64,000 nucleotides of DNA from Paludibacteraceae bacterium (lineage in GTDB: Bacteria; Bacteroidota; Bacteroidia; Bacteroidales; Paludibacteraceae), in the NCBI GenBank assembly GCA_024401565.1, contig JAKSKU010000011.1, forward strand, positions 1 through 64,000. The letters run 5' to 3'. A model generated the notes under the pieces. That model made no database searches and was not told the origin of the DNA. It saw only the letters and a list, made by a program, of their open reading frames with translations. Position numbers and translations under genes: made by a program. Of this stretch, positions 1-64,000 are shown one piece after another. Position 1 is the stretch's first letter, and each line of letters starts with the position of its first letter.

Positions 1-1500
1 TATCCTTCTTTGGAAGATCGCTCTTCTTAGCATAATCTGCTAGTGATTGATGCTCGGTCAAATAATCACCTTTTGGCTGGTAGGTTGTAGAAGCCTCGGC
101 CTTAGTCACATAGCCAGCTAGGGATTGATGCTCTGTCAAATAATTGCCCTTTGGCTGGTATGTTGTAGATGCCTCGTATTTGCTCAATAGGCTATCCTTC
201 TTTGGAAGATCGCTCTTCTTAGCATAATCAGCTAAAGATTGGTGCTCTGTCAAGTAATTGCCCTTTGGCTGGTATGTTGTAGAAGCCTCGGCCTTGCTTA
301 ATAAGCTATCGGCTTTTGGCAATTCGCTCTTCTTGGCGTAATCTGCCAATGATTGATGCTCCGTCAAGTAGCCTGCGTCGTTTGTAAACGACGACACTTT
401 GGTTGGAACAGTTGGGATATCGCTCTTCTTGGCGTAGCCAGCTAGTGATTGATGCTCTGTCAAATAATTGCCTTTTGGCTGGTAGGTTGTAGATGCCTCG
501 GCCTTGCTCAATAGGCTATCCTTCTTTGGCAATTCGCTCTTCTTGGCGTAATCAGTCAATGAAGGAACCTGCACTGTAGGAATATCAGCAGCTGTGATAT
601 AACCTGCATCATTTGTTAACTCACTTACTTTTGTTGGTACTGCAGGCAACTCTTCTTTCTTAACATATTCTGCATCATTCACCAACTCACTTACATTGAT
701 TGTTTTCAATGTAGTGTTGATGCTACTTTCTGTAACATAACCTGCATCATTTGTCAACTCACTTACCTTTGTTGGAACGCTTGGCAAATCTGTTTTCTTG
801 GCGTAGTCAGCAAGAGACTGGTGCTCTGTCAAGTAATTGCCTTTTGGCTGGTATGTTGTAGATGCCTCGGCCTTGCTTAATAGGCTATCCTTCTTTGGAA
901 GATCGCTCTTCTTAGCATAATCTGCTAGTGATTGATGCTCGGTCAAATAATCACCTTTTGGCTGGTAGGTTGTAGAAGCCTCGGCCTTAGTCACATAGCC
1001 AGCTAGGGATTGATGCTCTGTCAAATAATTGCCCTTTGGCTGGTATGTTGTAGATGCCTCGGCTTTGCTTAGTAGGCTATCTGCTTTTGGTAATTCGCTC
1101 TTCTTGGCGTAGCCAGCTAGTGATTGATGCTCTGTCAAATAATTGCCTTTTGGCTGGTAGGTTGTAGAAGCCTCGGATTTAGTCACATAGCCAGCTAATG
1201 ATTGATGCTCTGTCAAGTAATTGCCTTTTGGCTGGTAGGTTGTTGATGCCTCGGATTTGCTTAATAGGCTATCCTTCTTTGGAAGATCGCTCTTCTTGGC
1301 ATAATCTGCAAGTGATTGATGCTCTGTCAAGTAATTGCCCTTTGGCTGGTATGTTGTAGATGCCTCGGCCTTAGTCACATAGCCAGCTAGTGATTGATGC
1401 TCTGTCAAATATGAACCCTTTGGCTGGTATGTTATAGATGCCTCGGCTTTGCTCAATAGGCTATCGGCTTTTGGCAATTCATTTATTGTTATATAGTTGG
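1..1500 (-). repeat. Intragenic coding tandem repeats
   Basis: About 1.5 kb of near-identical in-frame units encode alternating segments ending in LTEHQSLAGYAKK, LPKADSLLSKAEAS and TTYQPKG. Bases 1-176 are identical to 886-1061, an offset of 885 bp or exactly 295 codons, so a large block was duplicated in frame. The divergent stretch at about 545-790 carries the related TNDAGY units. Confidence 0.9.
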
Positions 1501-2017
1501 CATCATTCTCCAACTGCGATACTTTTGTCGGAACTTCCGGTGCATCCTGAATCTCAGAATAGTTGTAAACTGGTTTATCTTCGCTCTGTGCCCATGTCGG
1601 CAATGCCTCTGGAGCAATATTTTTCGCATATAGGGCGTATGGCACGCTGTTCATCTGCGACGTGCTGCTCAACGTGTAATTCTCGCCTCCATCAAGATCG
1701 ATGTCGCAACGTAGGAAATAGCTGTTGTCCGCCCACGCTATATTCGACAATGTGTCCGACGTGATGCCATTCGCGTCGCCAATGGCAAAGGTCATCAATC
1801 CGTTGACGTTGGTTTTGACGGTGCGTGTCTCTGTGTAGACGGAATGTCCATTCTCATGCTCCTGCAAAATTGTGATTCGCACTCCAACGTTTGTCTCACG
1901 TAGCAATCGTCCCTGATTGTTTCTCACAACAGCCTGGTAGCTGATTGTCTGTGGGGCCTCAGCCCAAAGTGAGAAGGCCATCAAGAAACTTAATACAGAT
2001 GTAAATAGTCTCTTCAT
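1..2017 (-). CDS. Repeat-rich secreted surface protein, N-terminal part (partial)
   Basis: The frame is open from an ATG at 2015-2017 to the left edge, giving about 672 residues with the C-terminus outside the window. Residues 1-20 form a signal peptide (MKRLFTSVLSFLMAFSLW). Next comes a domain typical of Bacteroidota surface proteins (PQTISYQAVVRN, then VGVRITIL, and PYALYAKN near residue 145). From about residue 170 the protein is built of repeats such as TYQPKGNYLTEHQSLAGYAK and KKSELPKADSLLSKAEAS, interrupted once by KVSELTNDAGY-type units. These repeats resemble those of phage tail fibres and Bacteroidales adhesins; that resemblance is from memory. It probably shares an operon with the small gene ending 13 bp upstream. 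The role is unknown; surface adhesion or filament formation is an inference. Confidence 0.8.
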   Translation of the reverse strand, partial: MKRLFTSVLSFLMAFSLWAEAPQTISYQAVVRNNQGRLLRETNVGVRITILQEHENGHSVYTETRTVKTNVNGLMTFAIGDANGITSDTLSNIAWADNSYFLRCDIDLDGGENYTLSSTSQMNSVPYALYAKNIAPEALPTWAQSEDKPVYNYSEIQDAPEVPTKVSQLENDANYITINELPKADSLLSKAEASITYQPKGSYLTEHQSLAGYVTKAEASTTYQPKGNYLTEHQSLADYAKKSDLPKKDSLLSKSEASTTYQPKGNYLTEHQSLAGYVTKSEASTTYQPKGNYLTEHQSLAGYAKKSELPKADSLLSKAEASTTYQPKGNYLTEHQSLAGYVTKAEASTTYQPKGDYLTEHQSLADYAKKSDLPKKDSLLSKAEASTTYQPKGNYLTEHQSLADYAKKTDLPSVPTKVSELTNDAGYVTESSINTTLKTINVSELVNDAEYVKKEELPAVPTKVSELTNDAGYITAADIPTVQVPSLTDYAKKSELPKKDSLLSKAEASTTYQPKGNYLTEHQSLAGYAKKSDIPTVPTKVSSFTNDAGYLTEHQSLADYAKKSELPKADSLLSKAEASTTYQPKGNYLTEHQSLADYAKKSDLPKKDSLLSKYEASTTYQPKGNYLTEHQSLAGYVTKAEASTTYQPKGDYLTEHQSLADYAKKSDLPKKD

Positions 2018-2030
2018 ATATTAAATCTTT

Positions 2031-2504
2031 TTATTTCTTAATTATTTTGAACACCGAATTGTCGTCCTTTCCTTCACCACAAACTATCTTCAAAAGATAG
2101 GCTCCGGCTATCAGTTTCGACGTGGGGATTGTGGTGTACTCTCCCTGCAACTCTCCTTCAAACAGGATTTTTCCGATCATATCGGTCAACACGTACGGAT
2201 ATGAGGCATCCAACACGTCGCACGACACATAAAGGTCTGCCGACGTGGGATTAGGGAAGATTGTCAGTTCCACCCCGTCGCAATTGGTATGATATGCGGT
2301 GTTGTCGTCAAACGGCTGCTGCACTCCGGCAACGGCATTGCCATTTGTCGACGAGCTAAACAGGTAGTCCACCTGGCCGACAGTATAGGATACACTGCCA
2401 TTCGCGCTTCGAGCTGTTCCTCCACTTGCCGGCATAGTGGATTGCGCACATAAAGATCCTACCGTGAGGCTAAGCCCCACAGCTAACAATATTCGTTTAA
2501 TCAT
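2031..2504 (-). CDS. Small secreted protein with T9SS type A-like sorting domain
   Basis: 157 residues from the ATG at 2502-2504. I chose this start because it gives a clean signal peptide (MIKRILLAVGLSLTVGSLCA); an upstream in-frame start at 2651 would read through the GT dinucleotide tract as a His-Thr run. A short Gly/Ser-rich segment follows (SANGSVSYTVGQVDY). From about residue 80 to the end lies a type IX secretion sorting domain (LTIFPNPTSADLYVS, later GAYLLKIV and a final FKIIKK). The protein is therefore expected to cross the outer membrane through T9SS. Its stop lies 13 bp before the start of the repeat protein, so the two are probably co-transcribed and act together at the surface. 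No other domain is recognised. Confidence 0.8.
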   Translation of the reverse strand: MIKRILLAVGLSLTVGSLCAQSTMPASGGTARSANGSVSYTVGQVDYLFSSSTNGNAVAGVQQPFDDNTAYHTNCDGVELTIFPNPTSADLYVSCDVLDASYPYVLTDMIGKILFEGELQGEYTTIPTSKLIAGAYLLKIVCGEGKDDNSVFKIIKK

Positions 2505-2859
2505 ATATAAATTCTTGATTTCTAAATTGGTTGACACACAATAATCCATCCGCAACGTCGAAACACTGCGATCTTTGAATAATATGCTTATAGGAAGTGG
2601 ATAAAAGTGTGTGTGTGTGTGTGTGTTTATACAAACAAACGAGACCGCCAAATTTATTGGCGATAAAATCTATCGTATTTACAAAGTAGTTTTTCATTAG
2701 TCCCGTATATTTTTATCCTTTCGTTTTCAAAAATAGATAAAAATATTGGAAATACAAATTTTAATGCATAATTCACAATGCGGAATTCATAATTGTCGGT
2801 ATATGTTAATCTGCGAGGGGAAATTCAGCATTTAGCATTCCTAATTCCGCATATTGAAT
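2505..2859. other. Intergenic region upstream of the surface-protein operon
   Basis: No gene is seen in this 355-bp stretch. It holds the GT tract and a candidate minus-strand -7 box (TAAATTTG, reverse complement of 2649-2656) without a well-spaced -33 box. A 10-bp perfect inverted repeat, ATGCGGAATT at 2778-2787 and AATTCCGCAT at 2843-2852, sits just downstream of the ATPase stop and may be a remnant or a weak terminator. Confidence 0.5.
2607..2626. repeat. (GT)10 dinucleotide tract
   Basis: Ten uninterrupted GT units lie about 100 bp upstream of the small T9SS-type gene. Tracts of this kind change length by slipped-strand mispairing. In this position a change would alter the 5' leader or promoter spacing rather than the chosen reading frame. 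Confidence 0.9.
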
Positions 2860-4215
2860 TTAATTTAGGGCCGTCAAATCAATCTTGTAAATATTTTGAG
2901 ATGTAGTATCCTTTTTATTTTTCAGAAACATAATCATATAAATAGGAACATACAGCACCTTATCATTCTTTTTAATATTATCCTGACAAAAGACTATAGC
3001 TTTATTTATTTCGTACTCTTTATTTGAAACAACATTTTTCAATGCATTATGACGCTCATAGTCTTTTCCTGATTTCACCTCAATAGGAATTATTTCGCCT
3101 TCAAATTCAAGGATAAAATCAAGTTCTCCTTGCTTTTTGCTATTAAAATAATAAAGAGGAAATCCATTTGCAGTCAATTCTTGAGCAATGAAATTCTCAA
3201 AAATAGAACCGAAATTAATTGTCGTTTCTCCACTTAATATTTTGAACGCCATTCCTGAGGCATATTGAGACGCTAACAAACCCACATCATTCAAAAATAG
3301 CTTAAATAGATTCCTTAATTCACTCAGTTTTAAAGGCACACGTGGTTCATCAACGTTGTATGTTGGCAAGGCCACACCTGCGTCTTTTAACCAAAGAAAA
3401 GCATCCTCATACCTGGTAAAACGTGCATGTTCATTAAGATTCTTCAATATAAAACGTTTATTTTTTGCATCTAATTCTGATGGAATCAAATCAAAAATTT
3501 CTTTTATATTCAGTTTTTTTTCTTTGTCATACTGACTAATGTCCCATCTATACAAAGATACTATCTCTTTCTGCTTAAGAAGAACTTTATTCAAATCGTT
3601 TGTATCAAGATAGCATTGGACTACAGCAGGCATACCTCCAACTATCAAATAAAGATGAACTATTTTCATCATTGACTTATGAACAACATCATCCACTTCT
3701 TTACAGTCATTCAATGAATTTTCCAATGTTTCTAATATAGAACTGCTTACTCCCAATGCTTTCGCAAATTCCATTAAGTTAAGAGGATACACTTCCTCTA
3801 TAGACATATATCCCACAGGTATGCTACGTATGTCATTTAGTTCAACACCCAACAAACTCCCACTTAAAGCATATAAGAAAGATCCTTCGTCAACAAGGAA
3901 CTTAATCATAGTAACAGATTCTTTACAACGTTGGATTTCATCAAAAAAAATCAATGTTTTACCTGGTACAAGAGACATATTTAACCACGCTGATAATCTT
4001 TGCAATATGTCTTTCGCATTTCTAACATCCTTGAATATATTACAAGCTTCAGGATCTGCAAGAAAATTAACTTCAACCAAATCCAAACCCTTTTTCTGGG
4101 CATACTTTCTTATGGCAAAAGTCTTTCCTGTTTGTCTTGCTCCAGTCAAAAGAAGGGCAGTTTTAGTGGTAGCAAAGTGGTTTTCAATGATATAATCAAT
4201 ATTTCTATCTATCAT
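2860..4215 (-). CDS. AAA ATPase with C-terminal DUF4143-type nuclease-like domain
   Basis: 451 residues. The N-terminal AAA_14-type ATPase has a P-loop GARQTGKT at residues 25-32 and Walker B LIFFDEIQ with D92-E93. A helical middle region follows. The C-terminal domain has the restriction-nuclease-fold pattern (D366, then E379-V-K381 in IPIEVKSG), as in the DUF4143 group. This belongs to the large set of archaeal-type solitary ATPases whose substrate is unknown. The gene lies between two unrelated genes, and its start is preceded by a 33-bp-period tandem repeat (see 4240-4318). The repeat ends 8 bp from the stop of the upstream co-oriented flippase gene. It is one of four such ATPases in the window. 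Function beyond ATP hydrolysis is not known. Confidence 0.85.
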   Translation of the reverse strand: MIDRNIDYIIENHFATTKTALLLTGARQTGKTFAIRKYAQKKGLDLVEVNFLADPEACNIFKDVRNAKDILQRLSAWLNMSLVPGKTLIFFDEIQRCKESVTMIKFLVDEGSFLYALSGSLLGVELNDIRSIPVGYMSIEEVYPLNLMEFAKALGVSSSILETLENSLNDCKEVDDVVHKSMMKIVHLYLIVGGMPAVVQCYLDTNDLNKVLLKQKEIVSLYRWDISQYDKEKKLNIKEIFDLIPSELDAKNKRFILKNLNEHARFTRYEDAFLWLKDAGVALPTYNVDEPRVPLKLSELRNLFKLFLNDVGLLASQYASGMAFKILSGETTINFGSIFENFIAQELTANGFPLYYFNSKKQGELDFILEFEGEIIPIEVKSGKDYERHNALKNVVSNKEYEINKAIVFCQDNIKKNDKVLYVPIYMIMFLKNKKDTTSQNIYKIDLTALN

Positions 4216-4239
4216 GAATCAATAAATTTTGGAAAATTT

Positions 4240-4318
4240 ACATTTTTCTAAGGCAAAAATCACTATTTTTTGACACTTTTCCAAGGTAAAATAGACCATT
4301 TTTTGACACTTTTCCAAG
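4240..4318 (-). promoter_or_regulatory. Tandem repeats upstream of ATPase (operator candidate)
   Basis: Two identical 21-bp copies, at 4265-4285 and 4298-4318, contain TTTTTTGACACTTTTCC and are spaced exactly 33 bp apart. A third, degenerate copy ends at 4252 in the same phase. They fill the space between the ATPase start codon and the flippase stop codon. No clear -7 box was found beside them. Autoregulation is an inference from position. Confidence 0.65.
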
Positions 4319-4326
4319 TTTTTCCG

Positions 4327-5577
4327 TCATTTCTTCCTGTTCATCATCAATATCACAGAGAAAGATAAAACAATCTCTGTCAAGACGGTAAGGTCGAAAG
4401 CCCACACTGCTCCTCTTACTCCAAACTGTTCATTGAGGAATATTGTCGACACAATGCATACCACTAATGCGATAGCCTCAACGATTGTGGCATACTTCTG
4501 CCTCTGCACCGCATATAATCCCTGCACCGTAAGATATAAAGAGGTGGTGCAAAGAAGCGGACAAATGGAGTAGTATCGCAACAATTCCGTCGACTCTTCG
4601 AATTTGTCTCCAAGCAAAAGCGTCACTGCCAATGGTGAGAAGACATACATTCCGACACTAAAGCAGAATGCTATCAAAACGACTATCTTCAGAGTCTTGT
4701 AGAAATATCTGATGCCTCCTTCCCTATCCTTCTCGTATTCTCTCGCCACTTTCGGGAAAATCGCCATCGAAATCGGCAAATTACACATTGCTACCGCAGC
4801 AAACACAAGTTTGAAGGCTCCCGAATAGATTCCTAAATCATGTTCAGTGGCATGGCCGGATCCAAGATAGGTGATGGCATACGCCTGGGTAATCGATGAG
4901 AAGACGGATGCCAAGAAGACAGGTAAAGAATCGCCAAGCAAAGTTTTGACGGTATCAGCTGTGACGCTGCCTCTTCCCATTCCCTCTTTTCTGACGCAAT
5001 AGATGATTGTGATCAAACCACCCGCTATATAGGAGAAAGAGAATGAAGCAAGATAGTTGACACTATCCTTTTCCTCGCGCACACAAATAACCACTAAAAC
5101 AGCTCCTGCCGCCTTGATCAGAAAATTGGCGACGCTCATTATATTGATTTTCTCAACGCCCTGAAAATACCACGATGGGTAAAGCCACCAACCAATGTTG
5201 ATCATCCACGCCGCAGCATACATCACAAATTCAGCGGTGGATTGGCTATTATTATAAGAATATGGAATGAAGACGAGAAGCGACACCACCGTCAACAACA
5301 TCTTCGCATAGATGGTGCCCCAGAAGATAGAACGCAGTTTCTCGGGATTATCACGGTTGACGGCAATAGCTCGCGTCGAGGTGTATTCAAAACCGAAATT
5401 GATGAAGAAAGTGGCATACTGCGCGATAGTCTGCATATAGGTCACCTTGCCAAAACTATCCACACCAAGTATTCTGCTAATATAAGGGATCAGCAGGATT
5501 GGTATCACATAGTTGGCTGCCTGAAACACTGCCATCCATGCCGCATTCTTTACGACTCGTTTGTTTTCTCCGTCCAT
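4327..5577 (-). CDS. Oligosaccharide flippase, Wzx family
   Basis: 416 residues that are almost entirely membrane segments, starting with KNAAWMAVFQAANYVIPILL, as in the polysaccharide-transporter (PST/MATE-fold) flippases. Features typical of this family include RILGVDSFGKVTYMQ near residue 35, a FGFEYTSTRAIA segment and the WWLYPSWYFQGVEK loop. The expected role is to flip undecaprenyl-linked O-antigen or capsule units across the inner membrane. No glycosyltransferases or polymerase lie next to it, so it is an orphan flippase here; the EpsG-like gene at 14757 is the only other surface-polysaccharide candidate. Length is normal for the family. Confidence 0.85.
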   Translation of the reverse strand: MDGENKRVVKNAAWMAVFQAANYVIPILLIPYISRILGVDSFGKVTYMQTIAQYATFFINFGFEYTSTRAIAVNRDNPEKLRSIFWGTIYAKMLLTVVSLLVFIPYSYNNSQSTAEFVMYAAAWMINIGWWLYPSWYFQGVEKINIMSVANFLIKAAGAVLVVICVREEKDSVNYLASFSFSYIAGGLITIIYCVRKEGMGRGSVTADTVKTLLGDSLPVFLASVFSSITQAYAITYLGSGHATEHDLGIYSGAFKLVFAAVAMCNLPISMAIFPKVAREYEKDREGGIRYFYKTLKIVVLIAFCFSVGMYVFSPLAVTLLLGDKFEESTELLRYYSICPLLCTTSLYLTVQGLYAVQRQKYATIVEAIALVVCIVSTIFLNEQFGVRGAVWAFDLTVLTEIVLSFSVILMMNRKK

Positions 5578-5590
5578 GTGTTATTTTTTT

Positions 5591-5744
5591 AACGTAAAAT
5601 GTCCGTAAAATTTTTTCGTAAAATTCTCTTTTGGAGTTTCTTATTGGCAATTATATATCTGAGGATTGTTAAAGGCGGAACGCCCTAACCCCTCTTCAAA
5701 GCGAGCCCGTAAGGGCGAGCTTCATTGTTCTTTAATTTTACGTT
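5591..5744. repeat. Inverted-repeat element, family B (copy 1), containing a partial family A copy
   Basis: It begins with AACGTAAAAT (5591-5600) and ends with AATTTTACGTT (5734-5744), which are inverted copies. The left arm continues with TCCGTAAAATTTTTTCGT, matching the left arms at 20338 and 41301. Inside, 5653-5722 matches the inner part of family A (GAGGATTGTT, GGCGGAACGCCCT, GCGAGCCCGTAAGGGCGAGC), so one element may have landed in the other. Confidence 0.6.
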
Positions 5745-5773
5745 CCAATTAAACTATGCAAAGATACCTATTT

Positions 5774-5804
5774 TTTGAAAATATGAAAAAGAGAGATATC
5801 TTTG
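5774..5804 (+). promoter_or_regulatory. Bacteroidota-type promoter
   Basis: The -33 box TTTG (5774-5777), a 19-bp spacer and the -7 box TATCTTTG (5797-5804) precede the start codon at 5821. The leader is only about 10 nt. Confidence 0.65.
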
Positions 5805-5820
5805 TAAAAAAGATAATGAT

Positions 5821-6681
5821 ATGAAAAGATTTATTTCCTCTATAGCTATAATGGCGACGGTATTGTCCGTGTCAGCTCAAAACCAACTCTTTTTCAAACA
5901 CATGTTTGAAAACCAGACTTCGGATGAATCGATCGTTGGCCATGGTTATCGCGATGACTGGGGCTTCTATAAAAGCGACGACGGCAGGTTTATTCTCGTC
6001 GACATGGCTATATTAAGCGCAGTGGAGCCGACGGCTGGCATTATCTGCTGCAACATGACTTTTAATGGCGAAGGTTGCAACAACGAGGAGGAAGCAAAAA
6101 AGAAACTTGAATCCAAAGTGAAGCCGGCAATAGAGTCGCTGGCCAACGATAAATCCAACAAATCAGCTTACGTCGCAGCCACATTAGATAGCTCGAAACT
6201 TGAGATCTTCGTCTACACTTATAACACCAATGAATTAAAGAAAGAAATTGAAAAATCGAAATTCGTCGGTAAAATCGGCAAGAACATGAGTATTTCTTTC
6301 AATAACGATCAAAATTGGGAGATATACCAACAGAAACTTTTTCCGGATCAATGGAACTACCAGAAGATCCAAAACCAACGTATCACTGAAGATCTTCAAG
6401 TTAAAGGAGACGTTGACTCAAAACTCCACATCGTGTCGCATCTAATCTCTTTCCCTTTAGATAAAAAAGCCGACGCGGATAAGTTTGCAGCCAAAGCAAA
6501 AACCTGGAAATATTATGTCGACGAAGTTGTGGAGGAAGAGGGAGTTGTAAAGGCAACAATCTCTAAAAAATCCAAAACAGACCTTGAAACAATCACCACC
6601 GTCACAATGGAAGTGATGAACCTTGCAAAGGAATTCGGCGGTGAATACGTGGAATGGAGCACAAGAGTAATGAAAGATTAA
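5821..6681 (+). CDS. Exported protein of unknown function
   Basis: 286 residues. The first 19 form a signal peptide ending in SVSAQ (MKRFISSIAIMATVLSVSA), so the protein is exported to the periplasm or surface. The mature part is hydrophilic with many Lys, Asp and Glu. It shows no membrane segment, lipobox or recognisable sorting domain. I do not recognise the family. It has its own promoter at 5774-5804. Its stop codon directly abuts the stop codon of the convergent helicase gene at 6682, with no space for a terminator. Confidence 0.75.
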   Translation: MKRFISSIAIMATVLSVSAQNQLFFKHMFENQTSDESIVGHGYRDDWGFYKSDDGRFILVDMAILSAVEPTAGIICCNMTFNGEGCNNEEEAKKKLESKVKPAIESLANDKSNKSAYVAATLDSSKLEIFVYTYNTNELKKEIEKSKFVGKIGKNMSISFNNDQNWEIYQQKLFPDQWNYQKIQNQRITEDLQVKGDVDSKLHIVSHLISFPLDKKADADKFAAKAKTWKYYVDEVVEEEGVVKATISKKSKTDLETITTVTMEVMNLAKEFGGEYVEWSTRVMKD

Positions 6682-9471
6682 TTATCCTCCATGTTCTTCT
6701 GTGTATCTCTTCCATGCAATCTTGACTTTGACACGCGAAACATTAAGAGGCATCACCTCCATCATACGCATATACTGTCCATCCTCAGGCAGTGAGGCAA
6801 ATACCTTCTTGATTTTCTTATATTCCGAATCACTCAATACACTTTCCTCAGAAATGTGTCCCTTCTCCACAAACTGAATGATGTCATCAGCAATAACCGT
6901 CGGTGGCTCCTTCAAACGGACCGCGATATCTGTCAACGGTATATTGTCAATATACAACGCTTTCACCGTGTTTTTTCGATCATTGGCAGACAATCGTGCT
7001 CCAACAATTTTGCTCTTCTCCTTGCTGCTCCAATGATAATAGATATCAATGATAGCAGACGATACTCTTCCCTTGACACTTTTTCGGATATCCTCGATGC
7101 TGACGTCGTTTTTCTTCGACAAAATCTTATCTATGGAATTCAAAAAGCTCCTATCCATCACCTTTTCCGCGTCTATCTCACAATTATAAACCAATTTGGA
7201 AAGATGGTTTTCAATAGTGCTGACAGTCAATGATCTTTCCGTAGCAATCTCTTCTATCGACTTACCATCTTTGAATAAGGCCAACGTCTTGTGATAAGTG
7301 TCTGGCTCACCCGATTTTGCTGAAGAACTCTTTTTCTTCTTTTCGCTTTTTGCAATCAATTCCCTCTCTTCATCAGACAATTTGTCTTCCCTCTTGTCGG
7401 CAAGATACGTTCTGACTATAGATATGATTTCGTCTCCATATTTACTGATTCTTTTCGTTCCCAAACCAGGAATAGTCTTCATTTCCTCCGTACTTCTTGG
7501 AAGACGCGCCGCTATTTCCTGCAGAGTCTTCATGCTCATCACGTAAGCTAGCGGACCACCGTCGGCCTTATCCAGTCTCCATCGAACAAGGCGATGTTGA
7601 AGCACAGGATCCACTCCTACCACAGTCATGTCTGCCTTAGTACGCTCCAGTTTGCCCATCTCTATATCCAAAGTGGCTTTAGCTCTGGCCTCAAGAAAAG
7701 AATTTGTATTGAAAGGACGATCCTTAAAAGCGGACAACAACGCCATCTTGATTCTGACAAGTTTCACAAATTCCGATGTATGGGAATTGTAAGCGTCTTC
7801 CACCGAACGATTATCTAACTCCACATCCTCATTGTAAATATCAATGTCAATATCCTCAATTTTACCGAGGAAATAACCTACTGCCGCATGAATTCGTTTC
7901 TGAAGAGTATCATCAGTGTATATATCAGACGCAGCGTCTACCAAAGCAGTGTACTGGCCCCTGAATCTTGCGGCCACATCAACCAAATCGGAAGTCATGG
8001 AATAGTATTCAGCACTCACAAGCTCACACAATTTAGGCATCAGCTTATGAAGCGGATTTCCTTCCTGAGCCATATTGAACACTCTTCCAAAGACACTTTG
8101 AATCTCCACAAAGTCGAACAACTCGTTAAGCAGCACAATCATATATCGTTTCTGTAAAGCTGGCATCACCTCCTCTATGTTTGCCGCACGTTCGCCTTCA
8201 TACTGCATATAACGGGTGACGTTTAAATCCGTTATGATTGATTCAAGCTTTATCGGTGATTTTAGCACCATTCCATCGAGACTTTTGCATCGGCTCAACG
8301 CCACATATACCTGGCCGTGTGAGAAAGAAGCCATAGCGTCGATGATGGCTCTGTCGAAAGTCAAGCCCTGACTTTTATGTATTGTGATTGCCCAAGCAAG
8401 ACGAAGTGGAAACTGTGAGAATGTACCCACAATCTCTTCATATTGTTCCTTTGATTCCTTGTCTATCTTGGTCTCCGTATTCTCCCACGTCTCACGCTCC
8501 GCCTCAATCGGATTCAAATCACCCTTGCATTTGACAGTGATCTTATGTTCCGACATATCTGTGATGGTTCCGATCTTACCATTGTAATAGTTTGCCTCCT
8601 TGTTGTTGCGGGTAAACATCACCTGCGCGCCCACCTTAAGTTCAAGAGCCTCATCCACAGGATACATGGCTTCCGGGAAACGGTCCTTTATGATAGCGTT
8701 GTAGACGGTAGGCTCCTCTTCCAGCTCATTCAGTTTCTTATTGTTGAACGAATCAGCCACTTTATTATGCGTAGTAAGGAAAATCTCACCCTCTTTAGGC
8801 TCGTATTCAGGCAAATAATTTTTGTTGAGCTCGTTAAGCGACTCCATTGAAAGATGGTTGTTGCGAACCTCGTTCAATATGTTGATGAACTTTTCATCAG
8901 CTTGACGGTAGATCTTTTTGAGCTCTATTGTGACGTAGGACGACTCCTGCAGTGCCTTGCTGCTGAAAAAGAAAGGTGTCTGGTAATGTTTCTGCATAAC
9001 TGCCCACACGTCATCAGTAACCACAGGTGGCAGCTGTTGCAAATCTCCGATGAAAAGGCATTGAACTCCTCCAAACGGAGTATATTTCTGCTTACGGTAC
9101 TCTCTCAGGCGGTCGTCAATGGCATCCAGGAGATCAGCTCTGACCATACTTATCTCATCGATTACCAACAGGTCGATAGATCGGAAAAGATTGATTTTAT
9201 CCTTCTTTATCTGAGCATTCTCCTTCGCATACTCCGGTAGGAAAGGGGTGAAAGGCAACTGGAAGAAAGAGTGTATTGTCATGCCTTTAGCATTTATCGC
9301 AGCCACACCCGTAGGAGCAAGCACCACCATTCGTTTAGGGCTGTTCGCCCTGAGCAGATTCAAAAAAGTGGTTTTACCGGTTCCCGCATTTCCAGTCAAA
9401 AACACATTCTCATTGGTTGTCTCAATCAGCTTTTTAGCCAATTGCATCTCCTTGTTGATTTCAATCGCCAT
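6682..9471 (-). CDS. PIF1/RecD-like helicase with HRDC and C-terminal helix-turn-helix
   Basis: 929 residues. The N-terminal superfamily 1B helicase has Walker A GNAGTGKT at residues 27-34, Walker B LLVIDEIS (D105-E106), QCLFIGDLQQLPPV (motif III) and the late motif AITIHKSQGLTF followed by QVYVALSRCK. A long helical linker leads to an HRDC-type domain (LVRWRLDKADGGPLAYVM, then IPGLGTKRISKYG). Then come a basic KKKKSSSAKS linker and a helix-turn-helix like that of RecQ-associated proteins (KTLALFKDGKSIEEIATERS). This architecture is widespread in Bacteroidota. The expected role is unwinding of replication or recombination intermediates and G-quadruplexes, known for PIF1 and inferred here. Confidence 0.88.
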   Translation of the reverse strand: MAIEINKEMQLAKKLIETTNENVFLTGNAGTGKTTFLNLLRANSPKRMVVLAPTGVAAINAKGMTIHSFFQLPFTPFLPEYAKENAQIKKDKINLFRSIDLLVIDEISMVRADLLDAIDDRLREYRKQKYTPFGGVQCLFIGDLQQLPPVVTDDVWAVMQKHYQTPFFFSSKALQESSYVTIELKKIYRQADEKFINILNEVRNNHLSMESLNELNKNYLPEYEPKEGEIFLTTHNKVADSFNNKKLNELEEEPTVYNAIIKDRFPEAMYPVDEALELKVGAQVMFTRNNKEANYYNGKIGTITDMSEHKITVKCKGDLNPIEAERETWENTETKIDKESKEQYEEIVGTFSQFPLRLAWAITIHKSQGLTFDRAIIDAMASFSHGQVYVALSRCKSLDGMVLKSPIKLESIITDLNVTRYMQYEGERAANIEEVMPALQKRYMIVLLNELFDFVEIQSVFGRVFNMAQEGNPLHKLMPKLCELVSAEYYSMTSDLVDVAARFRGQYTALVDAASDIYTDDTLQKRIHAAVGYFLGKIEDIDIDIYNEDVELDNRSVEDAYNSHTSEFVKLVRIKMALLSAFKDRPFNTNSFLEARAKATLDIEMGKLERTKADMTVVGVDPVLQHRLVRWRLDKADGGPLAYVMSMKTLQEIAARLPRSTEEMKTIPGLGTKRISKYGDEIISIVRTYLADKREDKLSDEERELIAKSEKKKKSSSAKSGEPDTYHKTLALFKDGKSIEEIATERSLTVSTIENHLSKLVYNCEIDAEKVMDRSFLNSIDKILSKKNDVSIEDIRKSVKGRVSSAIIDIYYHWSSKEKSKIVGARLSANDRKNTVKALYIDNIPLTDIAVRLKEPPTVIADDIIQFVEKGHISEESVLSDSEYKKIKKVFASLPEDGQYMRMMEVMPLNVSRVKVKIAWKRYTEEHGG

Positions 9472-9546
9472 AAGTTAATTTTTGTGACCGTTACTAAGAC
9501 GTTTTATACAATATTATATATTAATTCATTTTATATTTTGGATTCA

Positions 9547-10446
9547 TCACTTAGCATTTCTTTTGTGTTTCCATCTTCTGTGAGTCCAAAGCCAGTCGGA
9601 CGGATATTCCTGAATGCTCTTCTCAAGCAGACGCGCATATCTCTCAGTGGCAGCATACTCTTCCTCCTCCGCTACATTCACAGATAGCACAGTCAGGCGA
9701 TACTTATAGTAACCTCGTTTGATACGTACCACGTCGGCATAAACGTAAGCCGATTTGAACATTTTTGCCATTCTTTCAGGACCTGACAAAAAAGGAGTGT
9801 CCTGATGAAGAAATTCAGTCCAATAATCAATATTGTTCACACTCGGAGTCTGGTCGGCAAGCAATCCCAGACCAAACGTCTTGTCTCCTTTTCTATATTT
9901 AAGAAGAGGGCGAATAATATCGTTTTTATCGACCAATTCCATACCTAAGCGGTTTCTGATACTTTTAAGGAACGCATTGATGTATGGATTTTTAGCAGGA
10001 CGGTTCACCTCAACACCAACGAGGTTGGGGCAATCAAGCTGCCAATACAACGCTGGCATCCATTCCCAGTTTCCCTTGTGTGAGGATGCAAACATCATAT
10101 TTCTGCCTTCCTTGATAAGATTCGCCATAGCATCGCGGTTTTCAAACTCCACATGCTTAAGGATATCTTCATAACTCATCCTATATGTTTTGATCCACTC
10201 CACAAGCATATCGCAAAAATGGTGGTAGAACTCTTTCTCTATAGTTTTTCTCTCGGCATCACTCTTTTCAGGGAATGAATTGGCAAGATTTTCAGCAACC
10301 ACTTTTCTGCGATATCTTGCAACGTACCTTACAAGATAATACAACATATCTGATATAAAATACAATACACAGAAAGGGAGGAGACTAAACAATGAAATCG
10401 CCCCACGCAAAAAGTAGTAAGCCAGTTTGTTCTTCAAATCTTTCAT
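9547..10446 (-). CDS. Lipid A biosynthesis acyltransferase (LpxL/HtrB type)
   Basis: 299 residues, the usual family length. It has an N-terminal hydrophobic anchor (AISLFSLLPFCVLYFISDM). The HX4E catalytic pair of lysophospholipid-type acyltransferases is HKGNWE (H123, E128), and LGLLADQTP is the later conserved block. The basic C-terminus (RRWKHKRNAK) fits a membrane-surface protein. The enzyme adds a secondary acyl chain to Kdo-lipid A from acyl-ACP at the inner membrane. It lies downstream of the OmpA-family gene on the same strand but is separated from it by a strong hairpin, so it is probably transcribed separately or by read-through. Confidence 0.85.
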   Translation of the reverse strand: MKDLKNKLAYYFLRGAISLFSLLPFCVLYFISDMLYYLVRYVARYRRKVVAENLANSFPEKSDAERKTIEKEFYHHFCDMLVEWIKTYRMSYEDILKHVEFENRDAMANLIKEGRNMMFASSHKGNWEWMPALYWQLDCPNLVGVEVNRPAKNPYINAFLKSIRNRLGMELVDKNDIIRPLLKYRKGDKTFGLGLLADQTPSVNNIDYWTEFLHQDTPFLSGPERMAKMFKSAYVYADVVRIKRGYYKYRLTVLSVNVAEEEEYAATERYARLLEKSIQEYPSDWLWTHRRWKHKRNAK

Positions 10447-10520
10447 TCCGTCTAACTTTTACATATCATCAAAAACGCTATCCAGATAATGGACACCGTT
10501 ATACAATCACCTTTAAAAAC

Positions 10521-10546
10521 ATGAGACGCGAATATTCGCGTCTCAT
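10521..10546 (-). terminator. Perfect palindromic terminator after OmpA-family gene
   Basis: A 26-bp perfect palindrome with arms ATGAGACGCGAAT and ATTCGCGTCTCAT is followed on the minus strand by a short T run (GTTTTTAAA). It lies 22 bp past the stop codon of the gene ending at 10569. Confidence 0.8.
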
Positions 10547-10568
10547 ATATTATATAATCTCACAAGGA

Positions 10569-12077
10569 TTACTCCTCGTAGATAGAGAATGTCACACGTC
10601 TGTTTTTAGCCTTGCCTTCATCAGTACCGCTCACATCGACAGGCTCCTTGTCCTTCATGTCCTTGACATCAAGCTGGTCGGCGGCCGTACCCTTATCCTT
10701 AAGGATATCACGTATGAAGAACGCTCGCTCGATACCGATAGCATCGTTATGATCCATCTCCATCTTATCGGCATGACCCTTGATAAGCAGACCCTTGCTA
10801 GGCTGAAGTTTCAAAAGAACCTTCATATCCTCGAACGCCACCTCCATATCTTCAGTAGAAGTGAATCCACTTTCATTGAATGGGAATGAGAACATTGTGC
10901 TCATCTCCTCGCTCAACATCTTGATAGCCTCTTCAGCGTTAAGCGCATATTCAGCGAATTTAAGGTGACGGCGCTCATTCCAAGTGATATCAAGTTTTTC
11001 AAATGAAGTCAAAGTGTCGTACGCAGTGATAGTGTTTCTATACTTTATCTTCTTCTCTTCAGTAACGTCCTCAATAACTCCAAGTTCTGAGATCAGTCTC
11101 TTAACCTTCGCCACCTCTTCACGAGAATAACGGATATAGACCAAAGAGTCAGGCAAGTGATGAATGCTGTCGCGAGCCATCAAAGCCTCCTTAACCTCTG
11201 GAGCAACCATTGGCTCCTGCATTGGCATCTCATTGTTTTCAGGCATCTCACTCTTCTTCTTCACACGGTCGGTAGGAAGAGTTACCGCCATTTTGAATCC
11301 GGCGGCTATTGTGCCCACTTTAGTGATCTGATCACACTCAAGCATGTTTTTGTAGACACCCTCTTGAGAGAAAATCTTGTTTACGGCTCTTGTGGCGATG
11401 ATATCAGTGAATCCATAGTTTACATACAGACCACCATATAATCCAAGTTTCGACTGAAACCATTTTGTCAAACCGAAATCAAGGAAGAATGAGCAAGCCA
11501 CATTTCTCTTATTATAATCGCCTTCAAAATCCAGCAGAGAATAATCAGTATCTAATGCTTGTGTTTCATTTGTATCCTCAGAATACATTGAACGCGACAA
11601 ACTTCCTTCAGCGACTTCATAAGTGCCACGTACAGGCAAACCGACTTTCACACCAAAACCGGCAAGAAAATCAACACTATATGTAATATTGCTGCGATAA
11701 TAAGCACCTATAGGGATTTCAAGCTGGGCATATTTTTGTTTTTCCTCCCAATTCTGGAAATGAGTGGCAAGGATATAGCCTTTAGTGTCCGTAAGATCTA
11801 TTTTTTCATCATACGAACTGATTCTTCCGTAACTATTAAAAAAGGATACACCGAAACCTGTTCCGATTCCAAGGTTATCATTAAAGAAATGACGATAGTT
11901 CAAAGATGTTCCACCACCCAAACTAGCGTGTTGTGAAAGAGCCGCTGAATAAGCATCATATAATAAAGATTGTACTCCCCCGTTAACCTGAAGTTCCATC
12001 TGGTTACGTGAGTACTGTGCGTTGGCTCCTGCCGCAACGCAAAGTCCTAATAAAATCCCTGCCGCTTTTGTCTTCAT
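10569..12077 (-). CDS. OmpA-family outer-membrane protein with N-terminal beta-barrel
   Basis: 502 residues. A signal peptide ends at residue 20 (GLCVAAGANA). Residues of about 25-270 alternate like a beta-barrel (for example NLGIGTGFGVSFFN and GLYGGLYVNYGF). A helical linker follows. The last 110 residues form an OmpA-like peptidoglycan-binding domain (LLIKGHADKMEMDHNDAIGI, ending NRRVTFSIYEE). The protein likely anchors the outer membrane to peptidoglycan. The linker carries Met/Glu-rich stretches (MPENNEMPMQEPM). A minus-strand -7 box (reverse complement of 12115-12122) lies about 40 bp upstream. A hairpin terminator follows the gene. Confidence 0.85.
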   Translation of the reverse strand: MKTKAAGILLGLCVAAGANAQYSRNQMELQVNGGVQSLLYDAYSAALSQHASLGGGTSLNYRHFFNDNLGIGTGFGVSFFNSYGRISSYDEKIDLTDTKGYILATHFQNWEEKQKYAQLEIPIGAYYRSNITYSVDFLAGFGVKVGLPVRGTYEVAEGSLSRSMYSEDTNETQALDTDYSLLDFEGDYNKRNVACSFFLDFGLTKWFQSKLGLYGGLYVNYGFTDIIATRAVNKIFSQEGVYKNMLECDQITKVGTIAAGFKMAVTLPTDRVKKKSEMPENNEMPMQEPMVAPEVKEALMARDSIHHLPDSLVYIRYSREEVAKVKRLISELGVIEDVTEEKKIKYRNTITAYDTLTSFEKLDITWNERRHLKFAEYALNAEEAIKMLSEEMSTMFSFPFNESGFTSTEDMEVAFEDMKVLLKLQPSKGLLIKGHADKMEMDHNDAIGIERAFFIRDILKDKGTAADQLDVKDMKDKEPVDVSGTDEGKAKNRRVTFSIYEE

Positions 12078-12164
12078 ACAAAATACATAAATGTGCCTTA
12101 AGCATTCAATTCTTCAAAGATATAATTATTTTTATGAATATTTAACATTATGAATAAAAATTTG

Positions 12165-12222
12165 TATGTTTGCAAAAAAGAATTGAAAATAACGTTAAAA
12201 AATAACAAAAATTTAAGGAGGT
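12165..12222 (+). promoter_or_regulatory. nhaD promoter -7 box and strong Shine-Dalgarno
   Basis: The -7 box TATGTTTG is at 12165-12172, without a clear -33 box. AAGGAGGT at 12215-12222 lies 4 nt before the ATG at 12226. Such a full Shine-Dalgarno is unusual in Bacteroidota, where most genes lack one. Confidence 0.5.
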
Positions 12223-12225
12223 CTT

Positions 12226-13602
12226 ATGTACTTACTAATGATTATTCTGTTTGTACTTGGTTATATAGCCATTGCAACAGAGCATCAGATTCACGTCAAC
12301 AAAGCGGCTACGGCTTTGATTATGTGTTCCGTTCTTTGGACAATTTACATTTTCTATGCGCCGGAATTATACACATCACCGTTAGATCAGAACCATGCTG
12401 CAATTCAGAAAACGACTGAATATGTCACTCACCATGAACTTATCGAAGGAGTAGGTGAGGTTGCGGAAATTTTGTTCTTCCTAATGGGTGCGATGACAAT
12501 CGTGGAGTTGATTGACGTACACGGAGGATTCAACATCATCACAAGACGAATCACAACAAGAAACAAGAGAACACTGCTATTTATCCTGACAGGTATAACA
12601 TTCATCATGTCGGCAGTGCTTGATAATCTAACTACTACAATCGTTATTGTAATGTTGCTTAGAAAGTTGATCCAGGATCAGAAGGAGCGTTGGTACTACG
12701 CAGCCGTTGTGATTCTTGCAGCCAACGCAGGTGGAGCTTTCTCTCCTATCGGCGACGTTACAACTATTATGCTTTGGGTGAAGGGTAATGTTACAACAGG
12801 ACATTTGATTCCTGAGCTTATCTTGCCTTCTCTTGCTGCAGCCTTAGTGCCAATGTTTATCATGTCAAGAAAGCTAAACGGCACATTGGAGACTGTTAGC
12901 AATACTGAGGAGTCAGCTCACGAGCCAACTGTTGCAGAGATGGTCACAAACCGTGAGCGTAACATCATTTTCTATCTAGGAATCGGTGCCTTGGTATTTG
13001 TCCCTATATTCAAAGCTATCACACATTTGCCTCCATATATTGGTGTAGCTCTAGGTCTTGGTATTTTGTGGGTTTACACAGAGCTTATGTATCATGAGAA
13101 GGGAGATTCAATCAAGGAGGAGAAGAAAGCTCGTATCCAGAAGGTTGTCAAGAGAATCGATATGACAACTATCCTATTCTTCTTGGGTATCTTGATGGCT
13201 GTAAACGCACTTTCATTCGCAGGTATCCTTCAGGATTTGAGTAAGGCGCTTGACGAGGCTATTGGAAATATTTATGTTATCAATATCATCATCGGTGTGC
13301 TTTCTTCAATCGTGGACAACGTGCCACTTGTAGCAGGAGCTATGAAGATGTATGCTCTTGATCCAGCAAATGCATATTTTGCTGTCGACGGTGCATTCTG
13401 GTTGTTCCTTGCATATTGCGCTGGTGTTGGTGGAAGTATCCTAATCGTAGGTTCTGCTGCAGGAGTTGTGGTAATGGGTCTAGAGAAGGTAAGCTTCGGT
13501 TGGTACTTGAAGGAGGTTTCACTGATAGCATTGATTGGCTATTTGGCCGGTGCTTTGGTATTTATCCTTCAGGACTCATACATTATGCCTTTGTTCAACT
13601 AA
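12226..13602 (+). CDS. nhaD: Na+/H+ antiporter, NhaD family
   Basis: 458 residues with about 12 membrane segments. Features of the ion-transporter fold are the conserved VLDNLTTTIVIVMLLR and AANAGGAFSPIGDVTTIMLW, and the C-terminal mirror motif SIVDNVPLVAGAM with AYCAGVGGSILIVGSAAG. These Asp/Asn-containing helix breaks are the ion-binding sites in NhaD. It exports Na+ or Li+ in exchange for protons across the inner membrane. It starts at an ATG just downstream of a strong AAGGAGGT. It leads a four-gene operon with the lipoprotein (13 bp gap), the EpsG-like protein (19 bp) and the CDF transporter (37 bp). Confidence 0.9.
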   Translation: MYLLMIILFVLGYIAIATEHQIHVNKAATALIMCSVLWTIYIFYAPELYTSPLDQNHAAIQKTTEYVTHHELIEGVGEVAEILFFLMGAMTIVELIDVHGGFNIITRRITTRNKRTLLFILTGITFIMSAVLDNLTTTIVIVMLLRKLIQDQKERWYYAAVVILAANAGGAFSPIGDVTTIMLWVKGNVTTGHLIPELILPSLAAALVPMFIMSRKLNGTLETVSNTEESAHEPTVAEMVTNRERNIIFYLGIGALVFVPIFKAITHLPPYIGVALGLGILWVYTELMYHEKGDSIKEEKKARIQKVVKRIDMTTILFFLGILMAVNALSFAGILQDLSKALDEAIGNIYVINIIIGVLSSIVDNVPLVAGAMKMYALDPANAYFAVDGAFWLFLAYCAGVGGSILIVGSAAGVVVMGLEKVSFGWYLKEVSLIALIGYLAGALVFILQDSYIMPLFN

Positions 13603-13615
13603 TCAATAAAGCAAC

Positions 13616-14737
13616 ATGTGCTGGAAAGCAAAATTATCATACATCGCATTATGTGCCGTCGCTTTGACGGCATGTAAGAACGATGACCCAGAGGTAGATT
13701 CTAATATTCCACCGTTTAGCAACGCTGAATACGCTGTGTACATGGCTTTCACATACGATAGCATACCATCAGCTACAGCAAAGTCTATACAGTGTTCAGG
13801 AATATGGAGCAACGGTGCAAACGACAGTGATCTTCCTTCTGTACGCAAGCTATCACCAGGACGCGACGAAGGTGTCCAAGTGTGTGATATCTGCGTTGGT
13901 CCGGATAATATTTTGTATGCAGCTGGCTATTTCGGCAAAGCTGCTCTTTACTGGCAAGGAGACAAAGAAGTAGAGCTACCTGAAGGTCTTGCGGCAACAG
14001 GTATTGGTGTTGCTCCCGACGGTACTGTGTATACATGCGGTTTCGAAAAGGAAGGTTCTATTGAGACCGCAAAGATGTGGGTGGGAACAACCCCTACATT
14101 GCTAAAGAATGGTACTCGCGCCAACAAACTTTGTTTGTATAACAACAAGTGTTATATCGCCGGATATGGTAACAACCCTGAAAACTACGCAGAGGAGGCC
14201 AGAATCTGGATTGACGGACAATCATACAACAAACTGTCTCAAGATAAAGAGAGTATAGACAACACTGCAATCGCCAACGACATTATCGCCAACGAGCACG
14301 GATGGTGGTGTGTAGGACGCGAAAGATCATCTGTTGTTGGTTTTCTACCGAAAGTGTGGATCAACCGTTCCAACAACAATCTTATCCGCGAAGGTGCGGC
14401 TACTTCACTCAACTGCGTTGATTACGAAAACGATATCTACTATATCGCCGGAAACGATGGTAACCACGCCAAGTATTGGTCAGCACGCCAAAAAAGCGAA
14501 AAAGAGAACAGAATTGTCGACTGCGTTGAATTTGACCTAAGCGACGGTTCTACCTTTGCGACAGTTGAGGATATTGACGTTATCAATGGTATTGTGGCTT
14601 GCTGCGGATATGTGAGATCCAATGTCAACTCTTACATTCCAAAGTTGTGGATCAACGGCAAGGAAATTCCTCTTGGAGAAAAACTTAACAAATACAGCAA
14701 CGTCTTACCTTGCGCTGTAGTAATCGTAAGAAGATAA
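13616..14737 (+). CDS. Lipoprotein with beta-propeller-like repeats, unknown function
   Basis: 373 residues. A lipobox LTAC is at about residue 20 (ALCAVALTACKND), followed by Asp-rich residues that fit surface or outer-membrane localisation. The mature part has recurring motifs of the form YAAGY, YTCGFE, YIAGYGN, YIAGNDGN and CCGYVR, each next to a W-x-G or WI-[DN]-G element (ALYWQGDK, RIWIDGQ, KLWINGK). This suggests a repeat fold such as a beta-propeller. I do not recognise a named family. The 13-bp gap from nhaD and 19-bp gap to the next gene place it in the operon. The link to ion transport is positional only. Confidence 0.75.
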   Translation: MCWKAKLSYIALCAVALTACKNDDPEVDSNIPPFSNAEYAVYMAFTYDSIPSATAKSIQCSGIWSNGANDSDLPSVRKLSPGRDEGVQVCDICVGPDNILYAAGYFGKAALYWQGDKEVELPEGLAATGIGVAPDGTVYTCGFEKEGSIETAKMWVGTTPTLLKNGTRANKLCLYNNKCYIAGYGNNPENYAEEARIWIDGQSYNKLSQDKESIDNTAIANDIIANEHGWWCVGRERSSVVGFLPKVWINRSNNNLIREGAATSLNCVDYENDIYYIAGNDGNHAKYWSARQKSEKENRIVDCVEFDLSDGSTFATVEDIDVINGIVACCGYVRSNVNSYIPKLWINGKEIPLGEKLNKYSNVLPCAVVIVRR

Positions 14738-14756
14738 CACTCATTGACACCATAAA

Positions 14757-16202
14757 ATGGATTTCAGCATTTCTATACCGTATTTCTGCTTTATGGTCTC
14801 ACTTGTGGCGTTGGCCTTTGTGGAATTCAATCTCAAATCCCACAATCACAACACCAAATATGTTTTCATATTCGCCCTGACTCTGTTCACCCTTTTCATC
14901 GGATTAAAAGGATGGACAGGCATGGACGTTATGATGTATTATGAAAACTTCCAGGATGCTCCCACTCTTGGAGAATTCTTCGACGGACACTATTCCAAAG
15001 ACTGGTATTCAGATTTTGAAAAAGGTTTCTCGGCAATGGTCATGATTGCCAAATCCCTTAATATGAGCTATTGGCAATTCCAGTTTGTGTACGTGCTTAT
15101 AGACGCAATTGCCCTATATTACTTTTTCAAAAGGGAAACAGAATACAGAGTGCTTGTACTCCTGATCTACTTTGTATGGTGGGGATGGGTTTTCCACGCA
15201 GAACAGTTGCGTAATGCCAACTCTGTGTTATTATTCATGCTTTCACTGAAGTATGTCAGGGAAAAACAGGTTTTTTCATACGTTCTGATGAACTTGCTTG
15301 GCATGACATTCCATACCACATCCCTATTCTACATTTTAGCCTACCCTATGTTGAGATTCACACTGACTAAAAACCAGTTGTTGTGGATTTTCACGGTGGT
15401 AATGACCATTTTCATCTTCAGAATCCAGTTTATCAATATAGTTTTGTCTGGATTATACACTTACGGCGGACAACATATCGCGTCAAAAATTCAGAAATAC
15501 TACATCAACGTTGTCTACGCTGATTCCTACTACGATTTTGGAATGCGCAAAATCATAGTATGTTTCACTTACGTTGCCTTTTTACTGCTTCCCAAATATT
15601 TCAAAGCAGGAAAGGATATCGACAATGTGACGAAGAATGTTTTTGTTATCTATTTCATTCTCGTCTTCTCACTATGCGAAATCAAAGTTTTGCAGGATAG
15701 AGCCTCATCTCTTTTCTGCATCGGAATCATACTGTTTTATGTGAAGTTTTATGCAAATATCCAGCATAAACTGGGGAAACAGATATACTGCATGATTGTG
15801 TTCGGACTTATGATCATTATCGGCTTGAAATATTTCAGTGTGGATGCCTACCGCTACCGCACATCATTCACTGCCGACGCCGACTACAAAAAATACGATG
15901 AACAGCTTGAAAAGAGAAAACTGGAGGAGTTTCTTGAAGCCCGCAAACGTAATAAGGACATAACCAAAGAAAAGAACGATCAGTTGAAAGACTTTGATAA
16001 AGTAAGAGCCAAACAAGGTATAGAAAAAGTAAAAGATCAAAAGCTTCACCGTCAGGACAAATATATCCAGAAGAAAAAGAAAAACAATCCTGACGAGGAC
16101 AATACTGAAAACAATACAAAAACCAGAAGAAACAGAAGAAATGTCTCCAACAAAACAAATTTTGATGAGACAGATGAGCTTGATGAGTTTTTGAAAAAAT
16201 AG
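14757..16202 (+). CDS. EpsG-like polytopic membrane protein with charged C-terminal tail
   Basis: 481 residues. Residues of about 1-365 carry some ten membrane segments with the EpsG-family pattern (GLKGWTGMDVMMYYENF near residue 50, FEKGFSAMVMIAKSLNMSYW, then LRNANSVLLFMLSLKYV and GMTFHTTSLFYILAYP). The family is associated with exopolysaccharide production and may act as a polymerase or export component. The last 105 or so residues are an unusual Lys/Glu/Asp/Asn-rich tail that looks helical and then disordered (LEKRKLEEFLEARKR, YIQKKKKNNPDED, TDELDEFLKK). It sits between the lipoprotein and a CDF transporter in one operon, without other glycan genes. Confidence 0.75.
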   Translation: MDFSISIPYFCFMVSLVALAFVEFNLKSHNHNTKYVFIFALTLFTLFIGLKGWTGMDVMMYYENFQDAPTLGEFFDGHYSKDWYSDFEKGFSAMVMIAKSLNMSYWQFQFVYVLIDAIALYYFFKRETEYRVLVLLIYFVWWGWVFHAEQLRNANSVLLFMLSLKYVREKQVFSYVLMNLLGMTFHTTSLFYILAYPMLRFTLTKNQLLWIFTVVMTIFIFRIQFINIVLSGLYTYGGQHIASKIQKYYINVVYADSYYDFGMRKIIVCFTYVAFLLLPKYFKAGKDIDNVTKNVFVIYFILVFSLCEIKVLQDRASSLFCIGIILFYVKFYANIQHKLGKQIYCMIVFGLMIIIGLKYFSVDAYRYRTSFTADADYKKYDEQLEKRKLEEFLEARKRNKDITKEKNDQLKDFDKVRAKQGIEKVKDQKLHRQDKYIQKKKKNNPDEDNTENNTKTRRNRRNVSNKTNFDETDELDEFLKK

Positions 16203-16239
16203 ATACAGAATAAGCCCTCAAGGCTAAAAAGTCCGTAGC

Positions 16240-17139
16240 ATGGATAACACTATAGAGATTCGCCAAAAAGAGATTGTCAAGGTCACATTAATCGGGACAA
16301 TTATCAATGCTATTCTGATTATATTAAAATTCACCGCAGGTATAATCGGTAACTCAGCTGCTATGGTTGCAGACGGTGTTCACTCCCTAAGTGATTTTCT
16401 CACTGATTTTGTCGTCATTGTGATGCTTAAAATCAGCAGCAAGCCTTCAGATGAGGATCATGACTTCGGACATGGCAAATACGAGACTCTCGCCACTACC
16501 ATTATCGGTCTGCTACTGATCCTTGTAGGCGGAGGCATCCTTTTTAGCGGAGCGACAAAAATTTACGGATTTATCAATGGAGAAGACCTTGTGTCACCCG
16601 GATGGTTAGCTTTCGGAGCAGCCATAGCAAGTATTCTCTTGAAAGAGGGAATTTTCCAGTACACGATTGTAAAAAGTGACACATTAAAAAGCGAGGCTCT
16701 TGTGGCAAACGCCTGGCATCATCGCAGTGACGCACTATCATCTATCGGAACTGCTATAGGAATCGGCGCGGCATGTTTGCTTGGCGACAAATGGGCCATT
16801 CTCGATCCGTTGGCCGCAGTCATAGTCAGTTTCTTTATCTTTAAAGTAGCCATCCAGCTTATTAGAAGCAGTGTGAGTCAGTTGCTTGAAAGCAGTCTGC
16901 CTAAAGAGATTGAAGATCAGATCGAAACTATTGTGAATTCTTATCCCGGTGTGACTGAAATGCACGACTTGTGCACACGTCAGGTGGGAGTGAACTATGC
17001 CATTACGATGCACGTGAGAATGGACGGCAATATCACTCTTTACGAATCACATAAAAAAGTGGATTTGATTGAGAATGATTTAAAGGAGAAGTTTGGCCAC
17101 CAGACGATCATCAGCATTCACGTCGAGCCTTGGGAATAA
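16240..17139 (+). CDS. Cation diffusion facilitator transporter
   Basis: 299 residues, the normal CDF length. Six membrane segments are followed by a cytoplasmic domain of about 90 residues. Metal-site motifs are MVADGVHSLSDFLTD (D45, H48, D52) and ANAWHHRSDALSSIG in the fifth helix. The C-terminal domain (ETIVNSYPGVTEMHDLCTRQ, ending TIISIHVEPWE) is the dimerisation domain. It exports divalent metals such as Zn or Fe in exchange for protons at the inner membrane. It is the last gene of the nhaD operon. Its start overlaps no other gene and follows the EpsG-like gene by 37 bp. Confidence 0.88.
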   Translation: MDNTIEIRQKEIVKVTLIGTIINAILIILKFTAGIIGNSAAMVADGVHSLSDFLTDFVVIVMLKISSKPSDEDHDFGHGKYETLATTIIGLLLILVGGGILFSGATKIYGFINGEDLVSPGWLAFGAAIASILLKEGIFQYTIVKSDTLKSEALVANAWHHRSDALSSIGTAIGIGAACLLGDKWAILDPLAAVIVSFFIFKVAIQLIRSSVSQLLESSLPKEIEDQIETIVNSYPGVTEMHDLCTRQVGVNYAITMHVRMDGNITLYESHKKVDLIENDLKEKFGHQTIISIHVEPWE

Positions 17140-17200
17140 CATATCACAGACAAATATGTGCCTTTTTTGAGCAACCGCAATATAATCGCCAAAGTTTATT

Positions 17201-17232
17201 ATTGCAATTTTCCACAAAATACATTAACTTTG
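17201..17232 (+). promoter_or_regulatory. Promoter of DUF4197 gene
   Basis: The -33-like ATTG (17201-17204), a 20-bp spacer and the -7 box TAACTTTG (17225-17232) lie upstream of the ATG at 17269. Confidence 0.5.
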
Positions 17233-17268
17233 ATTTTTGAACTTTACAAACATTAATTAGGGTTAACT

Positions 17269-18141
17269 ATGGGATTATTTGGAGATATCTTGTCTACAGT
17301 GGGAAAAGTGGCTGTAGATGCAGTGAAAAATGGTAAGGCAGAGGATCTTATCAAGTCAATGGCCGGAGGTGCCAACGGAGGTGGTTTCGACGTAAGCTCA
17401 GGTTTGAAGGCTGCCCTTAAAGTTGGAATTGAGACAGCTGCAAAGAATCTAAGCGCGGAAGACGGTTATCTTGCAGACGCTGCCGTTCGCATCGGTTTGC
17501 CAAAGGAAGCAATCACAACATTCAACGCCGTACAACAGGTGTCAAGCAATCCAGCATTCAACTCAATGCTTAACGCTTCAGGCTTGAATATTCCTGATTC
17601 AGACACAATCATAAAGTTGTTCAACCGCGCTGCTGAAAACGCTGCTCCAAAATCAATCGACATATTCACAAACGCAATCACAAACATCTCGTTTGCAGAC
17701 GCGGAGCAGTTGCTATTCGGTGCAGACAATGCAGCGACACAGTACCTACACAAGAACACATACAATCAGTTGACAGACGCTTTTGTACCGTCTATCACAG
17801 ACTCTTTGAACACTATTCAGGTGGCAAACGTGACACCTACAGCAGCTTGGAACACATACGCTACATACAACAACAAGCTTGTGGAGCTACTTGACAACAA
17901 TACAGCGAAGATGGCTCTTGAGATGGTACGTAAGCTTGGTATTGTGCCAGATGAGATTTTCGAGAAGTTGAGAACTATCGACCAGGTAAATCCAGACCTT
18001 TCTGGCTACATCACAGGCGAGGCACTGACAGGTCTGTTCACAAAAGTCGGCGACAAAGAGTATGATATCCGTCACAACGCAAGCGCACGTGTGTCAGATG
18101 TACTTCAGAGCGTGTTCGGCCGCCTAGACAGCAGAAGATAA
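17269..18141 (+). CDS. DUF4197 family protein
   Basis: 290 residues. The sequence matches the pattern I know for DUF4197: [18 protein letters not shown] near residue 45, a [14 protein letters not shown] segment, then [20 protein letters not shown] and [20 protein letters not shown]. The family is mostly helical and conserved in Gram-negative bacteria; its function is unknown. Unlike many members, this protein has no clear signal peptide ([19 protein letters not shown] could be an amphipathic helix). Codon use is biased, with frequent ACA and GCA, as in the neighbouring mscL and ychF genes, which suggests good expression. It has its own promoter. Confidence 0.8.
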
Positions 18142-18233
18142 AGGTATTTTCCGCCATAATAGTCGACCAAAGCAAATTATTATTAATTTTGCAAAACGCA
18201 AATAATTTTAAGGCTAACATAAAAATTTTAGAA

Positions 18234-18662
18234 ATGAGCTTAATTAGTGATTTTAAAGATTTCGCCATGAAGGGCAATGTTGTCGACATGGCAATTGGTG
18301 TGATCATCGGTGGTGCATTCGGTAAGATCGTTACTTCTATGGTTTCTGACATCATGATGCCGCTTATCGGTACAGTTGTTGGAGGTGTTAACTTCACAGA
18401 TTTGAAGATAACATTGAAGGAGGCTGTTCCTGCCACTGACACAACAGCTGCAGTAGACGCAGTCACTCTAAACTACGGTAACTTCCTACAGGTTACATTC
18501 GATTTCTTGATCGTTGCAATCTGTATCTTTGCCGCTATCCGTTTGATGGCTAAGCTTAACAAGAAGAAGGAGGAGGCTCCAGCCCCTGCTCCAGAACCAC
18601 CAGCACCAAGCAAGGAGGAGATTCTTCTTACAGAGATCAGAGATTTGTTGAAGAACAAATAA
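18234..18662 (+). CDS. mscL: Large-conductance mechanosensitive channel MscL
   Basis: 142 residues. The first helix has the family signature [20 protein letters not shown], and the second membrane helix is [22 protein letters not shown] Pro/Ala-rich linker ([17 protein letters not shown]) leads to a short C-terminal helix bundle ([11 protein letters not shown]). It forms a pentameric inner-membrane channel that opens under osmotic downshock. I chose the ATG at 18234. The upstream in-frame ATG at 18189 overlaps a TAATTTTG -7 box (18184-18191) and adds residues not found in the family. Confidence 0.93.
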
Positions 18663-18683
18663 GATTCATCAAAAGAGAATTCA

Positions 18684-18712
18684 AAGGATGTCAGAAATGG
18701 CATCCTTTTTTG
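18684..18712 (+). terminator. Terminator after mscL
   Basis: The stem AAAGGATG / CATCCTTT with a loop of about 10 nt is followed by a T run, 22 bp after the mscL stop. Confidence 0.8.
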
Positions 18713-18740
18713 TTATAATAACTTATTTTTCGTAAGTTTG
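18710..18740 (+). promoter_or_regulatory. Promoter upstream of PHP gene, separated by a repeat element
   Basis: The -33 box TTTG (18710-18713), a 19-bp spacer and the -7 box TAAGTTTG (18733-18740) form a good match. The next gene starts at 18925, so a family A element (18762-18890) lies in the predicted leader. Confidence 0.55.
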
Positions 18741-18761
18741 TGGTTGAACAAAGGAATAATA

Positions 18762-18890
18762 TATAGCAGTTGTCTAAAAATGAGGATTGTTAAGGGCCCA
18801 TGTCTGATTTATTTTGGCCCTAACCACCCACCAACGCGAGCCCGTAGGGCGAGCGTATGAAAAATAAGCGTGTTTGGACATCTCGTATAT
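18762..18890. repeat. Inverted-repeat element, family A (copy 1)
   Basis: About 129 bp in reverse orientation relative to the copies at 24222 and 44847. Terminal inverted sequences are GTTGTCTAAA (18769-18778) and TTTGGACA (18873-18880). The inner part shares GAGGATTGTTAAGGGC and CGCGAGCCCGTAGGGCGAGCG. It has no coding capacity and is MITE-like. Confidence 0.7.
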
Positions 18891-18924
18891 AATTACCTGA
18901 ACAAATTATTATTTTACAACGAAG

Positions 18925-19653
18925 ATGAAATCCGTAGTAGATCTACATACTCATTCCATTGTAAGCGGGCATGCCTACAGCACGCTTTCCGAAATGATTG
19001 ATGCCGCACAAAAAATCGGTCTCAAACTTTTCGGTGTGACAGAACACGGACCAAATATGCCTGGTTCTTGCCAATCAATCTACTACCGTAATCTTTGTGT
19101 TGTCCCACGTCAGTATGGCGATATGCGTCTGCTAATGGGATCAGAGATGAATATCATCGACTTCTATGGAAACGTTGATTTGCCAGAGAATATCACACGC
19201 ACTTTGGATATACGTATCGCTGGACTGCATAGTCGTGCTTTCACAAACGGCACTATCGCTGAAAATACAGACGCTATAATAAACGCGATGAAAAGGCACG
19301 ACGTCGATATTATTTCTCATCCAGTAGACGGAACTGCCGACCTTGACATCAAAGCTATCGTGCAGTGTAGCGCTGAGACAAAGACGTTGCTTGAGCTAAA
19401 CAACAGCAGTCTTCGTCCCGGCCGTGACAAACCGAAAGCCAGAACCAACTTTATTGAGATGTTAGGTTATTGCAAGCAGATGAATGTGCCTATCATCTTG
19501 GGTAGTGACGCCCACATCACATACGACGTCGCCAACCACACTTACGCCTACGCTTTGGCTGAGGAATTGAGTTTTCCCGAGGAGCTGATCATGAATGGCG
19601 ACGACATCAGATTCTTGAACTACTTGGAGGAAATGAGAAATTCCAAGCTATAA
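18925..19653 (+). CDS. PHP-domain phosphoesterase, YcdX-like
   Basis: 242 residues. The PHP metal-binding motifs are DLHTHS (D6, H8, H10), GVTEHGP, then AGLHSR, IISHPVDG and the late LGSDAH. The length and motif order match the YcdX/Ycdx-type trinuclear-metal phosphatases rather than the longer PolX or HisJ forms. It probably hydrolyses a small phosphoester in the cytoplasm; the substrate cannot be read from sequence. It stands alone, with a convergent HAD phosphatase gene 14 bp downstream. Confidence 0.82.
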   Translation: MKSVVDLHTHSIVSGHAYSTLSEMIDAAQKIGLKLFGVTEHGPNMPGSCQSIYYRNLCVVPRQYGDMRLLMGSEMNIIDFYGNVDLPENITRTLDIRIAGLHSRAFTNGTIAENTDAIINAMKRHDVDIISHPVDGTADLDIKAIVQCSAETKTLLELNNSSLRPGRDKPKARTNFIEMLGYCKQMNVPIILGSDAHITYDVANHTYAYALAEELSFPEELIMNGDDIRFLNYLEEMRNSKL

Positions 19654-19667
19654 ACAGATACGCGTCA

Positions 19668-20324
19668 TCATTTCTCATTTAAGATTTCTCTAAGTATTTT
19701 CATCGTTTCGTCGGTATTTGCGACAACCATACTATCCCATCCATACTTGATTGCCATTTTCACGTTGAATTGGCTGTCATCAAAAAAGATGATATCCGTG
19801 CCGCTGAATCCGAATTTATCGTTAATACTCTGCCCCACAGTCTCGAAAATCTTCATTTCAGGCTTTTTCAGATGCAGTTCATGCGAAAGATAAAGAGCAT
19901 CGAAATAATCGTGGATATCACGTCCTGCCACCTGACGGAAATGATTGTGCATCACATTGTCAATATGCGGTTGGTTGACGTTGCTTAACATACACACCGT
20001 CTTGCCTAACTCATGACGAAGGCGATAGATCATATTGAGCAACTCGACGGGAGTCTCACCAATCATAGAGTTCCACGCGTCGACAATATCCTTTCCTGAA
20101 ATCCTTTTGCTCGACAAGCCAACCATTTCATCGCAGAATTTTTCTACGGAGATCAATCCATACTCCAAAGCACCGAAAGGTCCATTCTGCAAGCAATTAC
20201 CAATCATTGCCGCAGCATTATCAATTCCAAGCTGACGGAAATTCTCCACACACTCCTTACGATAAAGGCTAACAAGCACCATTCCGAGGTCGAAAACAAA
20301 GACCTTATGATCTGATATATTCAT
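19668..20324 (-). CDS. HAD-family phosphatase, YihX-like
   Basis: 218 residues from the ATG at 20324. The longer frame from 20396 adds residues encoded by the family B repeat, so I rejected that start. HAD motif I is VFDLGMVLVSL, with the DLG form seen in YihX-like sugar-phosphate phosphatases. Motif II is CMLSNVNQPH, motif III is the Lys in HLKKPEMKIFE, and motif IV is IIFFDDSQFNV. The expected reaction is dephosphorylation of a sugar phosphate such as glucose 1-phosphate, by analogy with YihX. The gene is convergent with the PHP gene. Confidence 0.82.
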   Translation of the reverse strand: MNISDHKVFVFDLGMVLVSLYRKECVENFRQLGIDNAAAMIGNCLQNGPFGALEYGLISVEKFCDEMVGLSSKRISGKDIVDAWNSMIGETPVELLNMIYRLRHELGKTVCMLSNVNQPHIDNVMHNHFRQVAGRDIHDYFDALYLSHELHLKKPEMKIFETVGQSINDKFGFSGTDIIFFDDSQFNVKMAIKYGWDSMVVANTDETMKILREILNEK

Positions 20325-20337
20325 AGATTTATTTTTA

Positions 20338-20473
20338 AACGTAAAATTTTCGGAATATTTCCCGTAAAATTTAGGAGATAATAAATTAGTCGTCAAAATG
20401 GAATTGCAAAAGGACCCGCATTTTGGAGCAACACTAATAAATTTTACGAATCATTTTACGGTAATTTTACGTT
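20338..20473. repeat. Inverted-repeat element, family B (copy 2)
   Basis: 136 bp with perfect 11-bp terminal inverted repeats AACGTAAAATT (20338-20348) and AATTTTACGTT (20463-20473). The similarity extends imperfectly to about 36 bp, including CGTAAAATTTA on both sides. The inner 60 bp has no coding capacity. It lies between the divergent HAD and ychF genes. Confidence 0.75.
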
Positions 20474-20594
20474 ATAGTTCAAACTCTTTTTCAAATACCA
20501 CGCAAATTTATAATTAACTCCACATTTTCGCAAATCGACAATTTTGATTACTTTTGTGAAAAATTTCGTAAAAAACTAAAAAGATTATATAAAA

Positions 20595-21695
20595 ATGGCA
20601 CTTCAATGCGGTATTGTCGGCTTGCCAAATGTAGGTAAATCGACACTTTTCAACTGCTTGTCGAACGCAAAGGCGCAGGCAGCAAACTTTCCATTCTGTA
20701 CTATCGAACCCAACGTCGGCGTCATTACTGTGCCAGATGATCGTTTGGTGACTTTGGAAAACCTTGTTCACCCACAGCGTGTAGTCCCTACAACTGTTGA
20801 GATCGTGGATATCGCCGGATTGGTGAAGGGAGCAAGCAAGGGAGAAGGACTTGGAAACAAGTTTTTGGCCAACATCCGTGAGACAGACGCCATCCTACAC
20901 GTATTGCGTTGCTTCGACAATGAGAACGTAACACACGTCGACGGAAGCGTTAATCCAGTGCGCGACAAGGAAATCATCGACACAGAGTTACAGCTAAAAG
21001 ACCTTGAGACAGTAGAAAGCCGTCTGACAAAGCTTAAGAAGCAGGCTCAGACAGGTGGTGACAAGGCAGCCAAGGCAACATGTGACGTGCTTGAGAAATA
21101 TAGAGCCACATTGCTTGAGGGAAAATCCGCAAGAGCAACAGAGCTTACAAAAGAGGAGAAGGAGTTGGTAAAAGACCTTTATCTTCTAACAACAAAACCA
21201 GTGATGTACGTTTGCAACGTTGACGAGGCAAGCGCAGTGACAGGTAACAAGTATACAGAGGCTGTTAAGGAAGCAATCAAGGACGAGAACGCAGAGATGC
21301 TTATCGTAGCTGCAGCGACAGAGGCAGATATCAACGAGCTTGAGACATTCGAGGAGAGACAGGAGTTCCTTGAGGCAGCAGGTTTGAAAGAGTCTGGTGT
21401 TGTACGTTTGATCAAGTCAGCATACAAACTTTTGGATCTACAGACATACTTCACAGCCGGAGTACAGGAGGTGAGAGCATGGACATTCATCCGTGGATCA
21501 AAGGCTCCACAGTGCGCTGGAATCATCCACTCAGATTTCGAGAAAGGATTCATCCGTGCAGAGGTTATCAAGTATGACGATTTCGTAGCGCTAGGAAGTG
21601 AGGCAGCATGTCGTGAGGCTGGTAAGATTTCAATCGAAGGAAAAGAATACGTTTGCCAGGACGGTGATTTGATGCACTTCAGATTTAACGTATAA
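20595..21695 (+). CDS. ychF: YchF/OLA1-type P-loop NTPase
   Basis: 366 residues, the standard YchF length. The G1 motif is [11 protein letters not shown] (residues 9-19), followed by [14 protein letters not shown], the G3 region [18 protein letters not shown] and a TGS-type C-terminus ([16 protein letters not shown], later DFVALGS and KEYVCQDGD). YchF binds ATP and associates with ribosomes in the stress response. Its -7 box TACTTTTG is at 20549-20556. Codon use is strongly biased, with ACA for Thr and GAG for Glu, in keeping with high expression. Confidence 0.95.
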
Positions 21696-21699
21696 TCAA

Positions 21700-21721
21700 G
21701 AGACGTGGCACACCGCGTCTC
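21700..21721 (+). terminator. Hairpin after ychF
   Basis: The stem GAGACGTGG / CCGCGTCTC with loop CACA lies 5 bp after the ychF stop codon. There is no T run, so it may be a weak or factor-assisted terminator. Confidence 0.55.
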
Positions 21722-21757
21722 CCTAACAAAATAAATTTCACAAAAGGAGAGAAAAAA

Positions 21758-21789
21758 TTTGGTTTTGAAACAAATTATATCTACTTTTG
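21758..21789 (+). promoter_or_regulatory. tRNA promoter
   Basis: The -33 box TTTG (21758-21761), a 20-bp spacer and the -7 box TACTTTTG (21782-21789) lie about 40 bp before the tRNA. Confidence 0.6.
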
Positions 21790-21828
21790 CACACGATTTC
21801 AAAAAACTGACTTTCACTAGTCGGTTTC

Positions 21829-21902
21829 GGGCCTATAGCTCAGTTGGTTAGAGCAACGGACTCATAACCCGTGGGTCACTGGTTCAAGCCCAGTTGGGCC
21901 CA
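21829..21902 (+). tRNA. tRNA-Met (anticodon CAU)
   Basis: A 74-nt cloverleaf. The acceptor stem GGGCCTA pairs with TGGGCCC (one T-G pair), and the discriminator is A. The D-loop is AGCTCAGTTGGTTAGAGC, the anticodon loop CTCATAA and the T-loop GTTCAAG. The closing anticodon-stem pair is an A-C mismatch. The 3' CCA is not encoded (CCC follows). A CAU anticodon could also be the lysidine-modified tRNA-Ile; the body resembles elongator Met of Bacteroidales. A strong terminator follows. Confidence 0.9.
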
Positions 21903-21912
21903 CCCACGAATC

Positions 21913-21945
21913 AAAAAGAGACGCAATTCATTTGCGTCTCTTTTT
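21913..21945 (+). terminator. tRNA terminator
   Basis: A perfect 14-bp stem AAAAAGAGACGCAA / TTGCGTCTCTTTTT with loop TTCAT, ending in a T run, lies 10 bp after the tRNA. Confidence 0.9.
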
Positions 21946-22060
21946 ATTTATCTCATTAGAGAATGTATTAGTATTTGGTCTCTCTATCTCTCTCCAACAA
22001 TATAAATGCCTATATATATCAATTGAGACGGGTTACCCCGTCCCAATTAAATATCATTTT

Positions 22061-24013
22061 TTAGTCGATAAACACCTTTACAGCCACTTTATTTGATTTA
22101 GCTAGATAAATACCGTGTTCTACTCCTTTTTCTTTTAAAACAGCCTTAATATGAAGCTTATTAGAAGTGATTTCATCAATCTTGATACCTTTCATGTCAA
22201 ATATCTCAAATTTCTGCACTTCATCAGCGTCAACCATATCAATACAAGTCATATCATACTCCGTGAAGATGAACTTGTCAATATTGATCCAGTCGCCCAC
22301 AACCATCATACGCAATGTATGCTCGCCCTGTGGAAGTTTGCTCAAACTGCGCACTTTGGCTTCAAGGTAACTTTCGTAGTCGTTATCATTAGGTGCTGTC
22401 TGCAACATTTCTGTGATTTCTTCACCGTCAAGAAGAAGCTGAATTCCAGAATTTTCTCCTCCCGACGACAAAACAGCCGTGATGTCGTAATACGACTCTT
22501 TCTCAATATTGACAGTGTAATCCACCCACTCCTCTTTTTGAGCGTAACCAATTGCATACTCATTTGGCTTATCCATCAAAGGATATACATCAACACCTGT
22601 CTCTAAACGGTAACCCTCTCCACGGTTTTGTCTGTCTCTATCATGGTAAGAAATACCTTCGCTACCTTTGTCGAAATACTCTGCCTCGATAGTGCCAGGA
22701 ATTTTAAGAGCCTGGTCGAAGAAAGGTGATCTAGGGACTGTCTCGCCAGCTGTAATATAGATACGATATCCATATAGATTACTTGTAATGTTAACAGGCA
22801 CCACAATCTTTCCATTGTTGACGGTATAAGCACCCGTGGCAAGAGTTTGGGGTCCGGCCACCGCCTTATCCTTATTCTCCCAAGTCACAACCTCTACCTT
22901 CACGTCAACTTCACTTCCCATCCAATCAGGAATACCTTCGATAGTGACGTCGACAGAACCTTTGCAATTACCACCCAACACGATACTTGCCTCACGCATT
23001 TTCTTGTTTACAGCCGCAAAACCATCCAATCCATCGCTTTTATCGTTAGGCGGTGTGACTGCAGCCATATAACCTTCCATGTCGCCATACCATTTGTAGA
23101 GATGCCATCCTCCACCCTTCTCATTCTGGGCTGTAAGCAAACTGCCCAAACGGCCAGGAAGATTAGTGAACCACCACGAAATCATCGCACTTTCTACACC
23201 GTGACGCTCAAATTTGGCGATGAATGGGACTGAATAGCCCGGACAACCCTCATATTTCTGGTTAGCAGCGTCTGATCCAGCGCAATACTCATTGATACTG
23301 ATCTTACGCGGAGAGACATTATACTTTTTCTCCATGCTGCGGTAATGATTAAGAGCATCAACAAATCCTCCCGATCCCCACTGGTGCCAGCTGATTACAT
23401 CAGGCATACAATTGTTTTCTGAACAATACTTTACAAATGATTCCATTCTCGAAGAACTGTAGAATGCAAAGGAAGGTCCGATGATTCTGCAGCCTGGATC
23501 AAGTCGACGCAATAGATCGTATGTTTTTTTCCAAAGAAACGAGTGATAATCTCCATTTGCACTATTCCAAGTACCGTAAGGCTCATTCCAAATCTCGTAT
23601 CCATCGAAGTTTAGATTCGAACTCTTTCTCTTGTTTACAATTTTTGTAACCTCAGATTCCCAATTATTCCAGCCATTCCATTTGTAAGGCCAACCAGGAA
23701 GGATATCCGCAAGACGGATATGAACTTTTGCAGTAGTGTTCTTAACTCTCTCGGCAGCCTTGAAAGCGTCACCAATAGGTTGCTGACGACCACTACCTGA
23801 GACAGCAGGATTAAGAAACGCATTTGGTTTTAGCGGAGCGACGTGAGCGGCAATATCAGCAGGAAGCGACTCTGTAAGTCCATATAGCGATCCAGAAGCC
23901 ACATGAGTAACTGGGCGAATACTGTCGCCAAGATTAACCTTAAGATTTAAATCGGCAGCAAACGACATCGTCGACACCGCAAGTGCCAAAGAAGTTAAAA
24001 GTCTAGTCTTCAT
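22061..24013 (-). CDS. Secreted clan GH-A glycoside hydrolase with CBM6 and C-terminal sorting-like domain
   Basis: 650 residues. A signal peptide covers residues 1-20. The catalytic TIM barrel covers about 25-345, with the acid/base Glu in GYEIWNEPYG (E144) and the nucleophile Glu in ISINEYCAG (E242). That pair is typical of clan GH-A, and the layout is closest to GH39-like enzymes; the exact family is uncertain. A beta-sandwich follows. Residues of about 438-585 form a CBM6-type module (IPGTIEAEYFDKG, EWVDYTVNIEKESYYDI, DWINIDKFIFTE). The last 60 residues (FEIFDMKGIKIDE, HGIYLAKSNKVAVKVFID) look like a T9SS sorting domain. It probably degrades a polysaccharide outside the cell. No SusC/SusD pair is nearby. 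Confidence 0.82.
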   Translation of the reverse strand: MKTRLLTSLALAVSTMSFAADLNLKVNLGDSIRPVTHVASGSLYGLTESLPADIAAHVAPLKPNAFLNPAVSGSGRQQPIGDAFKAAERVKNTTAKVHIRLADILPGWPYKWNGWNNWESEVTKIVNKRKSSNLNFDGYEIWNEPYGTWNSANGDYHSFLWKKTYDLLRRLDPGCRIIGPSFAFYSSSRMESFVKYCSENNCMPDVISWHQWGSGGFVDALNHYRSMEKKYNVSPRKISINEYCAGSDAANQKYEGCPGYSVPFIAKFERHGVESAMISWWFTNLPGRLGSLLTAQNEKGGGWHLYKWYGDMEGYMAAVTPPNDKSDGLDGFAAVNKKMREASIVLGGNCKGSVDVTIEGIPDWMGSEVDVKVEVVTWENKDKAVAGPQTLATGAYTVNNGKIVVPVNITSNLYGYRIYITAGETVPRSPFFDQALKIPGTIEAEYFDKGSEGISYHDRDRQNRGEGYRLETGVDVYPLMDKPNEYAIGYAQKEEWVDYTVNIEKESYYDITAVLSSGGENSGIQLLLDGEEITEMLQTAPNDNDYESYLEAKVRSLSKLPQGEHTLRMMVVGDWINIDKFIFTEYDMTCIDMVDADEVQKFEIFDMKGIKIDEITSNKLHIKAVLKEKGVEHGIYLAKSNKVAVKVFID

Positions 24014-24609
24014 AGTATATAGGTAATAAGATTATACAATATTAATATTTTATGGACGCGTTTTGTTTCGTCAATTCTCACCGACAAAAGTATATTCTAT
24101 GGAATTTAGACTAATAGAAAAACGTATCAAAGAGAGTTATTTTTGATTAACAGAAAAACAAAAAGGATTAACATAAACATCTAATTAGTTAATTGATAAT
24201 AATATAAAGTAATTATATAAGAATTATCCAACATACGCTTTTTCTTTATACGCTCGGCCTACGGCCTCGCGTTGGAGAAGGGGCAAGGGCGTTCCGCCCT
24301 TTGCAATCCTCATTTTGGACAACTGCTATATAATCTACTTTTTAATATAATTATCCAATTTAATGCATCTCTAAACATATTCTACTTAGGACATCATAGT
24401 TATAATAAATGCCTAATTTATTTGAATGAACATAATTTGTCTAATTTTGTACATTTTCATCGAGTAATTTCAAAATTTGGATAGATTTATTCAGTTGACA
24501 CATATTTTAACACAATGCATTTTAAATAAGAGAGTTCAAAAAAATGTTATAACTGTTGAAAAATATTATTATATTTGTTTGCACAATTGAAGTATATGTA
24601 AATTAGTCG
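24014..24609. other. Intergenic region between divergent genes
   Basis: No gene is seen in this 596-bp stretch. It contains a minus-strand -7 box for the hydrolase (reverse complement of 24085-24092), a family A element (24222-24333) and a -7 box TATATTTG at 24570-24577 for the TPR gene. The rest is AT-rich without recognisable structure. Confidence 0.6.
24222..24333. repeat. Inverted-repeat element, family A (copy 2)
   Basis: It shares with the copy at 44847 the run CCAACA-ACGCTTTTTCTTTATA, then CGCTCGGCCTACGGCCTCGC, GGGGCAAGGGC and the right end CAATCCTCATTTTGGACAAC. The left terminus is slightly diverged (TTATCCAA). It has no coding capacity. Confidence 0.75.
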
Positions 24610-27600
24610 ATGAAAAAAGAACTTATTATGCTTGCTCTAGCTTTGTCTGTTGGCACTGCAAGCGCACAAAAAACTAAAACTTACACTACTGCGGAGCGTC
24701 TGTACTTTGAAGGCAAAGAGATGTACGACCTAAAGCAGTACAACACCGCGTTTCGTTATCTTGACGAATATCTTCAGGATAAGGATGTAGACAGAGAGGA
24801 ATATTACGCAGAGGCGGAGTATTATCTTGCCTGCTGTGCTTACGAGATGGGTAGAAAAGATACAAGAGGACGTCTTGATAGATTTATAACTAATAACCCC
24901 CACTCATCGCATATCAGCAGAATTCACTTTTTGCAAGGATCACTTTGTTTCCAGAAAGGAAAATACAAGGAGGCTCTCAACGACTATTACTCAAAAGTGG
25001 ATCCACGCAAATTAAGCAAGGAGGAGAAAGCTGACTATTTCTTCCGTCACGGCTATTGCAATCTTCAACTTCAAGACTACGATAAGGCACATTCATCGTT
25101 CTCTACACTTTGTGACCTTAACAATGACAACTATCAAAAATCAGGCAAATACTATCTTGCCTACATCGACTATGTAAAGAAAAACTACGACGCCGCATTG
25201 CCTACTTTCCTTAGTCTGCAAAACGACAGCGAGTATGAATCCATAGTTCCATATTACATCGCTCAAATATACTACCACAAGAATATGGACGAGAAGGTGT
25301 TCGAATATGGACACTATATCATTGAAAAATATCCGAACAATAAGAGCAATTCTGAAATATATCGTATCATCGGCGAATGCTACTTCAAGAAAAACGACTA
25401 TAAGCAGACTATCAAATATTTGTCGGAATACGCAAAAACGACAGATCAGATAATGCGTAACAATATCTATATGCTAGGTACCGCATATTGTAAAACCCAA
25501 GATTGGAAAAACGCGATCGATAATCTGCAGAAAGTGACAACAGACAACGATGAATTGAGCCAGAACGCCTATCTCAACCTTGGAAACTCATATTTGAAAG
25601 TCGGAGACAAGACCAACGCAAGAATGTGTTTTTCCCAGGCATCCAAAATGGAATTCGACAAAGAGGTTCAGGAAGAGGCAATGTTCAATTACGCCCTTGT
25701 AATCTACGACCAGAGCTACTCTCCTTTCGACGAGTCGGTCACAACATTTGAGACATTCCTGGAAAAATTTCCAAAATCTAACTATAAGAACCGTATCTAC
25801 GACTTCTTGCTCAACGTCTACATGACAACAAAGAACTATGAAGCAGCATACGCGTCTATCCAAAAAATCAACACAAATAATCCAAGCATACTTGAAGCTC
25901 GTCAAAGAATACTTTATTGTCTTGGTATTCAAAGTTTTACAGACGGTAACTACGAGAAAGCCAAAGATTACTTTACTAAATCATTAGTTGATAAGCAGTA
26001 TAACTACAATACTGAATCGCTTACATATTTTTGGCGTGGTGAAGCAAACTTCCGTATGGATAAACCGACAGAAGCTCAGCAAGATTATCTTTCGTTTATA
26101 AACACAACGGGAGCTCGCCATAGCGACGTCTACAACCTTGCCCATTATAATCTAGGCTACTGTTACTTCAACAATAAGAGCTATACATCAGCTTTGACAT
26201 GGTTCAGAAAATTCACTAACCTTGAAGACGCTAACAAAACTCTTATCGCTGATGCCAACAACCGTATCGGAGACTGCTATTTCATCAACCATGATTTTGA
26301 AAACGCAGAGAAAAGCTACTCGAAAGTATATGCTTTGAAGGGTTCGGGTGCCGATTACGCTTGCTTCCAGCAAGGTTTCGTACAGGGACTTCAGAAGAAT
26401 TACAACGGAAAAATCGCTACTTTGAACCGTCTGATCGCAAAATTTCCAAATTCAGAATATATTGCAGATGCGATGTATGAAATCGGACGATCATACGTGA
26501 TGCTCAACGATTACAAATCAGCAATCGCAACATACGATAAGTTGTCGAGATCATATTTTCACAGTCCGCTCAGCCGAAAGGGTAAGCTTCAGACCGCAAT
26601 GCTCTACGATAAAATGGGCAATTTTGACGAAAGTACAAAGATTTATAAAAGCATCGTGGACATGTACCCATCAAGTGAAGAGTCGAAAACATCACTTGAA
26701 GGTTTGAAACGTATATATTTCGATCAAAACAACGTGTCTGGTTATGCGGAATATGTAGAAAGTCTCGGTGGAATCGCCAAATTTGAAATTTCAGAACAAG
26801 ACTCTCTAACCTATTTGGCTGCTGAAAAGCTTTACCTTCAGGAGAAATATCAGGAAGCAATCAACAGTTTCAATAAGTATCTTGATAAATTTCCTAACAG
26901 TATCTTCAACGAGACCGCCCATTTCAACCTTGGCAACAGTTACTATAATATCAATGAGTATGATTTGGCAAAGAAAGAGTTGTCGCTCATATCTCAACAA
27001 CTTGGATCCGTACATGCTGAGCAGGCTCTGCTTACACTTGCAGATATAGAATATAAAAAAGAAAACTACGAGCAAGTTGTGGAGAATCTTGAAAAAATGG
27101 TTGAGATCTCACAGAATGTAGAGAATAAAGATAAAGCCAAACTTCAGATCATGCGAAGCTACAGCAAGCTTGGTAAGATAGACGAAACTATAAACGCATG
27201 TGACAACGTGATAAAGGGCGACAAACTTGATCCAAACCTATATCGCGAAGCATTATATACCCGAGCTAAATGCTACGAGCAGAAAGGAGAGAGCAACTAC
27301 GCTGTGGCTGACTATAAAACACTATCTTCAAACTGTATGGATGAATATGGTGCAGAGGCTAAATACAAAACTGCGGAATATACATTCCACGATGGTAATA
27401 AAGAGGCTGCCGAGAAGATAATCTTCGAATTCATCGAACAAAACACTCCACACCAATACTGGTTGGCTAAAAGTTTCGTGCTTTTGTCTGACATCTACGT
27501 GTCGATGGACCGTGAGTTCGAAGCAAAACAGTATCTACTCAGCGTAAGAGAGAATTATAAGGGTAAAGACGATATCGCTCTTGAAATCAAGGCACGTTTG

Positions 27601-27642
27601 GACGACATTGAGACAAGAGAGAAAAATAAAATCAAGGAGTAA
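24610..27642 (+). CDS. Large exported TPR-repeat protein
   Basis: 1010 residues. A signal peptide ends near residue 20 (ALALSVGTASAQ). The rest is a long solenoid of TPR-type helical pairs with recurring Y-x-x-A and NLGNSYLKVGD-type motifs (for example LAYIDYVKKNYDAALPTF, AHYNLGYCYFNNKSYTSAL and FNLGNSYYNINEYDLAKKEL). It ends in a charged tail (REKNKIKE). Periplasmic TPR solenoids of this size usually scaffold envelope complexes. It is followed after 11 bp by an outer-membrane barrel gene, so the two are probably partners. No enzymatic motif is present. The leader carries a TATATTTG -7 box about 35 bp upstream. Confidence 0.85.
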   Translation: MKKELIMLALALSVGTASAQKTKTYTTAERLYFEGKEMYDLKQYNTAFRYLDEYLQDKDVDREEYYAEAEYYLACCAYEMGRKDTRGRLDRFITNNPHSSHISRIHFLQGSLCFQKGKYKEALNDYYSKVDPRKLSKEEKADYFFRHGYCNLQLQDYDKAHSSFSTLCDLNNDNYQKSGKYYLAYIDYVKKNYDAALPTFLSLQNDSEYESIVPYYIAQIYYHKNMDEKVFEYGHYIIEKYPNNKSNSEIYRIIGECYFKKNDYKQTIKYLSEYAKTTDQIMRNNIYMLGTAYCKTQDWKNAIDNLQKVTTDNDELSQNAYLNLGNSYLKVGDKTNARMCFSQASKMEFDKEVQEEAMFNYALVIYDQSYSPFDESVTTFETFLEKFPKSNYKNRIYDFLLNVYMTTKNYEAAYASIQKINTNNPSILEARQRILYCLGIQSFTDGNYEKAKDYFTKSLVDKQYNYNTESLTYFWRGEANFRMDKPTEAQQDYLSFINTTGARHSDVYNLAHYNLGYCYFNNKSYTSALTWFRKFTNLEDANKTLIADANNRIGDCYFINHDFENAEKSYSKVYALKGSGADYACFQQGFVQGLQKNYNGKIATLNRLIAKFPNSEYIADAMYEIGRSYVMLNDYKSAIATYDKLSRSYFHSPLSRKGKLQTAMLYDKMGNFDESTKIYKSIVDMYPSSEESKTSLEGLKRIYFDQNNVSGYAEYVESLGGIAKFEISEQDSLTYLAAEKLYLQEKYQEAINSFNKYLDKFPNSIFNETAHFNLGNSYYNINEYDLAKKELSLISQQLGSVHAEQALLTLADIEYKKENYEQVVENLEKMVEISQNVENKDKAKLQIMRSYSKLGKIDETINACDNVIKGDKLDPNLYREALYTRAKCYEQKGESNYAVADYKTLSSNCMDEYGAEAKYKTAEYTFHDGNKEAAEKIIFEFIEQNTPHQYWLAKSFVLLSDIYVSMDREFEAKQYLLSVRENYKGKDDIALEIKARLDDIETREKNKIKE

Positions 27643-27653
27643 AGGAAAGCACG

Positions 27654-29435
27654 ATGAAAAGAATAGTTTTTAACATTGCTCTACTATCTGCGTTTTCAAC
27701 AGTCATTGCACAAAACGCAGCCGACACAACAAATGTGGCTTCAGCTACAGACACCACTATCAAGCGTAATATTGAGGTGGTGAGAGAATATACTCCCGTC
27801 ATCAAAGAAGCAGGTAAGATCAATACAATGCCTGAACTTAAAGACGTGAATACCAAAAAGATAGAAATTGATTACAAAGTTTGGACATCAACATTCAAAC
27901 CAAAGACAGATATCATTCCATCTCTTGATTACGCTCTTGCATCACAGGAACATAACGAATATAGCCGTGAAGGATTCTTGAGATTGGGCGGAGGAAACTA
28001 CAAATCTTTCCTCGGTGAGCTTTACACTCCTATTTATCGCAGTGAATTGTCTCTTTTGGACTTTTATTTGAAGCACAATTCATCATTCGGCGATATAACT
28101 CTTAAAAAAGACAACTATTCGGCCATTTCCAACGATGTTTTGAGCAAAGGATTGTATAACGACAACAAAGCAAGAATCTCATTCTTAAGAAGTATCAAAA
28201 TCCGCGAAATCAGTTCATACGGAGAATTCGGATACAACCGTTTCAACAATTACGGACTAAACAACGATTTGATAAAATTCTCGGAAGCCAACAAAGACAA
28301 AGAAGAGCCTAAATATGAGAATGACAACCAGAAAAACTCACATTTGACAGCCGCTTTCAACTTCCGTTTCCGTTCAAAAGACTACATCTCGCAGTGGAAA
28401 TATGATTTGCAGACTAACTGGCGTTTGCTAAAGACATATTATGACGTTGCCGAGAACACGATATACACTGATTTAGCAGCGTCTTACAGAATGCCTGAGT
28501 CCATTCTATCGTTGAAATTACAGATGTACAACGTGTTTATGTCCACTCCTAAAGACAGTATACCATATAACTTTAAGAACGCAGACAACTTCAACAACTT
28601 CACCGTCATCAAGTTCAATCCATACTATACTTTCGTAAATGAAATCGGACGTTTGAATCTTGGTCTGAAAGCATCTTTTGGTATCAATCAAGGAAGAAAA
28701 ATTGCGTTTTCACCGGACATTACTGGTCAAGTACGTGTGATCGATAATATTTGGTACGTCTACGCAGGAGTCACAGGAGACTACAAAGTAAACACTTTGC
28801 GTTCACTTGAAAATATCTATATTTCTCCAGACGCACGTCCAGAAGATACTTATATTCCACTTGACATCTTTTTAGGAACAAAACTCAACATTGCCAAAAG
28901 TGTCAATGCAGACATCCACGTAGGATACAAAATCATCAACAACCAATACTTCTTCGTAAACAAGAAAGACTCCACAGGCATGAAGAACACCTTCGACGTG
29001 GTGTACGACAAAAACATCGGTCAATTCAACTGTGGAGCGGCTGTAAACTACAATTTCCGCGAAAAAGTGGACTTTTCATTTAAGATTGGCTACAACAAAT
29101 GGTCACTTGAGAAACAGGAAGAAGCCTGGCTGATGCCATCCGCACAAATTGGTTTGGGAATCAGCTACATTCCTACCGACTACTTAAGATTCAACATCAA
29201 CTATGATCTTGAGGCAGGAAGAAAAGCACTTTTGGGTAAAGACAAAGATAAAAATGCCATTGTTGCTGATCTTGAAAACGTCAACGATATCAGTTTGGGA
29301 GCAAACTATAAGTTGATGAGTTTTCTCGATGTATTCGTACGTTTCAACAATATTTTGAACAAAAGAAGCGAAGTTTGGTATGGTTATCCATCACAAGGAT
29401 TCAACTTTTTGCTTGGTCTGACTTTGACATTCTAA
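27654..29435 (+). CDS. Outer-membrane beta-barrel protein
   Basis: 593 residues. A signal peptide ends near residue 20 (LLSAFSTVIAQ). The N-terminal segment contains EVVREYTPVIKEAGKIN, a short motif seen in Bacteroidota outer-membrane proteins found with TPR partners. The remainder is a run of amphipathic beta-strands with aromatic belts (FLRLGGGNYKSFLGELYTP, WKYDLQTNWRLLKTYYDV, RFNINYDLEAG) and ends in the strand GFNFLLGLTLTF, whose terminal Phe is typical of BAM-inserted barrels. It lacks a TonB plug domain. It lies 11 bp after the TPR gene, so they probably form one envelope complex. Substrate or function is unknown. Confidence 0.75.
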   Translation: MKRIVFNIALLSAFSTVIAQNAADTTNVASATDTTIKRNIEVVREYTPVIKEAGKINTMPELKDVNTKKIEIDYKVWTSTFKPKTDIIPSLDYALASQEHNEYSREGFLRLGGGNYKSFLGELYTPIYRSELSLLDFYLKHNSSFGDITLKKDNYSAISNDVLSKGLYNDNKARISFLRSIKIREISSYGEFGYNRFNNYGLNNDLIKFSEANKDKEEPKYENDNQKNSHLTAAFNFRFRSKDYISQWKYDLQTNWRLLKTYYDVAENTIYTDLAASYRMPESILSLKLQMYNVFMSTPKDSIPYNFKNADNFNNFTVIKFNPYYTFVNEIGRLNLGLKASFGINQGRKIAFSPDITGQVRVIDNIWYVYAGVTGDYKVNTLRSLENIYISPDARPEDTYIPLDIFLGTKLNIAKSVNADIHVGYKIINNQYFFVNKKDSTGMKNTFDVVYDKNIGQFNCGAAVNYNFREKVDFSFKIGYNKWSLEKQEEAWLMPSAQIGLGISYIPTDYLRFNINYDLEAGRKALLGKDKDKNAIVADLENVNDISLGANYKLMSFLDVFVRFNNILNKRSEVWYGYPSQGFNFLLGLTLTF

Positions 29436-29474
29436 TTAAGTTCAAAACATTATTACTCACTCATCTCTAGCAAT

Positions 29475-30227
29475 ATGCCAATAATAGCAACATTGATCAC
29501 TGCAATTCTCACTCTTGTTGTGGCATTGCAATACAAAGAGAAGAGAAGAGTAAGAAAGGAAGCTGAAGAACTCAAACGCAAGAAAGAGCGTAGGGAACAG
29601 ATAATGAAGACGGTGGCTGGATTAAGTGCAGTCATGATACGAGCTAACACTGTGAGAACAAAATCACAACTAGACATCGTCAAAAACTATCTTGACCGAA
29701 AGATGAATCCTATCTACGCCAAGCAGACGATTGAGTATTTGAAAACGTTTCTGTATAGTGAAAAAATATCGGTGAATATGCTATGTTTGAACGCAAACCG
29801 CACATTCAAATATGGCAACAGAGTGCAACTTCTCAATATGCTCATGTGTATCAGCACATGTGGCAAGGGAATATGCAAAAGTGAGCGTGAACTGATAGAA
29901 AGAATCATGCAACACATGAAAATCAGTCAGCCCGACAGAGAAAATTTGTGGAACATATACAGAGGCTATATGGTGGACGATGAGGAAAATTTGGAGCAAT
30001 CGTTGAATGAAAAGACCAAAAAAGCCTTCAAAACAATGGAATTAGACTATAATTGTTCACTAAAAGAGCTAAAACGCCAATGGAGGCAGCTTTCTATGAG
30101 ATATCATCCCGATAAGTACGAATTATCCGATGAAAACACCAAAAAAGAGGCAACCAGAAAGATGCAAGAGATAGTATCCGCATACAATTTCCTACTCAAC
30201 AACTATTTCGAAAGCATAGGCATATAA
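29475..30227 (+). CDS. Membrane-anchored TerB/J-domain protein (DjlA-like)
   Basis: 250 residues. A single N-terminal membrane segment (IIATLITAILTLVVALQY) is followed by a very basic coiled stretch. Residues of about 110-170 look like a TerB-type helical domain (LLNMLMCISTCGKGICKSER, IERIMQHMKIS). The C-terminal 60 residues form a J-domain with the HPD motif at 211-213 (RQLSMRYHPDKYE). Such proteins recruit DnaK to the membrane, as DjlA does. It lies 39 bp after the barrel gene and 14 bp before uvrC, so it is likely part of one transcript. Confidence 0.8.
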   Translation: MPIIATLITAILTLVVALQYKEKRRVRKEAEELKRKKERREQIMKTVAGLSAVMIRANTVRTKSQLDIVKNYLDRKMNPIYAKQTIEYLKTFLYSEKISVNMLCLNANRTFKYGNRVQLLNMLMCISTCGKGICKSERELIERIMQHMKISQPDRENLWNIYRGYMVDDEENLEQSLNEKTKKAFKTMELDYNCSLKELKRQWRQLSMRYHPDKYELSDENTKKEATRKMQEIVSAYNFLLNNYFESIGI

Positions 30228-30241
30228 CTTGGATTATTTAG

Positions 30242-32053
30242 ATGGAAAAAGAAATTTCACAACTCAAACAGATAGTGTTATCGCTTCCAGATAGTCCTGG
30301 AATATATCAATACGTCAATAAGGAAGGTGAAATAATCTACGTTGGAAAGGCTGTAAATTTGAAGAGACGCGTTTCATCCTATTTCAACAAATACCAGACT
30401 TCAAACAAGGTTCGTGCTCTTGTCAAGCAGATTGTGGACATCAAATATATCGTTGTACCGAGTGAACAGGACGCTCTATTGCTTGAAAACAGTCTTATCA
30501 AGAAGCATCAACCCAGATACAACATTCTCCTGAAGGATGACAAGACATATCCGTGGATTTGCATCAAAAACGAGCCATTTCCTCGAGTTTTTTACACCAG
30601 ACGCCTCGTTCACGACGGTTCACTCTACTTTGGTCCGTATACCTATCTTCCAGCGATGAAGATGGTGCTCGACCTTATCCATAACATCTACGGAATACGC
30701 ACTTGCAATAACAAACTCAGTGATGACGCCATCAAAAATGGAAAATATAAAGTCTGTTTAGACTATCACATCAAAAAATGCAAGGGATGTTGTGAAGGCT
30801 ACCAAAGTGAGGAAGAATACAGAGAGAATATCAAAGAAATTAAACTCATTCTCAAAGGAGAGATGAGTACACTTGAAAGCTATATTCTCGATGAAATGGG
30901 CAAAGCAGCTGAAGAAATGAGATTTGAAGACGCACAAAAAATGAAAGAAAGAATGTATCTTCTATCTCAGTACAGGAGCAAAAACACCATTGTAAGCCCA
31001 ATTTTGACTAATATTGACGTCTTCTCAATTGAGATCGACGACAACAACGCCTACATCAACTTTTTGAAAGTGATGGAAGGAACAATATCGCAAGCCTACA
31101 CATTCGAGTATAAGATTCAGACAGAAGAGGAAGAGAGCGAGATTTTAGCGTCGGCAATCATCGAAATGCGTCAGAAATTTCAGAGTATGTCGAGAGAAAT
31201 CATCGTTCCCTACCCTATTTCTTTTGAACTTGAGAATGTGACAGTCACCGTTCCACAGCGAGGAGACAAGAAAAAACTACTTGATTTATCCATCAAAAAC
31301 GTCAAACAATATCGATTTGACCGAGTAAAACAGACAGAAAAATTCAATCCTGAGCAGAGAGCAATGAAGCTTTTGACTGAGCTTCAGAAGACACTCGGAT
31401 TAAAAGAGGTGCCTCATCAGATTGAATGTTTCGATAATTCCAACATTTCAGGAACAGACGCAGTGGCTGGATGTGTGGTTTACAAAAATGCAAAACCATC
31501 AAAAAAAGACTACCGAACATACAATATCAAAACTGTGGAAGGACCAGACGACTACGGATCAATGCAAGAAGTGGTGCGTCGACGCTACAGCAGATTAGTG
31601 AATGAAGGAGAGAAACTACCGAATCTAATCATCGTCGATGGTGGTGTCGGACAGATGGAATGTGTGAGAGAAGTGGTCGAAGATGAGTTAAAACTATACA
31701 TACCCATCGCAGGTTTGGCAAAAGACGACAAACACCAGACCAAAGAATTACTATTTGGTTTTCCTCCACTTCACGTGGAAATACAACCCAATCACTCATT
31801 ATTTAGATTTTTGGCTAGCATTCAAGACGAGGTACACAGATTCGCCATCAGTTTTCACCGCAACAAACGAAGCAAAACTCAAGTTCATTCTGTACTTGAT
31901 GATATTACTGGCGTCGGAGAAAAGACAAAAGAAACGCTGATCAAAACATTCAAAAGCGTCAAACGAATCAAAGAACAAACAGAAGAACAACTTACTGAGG
32001 CAGTCGGCAAAGCAAAAGCAAAGATTATTTACGACGCTTTACATCAAGATTAA
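30242..32053 (+). CDS. uvrC: Excinuclease ABC subunit C
   Basis: 603 residues, the normal length. Domain order is a GIY-YIG nuclease (SPGIYQYVNKEGEIIYVGKA, residues of about 18-40), a Cys cluster (CKGCCEG), a UVR domain (AAEEMRFEDAQKMKERM), a C-terminal RNase H-like nuclease (IECFDNSNISGTDAVAGCVV and IIVDGGVGQM) and tandem helix-hairpin-helix motifs (DDITGVGEKTKETLI). It makes both incisions in nucleotide excision repair together with UvrAB. It is the last gene of the TPR-barrel-J-domain transcript and is followed by a strong terminator. Confidence 0.97.
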   Translation: MEKEISQLKQIVLSLPDSPGIYQYVNKEGEIIYVGKAVNLKRRVSSYFNKYQTSNKVRALVKQIVDIKYIVVPSEQDALLLENSLIKKHQPRYNILLKDDKTYPWICIKNEPFPRVFYTRRLVHDGSLYFGPYTYLPAMKMVLDLIHNIYGIRTCNNKLSDDAIKNGKYKVCLDYHIKKCKGCCEGYQSEEEYRENIKEIKLILKGEMSTLESYILDEMGKAAEEMRFEDAQKMKERMYLLSQYRSKNTIVSPILTNIDVFSIEIDDNNAYINFLKVMEGTISQAYTFEYKIQTEEEESEILASAIIEMRQKFQSMSREIIVPYPISFELENVTVTVPQRGDKKKLLDLSIKNVKQYRFDRVKQTEKFNPEQRAMKLLTELQKTLGLKEVPHQIECFDNSNISGTDAVAGCVVYKNAKPSKKDYRTYNIKTVEGPDDYGSMQEVVRRRYSRLVNEGEKLPNLIIVDGGVGQMECVREVVEDELKLYIPIAGLAKDDKHQTKELLFGFPPLHVEIQPNHSLFRFLASIQDEVHRFAISFHRNKRSKTQVHSVLDDITGVGEKTKETLIKTFKSVKRIKEQTEEQLTEAVGKAKAKIIYDALHQD

Positions 32054-32070
32054 TCCTATTCATCGGAAAT

Positions 32071-32110
32071 ATAAAAAGTGCCAGACAAAATAAAGTCTGG
32101 CACTTTTTAT
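32071..32110 (+). terminator. uvrC terminator
   Basis: A 16-bp perfect stem ATAAAAAGTGCCAGAC / GTCTGGCACTTTTTAT with an 8-nt loop lies 17 bp after the stop codon. Confidence 0.92.
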
Positions 32111-32221
32111 ATTTAACGTAACACTCTGCTGAAATTTTAAATTTTCTGAGAACACGCTGTATCCATTATTTTACGTGATGCACTACAAATTTTAAATTTT
32201 CTGAGAACACGCTGTATTCAT

Positions 32222-32237
32222 TGTTCCACGTGAAACA
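32222..32237. promoter_or_regulatory. parS site (ParB-binding), copy 1
   Basis: TGTTCCACGTGAAACA fits the Bacillus-type parS consensus TGTTNCACGTGAAACA at every position. Confidence 0.75.
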
Positions 32238-32276
32238 CTACAAATTTCAATATTACTGAGAACACGCTAAATCTAT

Positions 32277-32292
32277 TGTTCCACGTGAAACA
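32277..32292. promoter_or_regulatory. parS site (ParB-binding), copy 2
   Basis: A second identical TGTTCCACGTGAAACA lies exactly 55 bp from the first. Confidence 0.75.
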
Positions 32293-32297
32293 TAAAA

Positions 32298-32330
32298 AAA
32301 ACGAGACTCAATTAAAATTGAGTCTCGTTT
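32298..32330 (-). terminator. Terminator of U32 peptidase gene
   Basis: The inverted repeat AAACGAGACTCAATT / AATTGAGTCTCGTTT is followed on the minus strand by a T-rich run. It sits between the parS repeats and the stop codon at 32348. Confidence 0.8.
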
Positions 32331-32347
32331 ATAGTTACTGATTTTAT

Positions 32348-33604
32348 TTATTCTTTTGTTACTTGTTCCATTTTATAAACCTTATCTGATGGTCTTACTT
32401 TAGCAGGAACTTCAATTGTAAATTTTGTTCCACGTGGAACAAAATCAACTTCTTTATCATCTACTATTAATTTATCTGCTATTATTTCAATTACTCCAGT
32501 GGTAGGACCAATAATCAAAAGTTCATCTCCTTTACTGATTCCAGCATTTGTTTCTTGTAAAAATTCAGCAACACCTATATTAGAATAATAACGGATTGTT
32601 TTAGCTACATATACTTTACGCTCAGTTGCTTCAGATCCGTAAACACTACTCCACTCTCCTAATCTTTGTCCAAGATAATAACCATTCCAGAATCCTCTGT
32701 TGAATACTGTCTTCAACTGCTCATCCCAAACTGCAATTTTATCTTCTGAATATGATCCGTCGATAATAGAATTCAAAGCATCATTATAACATGATACTAC
32801 CGTCTTCACATACTCAGCACTTCTAGCACGTCCTTCTATTTTAAAAACTCTTACTCCAGAATCAACCAACTTATTCAAGAAATGAATTGTTTTCAAATCC
32901 TTAGGTGACATTAAATATTTGTCTTCTACCTTGATTTCAATATCACGCTCATCATCAAACAAACGATATGAATGTCGACAAACTTGGAAACATGCACCAC
33001 GATTGGCTGAACTATTCAACTCATGCAAACTCATATAGCACTTTCCTGAAATTGCCATACACAATGCACCATGACAGAACATTTCAATCTTTAACTGCTG
33101 ACCTTTTGGTCCACATACGTTCTGCTCAATAATCTGCTTATGAATGGCTGCCACTTGATCCATATTCAACTCACGTGCCAATACTACAACATCGGCAAAC
33201 TGAGCATAGAATTTTAAAGCCTCAATATTGGAAATATTCAACTGTGTCGACAAATGAACTTCTACACCAATTGATACCGCGTAAAGTATAACTGACATGT
33301 CCGACGCAATGATTGCTGACACTCCACTCTCTTTTGCAGCATCCACATAAGTACGCATATCAGCAAGGTCAGTGTCGTACATCACAGTGTTGAGAGTAAG
33401 ATAACTCTTCAACCCGCTTTCAGTACAGATGCTTGCTATATTCTTAAGATCATCGACTGTGAAATTATTAGCGGAATGAGATCGCATATTCAACTTTCCA
33501 ATACCAAAATATACGGAATTTGCACCCGCCTGTATAGCTGCAGCAAGGCTTTCATAACTGCCCACTGGTGCCATAATTTCAAAATCTGTTCTTTTAAAAT
33601 CCAT
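32348..33604 (-). CDS. U32 family peptidase-like protein (YegQ/TrhP type)
   Basis: 418 residues. The N-terminal TIM-barrel region begins IMAPVGSYESLAAAIQAGAN and continues with VYFGIGKLNMRS and HLSTQLNISN. The U32 signature with its conserved Glu and Cys is EMFCHGALCMAISGKCYMS, followed by NRGACFQVCRHSYRL. RVFKIEGRARSAEYV is another hallmark. Members of this group take part in tRNA hydroxylation (TrhP) or rRNA hydroxylation rather than proteolysis. The gene is divergent from dusB, another tRNA-modification gene, with overlapping promoters. A parS-like palindrome (32426-32441) lies within its 3' coding end. Confidence 0.88.
   Translation of the reverse strand: MDFKRTDFEIMAPVGSYESLAAAIQAGANSVYFGIGKLNMRSHSANNFTVDDLKNIASICTESGLKSYLTLNTVMYDTDLADMRTYVDAAKESGVSAIIASDMSVILYAVSIGVEVHLSTQLNISNIEALKFYAQFADVVVLARELNMDQVAAIHKQIIEQNVCGPKGQQLKIEMFCHGALCMAISGKCYMSLHELNSSANRGACFQVCRHSYRLFDDERDIEIKVEDKYLMSPKDLKTIHFLNKLVDSGVRVFKIEGRARSAEYVKTVVSCYNDALNSIIDGSYSEDKIAVWDEQLKTVFNRGFWNGYYLGQRLGEWSSVYGSEATERKVYVAKTIRYYSNIGVAEFLQETNAGISKGDELLIIGPTTGVIEIIADKLIVDDKEVDFVPRGTKFTIEVPAKVRPSDKVYKMEQVTKE
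32426..32441. promoter_or_regulatory. parS-like palindrome inside the U32 coding region
   Basis: TGTTCCACGTGGAACA is a perfect 16-bp palindrome, one base from the parS consensus. It lies within codons for VPRGTK of the U32 gene, 134 bp from the nearest intergenic copy. Confidence 0.65.
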
Positions 33605-33615
33605 AATGCTTTAAT

Positions 33616-33633
33616 TAACTTTGCGCAAAGTTA
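33616..33633. promoter_or_regulatory. Overlapping divergent -7 boxes (U32 / dusB)
   Basis: The perfect 18-bp palindrome TAACTTTGCGCAAAGTTA contains a -7 box on each strand (TAACTTTG). It is centred in the 47-bp space between the start codons of the U32 gene and dusB and can serve both. Confidence 0.6.
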
Positions 33634-33651
33634 TAACTTAAAGAACAACTG

Positions 33652-34650
33652 ATGAAAATAGGCAATATAGAATTTTCTGAATACCCTCTCTTCCTTGCTC
33701 CTATGGAAGACGTCACTGATATATCATTCAGAAAAATGTGTAAAAAATTCGGTGCTGATCTTGTCTACACTGAATTTGTTTCGGCCGACGCACTAATCAG
33801 AAATATTCAGAGAACAGAGGATAAAATGACAATCGATGATTGCGAACGTCCTACTGTAATCCAACTATACGGCAAAGACACTGACACTATCGTGGAGGCA
33901 GCCAAAATTGCTGAAGCCGCCAAACCAGACATTATAGATATCAACTTCGGATGCCCAGTTAAAAAAATCGCAGGTAAAGGTGGTGGAGCAGGTCTACTAC
34001 GTGATATTCCAAAATTGCTTGAGATTACTCGCGAAGTTGTGAAGGCTGTCAAACTTCCAGTTACAGTTAAGACTCGTTTGGGTTGGGATAGCAATAATCT
34101 TATCATCACCGAACTTGCCGAACAAATTCAGGATTGTGGTGCTCAAGCTTTGGCAATCCACGGAAGAACACGTGCTCAGATGTATACGGGTGAAGCAGAC
34201 TGGACTCTTATTGGTGAGGTGAAAAACAATCCAAGAATACATATTCCTATTATTGGAAACGGTGACGTCACTACTCCTGAAAGAGCTAAAGAATGTTTCG
34301 ATAAATATGGAGTCGACGCCGTGATGATAGGTAGAGCTACTTTCGGCAGACCATGGATTTTTAAAGAGTGTAAGGATTATATTCAGGGTAAGGAGGCAGA
34401 AAAACTAAACACTCAGGAATGCCTTAATATTCTGAAGCAAATGATCGATGAAAACATAGAGATGTTCGACGGTGATGAACGAAGAGGTATAACACACACG
34501 CGTCGACACCTTGCTTCCACACCTCTTTTTAAAGGCATCGATAATTTCCGAAAAACAAGAATTGAGATGCTGAGAACTGAAGTCAGAAAAGATCTTTTCG
34601 AATTAATCGACTCCACTTTACCAATGATTGAGGAGGCAAGAAATCAATAA
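33652..34650 (+). CDS. dusB: tRNA-dihydrouridine synthase
   Basis: 332 residues. The FMN-binding TIM barrel starts YPLFLAPMEDVTDISFRKMC. The catalytic Cys is C101 in INFGCPVKKIAGKGGGAGLL. Later blocks are VKTRLGWD, IHGRTRAQMYTG, IIGNGDV and VMIGRATFGRPWIF. These features match the DusB branch. The enzyme reduces uridines in the tRNA D-loop using NADPH. It is transcribed divergently from the U32 gene and convergently with polA, with a shared terminator in between. Confidence 0.93.
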   Translation: MKIGNIEFSEYPLFLAPMEDVTDISFRKMCKKFGADLVYTEFVSADALIRNIQRTEDKMTIDDCERPTVIQLYGKDTDTIVEAAKIAEAAKPDIIDINFGCPVKKIAGKGGGAGLLRDIPKLLEITREVVKAVKLPVTVKTRLGWDSNNLIITELAEQIQDCGAQALAIHGRTRAQMYTGEADWTLIGEVKNNPRIHIPIIGNGDVTTPERAKECFDKYGVDAVMIGRATFGRPWIFKECKDYIQGKEAEKLNTQECLNILKQMIDENIEMFDGDERRGITHTRRHLASTPLFKGIDNFRKTRIEMLRTEVRKDLFELIDSTLPMIEEARNQ

Positions 34651-34674
34651 TAATAACACACACTATATGTAAAA

Positions 34675-34705
34675 AATAGAGACGCCACATTGTGACGTCT
34701 CTATT
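34675..34705. terminator. Bidirectional terminator between dusB and polA
   Basis: The stem AATAGAGACGCCAC / GTGACGTCTCTATT has one mismatch and a 3-nt loop. A and T runs on the two sides allow use from either strand. Confidence 0.8.
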
Positions 34706-34709
34706 TATT

Positions 34710-37460
34710 TTAATGAGCATCAAGCCAATTCGATGCTACCTCCAACTCTACTTTCAAAGGAACTTTCATATCAAATGCTCCTTCCATCTTACTCTTAACA
34801 ATCTCTCTCATTATCTCTTCCTCAGACTTAAGAACATTGAAGTTCAATTCGTCATGAACCTGAATAATCATTCTCGACTGTAATCCCCTACTCTCAATCT
34901 CACGCTGAATATTGATCATAGCGATCTTAATGATGTCGGCAGCTGTACCCTGGATTGGAGCATTGATTGCGTTTCGCTCAGCATTCGAACGAAGCGAACC
35001 ATTTCGTGAATTGATATCCTGGATAAATCGACGTCTTCCAAACAATGTCTCAACATATTCATGTTCATGAGCAAACGCCTTAATCTTCTCAAGATAATCG
35101 TAAACTTTAGGAAATGCCTGAAAATAACTTTCTATCATCTGCTTCGCCTCTGTCTTTGTGATCGAAAGTCTGTCAGCCAAACCATATGCTGAAATTCCAT
35201 AAAGAATACCAAAGTTGGCAGTCTTGGCTTTTGTACGCATCTCCTTCGTGATCTCTTCAGCCGGAACTTTGAAAATCTTCGACGCTGTATCCTGATGGAA
35301 GTCAAAACCAGATGAGAAAGAAGCTATCAGACCCTCGTCTTCAGAAGCATGAGCCATAACCCTCAATTCAATCTGAGAATAATCCGCTGATAGGAAGACG
35401 CTATCCTCAGCAGCCACAAAACATTTGCGTATTTCACGTCCCATACTGTCTCGCACAGGAATATTTTGCAGATTAGGGTTGCTTGAGCTAAGACGTCCTG
35501 TAGATGTTACAGTCTGATTGAAAGACGTGTGGATCTTGCCAGTACGTGGATTAACAATCTCAGGAAGAGCGTCAACATAAGTGCTCAACAGTTTCTTAAC
35601 ACCACGATAGTCAAGAATCTTTTCAATGATCGGATGCTTACTCTTCATAGATATCAACACATCCTCACTTGTAGACATCTGTCCACCTTTTGTTTTCTTA
35701 ACCTTATCAACAAGATTCAACTCATTGTAGATAACGTCACCAACCTGCTTTGGAGAAGATATATTAAACGAATGTCCGGCAAGAGCGTAAACCTCATTTG
35801 CAATATTGTCCATCTCCGACGTCATCTTGACAGAAGATTCCTTCAGAGCAGCCTCATCAATAGTGACACCAGCACTCTCCATCTCACAAAGGACATTCAT
35901 CAACGGCATCTCTATTTCAACAAACAGTTTCTCAAGATTATTCTTCACAAGCTCAACCTTGAAAACCTCATAAAGCTGGAAAGTGATGTCGGCATCCTCC
36001 GCAGCATAATCAGCCAGTCTGTTCTTATCAACTTTTCTTAATGGAAGATTCTTCTTTCCATTCTCAGTTGTAAGCTCTTCATAAGTGACAGTCTTATAAC
36101 CAAGATATTTTTCAGCCAACACATCCATTCCATGACGCAATTCAGGCTGGATAAGATAATGGGCAATCATTGTATCGAACAATTCACCCTTAACCTTAAC
36201 TCCATACTGCTTGAGCATCAAAATGTCAAACTTCAGATTTTGACCAATTTTTTTGATCTTGTCGTTTTCAAACAAATGTTTGAACTTATCAACAATTTTT
36301 TGAGCCTCTTCACGTTTTTCAGGCAAAAGAACAAAATAAGCCTCATTTTTCTTCCAACAGAAGCTCATTCCAACCAAATCACACGAAAACACGTCTGTTG
36401 AGGTCGTTTCTGTGTCAAAACAGAAAAATTCCTGAGTATTAATTTTAGTCAAAAAATCGTCAATATCAGCTTGATTTTCAATCAATTTATAGTCGTGAGG
36501 CACTGAAGTTAACTCGCTGAGACTTGAATATTTTTCTTCTTCCTGTACCGTAGGAGTGAATTCTTCAAATAGAGAGAGTTGAACAGGGCCTGATTTTTTA
36601 CTATACTTAGTGATGAAACTTTTTAATTCAAGATCATTAAATATTTTTAGCATTTCAGGAATATTCTTCTCCTTGACAGCAAGATCCTCAATTTTAGCTT
36701 CAATCGGAACTTCAGTACATATTGTCACAAGAAACTTTGAGAATTTAATCATCTCCACACTTTCCTGAACTTTTGTTTTCAAAGCACCCTTGATCGATTC
36801 AGAATTCTCAATGACAGATTCAACCGAACCAAAATCCTGAAGCAACTTGACAGCCGTCTTCTCTCCCACACCTTTACAACCAGGGATGTTGTCACTTGCG
36901 TCTCCCATTAGAGCAAGAAGATCAATTATCTGAGACGGATCCTTGATTCCCCACTTTTCACACACCATCTGCTTGTCCATCAATTCAAGACCATTACCAT
37001 GAACGATACGAAGCATCTTGATATTGTTATCAACAAGCTGCGCATAATCCTTATCAGGAGTCACCATCAGAACCTCAAGACCTTCAGCCGCTCCACGTTT
37101 GGCAAGAGTACCCACAATATCGTCAGCCTCATAACCGTCTATCGCAAACTGAGGAATATTATAAGCCTCAACAATCTTTTTTATAAGCGGTACAGCTTCA
37201 TGGATCTCTTCAGGAGTAGCCTGACGTTGTGCCTTATATTCAGGGTATGCCTCATGACGGAAAGTCTTTGCCGCAGAATCGAAAACCACAGCGATATGAG
37301 ATGGATTATAATCCTTGAGGATCATCTCCAACTTATTAACAAAACCATAAACAATAGAGGTGTTCTCACCCTTGGAATTTCTCATCGGCTTACTCATTAA
37401 GGCATAATATGAGCCAAAAATGATAGGATAAGCGTCAATTAAAACAAGTCTGTTATCCAT
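34710..37460 (-). CDS. polA: DNA polymerase I
   Basis: 916 residues from the ATG at 37460 (MDNRLVLIDAYPIIFGSYYAL), the family-like start; an in-frame ATG at 37481 adds seven residues. The 5'-3' exonuclease domain has FDSAAKTFRHEAYPEYK, DGYEADDIVG and GVGEKTAVKLL. The 3'-5' exonuclease retains its acidic motif (FFCFDTETTSTDVF). The polymerase domain has motif A LSADYSQIELRVMAH, the motif B region TAKTANFGILYGISAYG and motif C MIIQVHDELNFN. All three activities look intact. It acts in Okazaki fragment maturation and repair. Confidence 0.96.
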   Translation of the reverse strand: MDNRLVLIDAYPIIFGSYYALMSKPMRNSKGENTSIVYGFVNKLEMILKDYNPSHIAVVFDSAAKTFRHEAYPEYKAQRQATPEEIHEAVPLIKKIVEAYNIPQFAIDGYEADDIVGTLAKRGAAEGLEVLMVTPDKDYAQLVDNNIKMLRIVHGNGLELMDKQMVCEKWGIKDPSQIIDLLALMGDASDNIPGCKGVGEKTAVKLLQDFGSVESVIENSESIKGALKTKVQESVEMIKFSKFLVTICTEVPIEAKIEDLAVKEKNIPEMLKIFNDLELKSFITKYSKKSGPVQLSLFEEFTPTVQEEEKYSSLSELTSVPHDYKLIENQADIDDFLTKINTQEFFCFDTETTSTDVFSCDLVGMSFCWKKNEAYFVLLPEKREEAQKIVDKFKHLFENDKIKKIGQNLKFDILMLKQYGVKVKGELFDTMIAHYLIQPELRHGMDVLAEKYLGYKTVTYEELTTENGKKNLPLRKVDKNRLADYAAEDADITFQLYEVFKVELVKNNLEKLFVEIEMPLMNVLCEMESAGVTIDEAALKESSVKMTSEMDNIANEVYALAGHSFNISSPKQVGDVIYNELNLVDKVKKTKGGQMSTSEDVLISMKSKHPIIEKILDYRGVKKLLSTYVDALPEIVNPRTGKIHTSFNQTVTSTGRLSSSNPNLQNIPVRDSMGREIRKCFVAAEDSVFLSADYSQIELRVMAHASEDEGLIASFSSGFDFHQDTASKIFKVPAEEITKEMRTKAKTANFGILYGISAYGLADRLSITKTEAKQMIESYFQAFPKVYDYLEKIKAFAHEHEYVETLFGRRRFIQDINSRNGSLRSNAERNAINAPIQGTAADIIKIAMINIQREIESRGLQSRMIIQVHDELNFNVLKSEEEIMREIVKSKMEGAFDMKVPLKVELEVASNWLDAH

Positions 37461-37530
37461 TTTTCGAATTTCATTTCTCAAACTTACTTACATTTATTAA
37501 ATTCGCAAAAAATTTTTGATTGATTTACGA

Positions 37531-38508
37531 ATGTCAACACTAGATACAGCAAAAAAAGCGATAGAAAACGAGTATAAACTGTTCTCTGAAAAGTTCGAAT
37601 GTTACTTTGAAAGTGACAACGAACTACTATCGGCTGTAAACAAATACATACTGCAAAAGAGGGGTAAACAGATACGCCCTATCATGGCTTTGCTTGCTGC
37701 TAAATGTGTGGGCGACGTTAACGATTCATGCTACAACGGTGCTACAGCCATCGAGATGCTCCACACCGCAAGTCTTATCCACGACGACATCGTGGATGAA
37801 GCTGACTCAAGACGCGGACAAAAATCTGTCAACAATATATGGCAAAACAAAGTAGCTGTCCTGGTAGGCGACTATCTGCTATCTCAAGCTCTGAACGTAG
37901 CGTCCAAAACAAATTCACTTGAAATAATCAAGTCGATCTGTTCAGTAGGAAAAGAGCTTACAGATGGAGAACTTATACAGCTCTATAATTCACAAAACCG
38001 TACATTCGATGAGAATGTGTATTATAATATAATCAAGAAGAAAACATCTGTATTGTTTTCAACTGCTTGTTTTATAGGTGCTAAAAGTGTTTGTGACGAC
38101 GCTAAAAAGATAGACGCGCTTGTTAATTTCGGCACAATCTTCGGAATCTGTTTTCAGATAAGGGACGATGTTTTCGACTACTTATCAACACAAAAGGAGA
38201 TCGGAAAACCAGTGGGAAACGATATTCGTGAATGTAAGGCAACATTGCCATTAATCCACGCTTTAAACCTCTCTTCTGAAGAAAAAAGAGAGAAAATGAT
38301 TGATCTTCTGAAGAAAAAAGAGAAGACAGACGAGGAAGTTGAACAACTTATCAACTTCACTGTTGATAACGGTGGTATTGACTACGCTGCTAATAAGATG
38401 AAAGAATTTGAACAGGAAGGAATAAAAGCTCTTGATATAATTCCAGATTCAGATGCAAAGAATGCTTTGCTAATGCTTCTTAATTACACTATAATCAGAA
38501 ATTACTAG
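37531..38508 (+). CDS. Polyprenyl diphosphate synthase
   Basis: 325 residues from the ATG at 37531 (MSTLDTAKKAIENEY); the upstream in-frame ATG at 37516 lies in the tight divergent spacer with polA. The first Asp-rich motif is LIHDDIVDEADSRRG (D85, D86, D89) and the second is FQIRDDVFDYLS. KRGKQIRP is the substrate-binding block near residue 43. These are hallmarks of long-chain trans-prenyl synthases such as IspB. The product probably supplies the menaquinone side chain, which fits the menD gene at 60908. Chain length cannot be read from sequence. Confidence 0.9.
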   Translation: MSTLDTAKKAIENEYKLFSEKFECYFESDNELLSAVNKYILQKRGKQIRPIMALLAAKCVGDVNDSCYNGATAIEMLHTASLIHDDIVDEADSRRGQKSVNNIWQNKVAVLVGDYLLSQALNVASKTNSLEIIKSICSVGKELTDGELIQLYNSQNRTFDENVYYNIIKKKTSVLFSTACFIGAKSVCDDAKKIDALVNFGTIFGICFQIRDDVFDYLSTQKEIGKPVGNDIRECKATLPLIHALNLSSEEKREKMIDLLKKKEKTDEEVEQLINFTVDNGGIDYAANKMKEFEQEGIKALDIIPDSDAKNALLMLLNYTIIRNY

Positions 38509-38517
38509 TGTTTAGTG

Positions 38518-38534
38518 CCGTGAGTTACTCACGG
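38518..38534. terminator. Short hairpin after prenyl synthase gene
   Basis: The perfect 7-bp stem CCGTGAG / CTCACGG with loop TTA lies 9 bp after the stop codon, upstream of a second stronger hairpin. Confidence 0.5.
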
Positions 38535-38557
38535 ATATATATAAGCTTAGAAAAAAT

Positions 38558-38585
38558 AAAAAGGCACGATTTCTCGTGCCTTTTA
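38558..38585. terminator. Terminator between prenyl synthase gene and deoC
   Basis: The stem AAAAGGCACGA / TCGTGCCTTTT with loop TTTC lies between two convergent genes and has A and T runs on both sides. Confidence 0.85.
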
Positions 38586-38606
38586 CAATTAATTATGATC
38601 TCTTAA

Positions 38607-39485
38607 TCAAAAGTATTTAACTTCTTCTCCAGCGATATCAGAAAGAAGATTATTGGCCAAACTGCTAGCTCCAATTCTGAAAAGAGATTTATCAGTATGT
38701 TCGACGCCTAAGACACTTTCCACTATCGAATAGTACTTGACAGCGTCTGACGAATTAGAAATGCCTCCAGCGGCCTTAAAACCTACTTGTCGGTCAATTT
38801 CAGATTCCATTTTACGAATAACCTCACACATGACGTATGCAGCAGTTAGATTAGCCACACTTCCGTCTTTTCCTGTACTTGTCTTGATGAAATCAGCACC
38901 CGCATTGATTGCCATGATAGCAGCCTTCTCAATGTTTTCAACAGTTTTCAACAACGACACCTCAAGAATAACTTTTAACGTTACATCCTTACAGCATGCC
39001 TTGATCTCTGAAATCTCATCATAAATCTCATCGTATTCACCAGCAAAGAATTTGCCAACAGGGAATACGATATCAATCTCAGAAGCACCTGATGCGATAG
39101 CCAAACCAACCTCCGCCATCTTCACCTCTATAAATGTTTGTGAGTGTGGAAATCCACCCGCTACAGCAACGATATCAACATCCTCAGTCAAAGATTCCTT
39201 TACAGTAGGAACGAAAGCAGGATATACACATATGCCAGCTGGCAAAGGAAGAATATCAAACTTTGAATCAAACTGATTTATCTTGTCAACAAGCTTAAGT
39301 ACAGAGTCGCTGTTATCGGTCGATTTAAGCGTTGTAAGGTCGATATTTTCAAGAAGCTTACAATATACAGCCTTTGTATTGTTTCGCTCAAATGAGGCCT
39401 TTAAAAGGGCTTCTACAGTCTTTTCTACCTCATGGTCGTTCTTACCGATAGAATACTTGGAAAACAGTTCAAAAATATTATTCAT
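38607..39485 (-). CDS. deoC: Deoxyribose-phosphate aldolase
   Basis: 292 residues. Key blocks are AVAGGFPHSQTFIEVK, EIDIVFPVGKF, KVILEVSLL, the Schiff-base Lys in DFIKTSTGKDGS and VGFKAAGGIS. It cleaves 2-deoxyribose 5-phosphate to glyceraldehyde 3-phosphate and acetaldehyde. The length fits the longer DeoC form. It is the last gene of a nadA, MazG-like, deoC operon, with 4 bp between it and the MazG-like gene. Confidence 0.93.
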   Translation of the reverse strand: MNNIFELFSKYSIGKNDHEVEKTVEALLKASFERNNTKAVYCKLLENIDLTTLKSTDNSDSVLKLVDKINQFDSKFDILPLPAGICVYPAFVPTVKESLTEDVDIVAVAGGFPHSQTFIEVKMAEVGLAIASGASEIDIVFPVGKFFAGEYDEIYDEISEIKACCKDVTLKVILEVSLLKTVENIEKAAIMAINAGADFIKTSTGKDGSVANLTAAYVMCEVIRKMESEIDRQVGFKAAGGISNSSDAVKYYSIVESVLGVEHTDKSLFRIGASSLANNLLSDIAGEEVKYF

Positions 39486-39489
39486 ATTG

Positions 39490-39825
39490 TTATTTTAGTT
39501 TTTCATTGTTGATATGACGCTCTTTGTCACGGCTAGTCTTCTTTTCAATGTTTTTAAGGAAAGCATCATTCAGATCCACACCCGTCTGGTTGGCCAAACA
39601 AGCCAAAACCCAAAGGATGTCAGCCATCTCATCAGCGAGTGAAGCCTCCTTTTCCTTATTCTTAAAACTTTGGTCGCCATACGTTCTAGCCATCAGACGA
39701 GCCAACTCACCTACCTCCTCCATCAGACATGCGGTGTTGGTAAGTTCAGAAAAATAGCGCACACCGTAGAGCTTGATCCAGTCGTCTACGGTGTGCTGTA
39801 AATCTTTAAGAGTTAAATCTTGCAT
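39490..39825 (-). CDS. MazG-like nucleotide pyrophosphohydrolase
   Basis: 111 residues, a single all-alpha MazG-type domain. Metal-binding acidic motifs are EEVGELARL and DEMADILWVLACLANQTG. It probably hydrolyses a non-canonical NTP to NMP and pyrophosphate. Its start codon overlaps the nadA stop codon by one base (TAATG), indicating translational coupling. It lies between nadA and deoC, suggesting nucleotide salvage or house-cleaning. Confidence 0.87.
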   Translation of the reverse strand: MQDLTLKDLQHTVDDWIKLYGVRYFSELTNTACLMEEVGELARLMARTYGDQSFKNKEKEASLADEMADILWVLACLANQTGVDLNDAFLKNIEKKTSRDKERHINNEKLK

Positions 39826-40769
39826 TATAGACCTAGTTTCTCACTTATCTCCAACATCTTGATGATAGGCTTAACAGCCTTCTCACGCAACTCGTCAGAA
39901 ACCTCAACTGTAGGCGACTCGTTTTTCAACACCTCATATACCTTCTCAAGAGTGTTAAGACGCATATAGCTGCAGTTGTTGCAAGCGCATGTTGAATCTT
40001 CAGGTGGAATAGGAATAAACACCTTGTCTGGAGCTGACTTCTGCATCTCGTGAAGGATACCGCTCTCTGTAGCAACCAAGAAACGTTTGCAGTCGGATGC
40101 AATGGCATATTTCAAAAGACCAGCTGTTGAGCCAACCTTATCAGCCAAACGAACGATGACATCCTTACACTCTGGATGAACAAGCACCTGAGCGTCTGGA
40201 TACTCCTTTTTCAAATCAAGCACCTTGCGAACCGAGAACTTCTCATGCACGTGGCATGCACCGTTCCAAAGCACCATGTTTCTTCCTGTGATACTATTGA
40301 TATAGTTTCCTAGATTCTTGTCTGGCCCGAAGATGATCTTCTCATCCTTTGGAAAACTATCCACAATCTGCTTAGCGTTTGTACTAGTCACAACCACATC
40401 AGTCAGAGCCTTCACAGCAGCTGTTGTGTTGACATATGAGATCACCTTGTGACCAGGATGCTCCTTTATAAACTTCTCAAACTCATCAGCAGGACAGCTG
40501 TCGGCAAGCGAACAGCCAGCTGCCATATCAGGCACAAGCACCTTCTTGTTTGGTGAAAGAATTTTAGCCGTCTCACCCATGAAGTGAACACCGCAAAGCA
40601 TAATTATATCAGCGTCTGTTTTAGCTGCCCACTGAGCCAAAGCAAGACTGTCTCCAACGAAATCAGCAATATCCTGAATTTCTCCATCTTGATAGTAATG
40701 CGCCATGATGATCGCATTCTTCTCCTTTTTCAAACGGTTGATTTCCGAAATCAAAAACTCCTTTTGCAT
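39825..40769 (-). CDS. nadA: Quinolinate synthase
   Basis: 314 residues. It has IMAHYYQDGEIQDIADFVGDS at the N-terminus, AGCSLADSCP, VTSTNA and HPECKD. The iron-sulfur cluster Cys residues are found in MLCGVHF, HPEC and CACNNCSYMRL. It condenses iminoaspartate with dihydroxyacetone phosphate to make quinolinate in NAD synthesis. It is first in an operon with the MazG-like gene and deoC. nadB and nadC are not in the window. Confidence 0.95.
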   Translation of the reverse strand: MQKEFLISEINRLKKEKNAIIMAHYYQDGEIQDIADFVGDSLALAQWAAKTDADIIMLCGVHFMGETAKILSPNKKVLVPDMAAGCSLADSCPADEFEKFIKEHPGHKVISYVNTTAAVKALTDVVVTSTNAKQIVDSFPKDEKIIFGPDKNLGNYINSITGRNMVLWNGACHVHEKFSVRKVLDLKKEYPDAQVLVHPECKDVIVRLADKVGSTAGLLKYAIASDCKRFLVATESGILHEMQKSAPDKVFIPIPPEDSTCACNNCSYMRLNTLEKVYEVLKNESPTVEVSDELREKAVKPIIKMLEISEKLGL

Positions 40770-41300
40770 ATATTTACTTGATATAAGAAAGAATATTAAC
40801 TATAAAAAACTCATAAACAACACCAATAATATGGGTGTTAGTTATGTTGATAAAATGATGAAGAAAAAGTATTCAATACTAATCAAGACGCAATCAACAA
40901 TTGTGGTATACCTAACTTGCTGAAAGTTTGAATGAAATCCTACTTTATCAACAATATTAACAACAATGCAAATTTATATTAACTTTTGCTAAGTTGAAAT
41001 CATAAATGTTATTAAAAGTGCAAAAAATTGTAAAAAGCATCTTGATAAGTTTATAAAAAAAAGTCAGGAATAAATTTGGAGATATGAAAAGTAAGTCGGC
41101 ATATAATAGTTTTTAGAAATCACCTAAAGAATTATCATTTATTTTCTTTAAGTTTTCAACATTTTCAACGGGCTTTTTACACATTTGGAAGATGCGAAAC
41201 CATAGGGTTTTCAACAGCCAGAAGGCTGAATGTTGATTATTAAAAAAGCCATTTTCAATCTTAAGTTTTGACTGCTTTATTAACTAAAACGGATGGAATA

Positions 41301-41380
41301 AACGTAAAATTTCCGAAAAATGATTCGTAAAATAAAAAAATCTGTGCCAAATCGTGACCTATGTTTACAAAATTTACGCG
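41301..41380. repeat. Inverted-repeat element, family B (partial copy 3)
   Basis: The left arm AACGTAAAATTTCCG followed by ATTCGTAAAAT matches the arms at 20338 and 5591. The right arm is degraded (AAATTTACGC near 41370). Confidence 0.5.
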
Positions 41381-41404
41381 TCGACGCTAATTCTACTTTT
41401 TAAG

Positions 41405-41435
41405 TATTGATAATAGTATAAAAATAGTAATTTTG
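41405..41435 (+). promoter_or_regulatory. Promoter of helicase-nuclease gene
   Basis: The -7 box TAATTTTG is at 41428-41435, with TATTG about 20 bp upstream in the -33 position. It lies on top of an alternative start at 41433 and so supports the ATG at 41466. Confidence 0.5.
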
Positions 41436-41465
41436 TGGTATACACATTTTCACATAAATTTTCTT

Positions 41466-44400
41466 ATGCAGGACAGTAACAATACTACCCATGTTTATAA
41501 AGCGTCGGCAGGAAGCGGTAAGACTTTCCGCCTTGCTGTGGAATACCTAAAGCTTATTTTGAAAGACAAAAACTGCTTCAAATCTATCCTTGCTGTGACG
41601 TTCACCAACAAAGCGACGTCTGAAATGAAGGATAGAATACTATATGAGCTATATGGTCTGCACCGTAAGCTTGAGGATTCTGATACATATCGTGACAAAC
41701 TTATAGAGGATCTCGGACCTGATTGGGATGCCGACAAAATATCTCAGAAGGCAGGTGAGGCGATAAATGCCATCATACACGACTATTCTCGTTTCCGTAT
41801 TGAGACGATAGACTCTTTTTTTCAGAGTGTTCTGCGTAATCTAATACATGAACTTGAGATTGGTTCTGCCATCAACCTTGAACTTGACAATAAACAAGTG
41901 ATTCACGAGGCTGTGGATGACATCATGGATAGTCTTCATGAACCGTCTAACAAGAATATTCTCGACTGGCTCACAAAGTTTTCCATGGAGAACCTTAATA
42001 ATGGCTATAGTTGGAGGGTCAATGGCTCTGTTGAGAAGTTTGCCACCAACATTTTCAATGAGGATTTCATCACCAAAATGGATGATGATCTGGATCTTGA
42101 TACCACATATTCCATTGAAAAACTTTCTGCATACAAGAAGGAGATGCAAGACAGGTTCAATTTGCATATCAACAAATTGAAGGGAATGGCGGAGGCTTTC
42201 TTTATAAGCGTGGATGCATGGAATGCTGTGTCTGATAATTTCTATTATGGAAAGAATGGTCTTTGGAGCTACTTCAACAAAATGAAAAATGGCTATTATT
42301 GTGATGAGAAATTGCCAGGAAATAATGTTATCAAATCTATTGGAGACGTTACAAAGATAGAGGCCAGCAATAAAACACAGAGAAATCACAATGTCCAGCC
42401 TGCGTTGATACATAAGCTTTTATGTGATACTGAAAAGTACAGAATAGAGCATCTTGAGGAGATGGCGACATGTGAGACGGTGCTCAAGAATATCAACAAT
42501 ATTGGTTTGCTATATGATGTCAAGAGTGTTGTGCGCAGAAACAATGAGATGAACGGAAAGTTTTTGCTTGGAGACACCGCTGTGCTTCTTAATAAAATCA
42601 TGGATGGCAATACCACGCCTTTCATTTATGAGAAAATAGGAACAACGCTCCGTCATATCATGATAGATGAGTTTCAGGACACGTCTAAACTGCAGTGGAA
42701 AAATTTCTATCCGCTTTTGGAAGACACTGTTGACAACGGAGGTTCTAACCTTATTGTGGGTGACCCTAAACAGGCCATTTATCGTTGGAGAAACGGAGAC
42801 TGGAGAATCATCGAAAACTTGTATGACGATGAACATCTGCGTGTGGTGAGCACCTCTATGAACGATAATTACCGTAGTATGAGATCGGTGATAGAGTTCA
42901 ATAATGCCATATTCAAAAACTGTATACCATTTATTCCTGAAGGTGATGCACTGATTTATAAGCAGATTGAGAACATTTACAATGATGTAAGGCAGAATTG
43001 TAAGAAGGTTGGTGATAAGGGGTACGTGAAATACCAGATTGTGAATAAGGTAGATGGAGAGAAGAATGACGAGACTATTCTCAAAGTCATGGTGGAGCAG
43101 ATAAAGAAACTCAAGAAAGAGGGAATCGACGAGAATGATATAGCCATTCTTGTGCGTGGCAATAAAGATACTGCAAAGATTGCGAAGCACCTGTCTGATT
43201 GCAAAAAAAACGGTGAGCTGCCTAAAGATGAATACAATATAGTGTCGAGTGAGGCATTCCGTCTAGACAATTCTGTATGTGTAAATATTATTATCAACGC
43301 ATTGAAGTTCATTGTCAATCAGGCGGACGATATAAGTCTTCACCGTATGTATCTTGATTTTGTCAGCCTCAACGGTGACAAGTATGGCAAGGACAGCGCT
43401 GAATTTGAGAAAGTAAAGAATGATATAATAGTAACGTCTACCCTTCCGCTTTATGAGATGATCGAGGAGATATATTTCATACTTCGTCTCTCTGAAATTC
43501 CGGACAACGGTGTATATATGCAGTTGTTTTTGGATAAGGTCAACAATTTCATCAACAGAAAATCTTCTGACCTTGTGCTGTTTATCAAGCATTGGGATGA
43601 AAAACTGTGTGAAGCCACATTGTCGTCGAGCAATGACAGTAAGGGAATGCGTATACTCACTATCCACAAGTCGAAGGGATTACAGTTTAAGACGGTGATA
43701 ATTCCGTTTGCGGATTGGGAAATAGAAGGATTTAAAGGTGATGTGTTGTGGTGTAAGACGGAGGTGGAGCCATACAACGCCATTTCACCGGTTCCTATCA
43801 ACTACAACAAAAAACTACCATACACGGTTTTTTCTGGTGAATACAATAGTGAGAAAGCTCAGATGTGGATAGACAACATCAACATTCTTTATGTTGCCTT
43901 CACGCGTGCGGAACATAATCTGATAGTATTTTCGCCTGAACCATCTGACTCATCAAAAAAAACATTGGATGATCCTAAAAGAATCAATGTACTTCTTGCA
44001 TCTATTTTTGCAAATAAAGCAAGGCTTCTAAGTGACGAAGAGAGTAAGGTTTTGGCAAAAAACTGGAATGAAGCAGACAAAATATTTGAGTATGGTGAGT
44101 TGTATGTATATAAAAAGAAGGAAGATAAAGCAACTGCCAACGTGCTGAAGCAGAAACCGGAAAAGATAACTCTTGACTATGTGAACTACAGGATAAACAG
44201 TGACAGTTCACAGCCGTCTGCGATTAAATTCCGTCAGTCGGAACAGAGTAAAAAGTTTTTGAAAGATCCTGAAGGCTATGGTTCGGAGCATCAGAAAAAG
44301 ATTTCCGAATTTATGGAGAGAGGAAAAGTAATGCACGCGTTGTTTTCAGACATCAACACTATCGATGATGTGGAGAAAGCGGTCAAAAGACAAGTGTATG

Positions 44401-44753
44401 CTGGAATCATATCCAAAGATGAGACAGAGAAGTATATATCATACATACGTGAGAAGATAGAGAGTACACCGAAGGAATGGTTTTCTAAATCAGCCAAGGT
44501 GTTGAATGAGAGGTCTATTATTACGAAAAAAAGGGAAAATGGCAGACTGAAGGTGGAAAGTAAGCGTCCCGACAGAGTTGTGATGGTGGATGGCAAGGTA
44601 ATCATTATCGACTATAAGTTTGGTGATGAGTTTGTCAAGTATGAAGGGCAGGTAAAGGAATATGCTGAATTGATGAAAAAGATGGGTTATGGCAATGTAG
44701 AGGCATATTTGTGGTATGTGGAGAAGGGAGAGATAGAAGTAGTGAATATATAG
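41466..44753 (+). CDS. UvrD/RecB-like helicase with C-terminal PD-(D/E)XK nuclease (AddA-like)
   Basis: 1095 residues from the ATG at 41466. Walker A is ASAGSGKT (residues 13-20) and motif Ia is LAVTFTNKATSEM. Motif II is HIMIDEFQDTSKLQW, with VGDPKQAIYRWR (motif III), TIHKSKGLQF (motif V) and LYVAFTRAEHNL (motif VI). The C-terminal nuclease domain carries RPDRVVMVDGKVIIIDYKFG, with D and D-Y-K in the expected order. It is the helicase-nuclease subunit of an AddAB or RecBCD-type double-strand-break repair complex. Its partner AddB is not adjacent. Alternative starts upstream overlap the promoter. Confidence 0.88.
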   Translation: MQDSNNTTHVYKASAGSGKTFRLAVEYLKLILKDKNCFKSILAVTFTNKATSEMKDRILYELYGLHRKLEDSDTYRDKLIEDLGPDWDADKISQKAGEAINAIIHDYSRFRIETIDSFFQSVLRNLIHELEIGSAINLELDNKQVIHEAVDDIMDSLHEPSNKNILDWLTKFSMENLNNGYSWRVNGSVEKFATNIFNEDFITKMDDDLDLDTTYSIEKLSAYKKEMQDRFNLHINKLKGMAEAFFISVDAWNAVSDNFYYGKNGLWSYFNKMKNGYYCDEKLPGNNVIKSIGDVTKIEASNKTQRNHNVQPALIHKLLCDTEKYRIEHLEEMATCETVLKNINNIGLLYDVKSVVRRNNEMNGKFLLGDTAVLLNKIMDGNTTPFIYEKIGTTLRHIMIDEFQDTSKLQWKNFYPLLEDTVDNGGSNLIVGDPKQAIYRWRNGDWRIIENLYDDEHLRVVSTSMNDNYRSMRSVIEFNNAIFKNCIPFIPEGDALIYKQIENIYNDVRQNCKKVGDKGYVKYQIVNKVDGEKNDETILKVMVEQIKKLKKEGIDENDIAILVRGNKDTAKIAKHLSDCKKNGELPKDEYNIVSSEAFRLDNSVCVNIIINALKFIVNQADDISLHRMYLDFVSLNGDKYGKDSAEFEKVKNDIIVTSTLPLYEMIEEIYFILRLSEIPDNGVYMQLFLDKVNNFINRKSSDLVLFIKHWDEKLCEATLSSSNDSKGMRILTIHKSKGLQFKTVIIPFADWEIEGFKGDVLWCKTEVEPYNAISPVPINYNKKLPYTVFSGEYNSEKAQMWIDNINILYVAFTRAEHNLIVFSPEPSDSSKKTLDDPKRINVLLASIFANKARLLSDEESKVLAKNWNEADKIFEYGELYVYKKKEDKATANVLKQKPEKITLDYVNYRINSDSSQPSAIKFRQSEQSKKFLKDPEGYGSEHQKKISEFMERGKVMHALFSDINTIDDVEKAVKRQVYAGIISKDETEKYISYIREKIESTPKEWFSKSAKVLNERSIITKKRENGRLKVESKRPDRVVMVDGKVIIIDYKFGDEFVKYEGQVKEYAELMKKMGYGNVEAYLWYVEKGEIEVVNI

Positions 44754-44816
44754 TTAAAAAACTTTAAATTAATGGTAGTAAATAAACGACTGTGGAAATG
44801 AGTAAAAGTTTTTACC

Positions 44817-44824
44817 TATATTTG
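44817..44824 (+). promoter_or_regulatory. -7 box upstream of BRCT-SUKH gene, ahead of a repeat element
   Basis: TATATTTG matches the -7 box. The gene starts 180 bp later, and a family A element fills most of that leader. No good -33 box is seen. Confidence 0.35.
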
Positions 44825-44846
44825 CGGTAATAATAATAAAGGCAAT

Positions 44847-44980
44847 TATATATACGAGTTGTCCAACACACGCTTTTTCTTTATACGCTCGGCCTACGGC
44901 CTCGCGTTGATGGAGGGGCAAGGGCCCAACAATCAGACATGTGCTCTTTGCAATCCTCATTTTGGACAACTGCTATAATA
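44847..44980. repeat. Inverted-repeat element, family A (copy 3)
   Basis: This is the best-preserved copy. Perfect terminal inverted repeats are GTTGTCCAA (44858-44866) and TTGGACAAC (44962-44970). The inner sequence includes CGCTCGGCCTACGGCCTCGC and GGGGCAAGGGCC. It has no coding capacity. Confidence 0.8.
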
Positions 44981-45004
44981 ATCTCCTAAATAAAATTAAA
45001 TAAA

Positions 45005-45676
45005 ATGTTAGATGAAATGCTTAAAGTATGTTTTACGGGCACATGTCCAGACTATACACGTGCGGAACTTGTAGAGATGGCGGAAGAGGAATACGAAGTG
45101 AGAGACAGTGTAACAAAAGATCTTGATATACTTGTTTGTGCTGATCCTAACGCATCGTCTTCAAAATTGCAAAAGGCTGCAAAGTATGGCGTAAAAATTA
45201 TGTCTTACAAGGATTTCTTGCTAAAGCTTGAGTATTTGGACGATGAGGAAGAAGACGAGGATTTGTACACTTGGAGAAAAATGATTGATGAATTAGAAAG
45301 CAATAATTGTGAAATCGATAATGAAAAAGTAGAGAAGGTCGAAAAGGCTTATGGTATGAAAGCTCCGGACATTCTTAAGCGTTTCATTACCAAGTGTACG
45401 GACGATGATGACAATTACATTTGCAACGAATATCAAAATTGTTTCCGTATACTGACTTTTGATGAGGTTATAGATCCGAAAGGAAAGAATAAGAAGTTGA
45501 AATTAGATTTCAAGGAAATGGGATGTGTACCAGTTGCCGATTGCATAAATGCCGATTTTATTGTTTATAACTATAAGACAGGAAATTGGATCTGGATTGA
45601 AGGCGATGGTAGCATTATGTTTGAAGGCGAAAGTTTGAGAGAGGTGCTTGGAGTATTGGACGATGATTGCGCATAA
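45005..45676 (+). CDS. BRCT-SUKH (SMI1/KNR4-like) fusion protein
   Basis: 223 residues. Residues of about 6-75 look like a BRCT domain (LKVCFTGTCPDYTRAELVEM, then LDILVCADPNASSSKLQKAA and GVKIMSYKDFL), as in NAD-dependent ligase tails. An acidic linker (YLDDEEEDEDLY) leads to a SUKH-like domain at about 105-220 (VEKVEKAYGMKAPDILKRFI, FRILTFDEVID, ADFIVYNYKTGNWIWIEGDG, LREVLGVL). SUKH proteins are best known as immunity proteins against nucleic-acid-targeting toxins. The combination is unusual. It stands alone between its own upstream -7 box and a strong terminator. An in-frame ATG at 45017 is an alternative start. Confidence 0.7.
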   Translation: MLDEMLKVCFTGTCPDYTRAELVEMAEEEYEVRDSVTKDLDILVCADPNASSSKLQKAAKYGVKIMSYKDFLLKLEYLDDEEEDEDLYTWRKMIDELESNNCEIDNEKVEKVEKAYGMKAPDILKRFITKCTDDDDNYICNEYQNCFRILTFDEVIDPKGKNKKLKLDFKEMGCVPVADCINADFIVYNYKTGNWIWIEGDGSIMFEGESLREVLGVLDDDCA

Positions 45677-45695
45677 CCGTATATAAATTCTTTTT

Positions 45696-45748
45696 AAATC
45701 ATAAAGAGGCTGTTTCAAAATTTCGAAACAGCCTCTTTTTATGATTTG
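45696..45748. terminator. Strong terminator after BRCT-SUKH gene
   Basis: A long stem centred on AAAGAGGCTGTTTC / GAAACAGCCTCTTT (8-nt loop) extends outward with AAATCAT / ATGATTT. It lies between convergent genes and can act in both directions. Confidence 0.9.
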
Positions 45749-45762
45749 TTAAAGATCAATAC

Positions 45763-46836
45763 TTAGTTATTACTGTTCTTGTAGTTGTTGAACTCTTCTT
45801 TGATATTGTTGAAGATTTCCTTTACTTTCTCAATTTTTTTAGCTCTGAAAGCGTTTGAACCACAGAAAGCGTATCCTTGACTAAGATCACCTTTAAATGC
45901 GTTGTAAAGGGCAGATACGATGCAGTATGGACTGTTTTTCACGTCACATGTCTTGATACAGTGGCATAGACACTTTTTAGGCTGTGTCTCACCATCCTTT
46001 ACACGTGCGATAAAGTCGTTGTGGATGGCACGTCCTGGCATTCCCACTGGGCTCTTGATGATCTCGATATCCTTTTCATCAGCCTTGATGTATGCCTCCT
46101 TGAACTCTTTAGAAGCGTCACACTCCTCAGTTGTGACGAAACGTGTTCCCATCTGCACACCTGACGCACCACACTCCATGATACGTGCCATATCCACACC
46201 TGTGTAGATTCCACCACCTGCGAATACAGGAATGTCCTTCTCGCTGCTGTATTCTTTGGCAACCTCCACTACCTCTGGGACTGTCTTTTCAAGTGAGAAA
46301 TTCTCATCGTTAAGTTCGTTTTCCTTGTAACCAAGATGTCCGCCTGCTTTTGGTCCCTCTACTACGATTGCGTCTGGCAAATAGTTGTATAGGCTCTTCC
46401 ACTTAGAGCAGATGATCTTGGCAGCTCTTGCCGACGATACGATTGGCACAAGCTTTGTCTTGCTGTCCTTCTCCAAGAATGATGGCATGTTGAGTGGCAG
46501 ACCAGCACCTGAGAAGATGATGTCGGCTTTCTCCTGGATGGCAGTTTTTACCATGTCGGCAAAATTAGACATAGCCACCATCACATTGACGCCGATTATA
46601 CCGTTTGTTTTTTCTCTCGCCTTTCTTATTTCTTCCTGCAAGCCATAGATGCTTGCTTTCATATAGTTGTTTGAGAAGTCGTTATAAACTAATCCAAGTC
46701 CTGCACTTGAAATCACTCCTACGCCACCTTCATTAGCTACTGCTGATGCCAAGCCAGAAAGAGAAATACCAACACCCATTCCGCCCTGGATGATAGGAAC
46801 TCTTAATGACAAATCTCCAATTTTTACTGAATCCAT
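45763..46836 (-). CDS. Nitronate monooxygenase family flavoprotein
   Basis: 357 residues. The FMN-binding TIM barrel has PIIQGGMGVGISLSGLASAV at the N-terminus, VNVMVAMSN, DIIFSGAGLP, DAIVVEGPKAGGHLG, VFAGGGIYTG and GVQMGTRFVTTEE. The family includes nitronate monooxygenase and the enoyl-ACP reductase FabK; the GPKAGGH block favours nitronate monooxygenase. The C-terminal part has an unusual Cys cluster (KKCLCHCIKTCDVKNSPYC). A minus-strand -7 box lies at 46859-46866. It stands alone. Confidence 0.85.
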   Translation of the reverse strand: MDSVKIGDLSLRVPIIQGGMGVGISLSGLASAVANEGGVGVISSAGLGLVYNDFSNNYMKASIYGLQEEIRKAREKTNGIIGVNVMVAMSNFADMVKTAIQEKADIIFSGAGLPLNMPSFLEKDSKTKLVPIVSSARAAKIICSKWKSLYNYLPDAIVVEGPKAGGHLGYKENELNDENFSLEKTVPEVVEVAKEYSSEKDIPVFAGGGIYTGVDMARIMECGASGVQMGTRFVTTEECDASKEFKEAYIKADEKDIEIIKSPVGMPGRAIHNDFIARVKDGETQPKKCLCHCIKTCDVKNSPYCIVSALYNAFKGDLSQGYAFCGSNAFRAKKIEKVKEIFNNIKEEFNNYKNSNN

Positions 46837-47220
46837 ATTGATATTTTTAATTCGCCCGCAAAAGTAGTGATTTATTTAATTATATATCGACTTATGATTT
46901 ATATTTTTAACCTAATCCAATAAATATTTTAAAATTCATATTTATTTGATTTAATCAATATTTATGTAGTCTAATTTTTGGTTGGTGATATAAAATATGA
47001 ATACAAAAAGTATCATGTATATATTTAAAAAAATATTTAGTGAAAACTCAAAAAGTGTATAGAGTTATTGTATTTATATGCAACTTATAAAAATTCACTC
47101 TTTATTGTGTGATCGTGCGGATATATGAGAATTGTGGACAATTTATTTTGTTTATTTACAATTTTGAATTAATCTTGAAAAAGTTGTAATTTTGGGGCCA
47201 ATTACAAATGAAGGAAGATT
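46837..47220. other. AT-rich intergenic region
   Basis: These 384 bp hold the divergent promoters only: a minus-strand -7 box at 46859-46866 and the plus-strand promoter at 47163-47194. The middle is very AT-rich, with no gene or clear structure seen. Confidence 0.6.
47163..47194 (+). promoter_or_regulatory. Bacteroidota-type promoter
   Basis: The -33 box TTTG (47163-47166), a 20-bp spacer and the -7 box TAATTTTG (47187-47194) lie 26 bp before the start codon. AAGGAAG near 47210 may act as a Shine-Dalgarno. Confidence 0.75.
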
Positions 47221-47841
47221 ATGGAAACTAACAAACATATCAATGAGGGCAATGGTTACATTTTTGCCTATTATTTCGATGAGGAATTCATAGGAAAAGA
47301 CTGCTTCCTTTCAAAAGATCAGAAGAAGAATTTCAAGGGTGGTTTTGGTGCAGTTATACTTGCAAATTATAAAGATTCTCCTGTAGGTCCGTATCAAGAG
47401 CTTTTGTTCATTCCTGGTAAATTTTTATTGGAAGGAAATGAGTCTTATGTTGTGACTAAAGCTTATTGTTCGTCGGCAAAGGCTATGGAGGATCAGGTGT
47501 TCTGCAAAAAAGAGCTAGCTGATTTTAAGACGGAAAAGATTGATGATAAGACAGAGACAATAAGTGTCACACGTGATGGAAAACCAATCTTCAGAGTTGA
47601 GGTCCAGGAATGGGGATTCAACATTCCTATGTCGTCAGACATGGTAAAGTTCCCTCTTGCGTCTGTTGTAGACGGTAAGGTTATCAACTGGGACTATAAA
47701 GGAAACGGCGATGCCAATTTTGCAAAGATTGAGGCTATAGGTGTGCGTCCTGCCAAATTCCCTGATGTGGCTTTGTTCACACCACTTGTTGGAATACATT
47801 TCGAAAAATTTAGTCTTGAATATCTTAATGGGGTAAAGTAA
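47221..47841 (+). CDS. Acetoacetate decarboxylase-like fold protein
   Basis: 206 residues. YKDSPVGPYQELLFIPGKF and the later KKELADFKTE resemble the SPVGPY and KELADF motifs of the acetoacetate decarboxylase-like superfamily. I could not identify the Lys equivalent to the Schiff-base residue with confidence, so decarboxylase activity is uncertain. It is followed after 34 bp by a PlsC-type acyltransferase gene, which suggests a role in lipid or fatty-acid metabolism. It has a clear promoter at 47163-47194. No signal peptide or membrane segment is seen. Confidence 0.65.
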   Translation: METNKHINEGNGYIFAYYFDEEFIGKDCFLSKDQKKNFKGGFGAVILANYKDSPVGPYQELLFIPGKFLLEGNESYVVTKAYCSSAKAMEDQVFCKKELADFKTEKIDDKTETISVTRDGKPIFRVEVQEWGFNIPMSSDMVKFPLASVVDGKVINWDYKGNGDANFAKIEAIGVRPAKFPDVALFTPLVGIHFEKFSLEYLNGVK

Positions 47842-47875
47842 AAACCTCTATTTGATCATAATAGAAGAAATAAGA

Positions 47876-48730
47876 ATGATGAAGAATACTTGCTTGGAGA
47901 GTGATAAATACAAAGAGTTGAAGGTTAAGGAGGGTGTTTATGTTCCCCCTATGGCAATAGACTATCCTAATGACGATCCGTTCCGCCGTATGGTAAAGGT
48001 GGAGGTAGTTAGGGATTTGAAGTTTGATGAGAACTATCCGTATCTTGATGAGACTCCAGACTACAAGCGCAACGTCTTCTTTTGTGATATGAAGACTTAC
48101 CTTTGCAATTTCCTTAATTGGATGATCTACGGCTTGAAGATCGAGAATAAGGAGGTGTTGGACGGTAAGGATTTCAGCAATGGTGCCATCACAGTTGCCA
48201 ACCACCAGTACCGTTGGGATGTGCCAGGTATAAGAAAAGCAACTGGCTACCGTCGCCTTTGGACTCCTGCGTGGGCAGAGACTTTCAAGACAAAAGACTA
48301 TTATAATCTTCGTGGAGCGAGATGTATTCCTATCCCTGAAAGTATGGGAGGAATAAAGAAGTTCAACGAGGCTTTTGATACTCTGCATGAGAGAAAAGAG
48401 TGGTTCCACATCTTCCCCGAGGGAGTGCGTTGGGACTTCTACAAGCCATTCAAGCCATTCCGTAAGGGTGCTTTCAACTGGGCTTACAAGTACGACATGC
48501 CTATCATTCCGATGGTGTATGTCCACCGTGAGCGTACAGGCTGGAGAAAACTGTTTGCCAAAGGCGAACCTTTGATGACATTGAAGGTGCTTGAGCCAAT
48601 GTATGCCGACAAGTCGTTGCCAAGAAAGGCAGCTGTGGATAAGCTACGTAAGGAGGTCTATGAGAAGATGCTCGACGCTGCTGGTATCGTCCACAATCCA
48701 TGGCCAATGATTCCAGAAGTGGATAATTAA
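47876..48730 (+). CDS. Lysophospholipid acyltransferase-like protein (PlsC type)
   Basis: 284 residues from the ATG at 47876; ATGs at 47852 and 47879 are alternatives. The acyltransferase motif I HX4D appears as NHQYRWDVPG, and motif III is HIFPEGVRWDFYKPF. Later comes FRKGAFNWAYKYDMPIIPMV, motif IV. Expected activity is transfer of an acyl chain to a lysophospholipid or related glycerolipid. The protein has a longer N-terminal region than PlsC and no strong membrane helix. It is co-oriented with the preceding ADC-like gene and followed by a GAGACG-type hairpin. Confidence 0.8.
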   Translation: MMKNTCLESDKYKELKVKEGVYVPPMAIDYPNDDPFRRMVKVEVVRDLKFDENYPYLDETPDYKRNVFFCDMKTYLCNFLNWMIYGLKIENKEVLDGKDFSNGAITVANHQYRWDVPGIRKATGYRRLWTPAWAETFKTKDYYNLRGARCIPIPESMGGIKKFNEAFDTLHERKEWFHIFPEGVRWDFYKPFKPFRKGAFNWAYKYDMPIIPMVYVHRERTGWRKLFAKGEPLMTLKVLEPMYADKSLPRKAAVDKLRKEVYEKMLDAAGIVHNPWPMIPEVDN

Positions 48731-48751
48731 TGAGGACAAAAAGCATAATGT

Positions 48752-48775
48752 AGAGACGTGGCTTGCCGCGTCTCT
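48752..48775. terminator. Hairpin after acyltransferase gene
   Basis: The stem AGAGACGTGGC / GCCGCGTCTCT has one T-G pair, a tight TT turn and a following CATTTTT. The same GAGACG base recurs in other terminators of the window. Confidence 0.7.
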
Positions 48776-48782
48776 CATTTTT

Positions 48783-48830
48783 GATAACTGCTATACAATC
48801 TCCTAAAATTTTTGCAAAATTTACGTTCAA
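48783..48830. repeat. Remnants of family A and family B elements
   Basis: GATAACTGCTATACAATCTCC matches the region beyond the right end of family A copy 3, with its terminal repeat lost. AAATTTACGTTC just after resembles a family B right end. Confidence 0.4.
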
Positions 48831-48857
48831 TAATAATTTATAGCTAATAATAAGATT

Positions 48858-49232
48858 ATGAATATCAACGATATATCAACAAAGAAATATACTGTTGCAG
48901 ATAAGGATTCTGCAGTGAATTTGGGTAGTGGCGGACTAAATGTGTTTGGCACACCTGCCCTTGTTGCTAAGATGGAGCAGACAGCTCTTGAGATGGTAAA
49001 ACCGACTCTTGATGAGAATAGCGACACTGTAGGCATTGAGATTAATGTGAAGCATGTGAAGGCTACAGCCATCGGCAAAGAGGTCACTGTTGAGGCTAAG
49101 ATCGTCAATATCGACGGAAGAAAGATCTGCTTTGAGATCACTGCCACTGATGAGGCTGGCGATGTGATTGGCACTGCTTACCATGAGAGATTTGTGGTGG
49201 ACAAGCAGCGTTTTATGTCTAAATTGCAGTAA
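48858..49232 (+). CDS. Hotdog-fold thioesterase (FlK-like)
   Basis: 124 residues, a single hotdog domain. NVFGTPALVAKMEQTALEMV and DTVGIEINVKHVKATAIGKE match the fluoroacetyl-CoA thioesterase-like family, including the T-P-A and E residues near the active site. It probably hydrolyses a small acyl-CoA. recO starts only 2 bp downstream, so the two genes are co-transcribed. Confidence 0.82.
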   Translation: MNINDISTKKYTVADKDSAVNLGSGGLNVFGTPALVAKMEQTALEMVKPTLDENSDTVGIEINVKHVKATAIGKEVTVEAKIVNIDGRKICFEITATDEAGDVIGTAYHERFVVDKQRFMSKLQ

Positions 49233-49234
49233 CA

Positions 49235-49966
49235 ATGCTAGTCACCACTCGTGCTATAATTCTTGGTGCGGTGCGTACTGCGGGAGATAAACTTGTGGTG
49301 CGTATGCTTACCGAGGAGGCAGGCAGAGTGGATTTTATTGTCTACGGAGCGTGGAGCAAACGTTCGGGTCATAAGGCTTCGTTCATATTCCCGCTTTCGG
49401 CTGTTGATGTGACGTTTGATTACCGTCAGAATAAGGAACTCTCAACACTGAAGGATGCCACGCCTTCATTCCCTATCTTGGAGCTCTTTATGGAGCCTGA
49501 AAAAGCGACTGTCGCTATGTTTTTGGCTGAAATATTCACAAGGAGCATACATAAGGGTGAGGAGACGCAGGAGATCTTCAACTATTGTTGGCATGCCGTT
49601 GCGTCGCTGGAGCATTTGCAGCGTAACCTCGCCAATTTCCATATCACGACTCTTGTGGGATTGAGTCGTCTGCTTGGAATACAGCCTAACATAAAAGGGT
49701 TCAAGAAAAATACCTATTTCGATCTGACGACAAGTCAGTACGAATACAATATGCCGCTGCATACTTTTTTTCTCAACCATCAGCATACGGCTTTCCTTCC
49801 TACTCTATTGAGAATCAACTATAGAAATATGCATTTCTACCGTCTTGAAAGAATGGAACGCCAAATCTTGCTTGATACCATCGTCACCTATTTCAAACTC
49901 CATATTCCAGAGTTTGGCGACGTCAAATCATTGAAGACACTGATTGAGGTGTATAATCTTGTGTGA
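49235..49966 (+). CDS. recO: DNA repair protein RecO
   Basis: 243 residues. The N-terminal OB fold begins VTTRAIILGAVRTAGDKLVV, followed by VDFIVYGAWSKRSGHKASFI. The helical C-terminal domain has FNYCWHAVASLEHL and FHITTLVGLSRLLGIQPN. The zinc-binding Cys set found in some RecO proteins is absent, as usual in Bacteroidota. It loads RecA at gaps with RecR and RecF. It is coupled to the thioesterase gene and convergent with the tolC-like gene, 8 bp apart. Confidence 0.9.
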   Translation: MLVTTRAIILGAVRTAGDKLVVRMLTEEAGRVDFIVYGAWSKRSGHKASFIFPLSAVDVTFDYRQNKELSTLKDATPSFPILELFMEPEKATVAMFLAEIFTRSIHKGEETQEIFNYCWHAVASLEHLQRNLANFHITTLVGLSRLLGIQPNIKGFKKNTYFDLTTSQYEYNMPLHTFFLNHQHTAFLPTLLRINYRNMHFYRLERMERQILLDTIVTYFKLHIPEFGDVKSLKTLIEVYNLV

Positions 49967-49974
49967 ATTTGAGT

Positions 49975-51123
49975 TTAGTCCTTGCAATACACCGATACCT
50001 TCAGCAATGCTTTGTTTAATTCCTTCACCTGCTCAAGATAGGTTTTATTGTTGTCGAACCAAGTATGGCACATTGTAGCGTACTCAATTTCAGTGATGCG
50101 TCCACTTTCCAACGACTTCTTAAGAAGCTGCAACGACTGGTTGAACATATCCTTGTCGTACATACTTGTAAGCTTCACCAACTCCTCCAAACGATTCAAC
50201 TCATTGCTGATCGACGCATCAAGTTCAGCCGCACGCTGATGAAGTTCAAGGTTTGCGACGGTGCTCTCAGCCTGCACCAACTGTTTCTTACCCTTTGCCG
50301 AGAAGATAGGAATAGATGAACCCACCACGAATCCGTGAGCTGTCTCTCCTGCCTTAGTCATCTTGTAGCCAGCCGACAAGTTGGGATGCGACTCTGCCTT
50401 AGCCACCTTCATCTGCTGTGCGTTGATCTCAGCCTCAACAGCAATCAGTTCCTCCATCAAAGTCGATTTTCTGCTGCACTCCTTCAAATCCTTTGGATAT
50501 TCTTTGTCTGTGATCTTAACAGACGTGTTATTGCCAAGTAAAGCATTAAGCTGCAAATAATTCTCACTGAGTGTGCGATGTGTATTGCTATAGTTGGAGA
50601 AAGCAGTGATCATCTCCACCTGACCATCGTTGACCTCAAGAATATTGTACTTTCCCTCGTCTAATCCTCTTTTCAATTTATCATAGTTGACGCGGGACAT
50701 CTCGTAACGCATGGAATCCATCTCCATCATCTGGTTGAGATAGACAATCTCCGCGCAGATATCGTAAGCCGACGCGATAACCTCCCTACGTGTGATTTCA
50801 TACTCCAGAGAGTCGCGCTTATAAGCAAGTTTCTCAGCCTTCTTCATTCTCGCGTATTTGGTAGGGAAGGCAAACTCCTGGCTGACAACAAGTTCCATCT
50901 CATTGGCACTACCTGGAGCCATAAGCTGATACTCCACCGTCGGATCATCGAGATTACGTTCAGTACGCATCGAATATTGGTTGCTCTCTATCTTGGCACG
51001 CGCGATCTGAATCTGCGGATTATTATTATCAAGAGCCACCACCACGTTTTTGAATGGCATATCCTTAGCGGCCACAGATAAGGCAGCTATAAAAGAAAGA
51101 ACAGTCGTTAAAAGAAACTTCAT
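49975..51123 (-). CDS. TolC-family outer-membrane efflux protein (CzcC-like)
   Basis: 382 residues from the ATG at 51123. The longer frame from 51168 lacks a signal peptide at its start and overlaps the promoter. The signal peptide is MKFLLTTVLSFIAALSVAA. The mature protein is a typical outer-membrane factor with long helices (NPQIQIARAKIESNQYS, LKRGLDEGKYNILEVNDGQV, later SHPNLSAGYKMTKAG and LDASISNELNRLEELV). It would form the exit duct of the heavy-metal pump encoded at 55517-59911. It is separated from that operon by three ATPase genes but shares its operator (51163-51179). Confidence 0.85.
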   Translation of the reverse strand: MKFLLTTVLSFIAALSVAAKDMPFKNVVVALDNNNPQIQIARAKIESNQYSMRTERNLDDPTVEYQLMAPGSANEMELVVSQEFAFPTKYARMKKAEKLAYKRDSLEYEITRREVIASAYDICAEIVYLNQMMEMDSMRYEMSRVNYDKLKRGLDEGKYNILEVNDGQVEMITAFSNYSNTHRTLSENYLQLNALLGNNTSVKITDKEYPKDLKECSRKSTLMEELIAVEAEINAQQMKVAKAESHPNLSAGYKMTKAGETAHGFVVGSSIPIFSAKGKKQLVQAESTVANLELHQRAAELDASISNELNRLEELVKLTSMYDKDMFNQSLQLLKKSLESGRITEIEYATMCHTWFDNNKTYLEQVKELNKALLKVSVYCKD

Positions 51124-51143
51124 CTTATTTTTAATTAACATTA

Positions 51144-51179
51144 CAAAAGTAGAATCAAAACATTGCAATCCAGTTGCAA
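51144..51179 (-). promoter_or_regulatory. tolC-like gene promoter with TTGCAA-N5-TTGCAA operator
   Basis: The -7 box is the reverse complement of CAAAAGTA (51144-51151). Two TTGCAA hexamers at 51163-51168 and 51174-51179 lie 11 bp upstream, where a -33 box would be. The layout is the same as at 59954-59989. Confidence 0.65.
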
Positions 51180-51284
51180 TTGATATTTAATTCCGAAATA
51201 CAGCAATTTTCCTACGTTTGCAAAATTATGGCTAAAACGCAACATACCCAATACCTAAAAATGGGGATTGAGGAATATGGGTTA

Positions 51285-52460
51285 TCAATAAAGCAATCCG
51301 AATTGCCATAAAGGAATTATATTCAGACTACCATACTCAATATCATCCTTTACAATATACGCATTCTCTACATCCTTTATTTGCTTCTGTTTTTTGTTGC
51401 GACCACCGATTTCAAAAGTTATGCCATTAACTAAGAAATCCGATACAGGTGACACTATTGGATCATCGACAACTCGCAATTGATTCATAAAAAATGTCTC
51501 CCTGACATTACCTATTTCTGCATTTTCTTTTCTCGCAAGAGTATAAATAAGGTTTGTATTCTCAAGATAAACCTTATCTACCTTACCAAGAGATCGCACA
51601 CCTCCTGTCTGGTCTCTCAATTGTGTGATTAGTCCAGCCTCTTCAATATACAACAGATAGTCTGCTACATTGTTACGAGATACTCCCAAAACTTCAGCCA
51701 GTGTTACCATATTAGGCTTGAACGGAACACTTTCCGCAATCACAGTCATAAGTTTTTTTAGTTTTCTACCTGTAGACACATTCATATTTGCATATTCTGG
51801 AATATCCGTTTCTAATGTTTTAGTCACAACATTTACAAGTTTTTCCTCATAATCATCCTCTATTGCAAACGGATAATATCCTTTTTCCAAATACTTTCTA
51901 AAATAGACTAAAGGACGGAATGATTCATCCAATTCTATCTTGTTAGACAGAACTTCCTCAAGAGTGTAAATATCGACTTTGATATTTTCAAACAATTCAA
52001 GATACTCTCTGAATGATAATCCATACATCGTATAAACTACTGCTCTACGAGACAAATCAGAATGAACTCCCTTATTTATGTCTAAAACAGATGATCCGGA
52101 GAAAATCACATGAAGTTCAGGATGGTAGTCATAAATGAGTTTCAATTCCCTTGACCATCCGTCATATCTGTGCACCTCATCCACAACCAAATATTTTCCA
52201 CCCATTTTGCTGAACTCATCAGCAAGGTCAAATAGTGTATGTGACGCAAAATATAGATGCTCTGCATTCACATAAAGAGTAGTGTTCGCATCAAGGTGTT
52301 CTTTTATATACTGAAGAATCATCGTTGTCTTTCCAACACCTCTTGCTCCCACAATACCTACAAGACGGCCATTCCAATTAACTTTATTGTACAAGTATCT
52401 GTGAAACCCAGATGTCGTAAGTTTCAAGATTCTTTTATAATTCACAATCAGCTGTTCCAT
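51285..52460 (-). CDS. AAA ATPase with winged-helix and DUF4143-like C-terminus
   Basis: 391 residues from the ATG at 52460; the longer frame from 52505 adds a Leu-rich stretch encoded by the operator region. The P-loop is GARGVGKT (38-45) and Walker B is YLVVDEVHR (D94-E95). A winged-helix-like segment PNMVTLAEVLGVSRNNVADY lies near residue 265. The C-terminal part has a nuclease-like remnant (FEIGGRNKKQKQI). It has no known partner and sits in a row of three such genes. A pair of identical palindromes (52500-52550) lies just upstream of its -7 box. Its substrate is unknown. Confidence 0.83.
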   Translation of the reverse strand: MEQLIVNYKRILKLTTSGFHRYLYNKVNWNGRLVGIVGARGVGKTTMILQYIKEHLDANTTLYVNAEHLYFASHTLFDLADEFSKMGGKYLVVDEVHRYDGWSRELKLIYDYHPELHVIFSGSSVLDINKGVHSDLSRRAVVYTMYGLSFREYLELFENIKVDIYTLEEVLSNKIELDESFRPLVYFRKYLEKGYYPFAIEDDYEEKLVNVVTKTLETDIPEYANMNVSTGRKLKKLMTVIAESVPFKPNMVTLAEVLGVSRNNVADYLLYIEEAGLITQLRDQTGGVRSLGKVDKVYLENTNLIYTLARKENAEIGNVRETFFMNQLRVVDDPIVSPVSDFLVNGITFEIGGRNKKQKQIKDVENAYIVKDDIEYGSLNIIPLWQFGLLY

Positions 52461-52484
52461 TCCTATTTGATATAAATTACTTAG

Positions 52485-52550
52485 CAAAAGTAGTAAAATA
52501 TGCACTCACACAGTGCATATTTTTTAAATAAATGCACTCACACAGTGCAT
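52485..52550 (-). promoter_or_regulatory. Promoter and paired palindromic operators of ATPase gene
   Basis: The -7 box is the reverse complement of CAAAAGTA (52485-52492). ATGCACTCACACAGTGCAT occurs twice (52500-52518 and 52532-52550), 32 bp apart. Each copy is an inverted repeat with perfect 7-bp arms ATGCACT / AGTGCAT. They occupy the -33 region and upstream of it. Confidence 0.75.
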
Positions 52551-52583
52551 TTAAATTAAGATAATATTCCTTTCATTAAATCT

Positions 52584-53789
52584 CTACGACAAAAACTCAG
52601 ATATTGGTACCACCTTTATAATCTTCCCGTCAATCTCAAAAAAGTCTGTTTGATCCATGGTCACTATGTATCCTTCTTCAAGATTATAGGCTAACAAAGC
52701 ATCAAGTAGTCCATTTATTTCTCTGCTTCTATTATCAGCGTCAAGAGTCATACAGACCTGGATTGCTCTTATCACAGAATCGTTTTCAAGTACCACAAAG
52801 TCGCATTCTCCTTTTCCTTTGTGATAGCATATATCCTTATACTTTCTGCGTATTTCGCAGTAAACCATATTCTCCAACTTATGACCAGTATCCGCAGTTA
52901 ATTTTGCGACGTTACAATTTACTAAACCCAAGTCTACAGCATAGATTTTTTTTGGGTTTATACTTTGCTTTTTGACAGAGTAGTCGAATTTAGGCACAAA
53001 TGAGAAGAGATAGCATTGTTCCAAATAAGATATATACTCTAAGATAGTAGTGACTGAACTTATTCCAGAAGGTTCTTTCAATTTACTTGCAGAAGTAAGA
53101 TTTCCAATATTGGACATTAAGTACGTGGTAAGTCTACGCAAGGAACGTAAGTCACGGATATTGTAACGTACTGCCACATCTCGTGTCAAAATATCATCCA
53201 TCAATGCTCTCAGTATTTCTGGATTCTTTGATTTCAAATATTCCGGAAATCCTCCTAATTCCAAGTATTGTTCTATAGATTCCCTGTTTTTCTCAAGTCT
53301 CATCAATTTGCAAAACTCTACAAAGGAGAATGGAAATAACTCATAATTTACATGGCGACCAGTAAGACTTGTTCCTAGTTCACGACTAAGAAGCGACGCA
53401 TTGGAACCAGTAATGTACACTTTATATTCCTGTTCTAATTTCTGTCTTACATATCGTTCCCATCCTTTCACCACTTGTATTTCATCAAACACAAGTATCT
53501 GAGACTTTTTTTCACTAATCACCATATCAAGTTTTTGAAAATCAGATATTTCAAAATCAAATAGTCTAGGATCATCAAAATTTACAAATGTAAGACTATC
53601 TATATTTTGATTAAGAAGTAGCTTTAACAATGTGCTTTTGCCACATCTTCTGATTCCAGACACTATCAATGCGAAATTATCTATATAGGAAACCTCTTCT
53701 AATGCAGTGCGTGTTATTTCTCCTTTATCACGCTTAAGTATATCTTGTTGTTCAACAACTATTCTTTTCAAATCATCTAACTGTATCAT
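52584..53789 (-). CDS. AAA ATPase with DUF4143-like C-terminus
   Basis: 401 residues from the ATG at 53789; the in-frame start at 53816 falls in the operator palindrome. The P-loop is GIRRCGKST (45-53) and Walker B is ILVFDEIQ (D102-E103). An arginine-containing GSNASLLSRELGTSLTGRH block is typical of this AAA_14 group. A winged-helix-like region follows (LTSASKLKEPSGISSVTTIL). The C-terminal nuclease-like motif is GECDFVVLEND...AIQV, with the usual Lys replaced. Its operator differs from those of the neighbouring ATPase genes. Role unknown. Confidence 0.83.
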   Translation of the reverse strand: MIQLDDLKRIVVEQQDILKRDKGEITRTALEEVSYIDNFALIVSGIRRCGKSTLLKLLLNQNIDSLTFVNFDDPRLFDFEISDFQKLDMVISEKKSQILVFDEIQVVKGWERYVRQKLEQEYKVYITGSNASLLSRELGTSLTGRHVNYELFPFSFVEFCKLMRLEKNRESIEQYLELGGFPEYLKSKNPEILRALMDDILTRDVAVRYNIRDLRSLRRLTTYLMSNIGNLTSASKLKEPSGISSVTTILEYISYLEQCYLFSFVPKFDYSVKKQSINPKKIYAVDLGLVNCNVAKLTADTGHKLENMVYCEIRRKYKDICYHKGKGECDFVVLENDSVIRAIQVCMTLDADNRSREINGLLDALLAYNLEEGYIVTMDQTDFFEIDGKIIKVVPISEFLS

Positions 53790-53805
53790 AATAAATAATT
53801 TTCTG

Positions 53806-53868
53806 CAAATATACAAAAGTTTCCATTAGCAATGGAAACTTTTATCCATTACTAATGGAAACTTTTAT
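53806..53868 (-). promoter_or_regulatory. Promoter and tandem operator of ATPase gene
   Basis: The -7 box is the reverse complement of CAAATATA (53806-53813). Two 23-bp direct repeats at 53823-53845 and 53846-53868 are joined head to tail with 21 of 23 bases equal (CCATTA..AATGGAAAC core). The first is the centre of a perfect inverted repeat with 13-bp arms AAAAGTTTCCATT / AATGGAAACTTTT (53815-53843). Confidence 0.75.
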
Positions 53869-53910
53869 AATACCCCTATATCCTCCTCCATTTAAGGGAG
53901 GCTGTTAGGG

Positions 53911-53948
53911 TCTATTTCTTCAACCAATGATACAGAATCGGTATCACA
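53911..53948. repeat. 38-bp duplication of the 3' end of the RND pump gene (left copy)
   Basis: 37 of 38 bases match 55516-55553, which is the stop codon and last codons of the pump gene. The two copies flank the ATPase gene and its operator. The ATPase stop codon (53944-53946) lies inside this copy. Confidence 0.85.
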
Positions 53949-55359
53949 CAAACAAATCGTCCAATACTATTACATCATTAACACAACCACTATACTGATT
54001 AATTCGTAATCCATATGTGGTTACAAGAGTCATTCTTAGAGTCTTCTTTGTGCCAGTCAATTGTCTAAAAACTGAAGATTTGCGTCTAAAAATCTCTTCA
54101 CACGATTTATCTATGCTAAACTCGTCGCCTGAAAATTTCATCTCACACAAATTTATGACATTATCTCCACGATCTATCAATAAGTCAATCTGTGCTCCAT
54201 AATGATCATCTGTCGCTGATATCTGCCATGAAAAAGCGTTTGATATAACGCCTAATATTCCGAGAGATTGCTTCATTTGATTAATATGCTGCAAACAAAG
54301 ACGCTCAAACGCAAGCCCAACCCATGTGGTATATAATCGTGTTTGTATATTGTTGCTCCAATAGCACTCGTCATTATTAACATTACTTTTTATGTACCGA
54401 TTATAAAAGAAAGAATAGTTGTCCATCAACTGATAAATAGAACCCCTCTCTTTTTTTCCAAATTGGCTATACTTACGAATGAATCCACTTTGTTCAAGTT
54501 CTTCAAGAGTTTTACTAAAAGCAGTATTATCAGACAATTTTGTGTTTTTGAGAATATCCATTCTGGTCATTCCTGACATTTTTGTAGATAACACATCCAC
54601 AATTGCCACATGCATACCAGAATTTTTAAACAATGATGCGTACAGGGCGTTATATTCTGTTTTTAGTGGAGCCATCTCCTTGAAAAACATTGCATCAATA
54701 TTTTGGGACAAACTTCTATCCCTATTCAAAAAACTCCAATAATATGGTATTCCTCCCATCACCATATATGCCTCCGCAATATCCCTTCTTGAAAATGGAA
54801 TTTCTTTTACCTTGCAGAACTGCTCACACTCATGAAGAGTAAATGGTTTTAAATGAATCTGATTAGTCAATCTATTATGTAATCCACCGTAATCATTGAT
54901 TATCTTGTTGACAATCCACGATGTAGCACTTCCGCAAACAACAAGTATTATATCATGACGCATATTAGCCCAACCATTCCAAAAATGCTCTAACGCACTG
55001 ATGAAATTTGATTGTGGAGTATCAAGCCATGGCATCTCATCAATAAAAACAATCTTTTTTGTGTCTGCTTTTGATTCTAACAATGCCTCTAACCGATGGA
55101 ATGCTTCCTGCCAAGATAGGAGTTTTTTCTCCTTCTTCAGACCATATCTTCTTAGCGACTCCTGAAATTCCGCCAATTGTTCATGCATGTTACCTTTGGC
55201 CAACCCAGTATGCTGAAAAGCAAATGTCTCATTAAATGTCTGTTTAATGAGATATGTTTTGCCTACTCGACGGCGTCCATATACTGCTATAAACTGTGAT
55301 TCATCTGAATTAACAGCATTCAACAATACTTTGCTTTCTTCTTTTCTTCCTATTAGCAT
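53944..55359 (-). CDS. Archaeal-type ATPase with DUF234-like C-terminus
   Basis: 471 residues. The P-loop is GRRRVGKT (28-35) and Walker B is IVFIDEMPWLD (D107-E108). The VCGSATSWIVNKI and YGGLHNRLTNQIHLKPF blocks are typical of the archaeal ATPase_2 group. A winged helix lies near residue 270 (MSGMTRMDILKNTKLSDNTA). The C-terminal DUF234 region contains a nuclease-like motif (AQIDLLIDRGDN, CEMKF). The gene and its operator are bracketed by a 38-bp duplication of the RND gene 3' end, so the unit looks inserted. The start is preceded by two 48-bp repeats. Role unknown. Confidence 0.85.
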   Translation of the reverse strand: MLIGRKEESKVLLNAVNSDESQFIAVYGRRRVGKTYLIKQTFNETFAFQHTGLAKGNMHEQLAEFQESLRRYGLKKEKKLLSWQEAFHRLEALLESKADTKKIVFIDEMPWLDTPQSNFISALEHFWNGWANMRHDIILVVCGSATSWIVNKIINDYGGLHNRLTNQIHLKPFTLHECEQFCKVKEIPFSRRDIAEAYMVMGGIPYYWSFLNRDRSLSQNIDAMFFKEMAPLKTEYNALYASLFKNSGMHVAIVDVLSTKMSGMTRMDILKNTKLSDNTAFSKTLEELEQSGFIRKYSQFGKKERGSIYQLMDNYSFFYNRYIKSNVNNDECYWSNNIQTRLYTTWVGLAFERLCLQHINQMKQSLGILGVISNAFSWQISATDDHYGAQIDLLIDRGDNVINLCEMKFSGDEFSIDKSCEEIFRRKSSVFRQLTGTKKTLRMTLVTTYGLRINQYSGCVNDVIVLDDLFV

Positions 55360-55375
55360 ACTTATAATTTTTCTG

Positions 55376-55506
55376 CAAAATTATAAAAAAGTCTATCAAT
55401 CTTGTGGCTAACTATGATTTTTTACCACTTATCCACAACTTTGTCTTGATTTTTTAAGTCAATCTTGTGGCTAACTATGATTTTTTGCCACTTATCCACA
55501 ACTTTG
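55376..55506 (-). promoter_or_regulatory. Promoter and two 48-bp operator repeats of ATPase gene
   Basis: The -7 box is the reverse complement of CAAAATTA (55376-55383). Two 48-bp copies at 55396-55443 and 55459-55506 differ at one base and are spaced 63 bp apart. Each contains an inverted pair TTGTGGCTAA / TTATCCACAA. The right arm holds TTATCCACA, identical to the DnaA box. Confidence 0.8.
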
Positions 55507-55515
55507 AATTAACAT

Positions 55516-55553
55516 TCTATTTCTTCAACCAATGGTACAGAATCGGTATCACA
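55516..55553. repeat. 38-bp duplicated segment (right copy, at the pump gene 3' end)
   Basis: This is the original copy. It covers the stop codon and the last twelve codons of the RND gene and matches 53911-53948 except for one base. Confidence 0.85.
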
Positions 55554-58500
55554 ATGAGCGATAGGATAGTGGACGTTAGCAAACCTCCAAGGATGACTTG
55601 CGCCATCGGACACTGAATCTCGGCTCCCGGTTTGTCGCCGGCTATGATCATAGGTATCAAGGCAAGGGCTGAACTCAACGCTGTCATCAAAATAGGGTTG
55701 AGACGGGCTGCACTTCCGTCGACAATCTGCTTCTCCAATGTTTCTCCCTCTTTCTCTCGCTTCTCATACTCCGCAATCAATAGCATTCCTCCACGTGTGG
55801 CGATACCGAAAAGTGAGATGAATCCAATCACCGACGGAATGCTTATCACTCCTCCTGTAATGATGATTGAGACAACTCCACCCACCAAAGCAAGCGGCAA
55901 CGCACTAAGAATCAATCCACACGTTTTCCAACTATCAAACTGTTTTTTTAGCAACAACACGATGATTATCAACGATATTATCAACGTCACTGATAATGTG
56001 CGTGTGGCTCTTTGCTGACTCTCAAACTGTCCGCTGTACTCAATCCAGTAGCCTTCTGGCAACTCCACAGCCTCCGACACATTCTTCTTGATATCGTTGA
56101 CGATGGATTCAAGGTCACGGCCATTCTGCTGAGCCGACACTATGATTCGTCGGCTTCCGTTCTCTCGGTTGATTGTCGACGGTGCTGATGTATAGCTGAT
56201 ATTGCAGACGTAGGATAGAGGAATCATTCCCTTTGCCGACGGAATAAGTATGTCGCCGATCTCTCCTGTGTGCTTTTTCGACATCAATTTGATCTCAAAA
56301 CTCTTATTCTCTTCTCTCACCATTCCTACCTCTTTTGTGGATAGTTTGACGGTGATGAACTCAGCCAACTCTTTCTGCGTGATGCCGTATTCAGCAAGCA
56401 TCTCACGACGTGGAGTGATTTTAAGCTGTGGACGGAATGTCATCTGCTCTGAGTTGACGTCGGCAATTCCGTCGACTTCCTGCATCTCCTCTTTCACCAT
56501 ACCAGCAATCTGCTCAAGTTTAGGCAGTTCAGCACCGAAGATCTTCACTGCGATTGCCGACTGACTTCCTGAAAGCATCGCGTCGATACGGTGAGATATA
56601 GGCTGACCAATCTCTATGCTGGCTCCCTTGATGTGGCTCAACTTGTGTCGCACATCCTCCATCATCTCATCCTTGCTTCTGTCGCCAAGACGGTAAGGCA
56701 CCTCAATCTCCGACACGTTTGTGCCGAGTGCGTGCTCGTCCTTCTCAGCGCGACCTGTCTTGCGGCTTACAGTAATCACCTCTGGCACCTCCATAAGCAT
56801 CTTCTCAGCCTCCAAACCCATCTCGTTGCTCACGTCAAGCGATGTTCCCGGCAACGTGCTGATATTGATAGTCAACGATCCCTCGTTGAATGGAGGAAGG
56901 AAATTGGAACCAAATGTACACATTGCGATTATCGCTGCGACGAGAGCGACGCCCGACAACGCAAGAATCAATTTCTTACTGTCAAGAGCCCAGTTTAGAA
57001 CCTTTGCATATCCATTCTTAAGACGTTGTGACAACCACGATTCTTTTGAATCATTTTGTTTGTTATCAGTATTTGGTTTCAACAAATAACTACATAATAC
57101 AGGAGTCAACGTCAACGCCACGACAGTTGAACTTGCCAATGCCACAATGAATGCTATTCCAAGCGGAATAAGCATCTTGCCCTCCATACCTGAAAGGAAG
57201 AACAGTGGCAAGAAACTTGCGATGATTATCAGAGTGGAGTTGAGGATTGGCACACGCACCTCACCTGACGCCTCTTCTATCACGCTGATTATGGATTTTT
57301 TAGCACCGTCGGCATTAGTATTTATTCGCCTCCACACATTCTCCACATCCACGATAGCATCGTCGACGAGTGAACCGATGGCGATGGCGATACCTCCAAG
57401 ACTCATTGTGTTGATGCCAAGATTCATCAGTTTTAGCACCAAAATAGATGTCAACACCGATATTGGCAACGTAATCAATGAGATAGCCGTTGTGCGGAAG
57501 TTGGCAAGGAAGAGAATCAAGACGATTGCCACGAAGAAAATACCTTCGTAGAGTGAACTCTTCACATTGTCGATGGCTCTGTTGATGAAATCCGAACTAC
57601 GGAAAATATTTGTCTGCACCTTCACGTCGGCAGGCAGAGAAAGTTTGGAAATCTCCAACGTCTTCTCAATCTCTTCAGTAAGGTCGAGAGTTGAGGCTCC
57701 AGGCTGTTTAGTGACAGTAAGAAGCACCGCGTCACTACCCTTGATTGAAGCCTTTCCAATACGTGGAAAACGTGGGGCTACATGAATCTCAGCAATATCT
57801 GAAAGAGTGACGGAATAGTTACCACGCTTTGCGATGAATGCCGAACCAAGTATGGCAGTGTCGCGAGTGGAACAAACACATCTCACGGAATATTCTGTGC
57901 CATGACGAGTGGTGAATCCACCGTTAACATTCTGATTTATACCTTCAAGAGACTCAGTCACCTCAGCGATTGAAACTCCATAGTGTTGCATTTTAAGTTC
58001 ATCCAACTCAATCTGATACTCCTTCACGTCACCACCAATCACAGTGACACCAGCCACACCGGAGATAGACATCAGACGAGGACGAAGTTCAAAATCAGCC
58101 GACGTGCGGAGATCCATCAAAGATGTGGAGTCGGCCTGCAAACCCACGATGAAAATCTCACCCATGATAGACGACTGTGGAGCCATCACAGGTTGGCCAG
58201 CCTCAGCAGGTAGAGCCGACGACAACTCAGGAAGTTTCTCCGAGATTGTCTGTCGAGCCACAAGCACATCAGTGCTCCAGTCGAATTCAGCCCACACGAT
58301 AGACAGACCATCAGTGGAAGTGCTTCGGATTCGTCTGATACCGCTCGCACCTGAAAGCGACGACTCAATAGGATAGGAGACAAGAGCCTCAACATCCTCA
58401 GTGTTCATAGCACCACACTCGGTCATCACAACGACAGTAGGGGCATTCAAGTCGGGGAAGATATCAATCTCCGCCTCATGGGCAGAATACAATCCGTAGA

Positions 58501-58573
58501 TAGTCAAAACCACTGCACAGAGAATTACAAATAATCTGTGAGTCAGTGAATTATGTATGATTTTTGCTAACAT
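55517..58573 (-). CDS. Heavy-metal efflux RND transporter (CusA/CzcA family)
   Basis: 1018 residues, the family length. It has two large periplasmic loops and about 12 membrane helices. Motifs include HEAEIDIFPDLNAPTVVVMT at the N-terminus, LVDDAIVDVENVWRRI in the fourth-helix region, TLPGTSLDVSNEMG and GIATRGGMLLIAEYEKREK. The family exports monovalent (Cus) or divalent (Czc) metals from the periplasm. It starts 12 bp after the adaptor gene, so both are co-transcribed. The matching outer-membrane gene lies 4.4 kb away at 49975, with ATPase genes in between. Confidence 0.92.
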   Translation of the reverse strand: MLAKIIHNSLTHRLFVILCAVVLTIYGLYSAHEAEIDIFPDLNAPTVVVMTECGAMNTEDVEALVSYPIESSLSGASGIRRIRSTSTDGLSIVWAEFDWSTDVLVARQTISEKLPELSSALPAEAGQPVMAPQSSIMGEIFIVGLQADSTSLMDLRTSADFELRPRLMSISGVAGVTVIGGDVKEYQIELDELKMQHYGVSIAEVTESLEGINQNVNGGFTTRHGTEYSVRCVCSTRDTAILGSAFIAKRGNYSVTLSDIAEIHVAPRFPRIGKASIKGSDAVLLTVTKQPGASTLDLTEEIEKTLEISKLSLPADVKVQTNIFRSSDFINRAIDNVKSSLYEGIFFVAIVLILFLANFRTTAISLITLPISVLTSILVLKLMNLGINTMSLGGIAIAIGSLVDDAIVDVENVWRRINTNADGAKKSIISVIEEASGEVRVPILNSTLIIIASFLPLFFLSGMEGKMLIPLGIAFIVALASSTVVALTLTPVLCSYLLKPNTDNKQNDSKESWLSQRLKNGYAKVLNWALDSKKLILALSGVALVAAIIAMCTFGSNFLPPFNEGSLTINISTLPGTSLDVSNEMGLEAEKMLMEVPEVITVSRKTGRAEKDEHALGTNVSEIEVPYRLGDRSKDEMMEDVRHKLSHIKGASIEIGQPISHRIDAMLSGSQSAIAVKIFGAELPKLEQIAGMVKEEMQEVDGIADVNSEQMTFRPQLKITPRREMLAEYGITQKELAEFITVKLSTKEVGMVREENKSFEIKLMSKKHTGEIGDILIPSAKGMIPLSYVCNISYTSAPSTINRENGSRRIIVSAQQNGRDLESIVNDIKKNVSEAVELPEGYWIEYSGQFESQQRATRTLSVTLIISLIIIVLLLKKQFDSWKTCGLILSALPLALVGGVVSIIITGGVISIPSVIGFISLFGIATRGGMLLIAEYEKREKEGETLEKQIVDGSAARLNPILMTALSSALALIPMIIAGDKPGAEIQCPMAQVILGGLLTSTILSLIVIPILYHWLKK

Positions 58574-58585
58574 ATCCGCCAGTTA

Positions 58586-59911
58586 TTAATGGTTATGTGT
58601 ATGTGCTGGAATAGCGTTCGACGACGACGCAAGATGCAGACGAGCCACATCCGACGTCGCAACGATATCACCGCTACGCAGACCTGAAAGCACCTCAGTA
58701 CGCTCTCCATCTGTTTCGCCAAGAGTGACAAACTGCTTCTTGAAAGCATCCTCATGCTTCTTGACAAACACCTGCGCAACACCTTGATCCTCAGCGATAG
58801 CACAGTTTGGAACCGTGATCACATTCTTCTTCTCCTTCGTCACCACATAACACTCCACGCTTGTGCCAGACATCACATTATTGATATTCTTGAATTCAAA
58901 TAGCAGAGGAATATAGTAGCCACCGTCGGCAGTGGTGATAGCCTGGCTCACCTGTCTGCCATCCATTTTATCAAGAGCAAACACCTCAGGAGCGTAGGCA
59001 GTGCGGAATTTAACCGTCTTGATGCTCGACGCACTCTTATGATAACGCTGAGGAAGCTTCACCTGAAGCATCAGTTTATCGTTCTGCGACACGACCGCAA
59101 GTTGTTCACCAGCGTTGACGAAAGCACCGTCGGAGACATTGATGCTCTTCACAAAACCAGCAATCTGGCTTTTCGACGTCGCCTTACCAGAAGAGATTTT
59201 AGAGGCAAGGTTGGCATGCTTCACCTTAGCCTGCTCGTAGCGCTCCTTACATTCATTAAGCTCTTTCTTCGACACGATCATCTCCTCACTAAGTTTCAAA
59301 TCACGTTCATATTCCCTACGTGCGGCCTCCAACTCGATAGTTGCTTTCTCCACCAAATCACTCGCCTCACCCACATTGGTACTGATAGTGAAAAGCACCT
59401 GACCTGCATTCACCTTGCCACCCATCGTCACACCTGAAGCGATAGAGACGATACCAGAGAAAGGAGCCACCACAGAAGCCTCACCCTTGGTAGTCGGAAG
59501 GATTTCACCCGTCGCCACGATGACGTGGGAGAACTCAGAAAAGGCAGCTGTCTCAGTGGAAATCTTCTTTATATCGGCAGCATTTAAATGCACCTCACCC
59601 TCATGTTTTTTGTGACCCTCCTCATCGTCATTGTGGAAGTCTTCAGTGTGCGAATGTCCGTTTGCTACATTCGATTTTCTATCTTCGCTATTATTTTTTC
59701 GTTCATCATGATCATCGTGGTCGTCATGATCATCGTCGTCATGATCGTGGTGATGATGGTCATGATCTTCATCCTCGTCATGGTGTTCCTCGTATTCAGA
59801 ATGTACATGTCCGTGCTCGTGATCATGTCCAGCGTGGCTATGTCCATTATGGCAGTTCGTAAGAATTGCCGAGATATAAAAAGATAGAGCAAGAAATGCA
59901 AGTTTACGCAT
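58586..59911 (-). CDS. RND periplasmic adaptor lipoprotein with His/Asp-rich metal-binding N-terminus
   Basis: 441 residues. The signal peptide ends in a lipobox (ISAILTNCHNG). Residues of about 20-105 are extremely rich in His, Asp and Glu (for example HSHAGHDHEHGHVHSEYEE), a likely metal-binding chaperone segment. The adaptor core has a biotinyl-lipoyl fold (VVAPFSGIVSIASGV, GQVLFTIS), a coiled hairpin (ATIELEAARREYERDLKLSE) and a beta-barrel domain. The C-terminus again has His (IPAHTHNH). It bridges the RND pump and the TolC-like duct. It is first in the pump operon and has the TTGCAA-N5-TTGCAA operator upstream. Confidence 0.9.
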   Translation of the reverse strand: MRKLAFLALSFYISAILTNCHNGHSHAGHDHEHGHVHSEYEEHHDEDEDHDHHHHDHDDDDHDDHDDHDERKNNSEDRKSNVANGHSHTEDFHNDDEEGHKKHEGEVHLNAADIKKISTETAAFSEFSHVIVATGEILPTTKGEASVVAPFSGIVSIASGVTMGGKVNAGQVLFTISTNVGEASDLVEKATIELEAARREYERDLKLSEEMIVSKKELNECKERYEQAKVKHANLASKISSGKATSKSQIAGFVKSINVSDGAFVNAGEQLAVVSQNDKLMLQVKLPQRYHKSASSIKTVKFRTAYAPEVFALDKMDGRQVSQAITTADGGYYIPLLFEFKNINNVMSGTSVECYVVTKEKKNVITVPNCAIAEDQGVAQVFVKKHEDAFKKQFVTLGETDGERTEVLSGLRSGDIVATSDVARLHLASSSNAIPAHTHNH

Positions 59912-59953
59912 AGTATTAGTTTTATTAATGGATGGTATAGAACCAATTTATTG

Positions 59954-59989
59954 CAAAAGTATTAGAAGGCTTTTGCAACTTGATTGCAA
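59954..59989 (-). promoter_or_regulatory. Efflux operon promoter with TTGCAA-N5-TTGCAA operator
   Basis: The -7 box is the reverse complement of CAAAAGTA (59954-59961). TTGCAA hexamers are at 59973-59978 and 59984-59989, 11 bp from the -7 box and 5 bp apart. This is identical in layout to the site before the tolC-like gene. Confidence 0.7.
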
Positions 59990-60033
59990 AATGGAAAAGA
60001 ATTGATTGTTTGTAAAAAATATTTTTCATGCAA

Positions 60034-60065
60034 TTTGGTGTGTCAAGATAAATGGTGTAATTTTG
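60034..60065 (+). promoter_or_regulatory. Bacteroidota-type promoter of LRR gene
   Basis: The -33 box TTTG (60034-60037), a 20-bp spacer and the -7 box TAATTTTG (60058-60065) lie 27 bp before the start codon. Confidence 0.75.
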
Positions 60066-60092
60066 CGCTTCAAAGGGTTATCATAAAACATC

Positions 60093-60911
60093 ATGATAGG
60101 AATAATAATAATTGTGGCAATTGCAGTGTTGGTATTCATACTGCTATTTGTGTTCAAAGCTCTTAAACCTAAGTATCTTGTATTGGATGCTGTCGCCAAA
60201 ACATGTGAGGCATTTAGTTGCGACAGAAATGCAAAGAATCTCGAGATTCCGCGAGAGGTAATGATCAAAGGAGAAACATATAAGGTTGTGGGCGTGAAAG
60301 ACGGTGCTTTTTCAGGTTGCAATGTTCTTGTCAGCGTCACACTGCCAGATACTGTCACTCGCATTGGACGTGGATCGTTTGAGCATTGCCATAATTTGGA
60401 GAGCATCACTATTTCGTCATCAGTTGAAAGTATCGGAGAGGGTGCGTTCTACGATTGTGTCAAATTAAAGGAGATAGATATTCCCAATAGTGTTGTTTCT
60501 ATAGGAGCAGGAGCGTTTTGTAGCTGTAAGAGTTTGGTAAATGTGGTTATTCCTGGTTCAGTGACGTCGATAAGCAACGGTGTGTTTGAGCATTGTGAGA
60601 ATCTTAAGAAGGTAGTGTTGCCTAATAGTGTTGTTTCTATAGGAGACGCTTCATTTTGGAATTGTGGATCTTTGGAAGAGATTATGTTGCCAAATTCACT
60701 CACAAAGATGGGACAGGGAACATTTATGGAATGCCATAGTTTGGCGTCGGTCACAATACCATCATCTGTTGAGGCTATAGGTGGTGGATCTTTCAAAAAC
60801 TGCGTAAATTTATCGCAGGTGAGAATAATGAATCCAAAGATGAAGATAGGAAAAGACGCGTTTCTAAACTGCAAAGCCACTGTAGGAGAATACACTACAG
60901 CTTCAGCTTAA
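60093..60911 (+). CDS. Membrane-anchored BspA-type leucine-rich repeat protein
   Basis: 272 residues. An N-terminal hydrophobic segment (IIIIVAIAVLVFILLFVF) is likely an uncleaved anchor. Seven to eight LRR_5 repeats of about 23 residues follow, each with the pattern IG.G.F..C..L..V.IP.SV (for example SIGEGAFYDCVKLKEIDIP). These repeats are found in Treponema/Bacteroidales BspA-like proteins that bind host proteins, but most of those are secreted. Here the protein seems to stay membrane-bound. Its 3' end overlaps the 3' end of menD by 4 bp. It has its own promoter. Confidence 0.82.
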   Translation: MIGIIIIVAIAVLVFILLFVFKALKPKYLVLDAVAKTCEAFSCDRNAKNLEIPREVMIKGETYKVVGVKDGAFSGCNVLVSVTLPDTVTRIGRGSFEHCHNLESITISSSVESIGEGAFYDCVKLKEIDIPNSVVSIGAGAFCSCKSLVNVVIPGSVTSISNGVFEHCENLKKVVLPNSVVSIGDASFWNCGSLEEIMLPNSLTKMGQGTFMECHSLASVTIPSSVEAIGGGSFKNCVNLSQVRIMNPKMKIGKDAFLNCKATVGEYTTASA

Positions 60912-62494
60912 AACTTACTTATTTCCAGCACCCTTGCCTTTGGGCTTTCATCAAAAAACCATTTCCAGATGTCAGACGGGATATTTTTGTCGTCGGCCGT
61001 TTTATAATCTATCTTATATGATTTGCAGATACCCTCTGCATTGAAATCATGGCTTTCAGCAACATAGTTTTTCACAGTCTCAGTTTGCTTCATAGCTAGT
61101 TTGGTGAAGATACTGCCTATTCCGTCGTTCACAAGAAGTATTCTCAAATTAGTGTTGGCCATACTCCATAGACTGCTGACGTCGTAGAAGAAACTCAAGT
61201 CGCCTATCACCAGGTAGACTGGCTTCTGCCCCACTCCACTTGCATAACCTATGGCTGCCGACATGCTTCCCTCAATTCCGTTCACTCCACGGTTGCAGAA
61301 GAAACGTAAGTGTTTTGCTTGTGCGTCCGGCATACACCAGTAGGCGTAATCGATGGCTCGTACAGTTGTGGAGTTGGCAAGAAAAATATCAGCCGACGGT
61401 GTGATGTGGTTAAGGAATTCATAGAATGCCGACGCATACTTCGTGGCATCAAACGTCTCTGACACCATTCTTGTCTCATCGCATATATTTTTAGTCCATT
61501 CTCCATTCAGGACGGGGCTATCCTTGCGTGGTTCAACAAACAGATGTGTCATGCACATGAATGTGTCGGCAAACTCCATAGATTTTGATACACGAACCAC
61601 AGTATGCGGTTTACATTTGCTGATGGATCCCTTTGCAACCTTGCTGACGATATGTCCACCGATATATACCACCAAGTCGGGATTGTACTTCTCTATTTCG
61701 TTGTCGGAGATGCGATTATATGAGTTATTCGAATTTTTAACAAGACCCTCCCCTACGATGAATTCCAAATTAGATAATACCTCTGTGTAGAATGGAGCTC
61801 CAAGATGGATGAACGCATCAATGTAGGCAGGGTTTATTCCGTCATACTGGCCAAGCACCACCAGCGGACGTTTGGACTCTTTCCATAACTGTCGCATCGA
61901 GTTGCCGAAAAGAGAAGCGTCTTCAATAAGAGAGATTTTTCTGAATTCAGGAAGAGCATCGACGCTACAGTCGAAAAAAGGTTCCTTTATCTGCATGTTG
62001 ATCTGCACCGGACCTTTCTGCCCGGCATACGCAATGTTCAAAGCAGCGTTGATCTCACGGTTGGCATACCACATACCGTCGGAGCTCTCATCGTCTTCCA
62101 CTTCGACGCTATATTTTACAGCTGACGCCAACGCTGGAGTCTGATGCATCGTCTGACCCATCATCTGCCCTATCATCTCCTTCGGACGGTCTGCGGTCAC
62201 CACGACCAAGCCGACACCTTGATATTGGGCCTCCACCAATGCAGGAAGAAGATTGGCCACCGCACTGCCGCTTGTGACGCATACAGCCACACGTCTGCCA
62301 CCTTGTGCCAAACCCATAGCCATGAACCCTGCGCTACGTTCATCCAATGCCCTGTGTACGGAAAAATCCCCACAACACATCGACTCCACAATAGGCATGT
62401 TTCTGCTTCCCGGACACACCACCACGTCTGTCAGGTTGTGAACTTTAAGCAGATATATCAACTGCTGAATATGCTTTTTTATTGAATATGCCAT
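60908..62494 (-). CDS. menD: 2-succinyl-5-enolpyruvyl-6-hydroxy-3-cyclohexene-1-carboxylate synthase
   Basis: 528 residues. The N-terminal thiamine-diphosphate domain has DVVVCPGSRNMPIVE, the activating Glu region ALDERSAGFMAMGLAQ and VCVTSGSAVANLLPALVEAQ. The C-terminal domain has FCNRGVNGIEGSMSAAIGYA and the metal-binding VIGDLSFFYD followed by NTNLRILLVNDGIGSIF. It makes SEPHCHC from isochorismate and 2-oxoglutarate in menaquinone synthesis. Other men genes are not seen in this window. It is convergent with the LRR gene. Confidence 0.93.
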   Translation of the reverse strand: MAYSIKKHIQQLIYLLKVHNLTDVVVCPGSRNMPIVESMCCGDFSVHRALDERSAGFMAMGLAQGGRRVAVCVTSGSAVANLLPALVEAQYQGVGLVVVTADRPKEMIGQMMGQTMHQTPALASAVKYSVEVEDDESSDGMWYANREINAALNIAYAGQKGPVQINMQIKEPFFDCSVDALPEFRKISLIEDASLFGNSMRQLWKESKRPLVVLGQYDGINPAYIDAFIHLGAPFYTEVLSNLEFIVGEGLVKNSNNSYNRISDNEIEKYNPDLVVYIGGHIVSKVAKGSISKCKPHTVVRVSKSMEFADTFMCMTHLFVEPRKDSPVLNGEWTKNICDETRMVSETFDATKYASAFYEFLNHITPSADIFLANSTTVRAIDYAYWCMPDAQAKHLRFFCNRGVNGIEGSMSAAIGYASGVGQKPVYLVIGDLSFFYDVSSLWSMANTNLRILLVNDGIGSIFTKLAMKQTETVKNYVAESHDFNAEGICKSYKIDYKTADDKNIPSDIWKWFFDESPKARVLEISKF

Positions 62495-62632
62495 TTTCTT
62501 CTTCTCTTGAATAACGATGCAAAATTAGTACAAATCATAAAAAATCGAAAATATCGGCAAATATCAAAAAAGAGAGTGTCAGTGAAAAAAGGAAAAAACT
62601 TAATTTTGCAAAAAATTTGAATTTAAAGTGTG

Positions 62633-63721
62633 ATGGCAAAATCAAGTTCGATTTATATAGGAGAGGCAAAAATGGCGCTTGCTGGAAAGTGGCAGAGTGC
62701 GTTGGTAGCATGTTCGGTGGCTATAATGGTTGCCATGATTCCGACGTTTGCCGAACACTTTATATCACAGTTGACAGGACATGTCAATCCAGGGGAATAC
62801 CAAACTTATGAGGAATACCGTAAGGCTTTGACGTCCAGCAACATCTCCGACAGCACATACGAGACACTTGTCATGGTCATAAATGTAGTATGGACGTTAT
62901 TGTTTGCTGTGCCGGTTATGCTTGCTTGTCTTGTGGGTATACGTCAGATGCATATAGAAGGCAAATCTCCTGTAGACGAGATGATATCATACATCCGTAC
63001 CGACAGGAAAGAGTTGTACAGACAAATTTGGAATGCAATGGTGAAGACACTGAGGTTGTGTGTCATACCATTGGCGCTATATGTAGTGTTCACTATGCTG
63101 CAAAAATTTGTCGACGACTATTATGCAGCGGAAAGATATGAAAGTCTTGCGTCGTTAAGTAAGATGGTATTTATGATTATGCTCATCTACAAATCGATGG
63201 AGTATATTTTCATCTCATATGTCAAAAAAGACAATCCTGACTTGGAAGACGAGGATGTGTTAAGCAATAGCGAGACACTGGTGAAAGGCAACAAACTTGT
63301 GGTTTGCAAGATAGCCGTGAGAGCAGCGTTACCTATCATACCTATAGTCATAGGATTGTTCATATTATTCTTTTTCCTTGCAATTGGAGCTATGTTCGGC
63401 TCGATCTTTGTCGCATTGTTTAATGATAAAATGGATCTGTATTCCATTTTCGATTATGTCGGACCAGTGTGGTATTATGTCTATGTCGCCATAAAAGTGT
63501 TGATATTGGCATATGTCCTTTCGCGTTTTCTTATGGCTTGTTCGGTGTTGTATTCAGAGCTTACGAATTATGCACCTAAATCTAGTGAGGATACGGACAA
63601 GGAAGAACCAAAGGATGAGCAGGAAAAGAGTGAGGAAGAGAATAAAGGCAATGACAATGCTCCTGAAGATATCAAATTGGAGCCAGAGATACCTTATGAG
63701 CAGAGATATATGCCAAGATAA
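62633..63721 (+). CDS. Polytopic membrane protein of unknown function
   Basis: 362 residues from the ATG at 62633; an in-frame GTG at 62630 is immediately upstream. It has about six membrane segments (ALVACSVAIMVAMIPTF, VVWTLLFAVPVMLACLVGI, LPIIPIVIGLFILFFFLAI and others) and an intervening cytoplasmic loop (RQMHIEGKSPVDEMISYIRT), an arrangement that weakly recalls DUF975-like proteins. The C-terminal 50 residues are an acidic disordered tail (SSEDTDKEEPKDEQEKSEEE). A TAATTTTG -7 box lies at 62601-62608. Function unknown. Confidence 0.7.
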   Translation: MAKSSSIYIGEAKMALAGKWQSALVACSVAIMVAMIPTFAEHFISQLTGHVNPGEYQTYEEYRKALTSSNISDSTYETLVMVINVVWTLLFAVPVMLACLVGIRQMHIEGKSPVDEMISYIRTDRKELYRQIWNAMVKTLRLCVIPLALYVVFTMLQKFVDDYYAAERYESLASLSKMVFMIMLIYKSMEYIFISYVKKDNPDLEDEDVLSNSETLVKGNKLVVCKIAVRAALPIIPIVIGLFILFFFLAIGAMFGSIFVALFNDKMDLYSIFDYVGPVWYYVYVAIKVLILAYVLSRFLMACSVLYSELTNYAPKSSEDTDKEEPKDEQEKSEEENKGNDNAPEDIKLEPEIPYEQRYMPR

Positions 63722-63773
63722 TTGCTTTTTTTAACATCTTTTGACAATTCAGAGAACAAACTTTTGACTATAA

Positions 63774-63781
63774 TATCTTTG
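63774..63781 (+). promoter_or_regulatory. -7 box upstream of the last gene
   Basis: TATCTTTG matches the -7 box, about 50 bp before the start codon at 63830. No well-spaced -33 box is seen. Confidence 0.35.
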
Positions 63782-63829
63782 CTTGCGAAAAAATATGTAT
63801 TATTGCAGTCTGAAACGAAAGGAGATGAT

Positions 63830-64000
63830 ATGAGTGAAACGACTTACAAAAAAATAAAGGAAATAGCCGAAACCGCCAATGGTAACCAGCTTACTAGGGC
63901 AGACCTTGCTTATGAACTAAAGATACAAGATTCTGTGGAAGTTGCCCGTCTCACATGGGAAGCTTACAATTTTTACAACAACAACCAGCTTATTAAATCG
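63830..64000 (+). CDS. Unknown protein, N-terminal part (partial)
   Basis: 57 residues from the ATG at 63830, open to the right edge. AAAGGAG lies 6 nt upstream. The protein begins MSETTYKKIKEIAETANGNQ and continues as short helices that resemble a helix-turn-helix-like fold (LTRADLAYELKIQDSVEVAR). I do not recognise the family, and the rest is outside the window. Confidence 0.6.
   Translation, partial: MSETTYKKIKEIAETANGNQLTRADLAYELKIQDSVEVARLTWEAYNFYNNNQLIKS

Follow-up and report, generated by a model that had tools for sequence, protein, structure and literature searches.

The window analyzed here is a stretch of 64,000 nt from a Paludibacteraceae bacterium (GCA_024401565.1, contig JAKSKU010000011.1, positions 1 to 64,000, forward strand). 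A first-pass annotation of this DNA had pointed to three ATPase genes in a row and a fourth at 2860-4215, and all four open reading frames (ORFs) were re-found, each on the minus strand. These solitary ATPase genes are referred to as A1 (51285..52460), A2 (52584..53789), A3 (53944..55359) and A4 (2860..4215). The listed ORFs span 51285-52505, 52584-53816, 53944-55359 and 2860-4215, respectively. Because the first ATGs of A1 and A2 lie at 52460 and 53789 (those of A3 and A4 are at 55359 and 4215), the listed ORFs of A1 and A2 probably start slightly upstream of the true start codon.

Pfam assigns AAA_14 and DUF4143 to A1, A2 and A4, the DUF4143 match of A1 being weak, and ATPase_2 to A3, which is DUF234-like with a match below the Pfam cut-off; nSTAND matches of the window proteins were likewise weak and below cut-off. 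The proteins also match two PADLOC models of phage-defence candidates, namely PDC-S01 (A4, 4e-186; A2, 1e-113; A1, 1e-29, over only part of the best profile) and PDC-S27 (A3, 8.6e-201, over its full length, residues 2-470). By eye, the PD-(D/E)XK-like C-terminal motif is intact in A4, as ELDF...EVK, and degenerate in A2 and A1. The helix motif of A1 is GVSRNN. HTH matches for the putative DNA-binding segment were weak (E 0.014-0.23; five segments scanned, one without a match), and no transposase domain came up when four to six proteins were scanned against Pfam, NCBIfam and PHROGs. A phylum search for A4 homologues at E<=1e-60 returned one of 296 genomes, this genome itself. The best solved match of the ATPase profile, albeit weak (E 7e-9), is PDB 2fna, which we take to be SSO1545, and the alignment extends to an HTH-like C-terminal stretch. 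PDB 2qen (3e-5) ranks seventh, after AAA ATPases whose matches cover short stretches around the P-loop.

The first-pass annotation had placed a duplicated element before each of the four starts, and all four repeats were recovered on the minus strand. The A1 operator consists of two ATGCACTGTGTGAGTGCAT palindromes of 19 bp each, 32 bp apart (52500..52550). That of A2 is made of GTTTCCATTnnTAATGGAAAC-type units with a 23-bp period (53814..53869, the 23-bp repeats themselves being at 53822-53867), and that of A3 of two 48-bp units 63 bp apart, with TTGTGG/CCACAA arms in each (55396..55506). At A4, CTTGGAAAAGTGTCAAAAAAT copies with 33-bp spacing occupy 4233..4318; by eye, two copies are good and a third is degenerate. 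The TAnnTTTG-type -7 boxes that had been described beside the repeats in three cases were also re-found, again on the minus strand, at 52485..52492 for A1, at 53806..53813 for A2, where the box abuts the last operator unit, and at 55376..55383 for A3. No TAnnTTTG box was found upstream of A4.

The repeat units had been described as found nowhere else in the window, and this largely held: within 359 kb of this genome, 24 of the 26 scanned units were confined to the locus they belong to, and the two others, both short, have one inexact extra match each. A dispersed repeat family is ruled out by this confinement, and also because the A2 unit keeps to a single orthologous position from genome to genome, the exception being one further site, with one mismatch, in the relative G005.

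Repeats upstream of homologous ATPases

Enrichment of upstream repeats, which had been proposed as a check, was indeed found across homologues. In this genome, a direct repeat with a score of >=13 lies within 150 bp of the start in 27 of 35 AAA_14 genes, as compared with 4 of 135 control genes; at a threshold of >=14, the Fisher p for the same comparison is 5e-19. The count of 35 keeps three AAA_14 matches that fall short of the Pfam cut-off. Palindromes alone separate the two sets less well (score >=11 in 10/35 AAA_14 genes and 13/135 controls). By eye, at least two high-scoring controls resemble lone ATPase-type operators.

After length, start and flank filters, 214 profile hits yielded 119 distinct proteins. 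This genome contributed 27 of them, congeners, whose loci were taken best-scoring first and not randomly drawn, another 65, and a phylum sample the other 27. Within the genus, 79 of 92 distinct ATPases have a direct repeat within 200 bp, a count made without a matched control set, and the other 13 fall below the repeat threshold. The repeat period in these 79 is 32-33 bp in 52 cases, 39-42 bp in 11 and 63-66 bp in 10. A TAnnTTTG box is found in the last 80 nt of 68 of the 79 repeat-bearing loci, versus 70 of 149 controls, and for 40 of those 68 it falls in the interval -7..+10 around the end of the last repeat. In the phylum sample, from which L191 and L200 were left out, 11 of 27 loci passed strict repeat thresholds. 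Relatives of A3 were considered separately (19 of 20 loci, with L359 left out); a palindrome scoring >=9 lies within 180 bp in 16 of the 19, a figure without a matched control, and the cores are varied, most of these loci being without a 63-bp repeat. Chance or AT-richness as the source of the repeats is ruled out by the gene controls, shuffles and random windows.

Tandem repeats of ~33 nt directly 5' of a nuclease-like gene also bring to mind type III toxin-antitoxin systems, in which such repeats would be transcribed as RNA antitoxin units. We find this explanation scarcely credible here: the repeats commonly lie upstream of, or overlap, the -7 box, other clades have a single short palindrome, and the base-residue co-variation described below fits the reading of duplex DNA.

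Operator sequence, protein clade and the predicted recognition helix

A crude Mantel test on whole upstream regions was flat (rho 0.01; 27 proteins of this genome), and operator-centred tests took its place. These show that operators track protein clade in each of three groups (clade T, GxRA and clade C), as the first-pass annotation had suggested should be checked; its view that the repeats are mutually unrelated in sequence proved wrong in general, since same-clade proteins have common operators. In clade T, from which L252 was left out, TGAGTAA/TTACTCA is present in 28 of 29 loci, and random windows drawn from those loci contain it in 4 of 536 cases; without the four loci that suggested the motif, the count is 24 of 25. 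Proteins with a GxRA helix have at least two AA[AG]TGT in 15 of 17 cases, versus 2 of 75 others, with a pattern picked after examples had been viewed; A4 (L025) is one of the two non-GxRA proteins that also have this core. Clade C, which ranges over many bacterial phyla and one archaeon, has palindromes in 44 of 78 loci, versus 6 of 234 random windows (L291 and L307 left out). A second operator copy was seen in 4 of 57 clade C loci. The nuclease-like motif of clade C is intact, with its E, D, E and K residues, in 88-89 of the 89 proteins compared.

In clade C, residues 219-221, with which the predicted recognition helix begins, co-vary with operator bases -7 to -5. The best three columns couple residue 219 with base -5, residue 221 with -5 and -6, and residue 220 with -7; this column test omitted entries with symmetry scores <8, plus L296, L344, L345 and L176 by hand. 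Counted by half-site, D219 coincides with G at -5 in 28/28; for H220 and a G at -7 the count is 59/66, and for K221 and a G at -6 it is 26/28. The triple 219-221 ranks first of 349 consecutive triples. In a repeat with all 91 proteins and no hand exclusions, it was first of 339, and 0 of 1000 permutations were as good. At 50-60% protein identity, operator core identity is 0.19 without a helix match and 0.71 with three matches. The co-variation is independent of overall protein identity; phylogeny may account for part of it, and this part is not fully removable.

Because the helix residues co-vary with the operator bases, we conclude that clade C ATPases very probably read their own operators. 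The earlier proposal that each protein recognizes its own repeat is thus supported by clade C, and is an extrapolation for A1-A4, all four of which fall outside this clade. Since operators exist without an ATPase gene (see below), it might be supposed that another host regulator reads the repeats, with the ATPase merely as a target gene. This is very improbable, however, because an outside regulator would not explain why clade C operator bases track three ATPase residues across phyla.

Probable movement of operator and gene

At A3, the original 38-bp target is the 3' end of a cusA-like RND efflux gene (55516..55553, minus strand). A second copy, identical at 37 of 38 positions, is found on the far side of A3 (53911..53948, minus strand), where it overlaps the A3 stop codon. 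The relative G005 has a single copy of this target and no A3, and provides a clean empty site for the A3 insertion. The gene designated C28 has the other clean single-copy empty site, also in a relative, and a third insertion case is weaker than these two.

Direct repeats are present in the flanks of 51 of 241 ATPase loci (those of 248 with flanks long enough), versus 2 of 112 control genes, the latter drawn from this genome only; and flank duplications were counted in 36 of 209 loci, versus 1 of 289 random window pairs of the same loci. Orthologues are among the 241 loci, and one locus is present in duplicate, as L198 and L242; the 51 were merged by hand to 43. In 25 of these 43, the right copy starts within -60..+40 of the ATPase stop. 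Local duplications of unrelated origin may account for some of the 51, and roughly four fifths of the ATPase loci have no flanking duplication. The duplications measure ~26-38 bp at the checked sites and are longer elsewhere. Together with the empty sites, they support the mobile cassette of the first-pass annotation; judging from these sequence comparisons, operator and ORF look to change their place in the genome together.

Operators also occur without the gene. At the site that lacks A1 in G005, the A1 operator palindrome is present once. A2 is present in G005 at 98% identity and was not found at the cusA-tolC site in seven other congeners; its operator unit occupies the cusA-tolC position in 8 of 9 genomes, and A2 is absent from that position in six of these eight. 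No remnants of the missing ATPases were found at the orphan-operator sites, the single strong match being to the neighbouring gene, A2, at its 3' end. In G003, a truncated ORF matching the ATPase profile lies ~180 bp from the orphan array, and G007 has a similar one. Insertion alone leaves the orphan operators unexplained. They would be empty targets under homing-like spread, whereby the nuclease would act at gene-less operator sites and repair would copy the gene in; the ATPase genes directly adjoin the operator, gene-less operators lie at orthologous sites, and some genes have operator arrays on both sides, all in keeping with this idea. Nevertheless, we regard homing as unlikely: occupied sites keep the operator intact, so that self-cleavage would need to be prevented, and the duplicated target at the two clean insertions is not the operator.

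An alternative to which we give a nearly even chance is that of ordinary autoregulated defence, i.e., that PDC-S01 and PDC-S27 are single-gene antiviral nucleases, self-repressed until infection and spread by general horizontal transfer. The duplications would then stem from illegitimate recombination or repair by the host, not from the protein. All four window genes are assigned to these candidates by PADLOC, and the operator evidence is identical for this explanation and for a self-addressed cassette. In a study of Thermus thermophilus, an AAA_14/DUF4143 gene was up 6.6-fold with a plasmid and Argonaute both present; the same study enters this gene as a predicted transposase. PMC12988326 describes fusions of ATPase domains to PD-(D/E)XK members, and ranks PDC-S01 among the commonest candidates and as the fourth most common defence across prokaryotes. 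There, however, PDC-S01 is a candidate by prediction, and most such candidates await validation. Moreover, random repair is disfavoured because it would not produce a cluster of right-hand duplication ends near the ATPase stop, such as the 25 of 43 loci show.

A proposed cassette and its relation to known systems

We consider it likely that these ATPases belong to self-addressed one-gene cassettes, each composed of an operator and an ORF, and both autoregulated and mobile. The ORF would encode an AAA ATPase that combines a DNA-binding winged helix with a nuclease-like C-terminus of the PD-(D/E)XK type. This winged helix would bind the operator ahead of its own gene, through a code that may extend to A1-A4, and operator copies, which are spaced near whole helical turns, would allow cooperative binding by an oligomer. 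Because the operators lie at the promoter, autorepression would be a likely outcome. Paralogues that differ in recognition residues and operators could then exist without cross-talk, up to some 37 per genome. Operator and ORF would insert as a unit, possibly with the protein as its own recombinase, giving a direct target duplication whose right end is near the ATPase stop codon, and operators could persist without the gene. More tentatively, PDC-S01 and PDC-S27 might be autonomous mobile elements of a new class, each with a single gene whose protein is regulator, motor and recombinase at once, though we rate this at rather less than even: the helix code would direct the protein to its own operator, long target duplications would result from widely offset nicks made by the nuclease, and immunity-like groups would arise as the code diversified, with tens of copies coexisting per genome.

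Insertion sequences have one gene, duplicate their target and are gained and lost between relatives, and the proposed ATPase cassettes are like them in these respects. In contrast, the cassettes match no transposase family, have their right end at the stop codon and are flanked by duplications of ~26-38 bp or longer; no terminal inverted repeats were noticed, without a systematic search. Autoregulated antitoxins and phage repressors are small autorepressing units with their own operator, and form specificity groups that avoid cross-talk; here, however, a single protein would combine the roles of regulator, ATPase and nuclease. In plasmids with an iteron-binding Rep, helically phased tandem repeats adjoin the protein's own gene and are read by winged helices. 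The repeat layout is similar here, but no origin or replication function was seen.

The AAA_14/DUF4143-type ATPases are a very common bacterial family, so far uncharacterised, and we recognized no description of this ATPase-operator pairing in the literature searched, which did not include preprints. The account of PDC-S01 and PDC-S27, in the accessible portion of PMC12988326, is without operators, self-recognition or target duplications, all of which feature here. PDC-S01 would thus gain a testable biology, with a DNA sequence read by each protein and a partly readable residue-to-base code, as well as evidence for operator and gene moving as a unit; thousands of genes could be assayed singly. 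Tallying PDC-S01 genes as defence may mislead, and the ATPase-operator pairs would be a natural set of orthogonal regulators. SSO1545 (2fna) and 2qen, with Pfam ATPase_2, resemble the ATPases studied here by their match to the profile, which is weak. An ATPase coupled to DNA binding, as we propose here, is also found in the STAND NTPases MalT and IniR; the ATPase domain of IniR has been likened to SSO1545. MalT and IniR regulate other operons, whereas the proposed target here is the protein's own gene.

Operator repeats upstream of the ATPase genes

Three of the four solitary AAA ATPase genes in the window, A3 (53944-55359), A2 (52584-53789) and A1 (51285-52460), all on the minus strand, are consecutive between a cusA-like RND efflux gene (55517-58573) and a tolC-like outer-membrane efflux gene (49975-51168); A4 (2860-4215) stands apart. 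A3 matches ATPase_2 in Pfam and the phage-defence candidate PDC-S27 in PADLOC, while A1, A2 and A4 match AAA_14 plus DUF4143, and PDC-S01. An NCBIfam scan of six proteins gave zero families above cut-off, and the names cusA, tolC, ogt and methyltransferase were assigned by reading the sequences, not by a tool. The repeats that the first-pass annotation listed upstream of the window ATPases were present on re-examination.

The predicted enrichment of repeats before ATPase starts was borne out in this genome (2.18 Mb, 78% complete), which has 35 AAA_14 matches, 32 of them above cut-off. A direct repeat scoring at least 13 lies within 150 bp of the start in 27 of the 35 genes, versus 4 of 135 controls, counted after dropping divergent neighbours that share an ATPase's upstream region. 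Across the genus, such a repeat was found within 200 bp in 79 of 92 distinct ATPases (27 from this genome and 65 from congeners, taken by best match score first). The period is 32 or 33 bp in 52 of these, 39-42 bp in 11 and 63-66 bp in 10, values close to 3, 4 and 6 turns of the helix. When the spacing was examined by a Rayleigh scan, a broad peak appeared near 10.5 bp; because the 32/33-bp class dominates the scan, this peak is no independent proof of phasing. Of the 79 repeat-bearing ATPases, 68 have the -7 promoter box TAnnTTTG within the final 80 nt, versus 70 of 149 controls, and in 40 of the 68 it lies within -7 to +10 bp of the last repeat end. DUF4143 was found in 33 of 61 genomes of a phylum-wide sample, this genome counted; 11 of 27 loci pass strict repeat thresholds, versus 1 of 270 shuffles, and interrupted palindromes were seen by eye near the start codon in many others.

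Other repeats in this genome include a dispersed element of about 120 bp (L050:4508-4627), present in at least several tens of copies here and in congeners, and a repetitive coding region (L038:4500-4950), with many partial copies in G006:C12, G002:C13, G008:C235 and G000:C1.

Co-variation of operator and protein

Repeat sequence also follows protein clade, as had been anticipated. Clade T, queried with one 396-aa protein, has a match in 43 of 296 genomes; of 30 loci retrieved, 29 were analysed, including four that had suggested the motif. TGAGTAA or TTACTCA lies within 110 bp of the start in 28 of the 29 (24 of 25 without those four), versus 4 of 536 windows drawn at random from these loci, and 25 of 29 have it at least twice. 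The lowest identity among these proteins is 51%, and one genus supplies almost half of them. Among genus proteins with a GxRA helix, 15 of 17 have at least two AA[AG]TGT, versus 2 of 75 others, A4 being one of those two. A small comparison of 14 proteins showed at least two TGCA in 8 of 8 with the SRN helix (A1 included, seven from one clade), versus 2 of 6 others.

For clade C, 80 loci were kept out of at least 565 relatives; the named genomes that supplied them span many bacterial phyla and include one archaeon, Methanoculleus. A strong palindrome lies within 90 bp in 44 of 78, versus 6 of 234 random windows, and many of these operators have the half-site ACAAATTG in common. The operators were centred on symmetry alone, blind to the protein sequences, and the mutual information of each operator position with each protein column was computed for 66 proteins (effective number 31.6). 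Residues 219, 221 and 220 rank first, second and third, pairing with base -5, with -5 and -6, and with -7, respectively. These residues are consecutive, at the start of a helix in GVDSKTITQWL. Aspartate 219 goes with G at -5 in 28/28 half-sites and serine with A in 57/68; histidine 220 goes with G at -7 in 59/66 and glutamine with C in 12/18; lysine 221 goes with G at -6 in 26/28 and asparagine with T in 22/30. At every level of protein identity under 60%, operator cores are 0.16-0.20 identical when none of the helix residues match and 0.71-0.90 identical when all three do. Among 349 consecutive triples the helix triple comes first. It also comes first of 339 when all 91 proteins are kept, none being excluded by hand, and 0 of 1000 permutations reach that result. 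In a separate clade of about 375 aa, the triple DSK again accompanies a CGGAA core, at two loci (L009 and L210) that are probably one lineage.

The segment holding these residues gives weak matches (HTH_28, GntR, HTH_36 and similar, E 0.014-0.23): to helix-turn-helix families in three of five proteins and, at most, to another DNA-binding family in a fourth, with none in the fifth. A profile alignment to PDB 2fna extends to an HTH-like stretch at this segment. The residue-base co-variation is taken here as strong evidence for recognition of its own operator by each clade C ATPase. This clade includes none of the window genes and two genes elsewhere in this genome (L042 and L045); that A1-A4 likewise read their own repeats, as originally suggested, is an extrapolation from it. 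At L042:4893-5120, three copies of another ATPase clade's operator, the type at L060, L061 and L072, lie immediately before the palindrome that belongs to the clade C ATPase, which gives the impression of one ATPase having taken the place of another.

Apparent mobility of the operator-ORF unit

On either side of A3 stands a 38-bp stretch from the 3' end of the cusA-like gene (37/38 identical). In the congener G005, which lacks A3, this stretch occurs once, and in six other congeners it occurs once in diverged form. On contig C28 of this genome a gene assigned to the PDC-S27-like family by similarity to A3 has the start of an ogt-like gene duplicated around it; that start occurs once in G005, where the ATPase is absent. 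A weaker case is an ATPase beside a methyltransferase-like gene, bracketed by 27 bp in G001 and G002: in G003 and G007 the 27 bp occur once, but the interval is taken up by an efflux cluster; in this genome they occur once, with a different ATPase in the interval; and G004, with no ATPase at this place, gave no copy at threshold. The cluster in question (L160:3258-10672 in G003, L161:3768-11182 in G007; ORFs read by eye) comprises efflux-pump and two-component genes and occupies the interval that holds ATPases in this genome and in G001/G002.

Direct repeats between 700-bp flanks were found for 51 of 241 ATPases, versus 2 of 112 control genes, all taken from this genome; a separate window test gave 36 of 209, versus 1 of 289 random window pairs. 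By eye, the repeat is the operator itself on both sides in about 14-16 of the 51 and neighbouring DNA in most others; a handful could be local duplications of unrelated origin. The right copy begins within -60 to +40 of the ATPase stop in 25 of 43 merged loci (binomial p 5e-12, approximate null); the moving unit therefore appears to be the operator plus the ORF. Clade C relatives occur on 307 plasmid and 5 phage records.

Operators also occur without their ATPase. Of nine genomes, several incomplete, eight carry the A2 unit between cusA and tolC, although the A2 gene was found in none but this genome and G005. G005 has a single copy of the A1 palindrome without A1, as well as lone operators of another ATPase; G003 and G007 have the array of a fourth, itself absent. 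A truncated ORF matching the ATPase profile lies about 180 bp from the orphan array in G003, with a similar one in G007; remnants of the missing ATPases were not found at the orphan sites tested. Orphan operators may be either scars left by clean loss of the gene or earlier targets. Two other genes of this genome are also preceded, by eye, by tandem repeats of operator-like appearance: a uvrA-like gene (L037:6235-9048; resembling the L063 ATPase operator) and a DEAD-box helicase-like gene (L042:5173-6468; AAGAAAAGTGT type).

Proposed mechanism and relation to known systems

We propose that an ATPase oligomer would bind the repeated operator copies and shut its own promoter, with release perhaps triggered by a signal from an invader or by nucleotide state. 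In clade C, conservation of E, D, E and K residues suggests an active nuclease; the nuclease region of A1 and A2 has a degenerate look by eye. In the boldest step of this model, the nuclease would make offset nicks and move the cassette.

Our search of a limited literature collection turned up nothing on operators belonging to this ATPase family itself, on a recognition code or on duplicated targets. The family is named as an unvalidated defence candidate (PMC12988326, PMC13356809), and in the one paper of the collection where the term DUF4143 occurs, such a gene, entered as a predicted transposase, is up 6.6-fold when plasmid and Argonaute are both present (PMC4406477).
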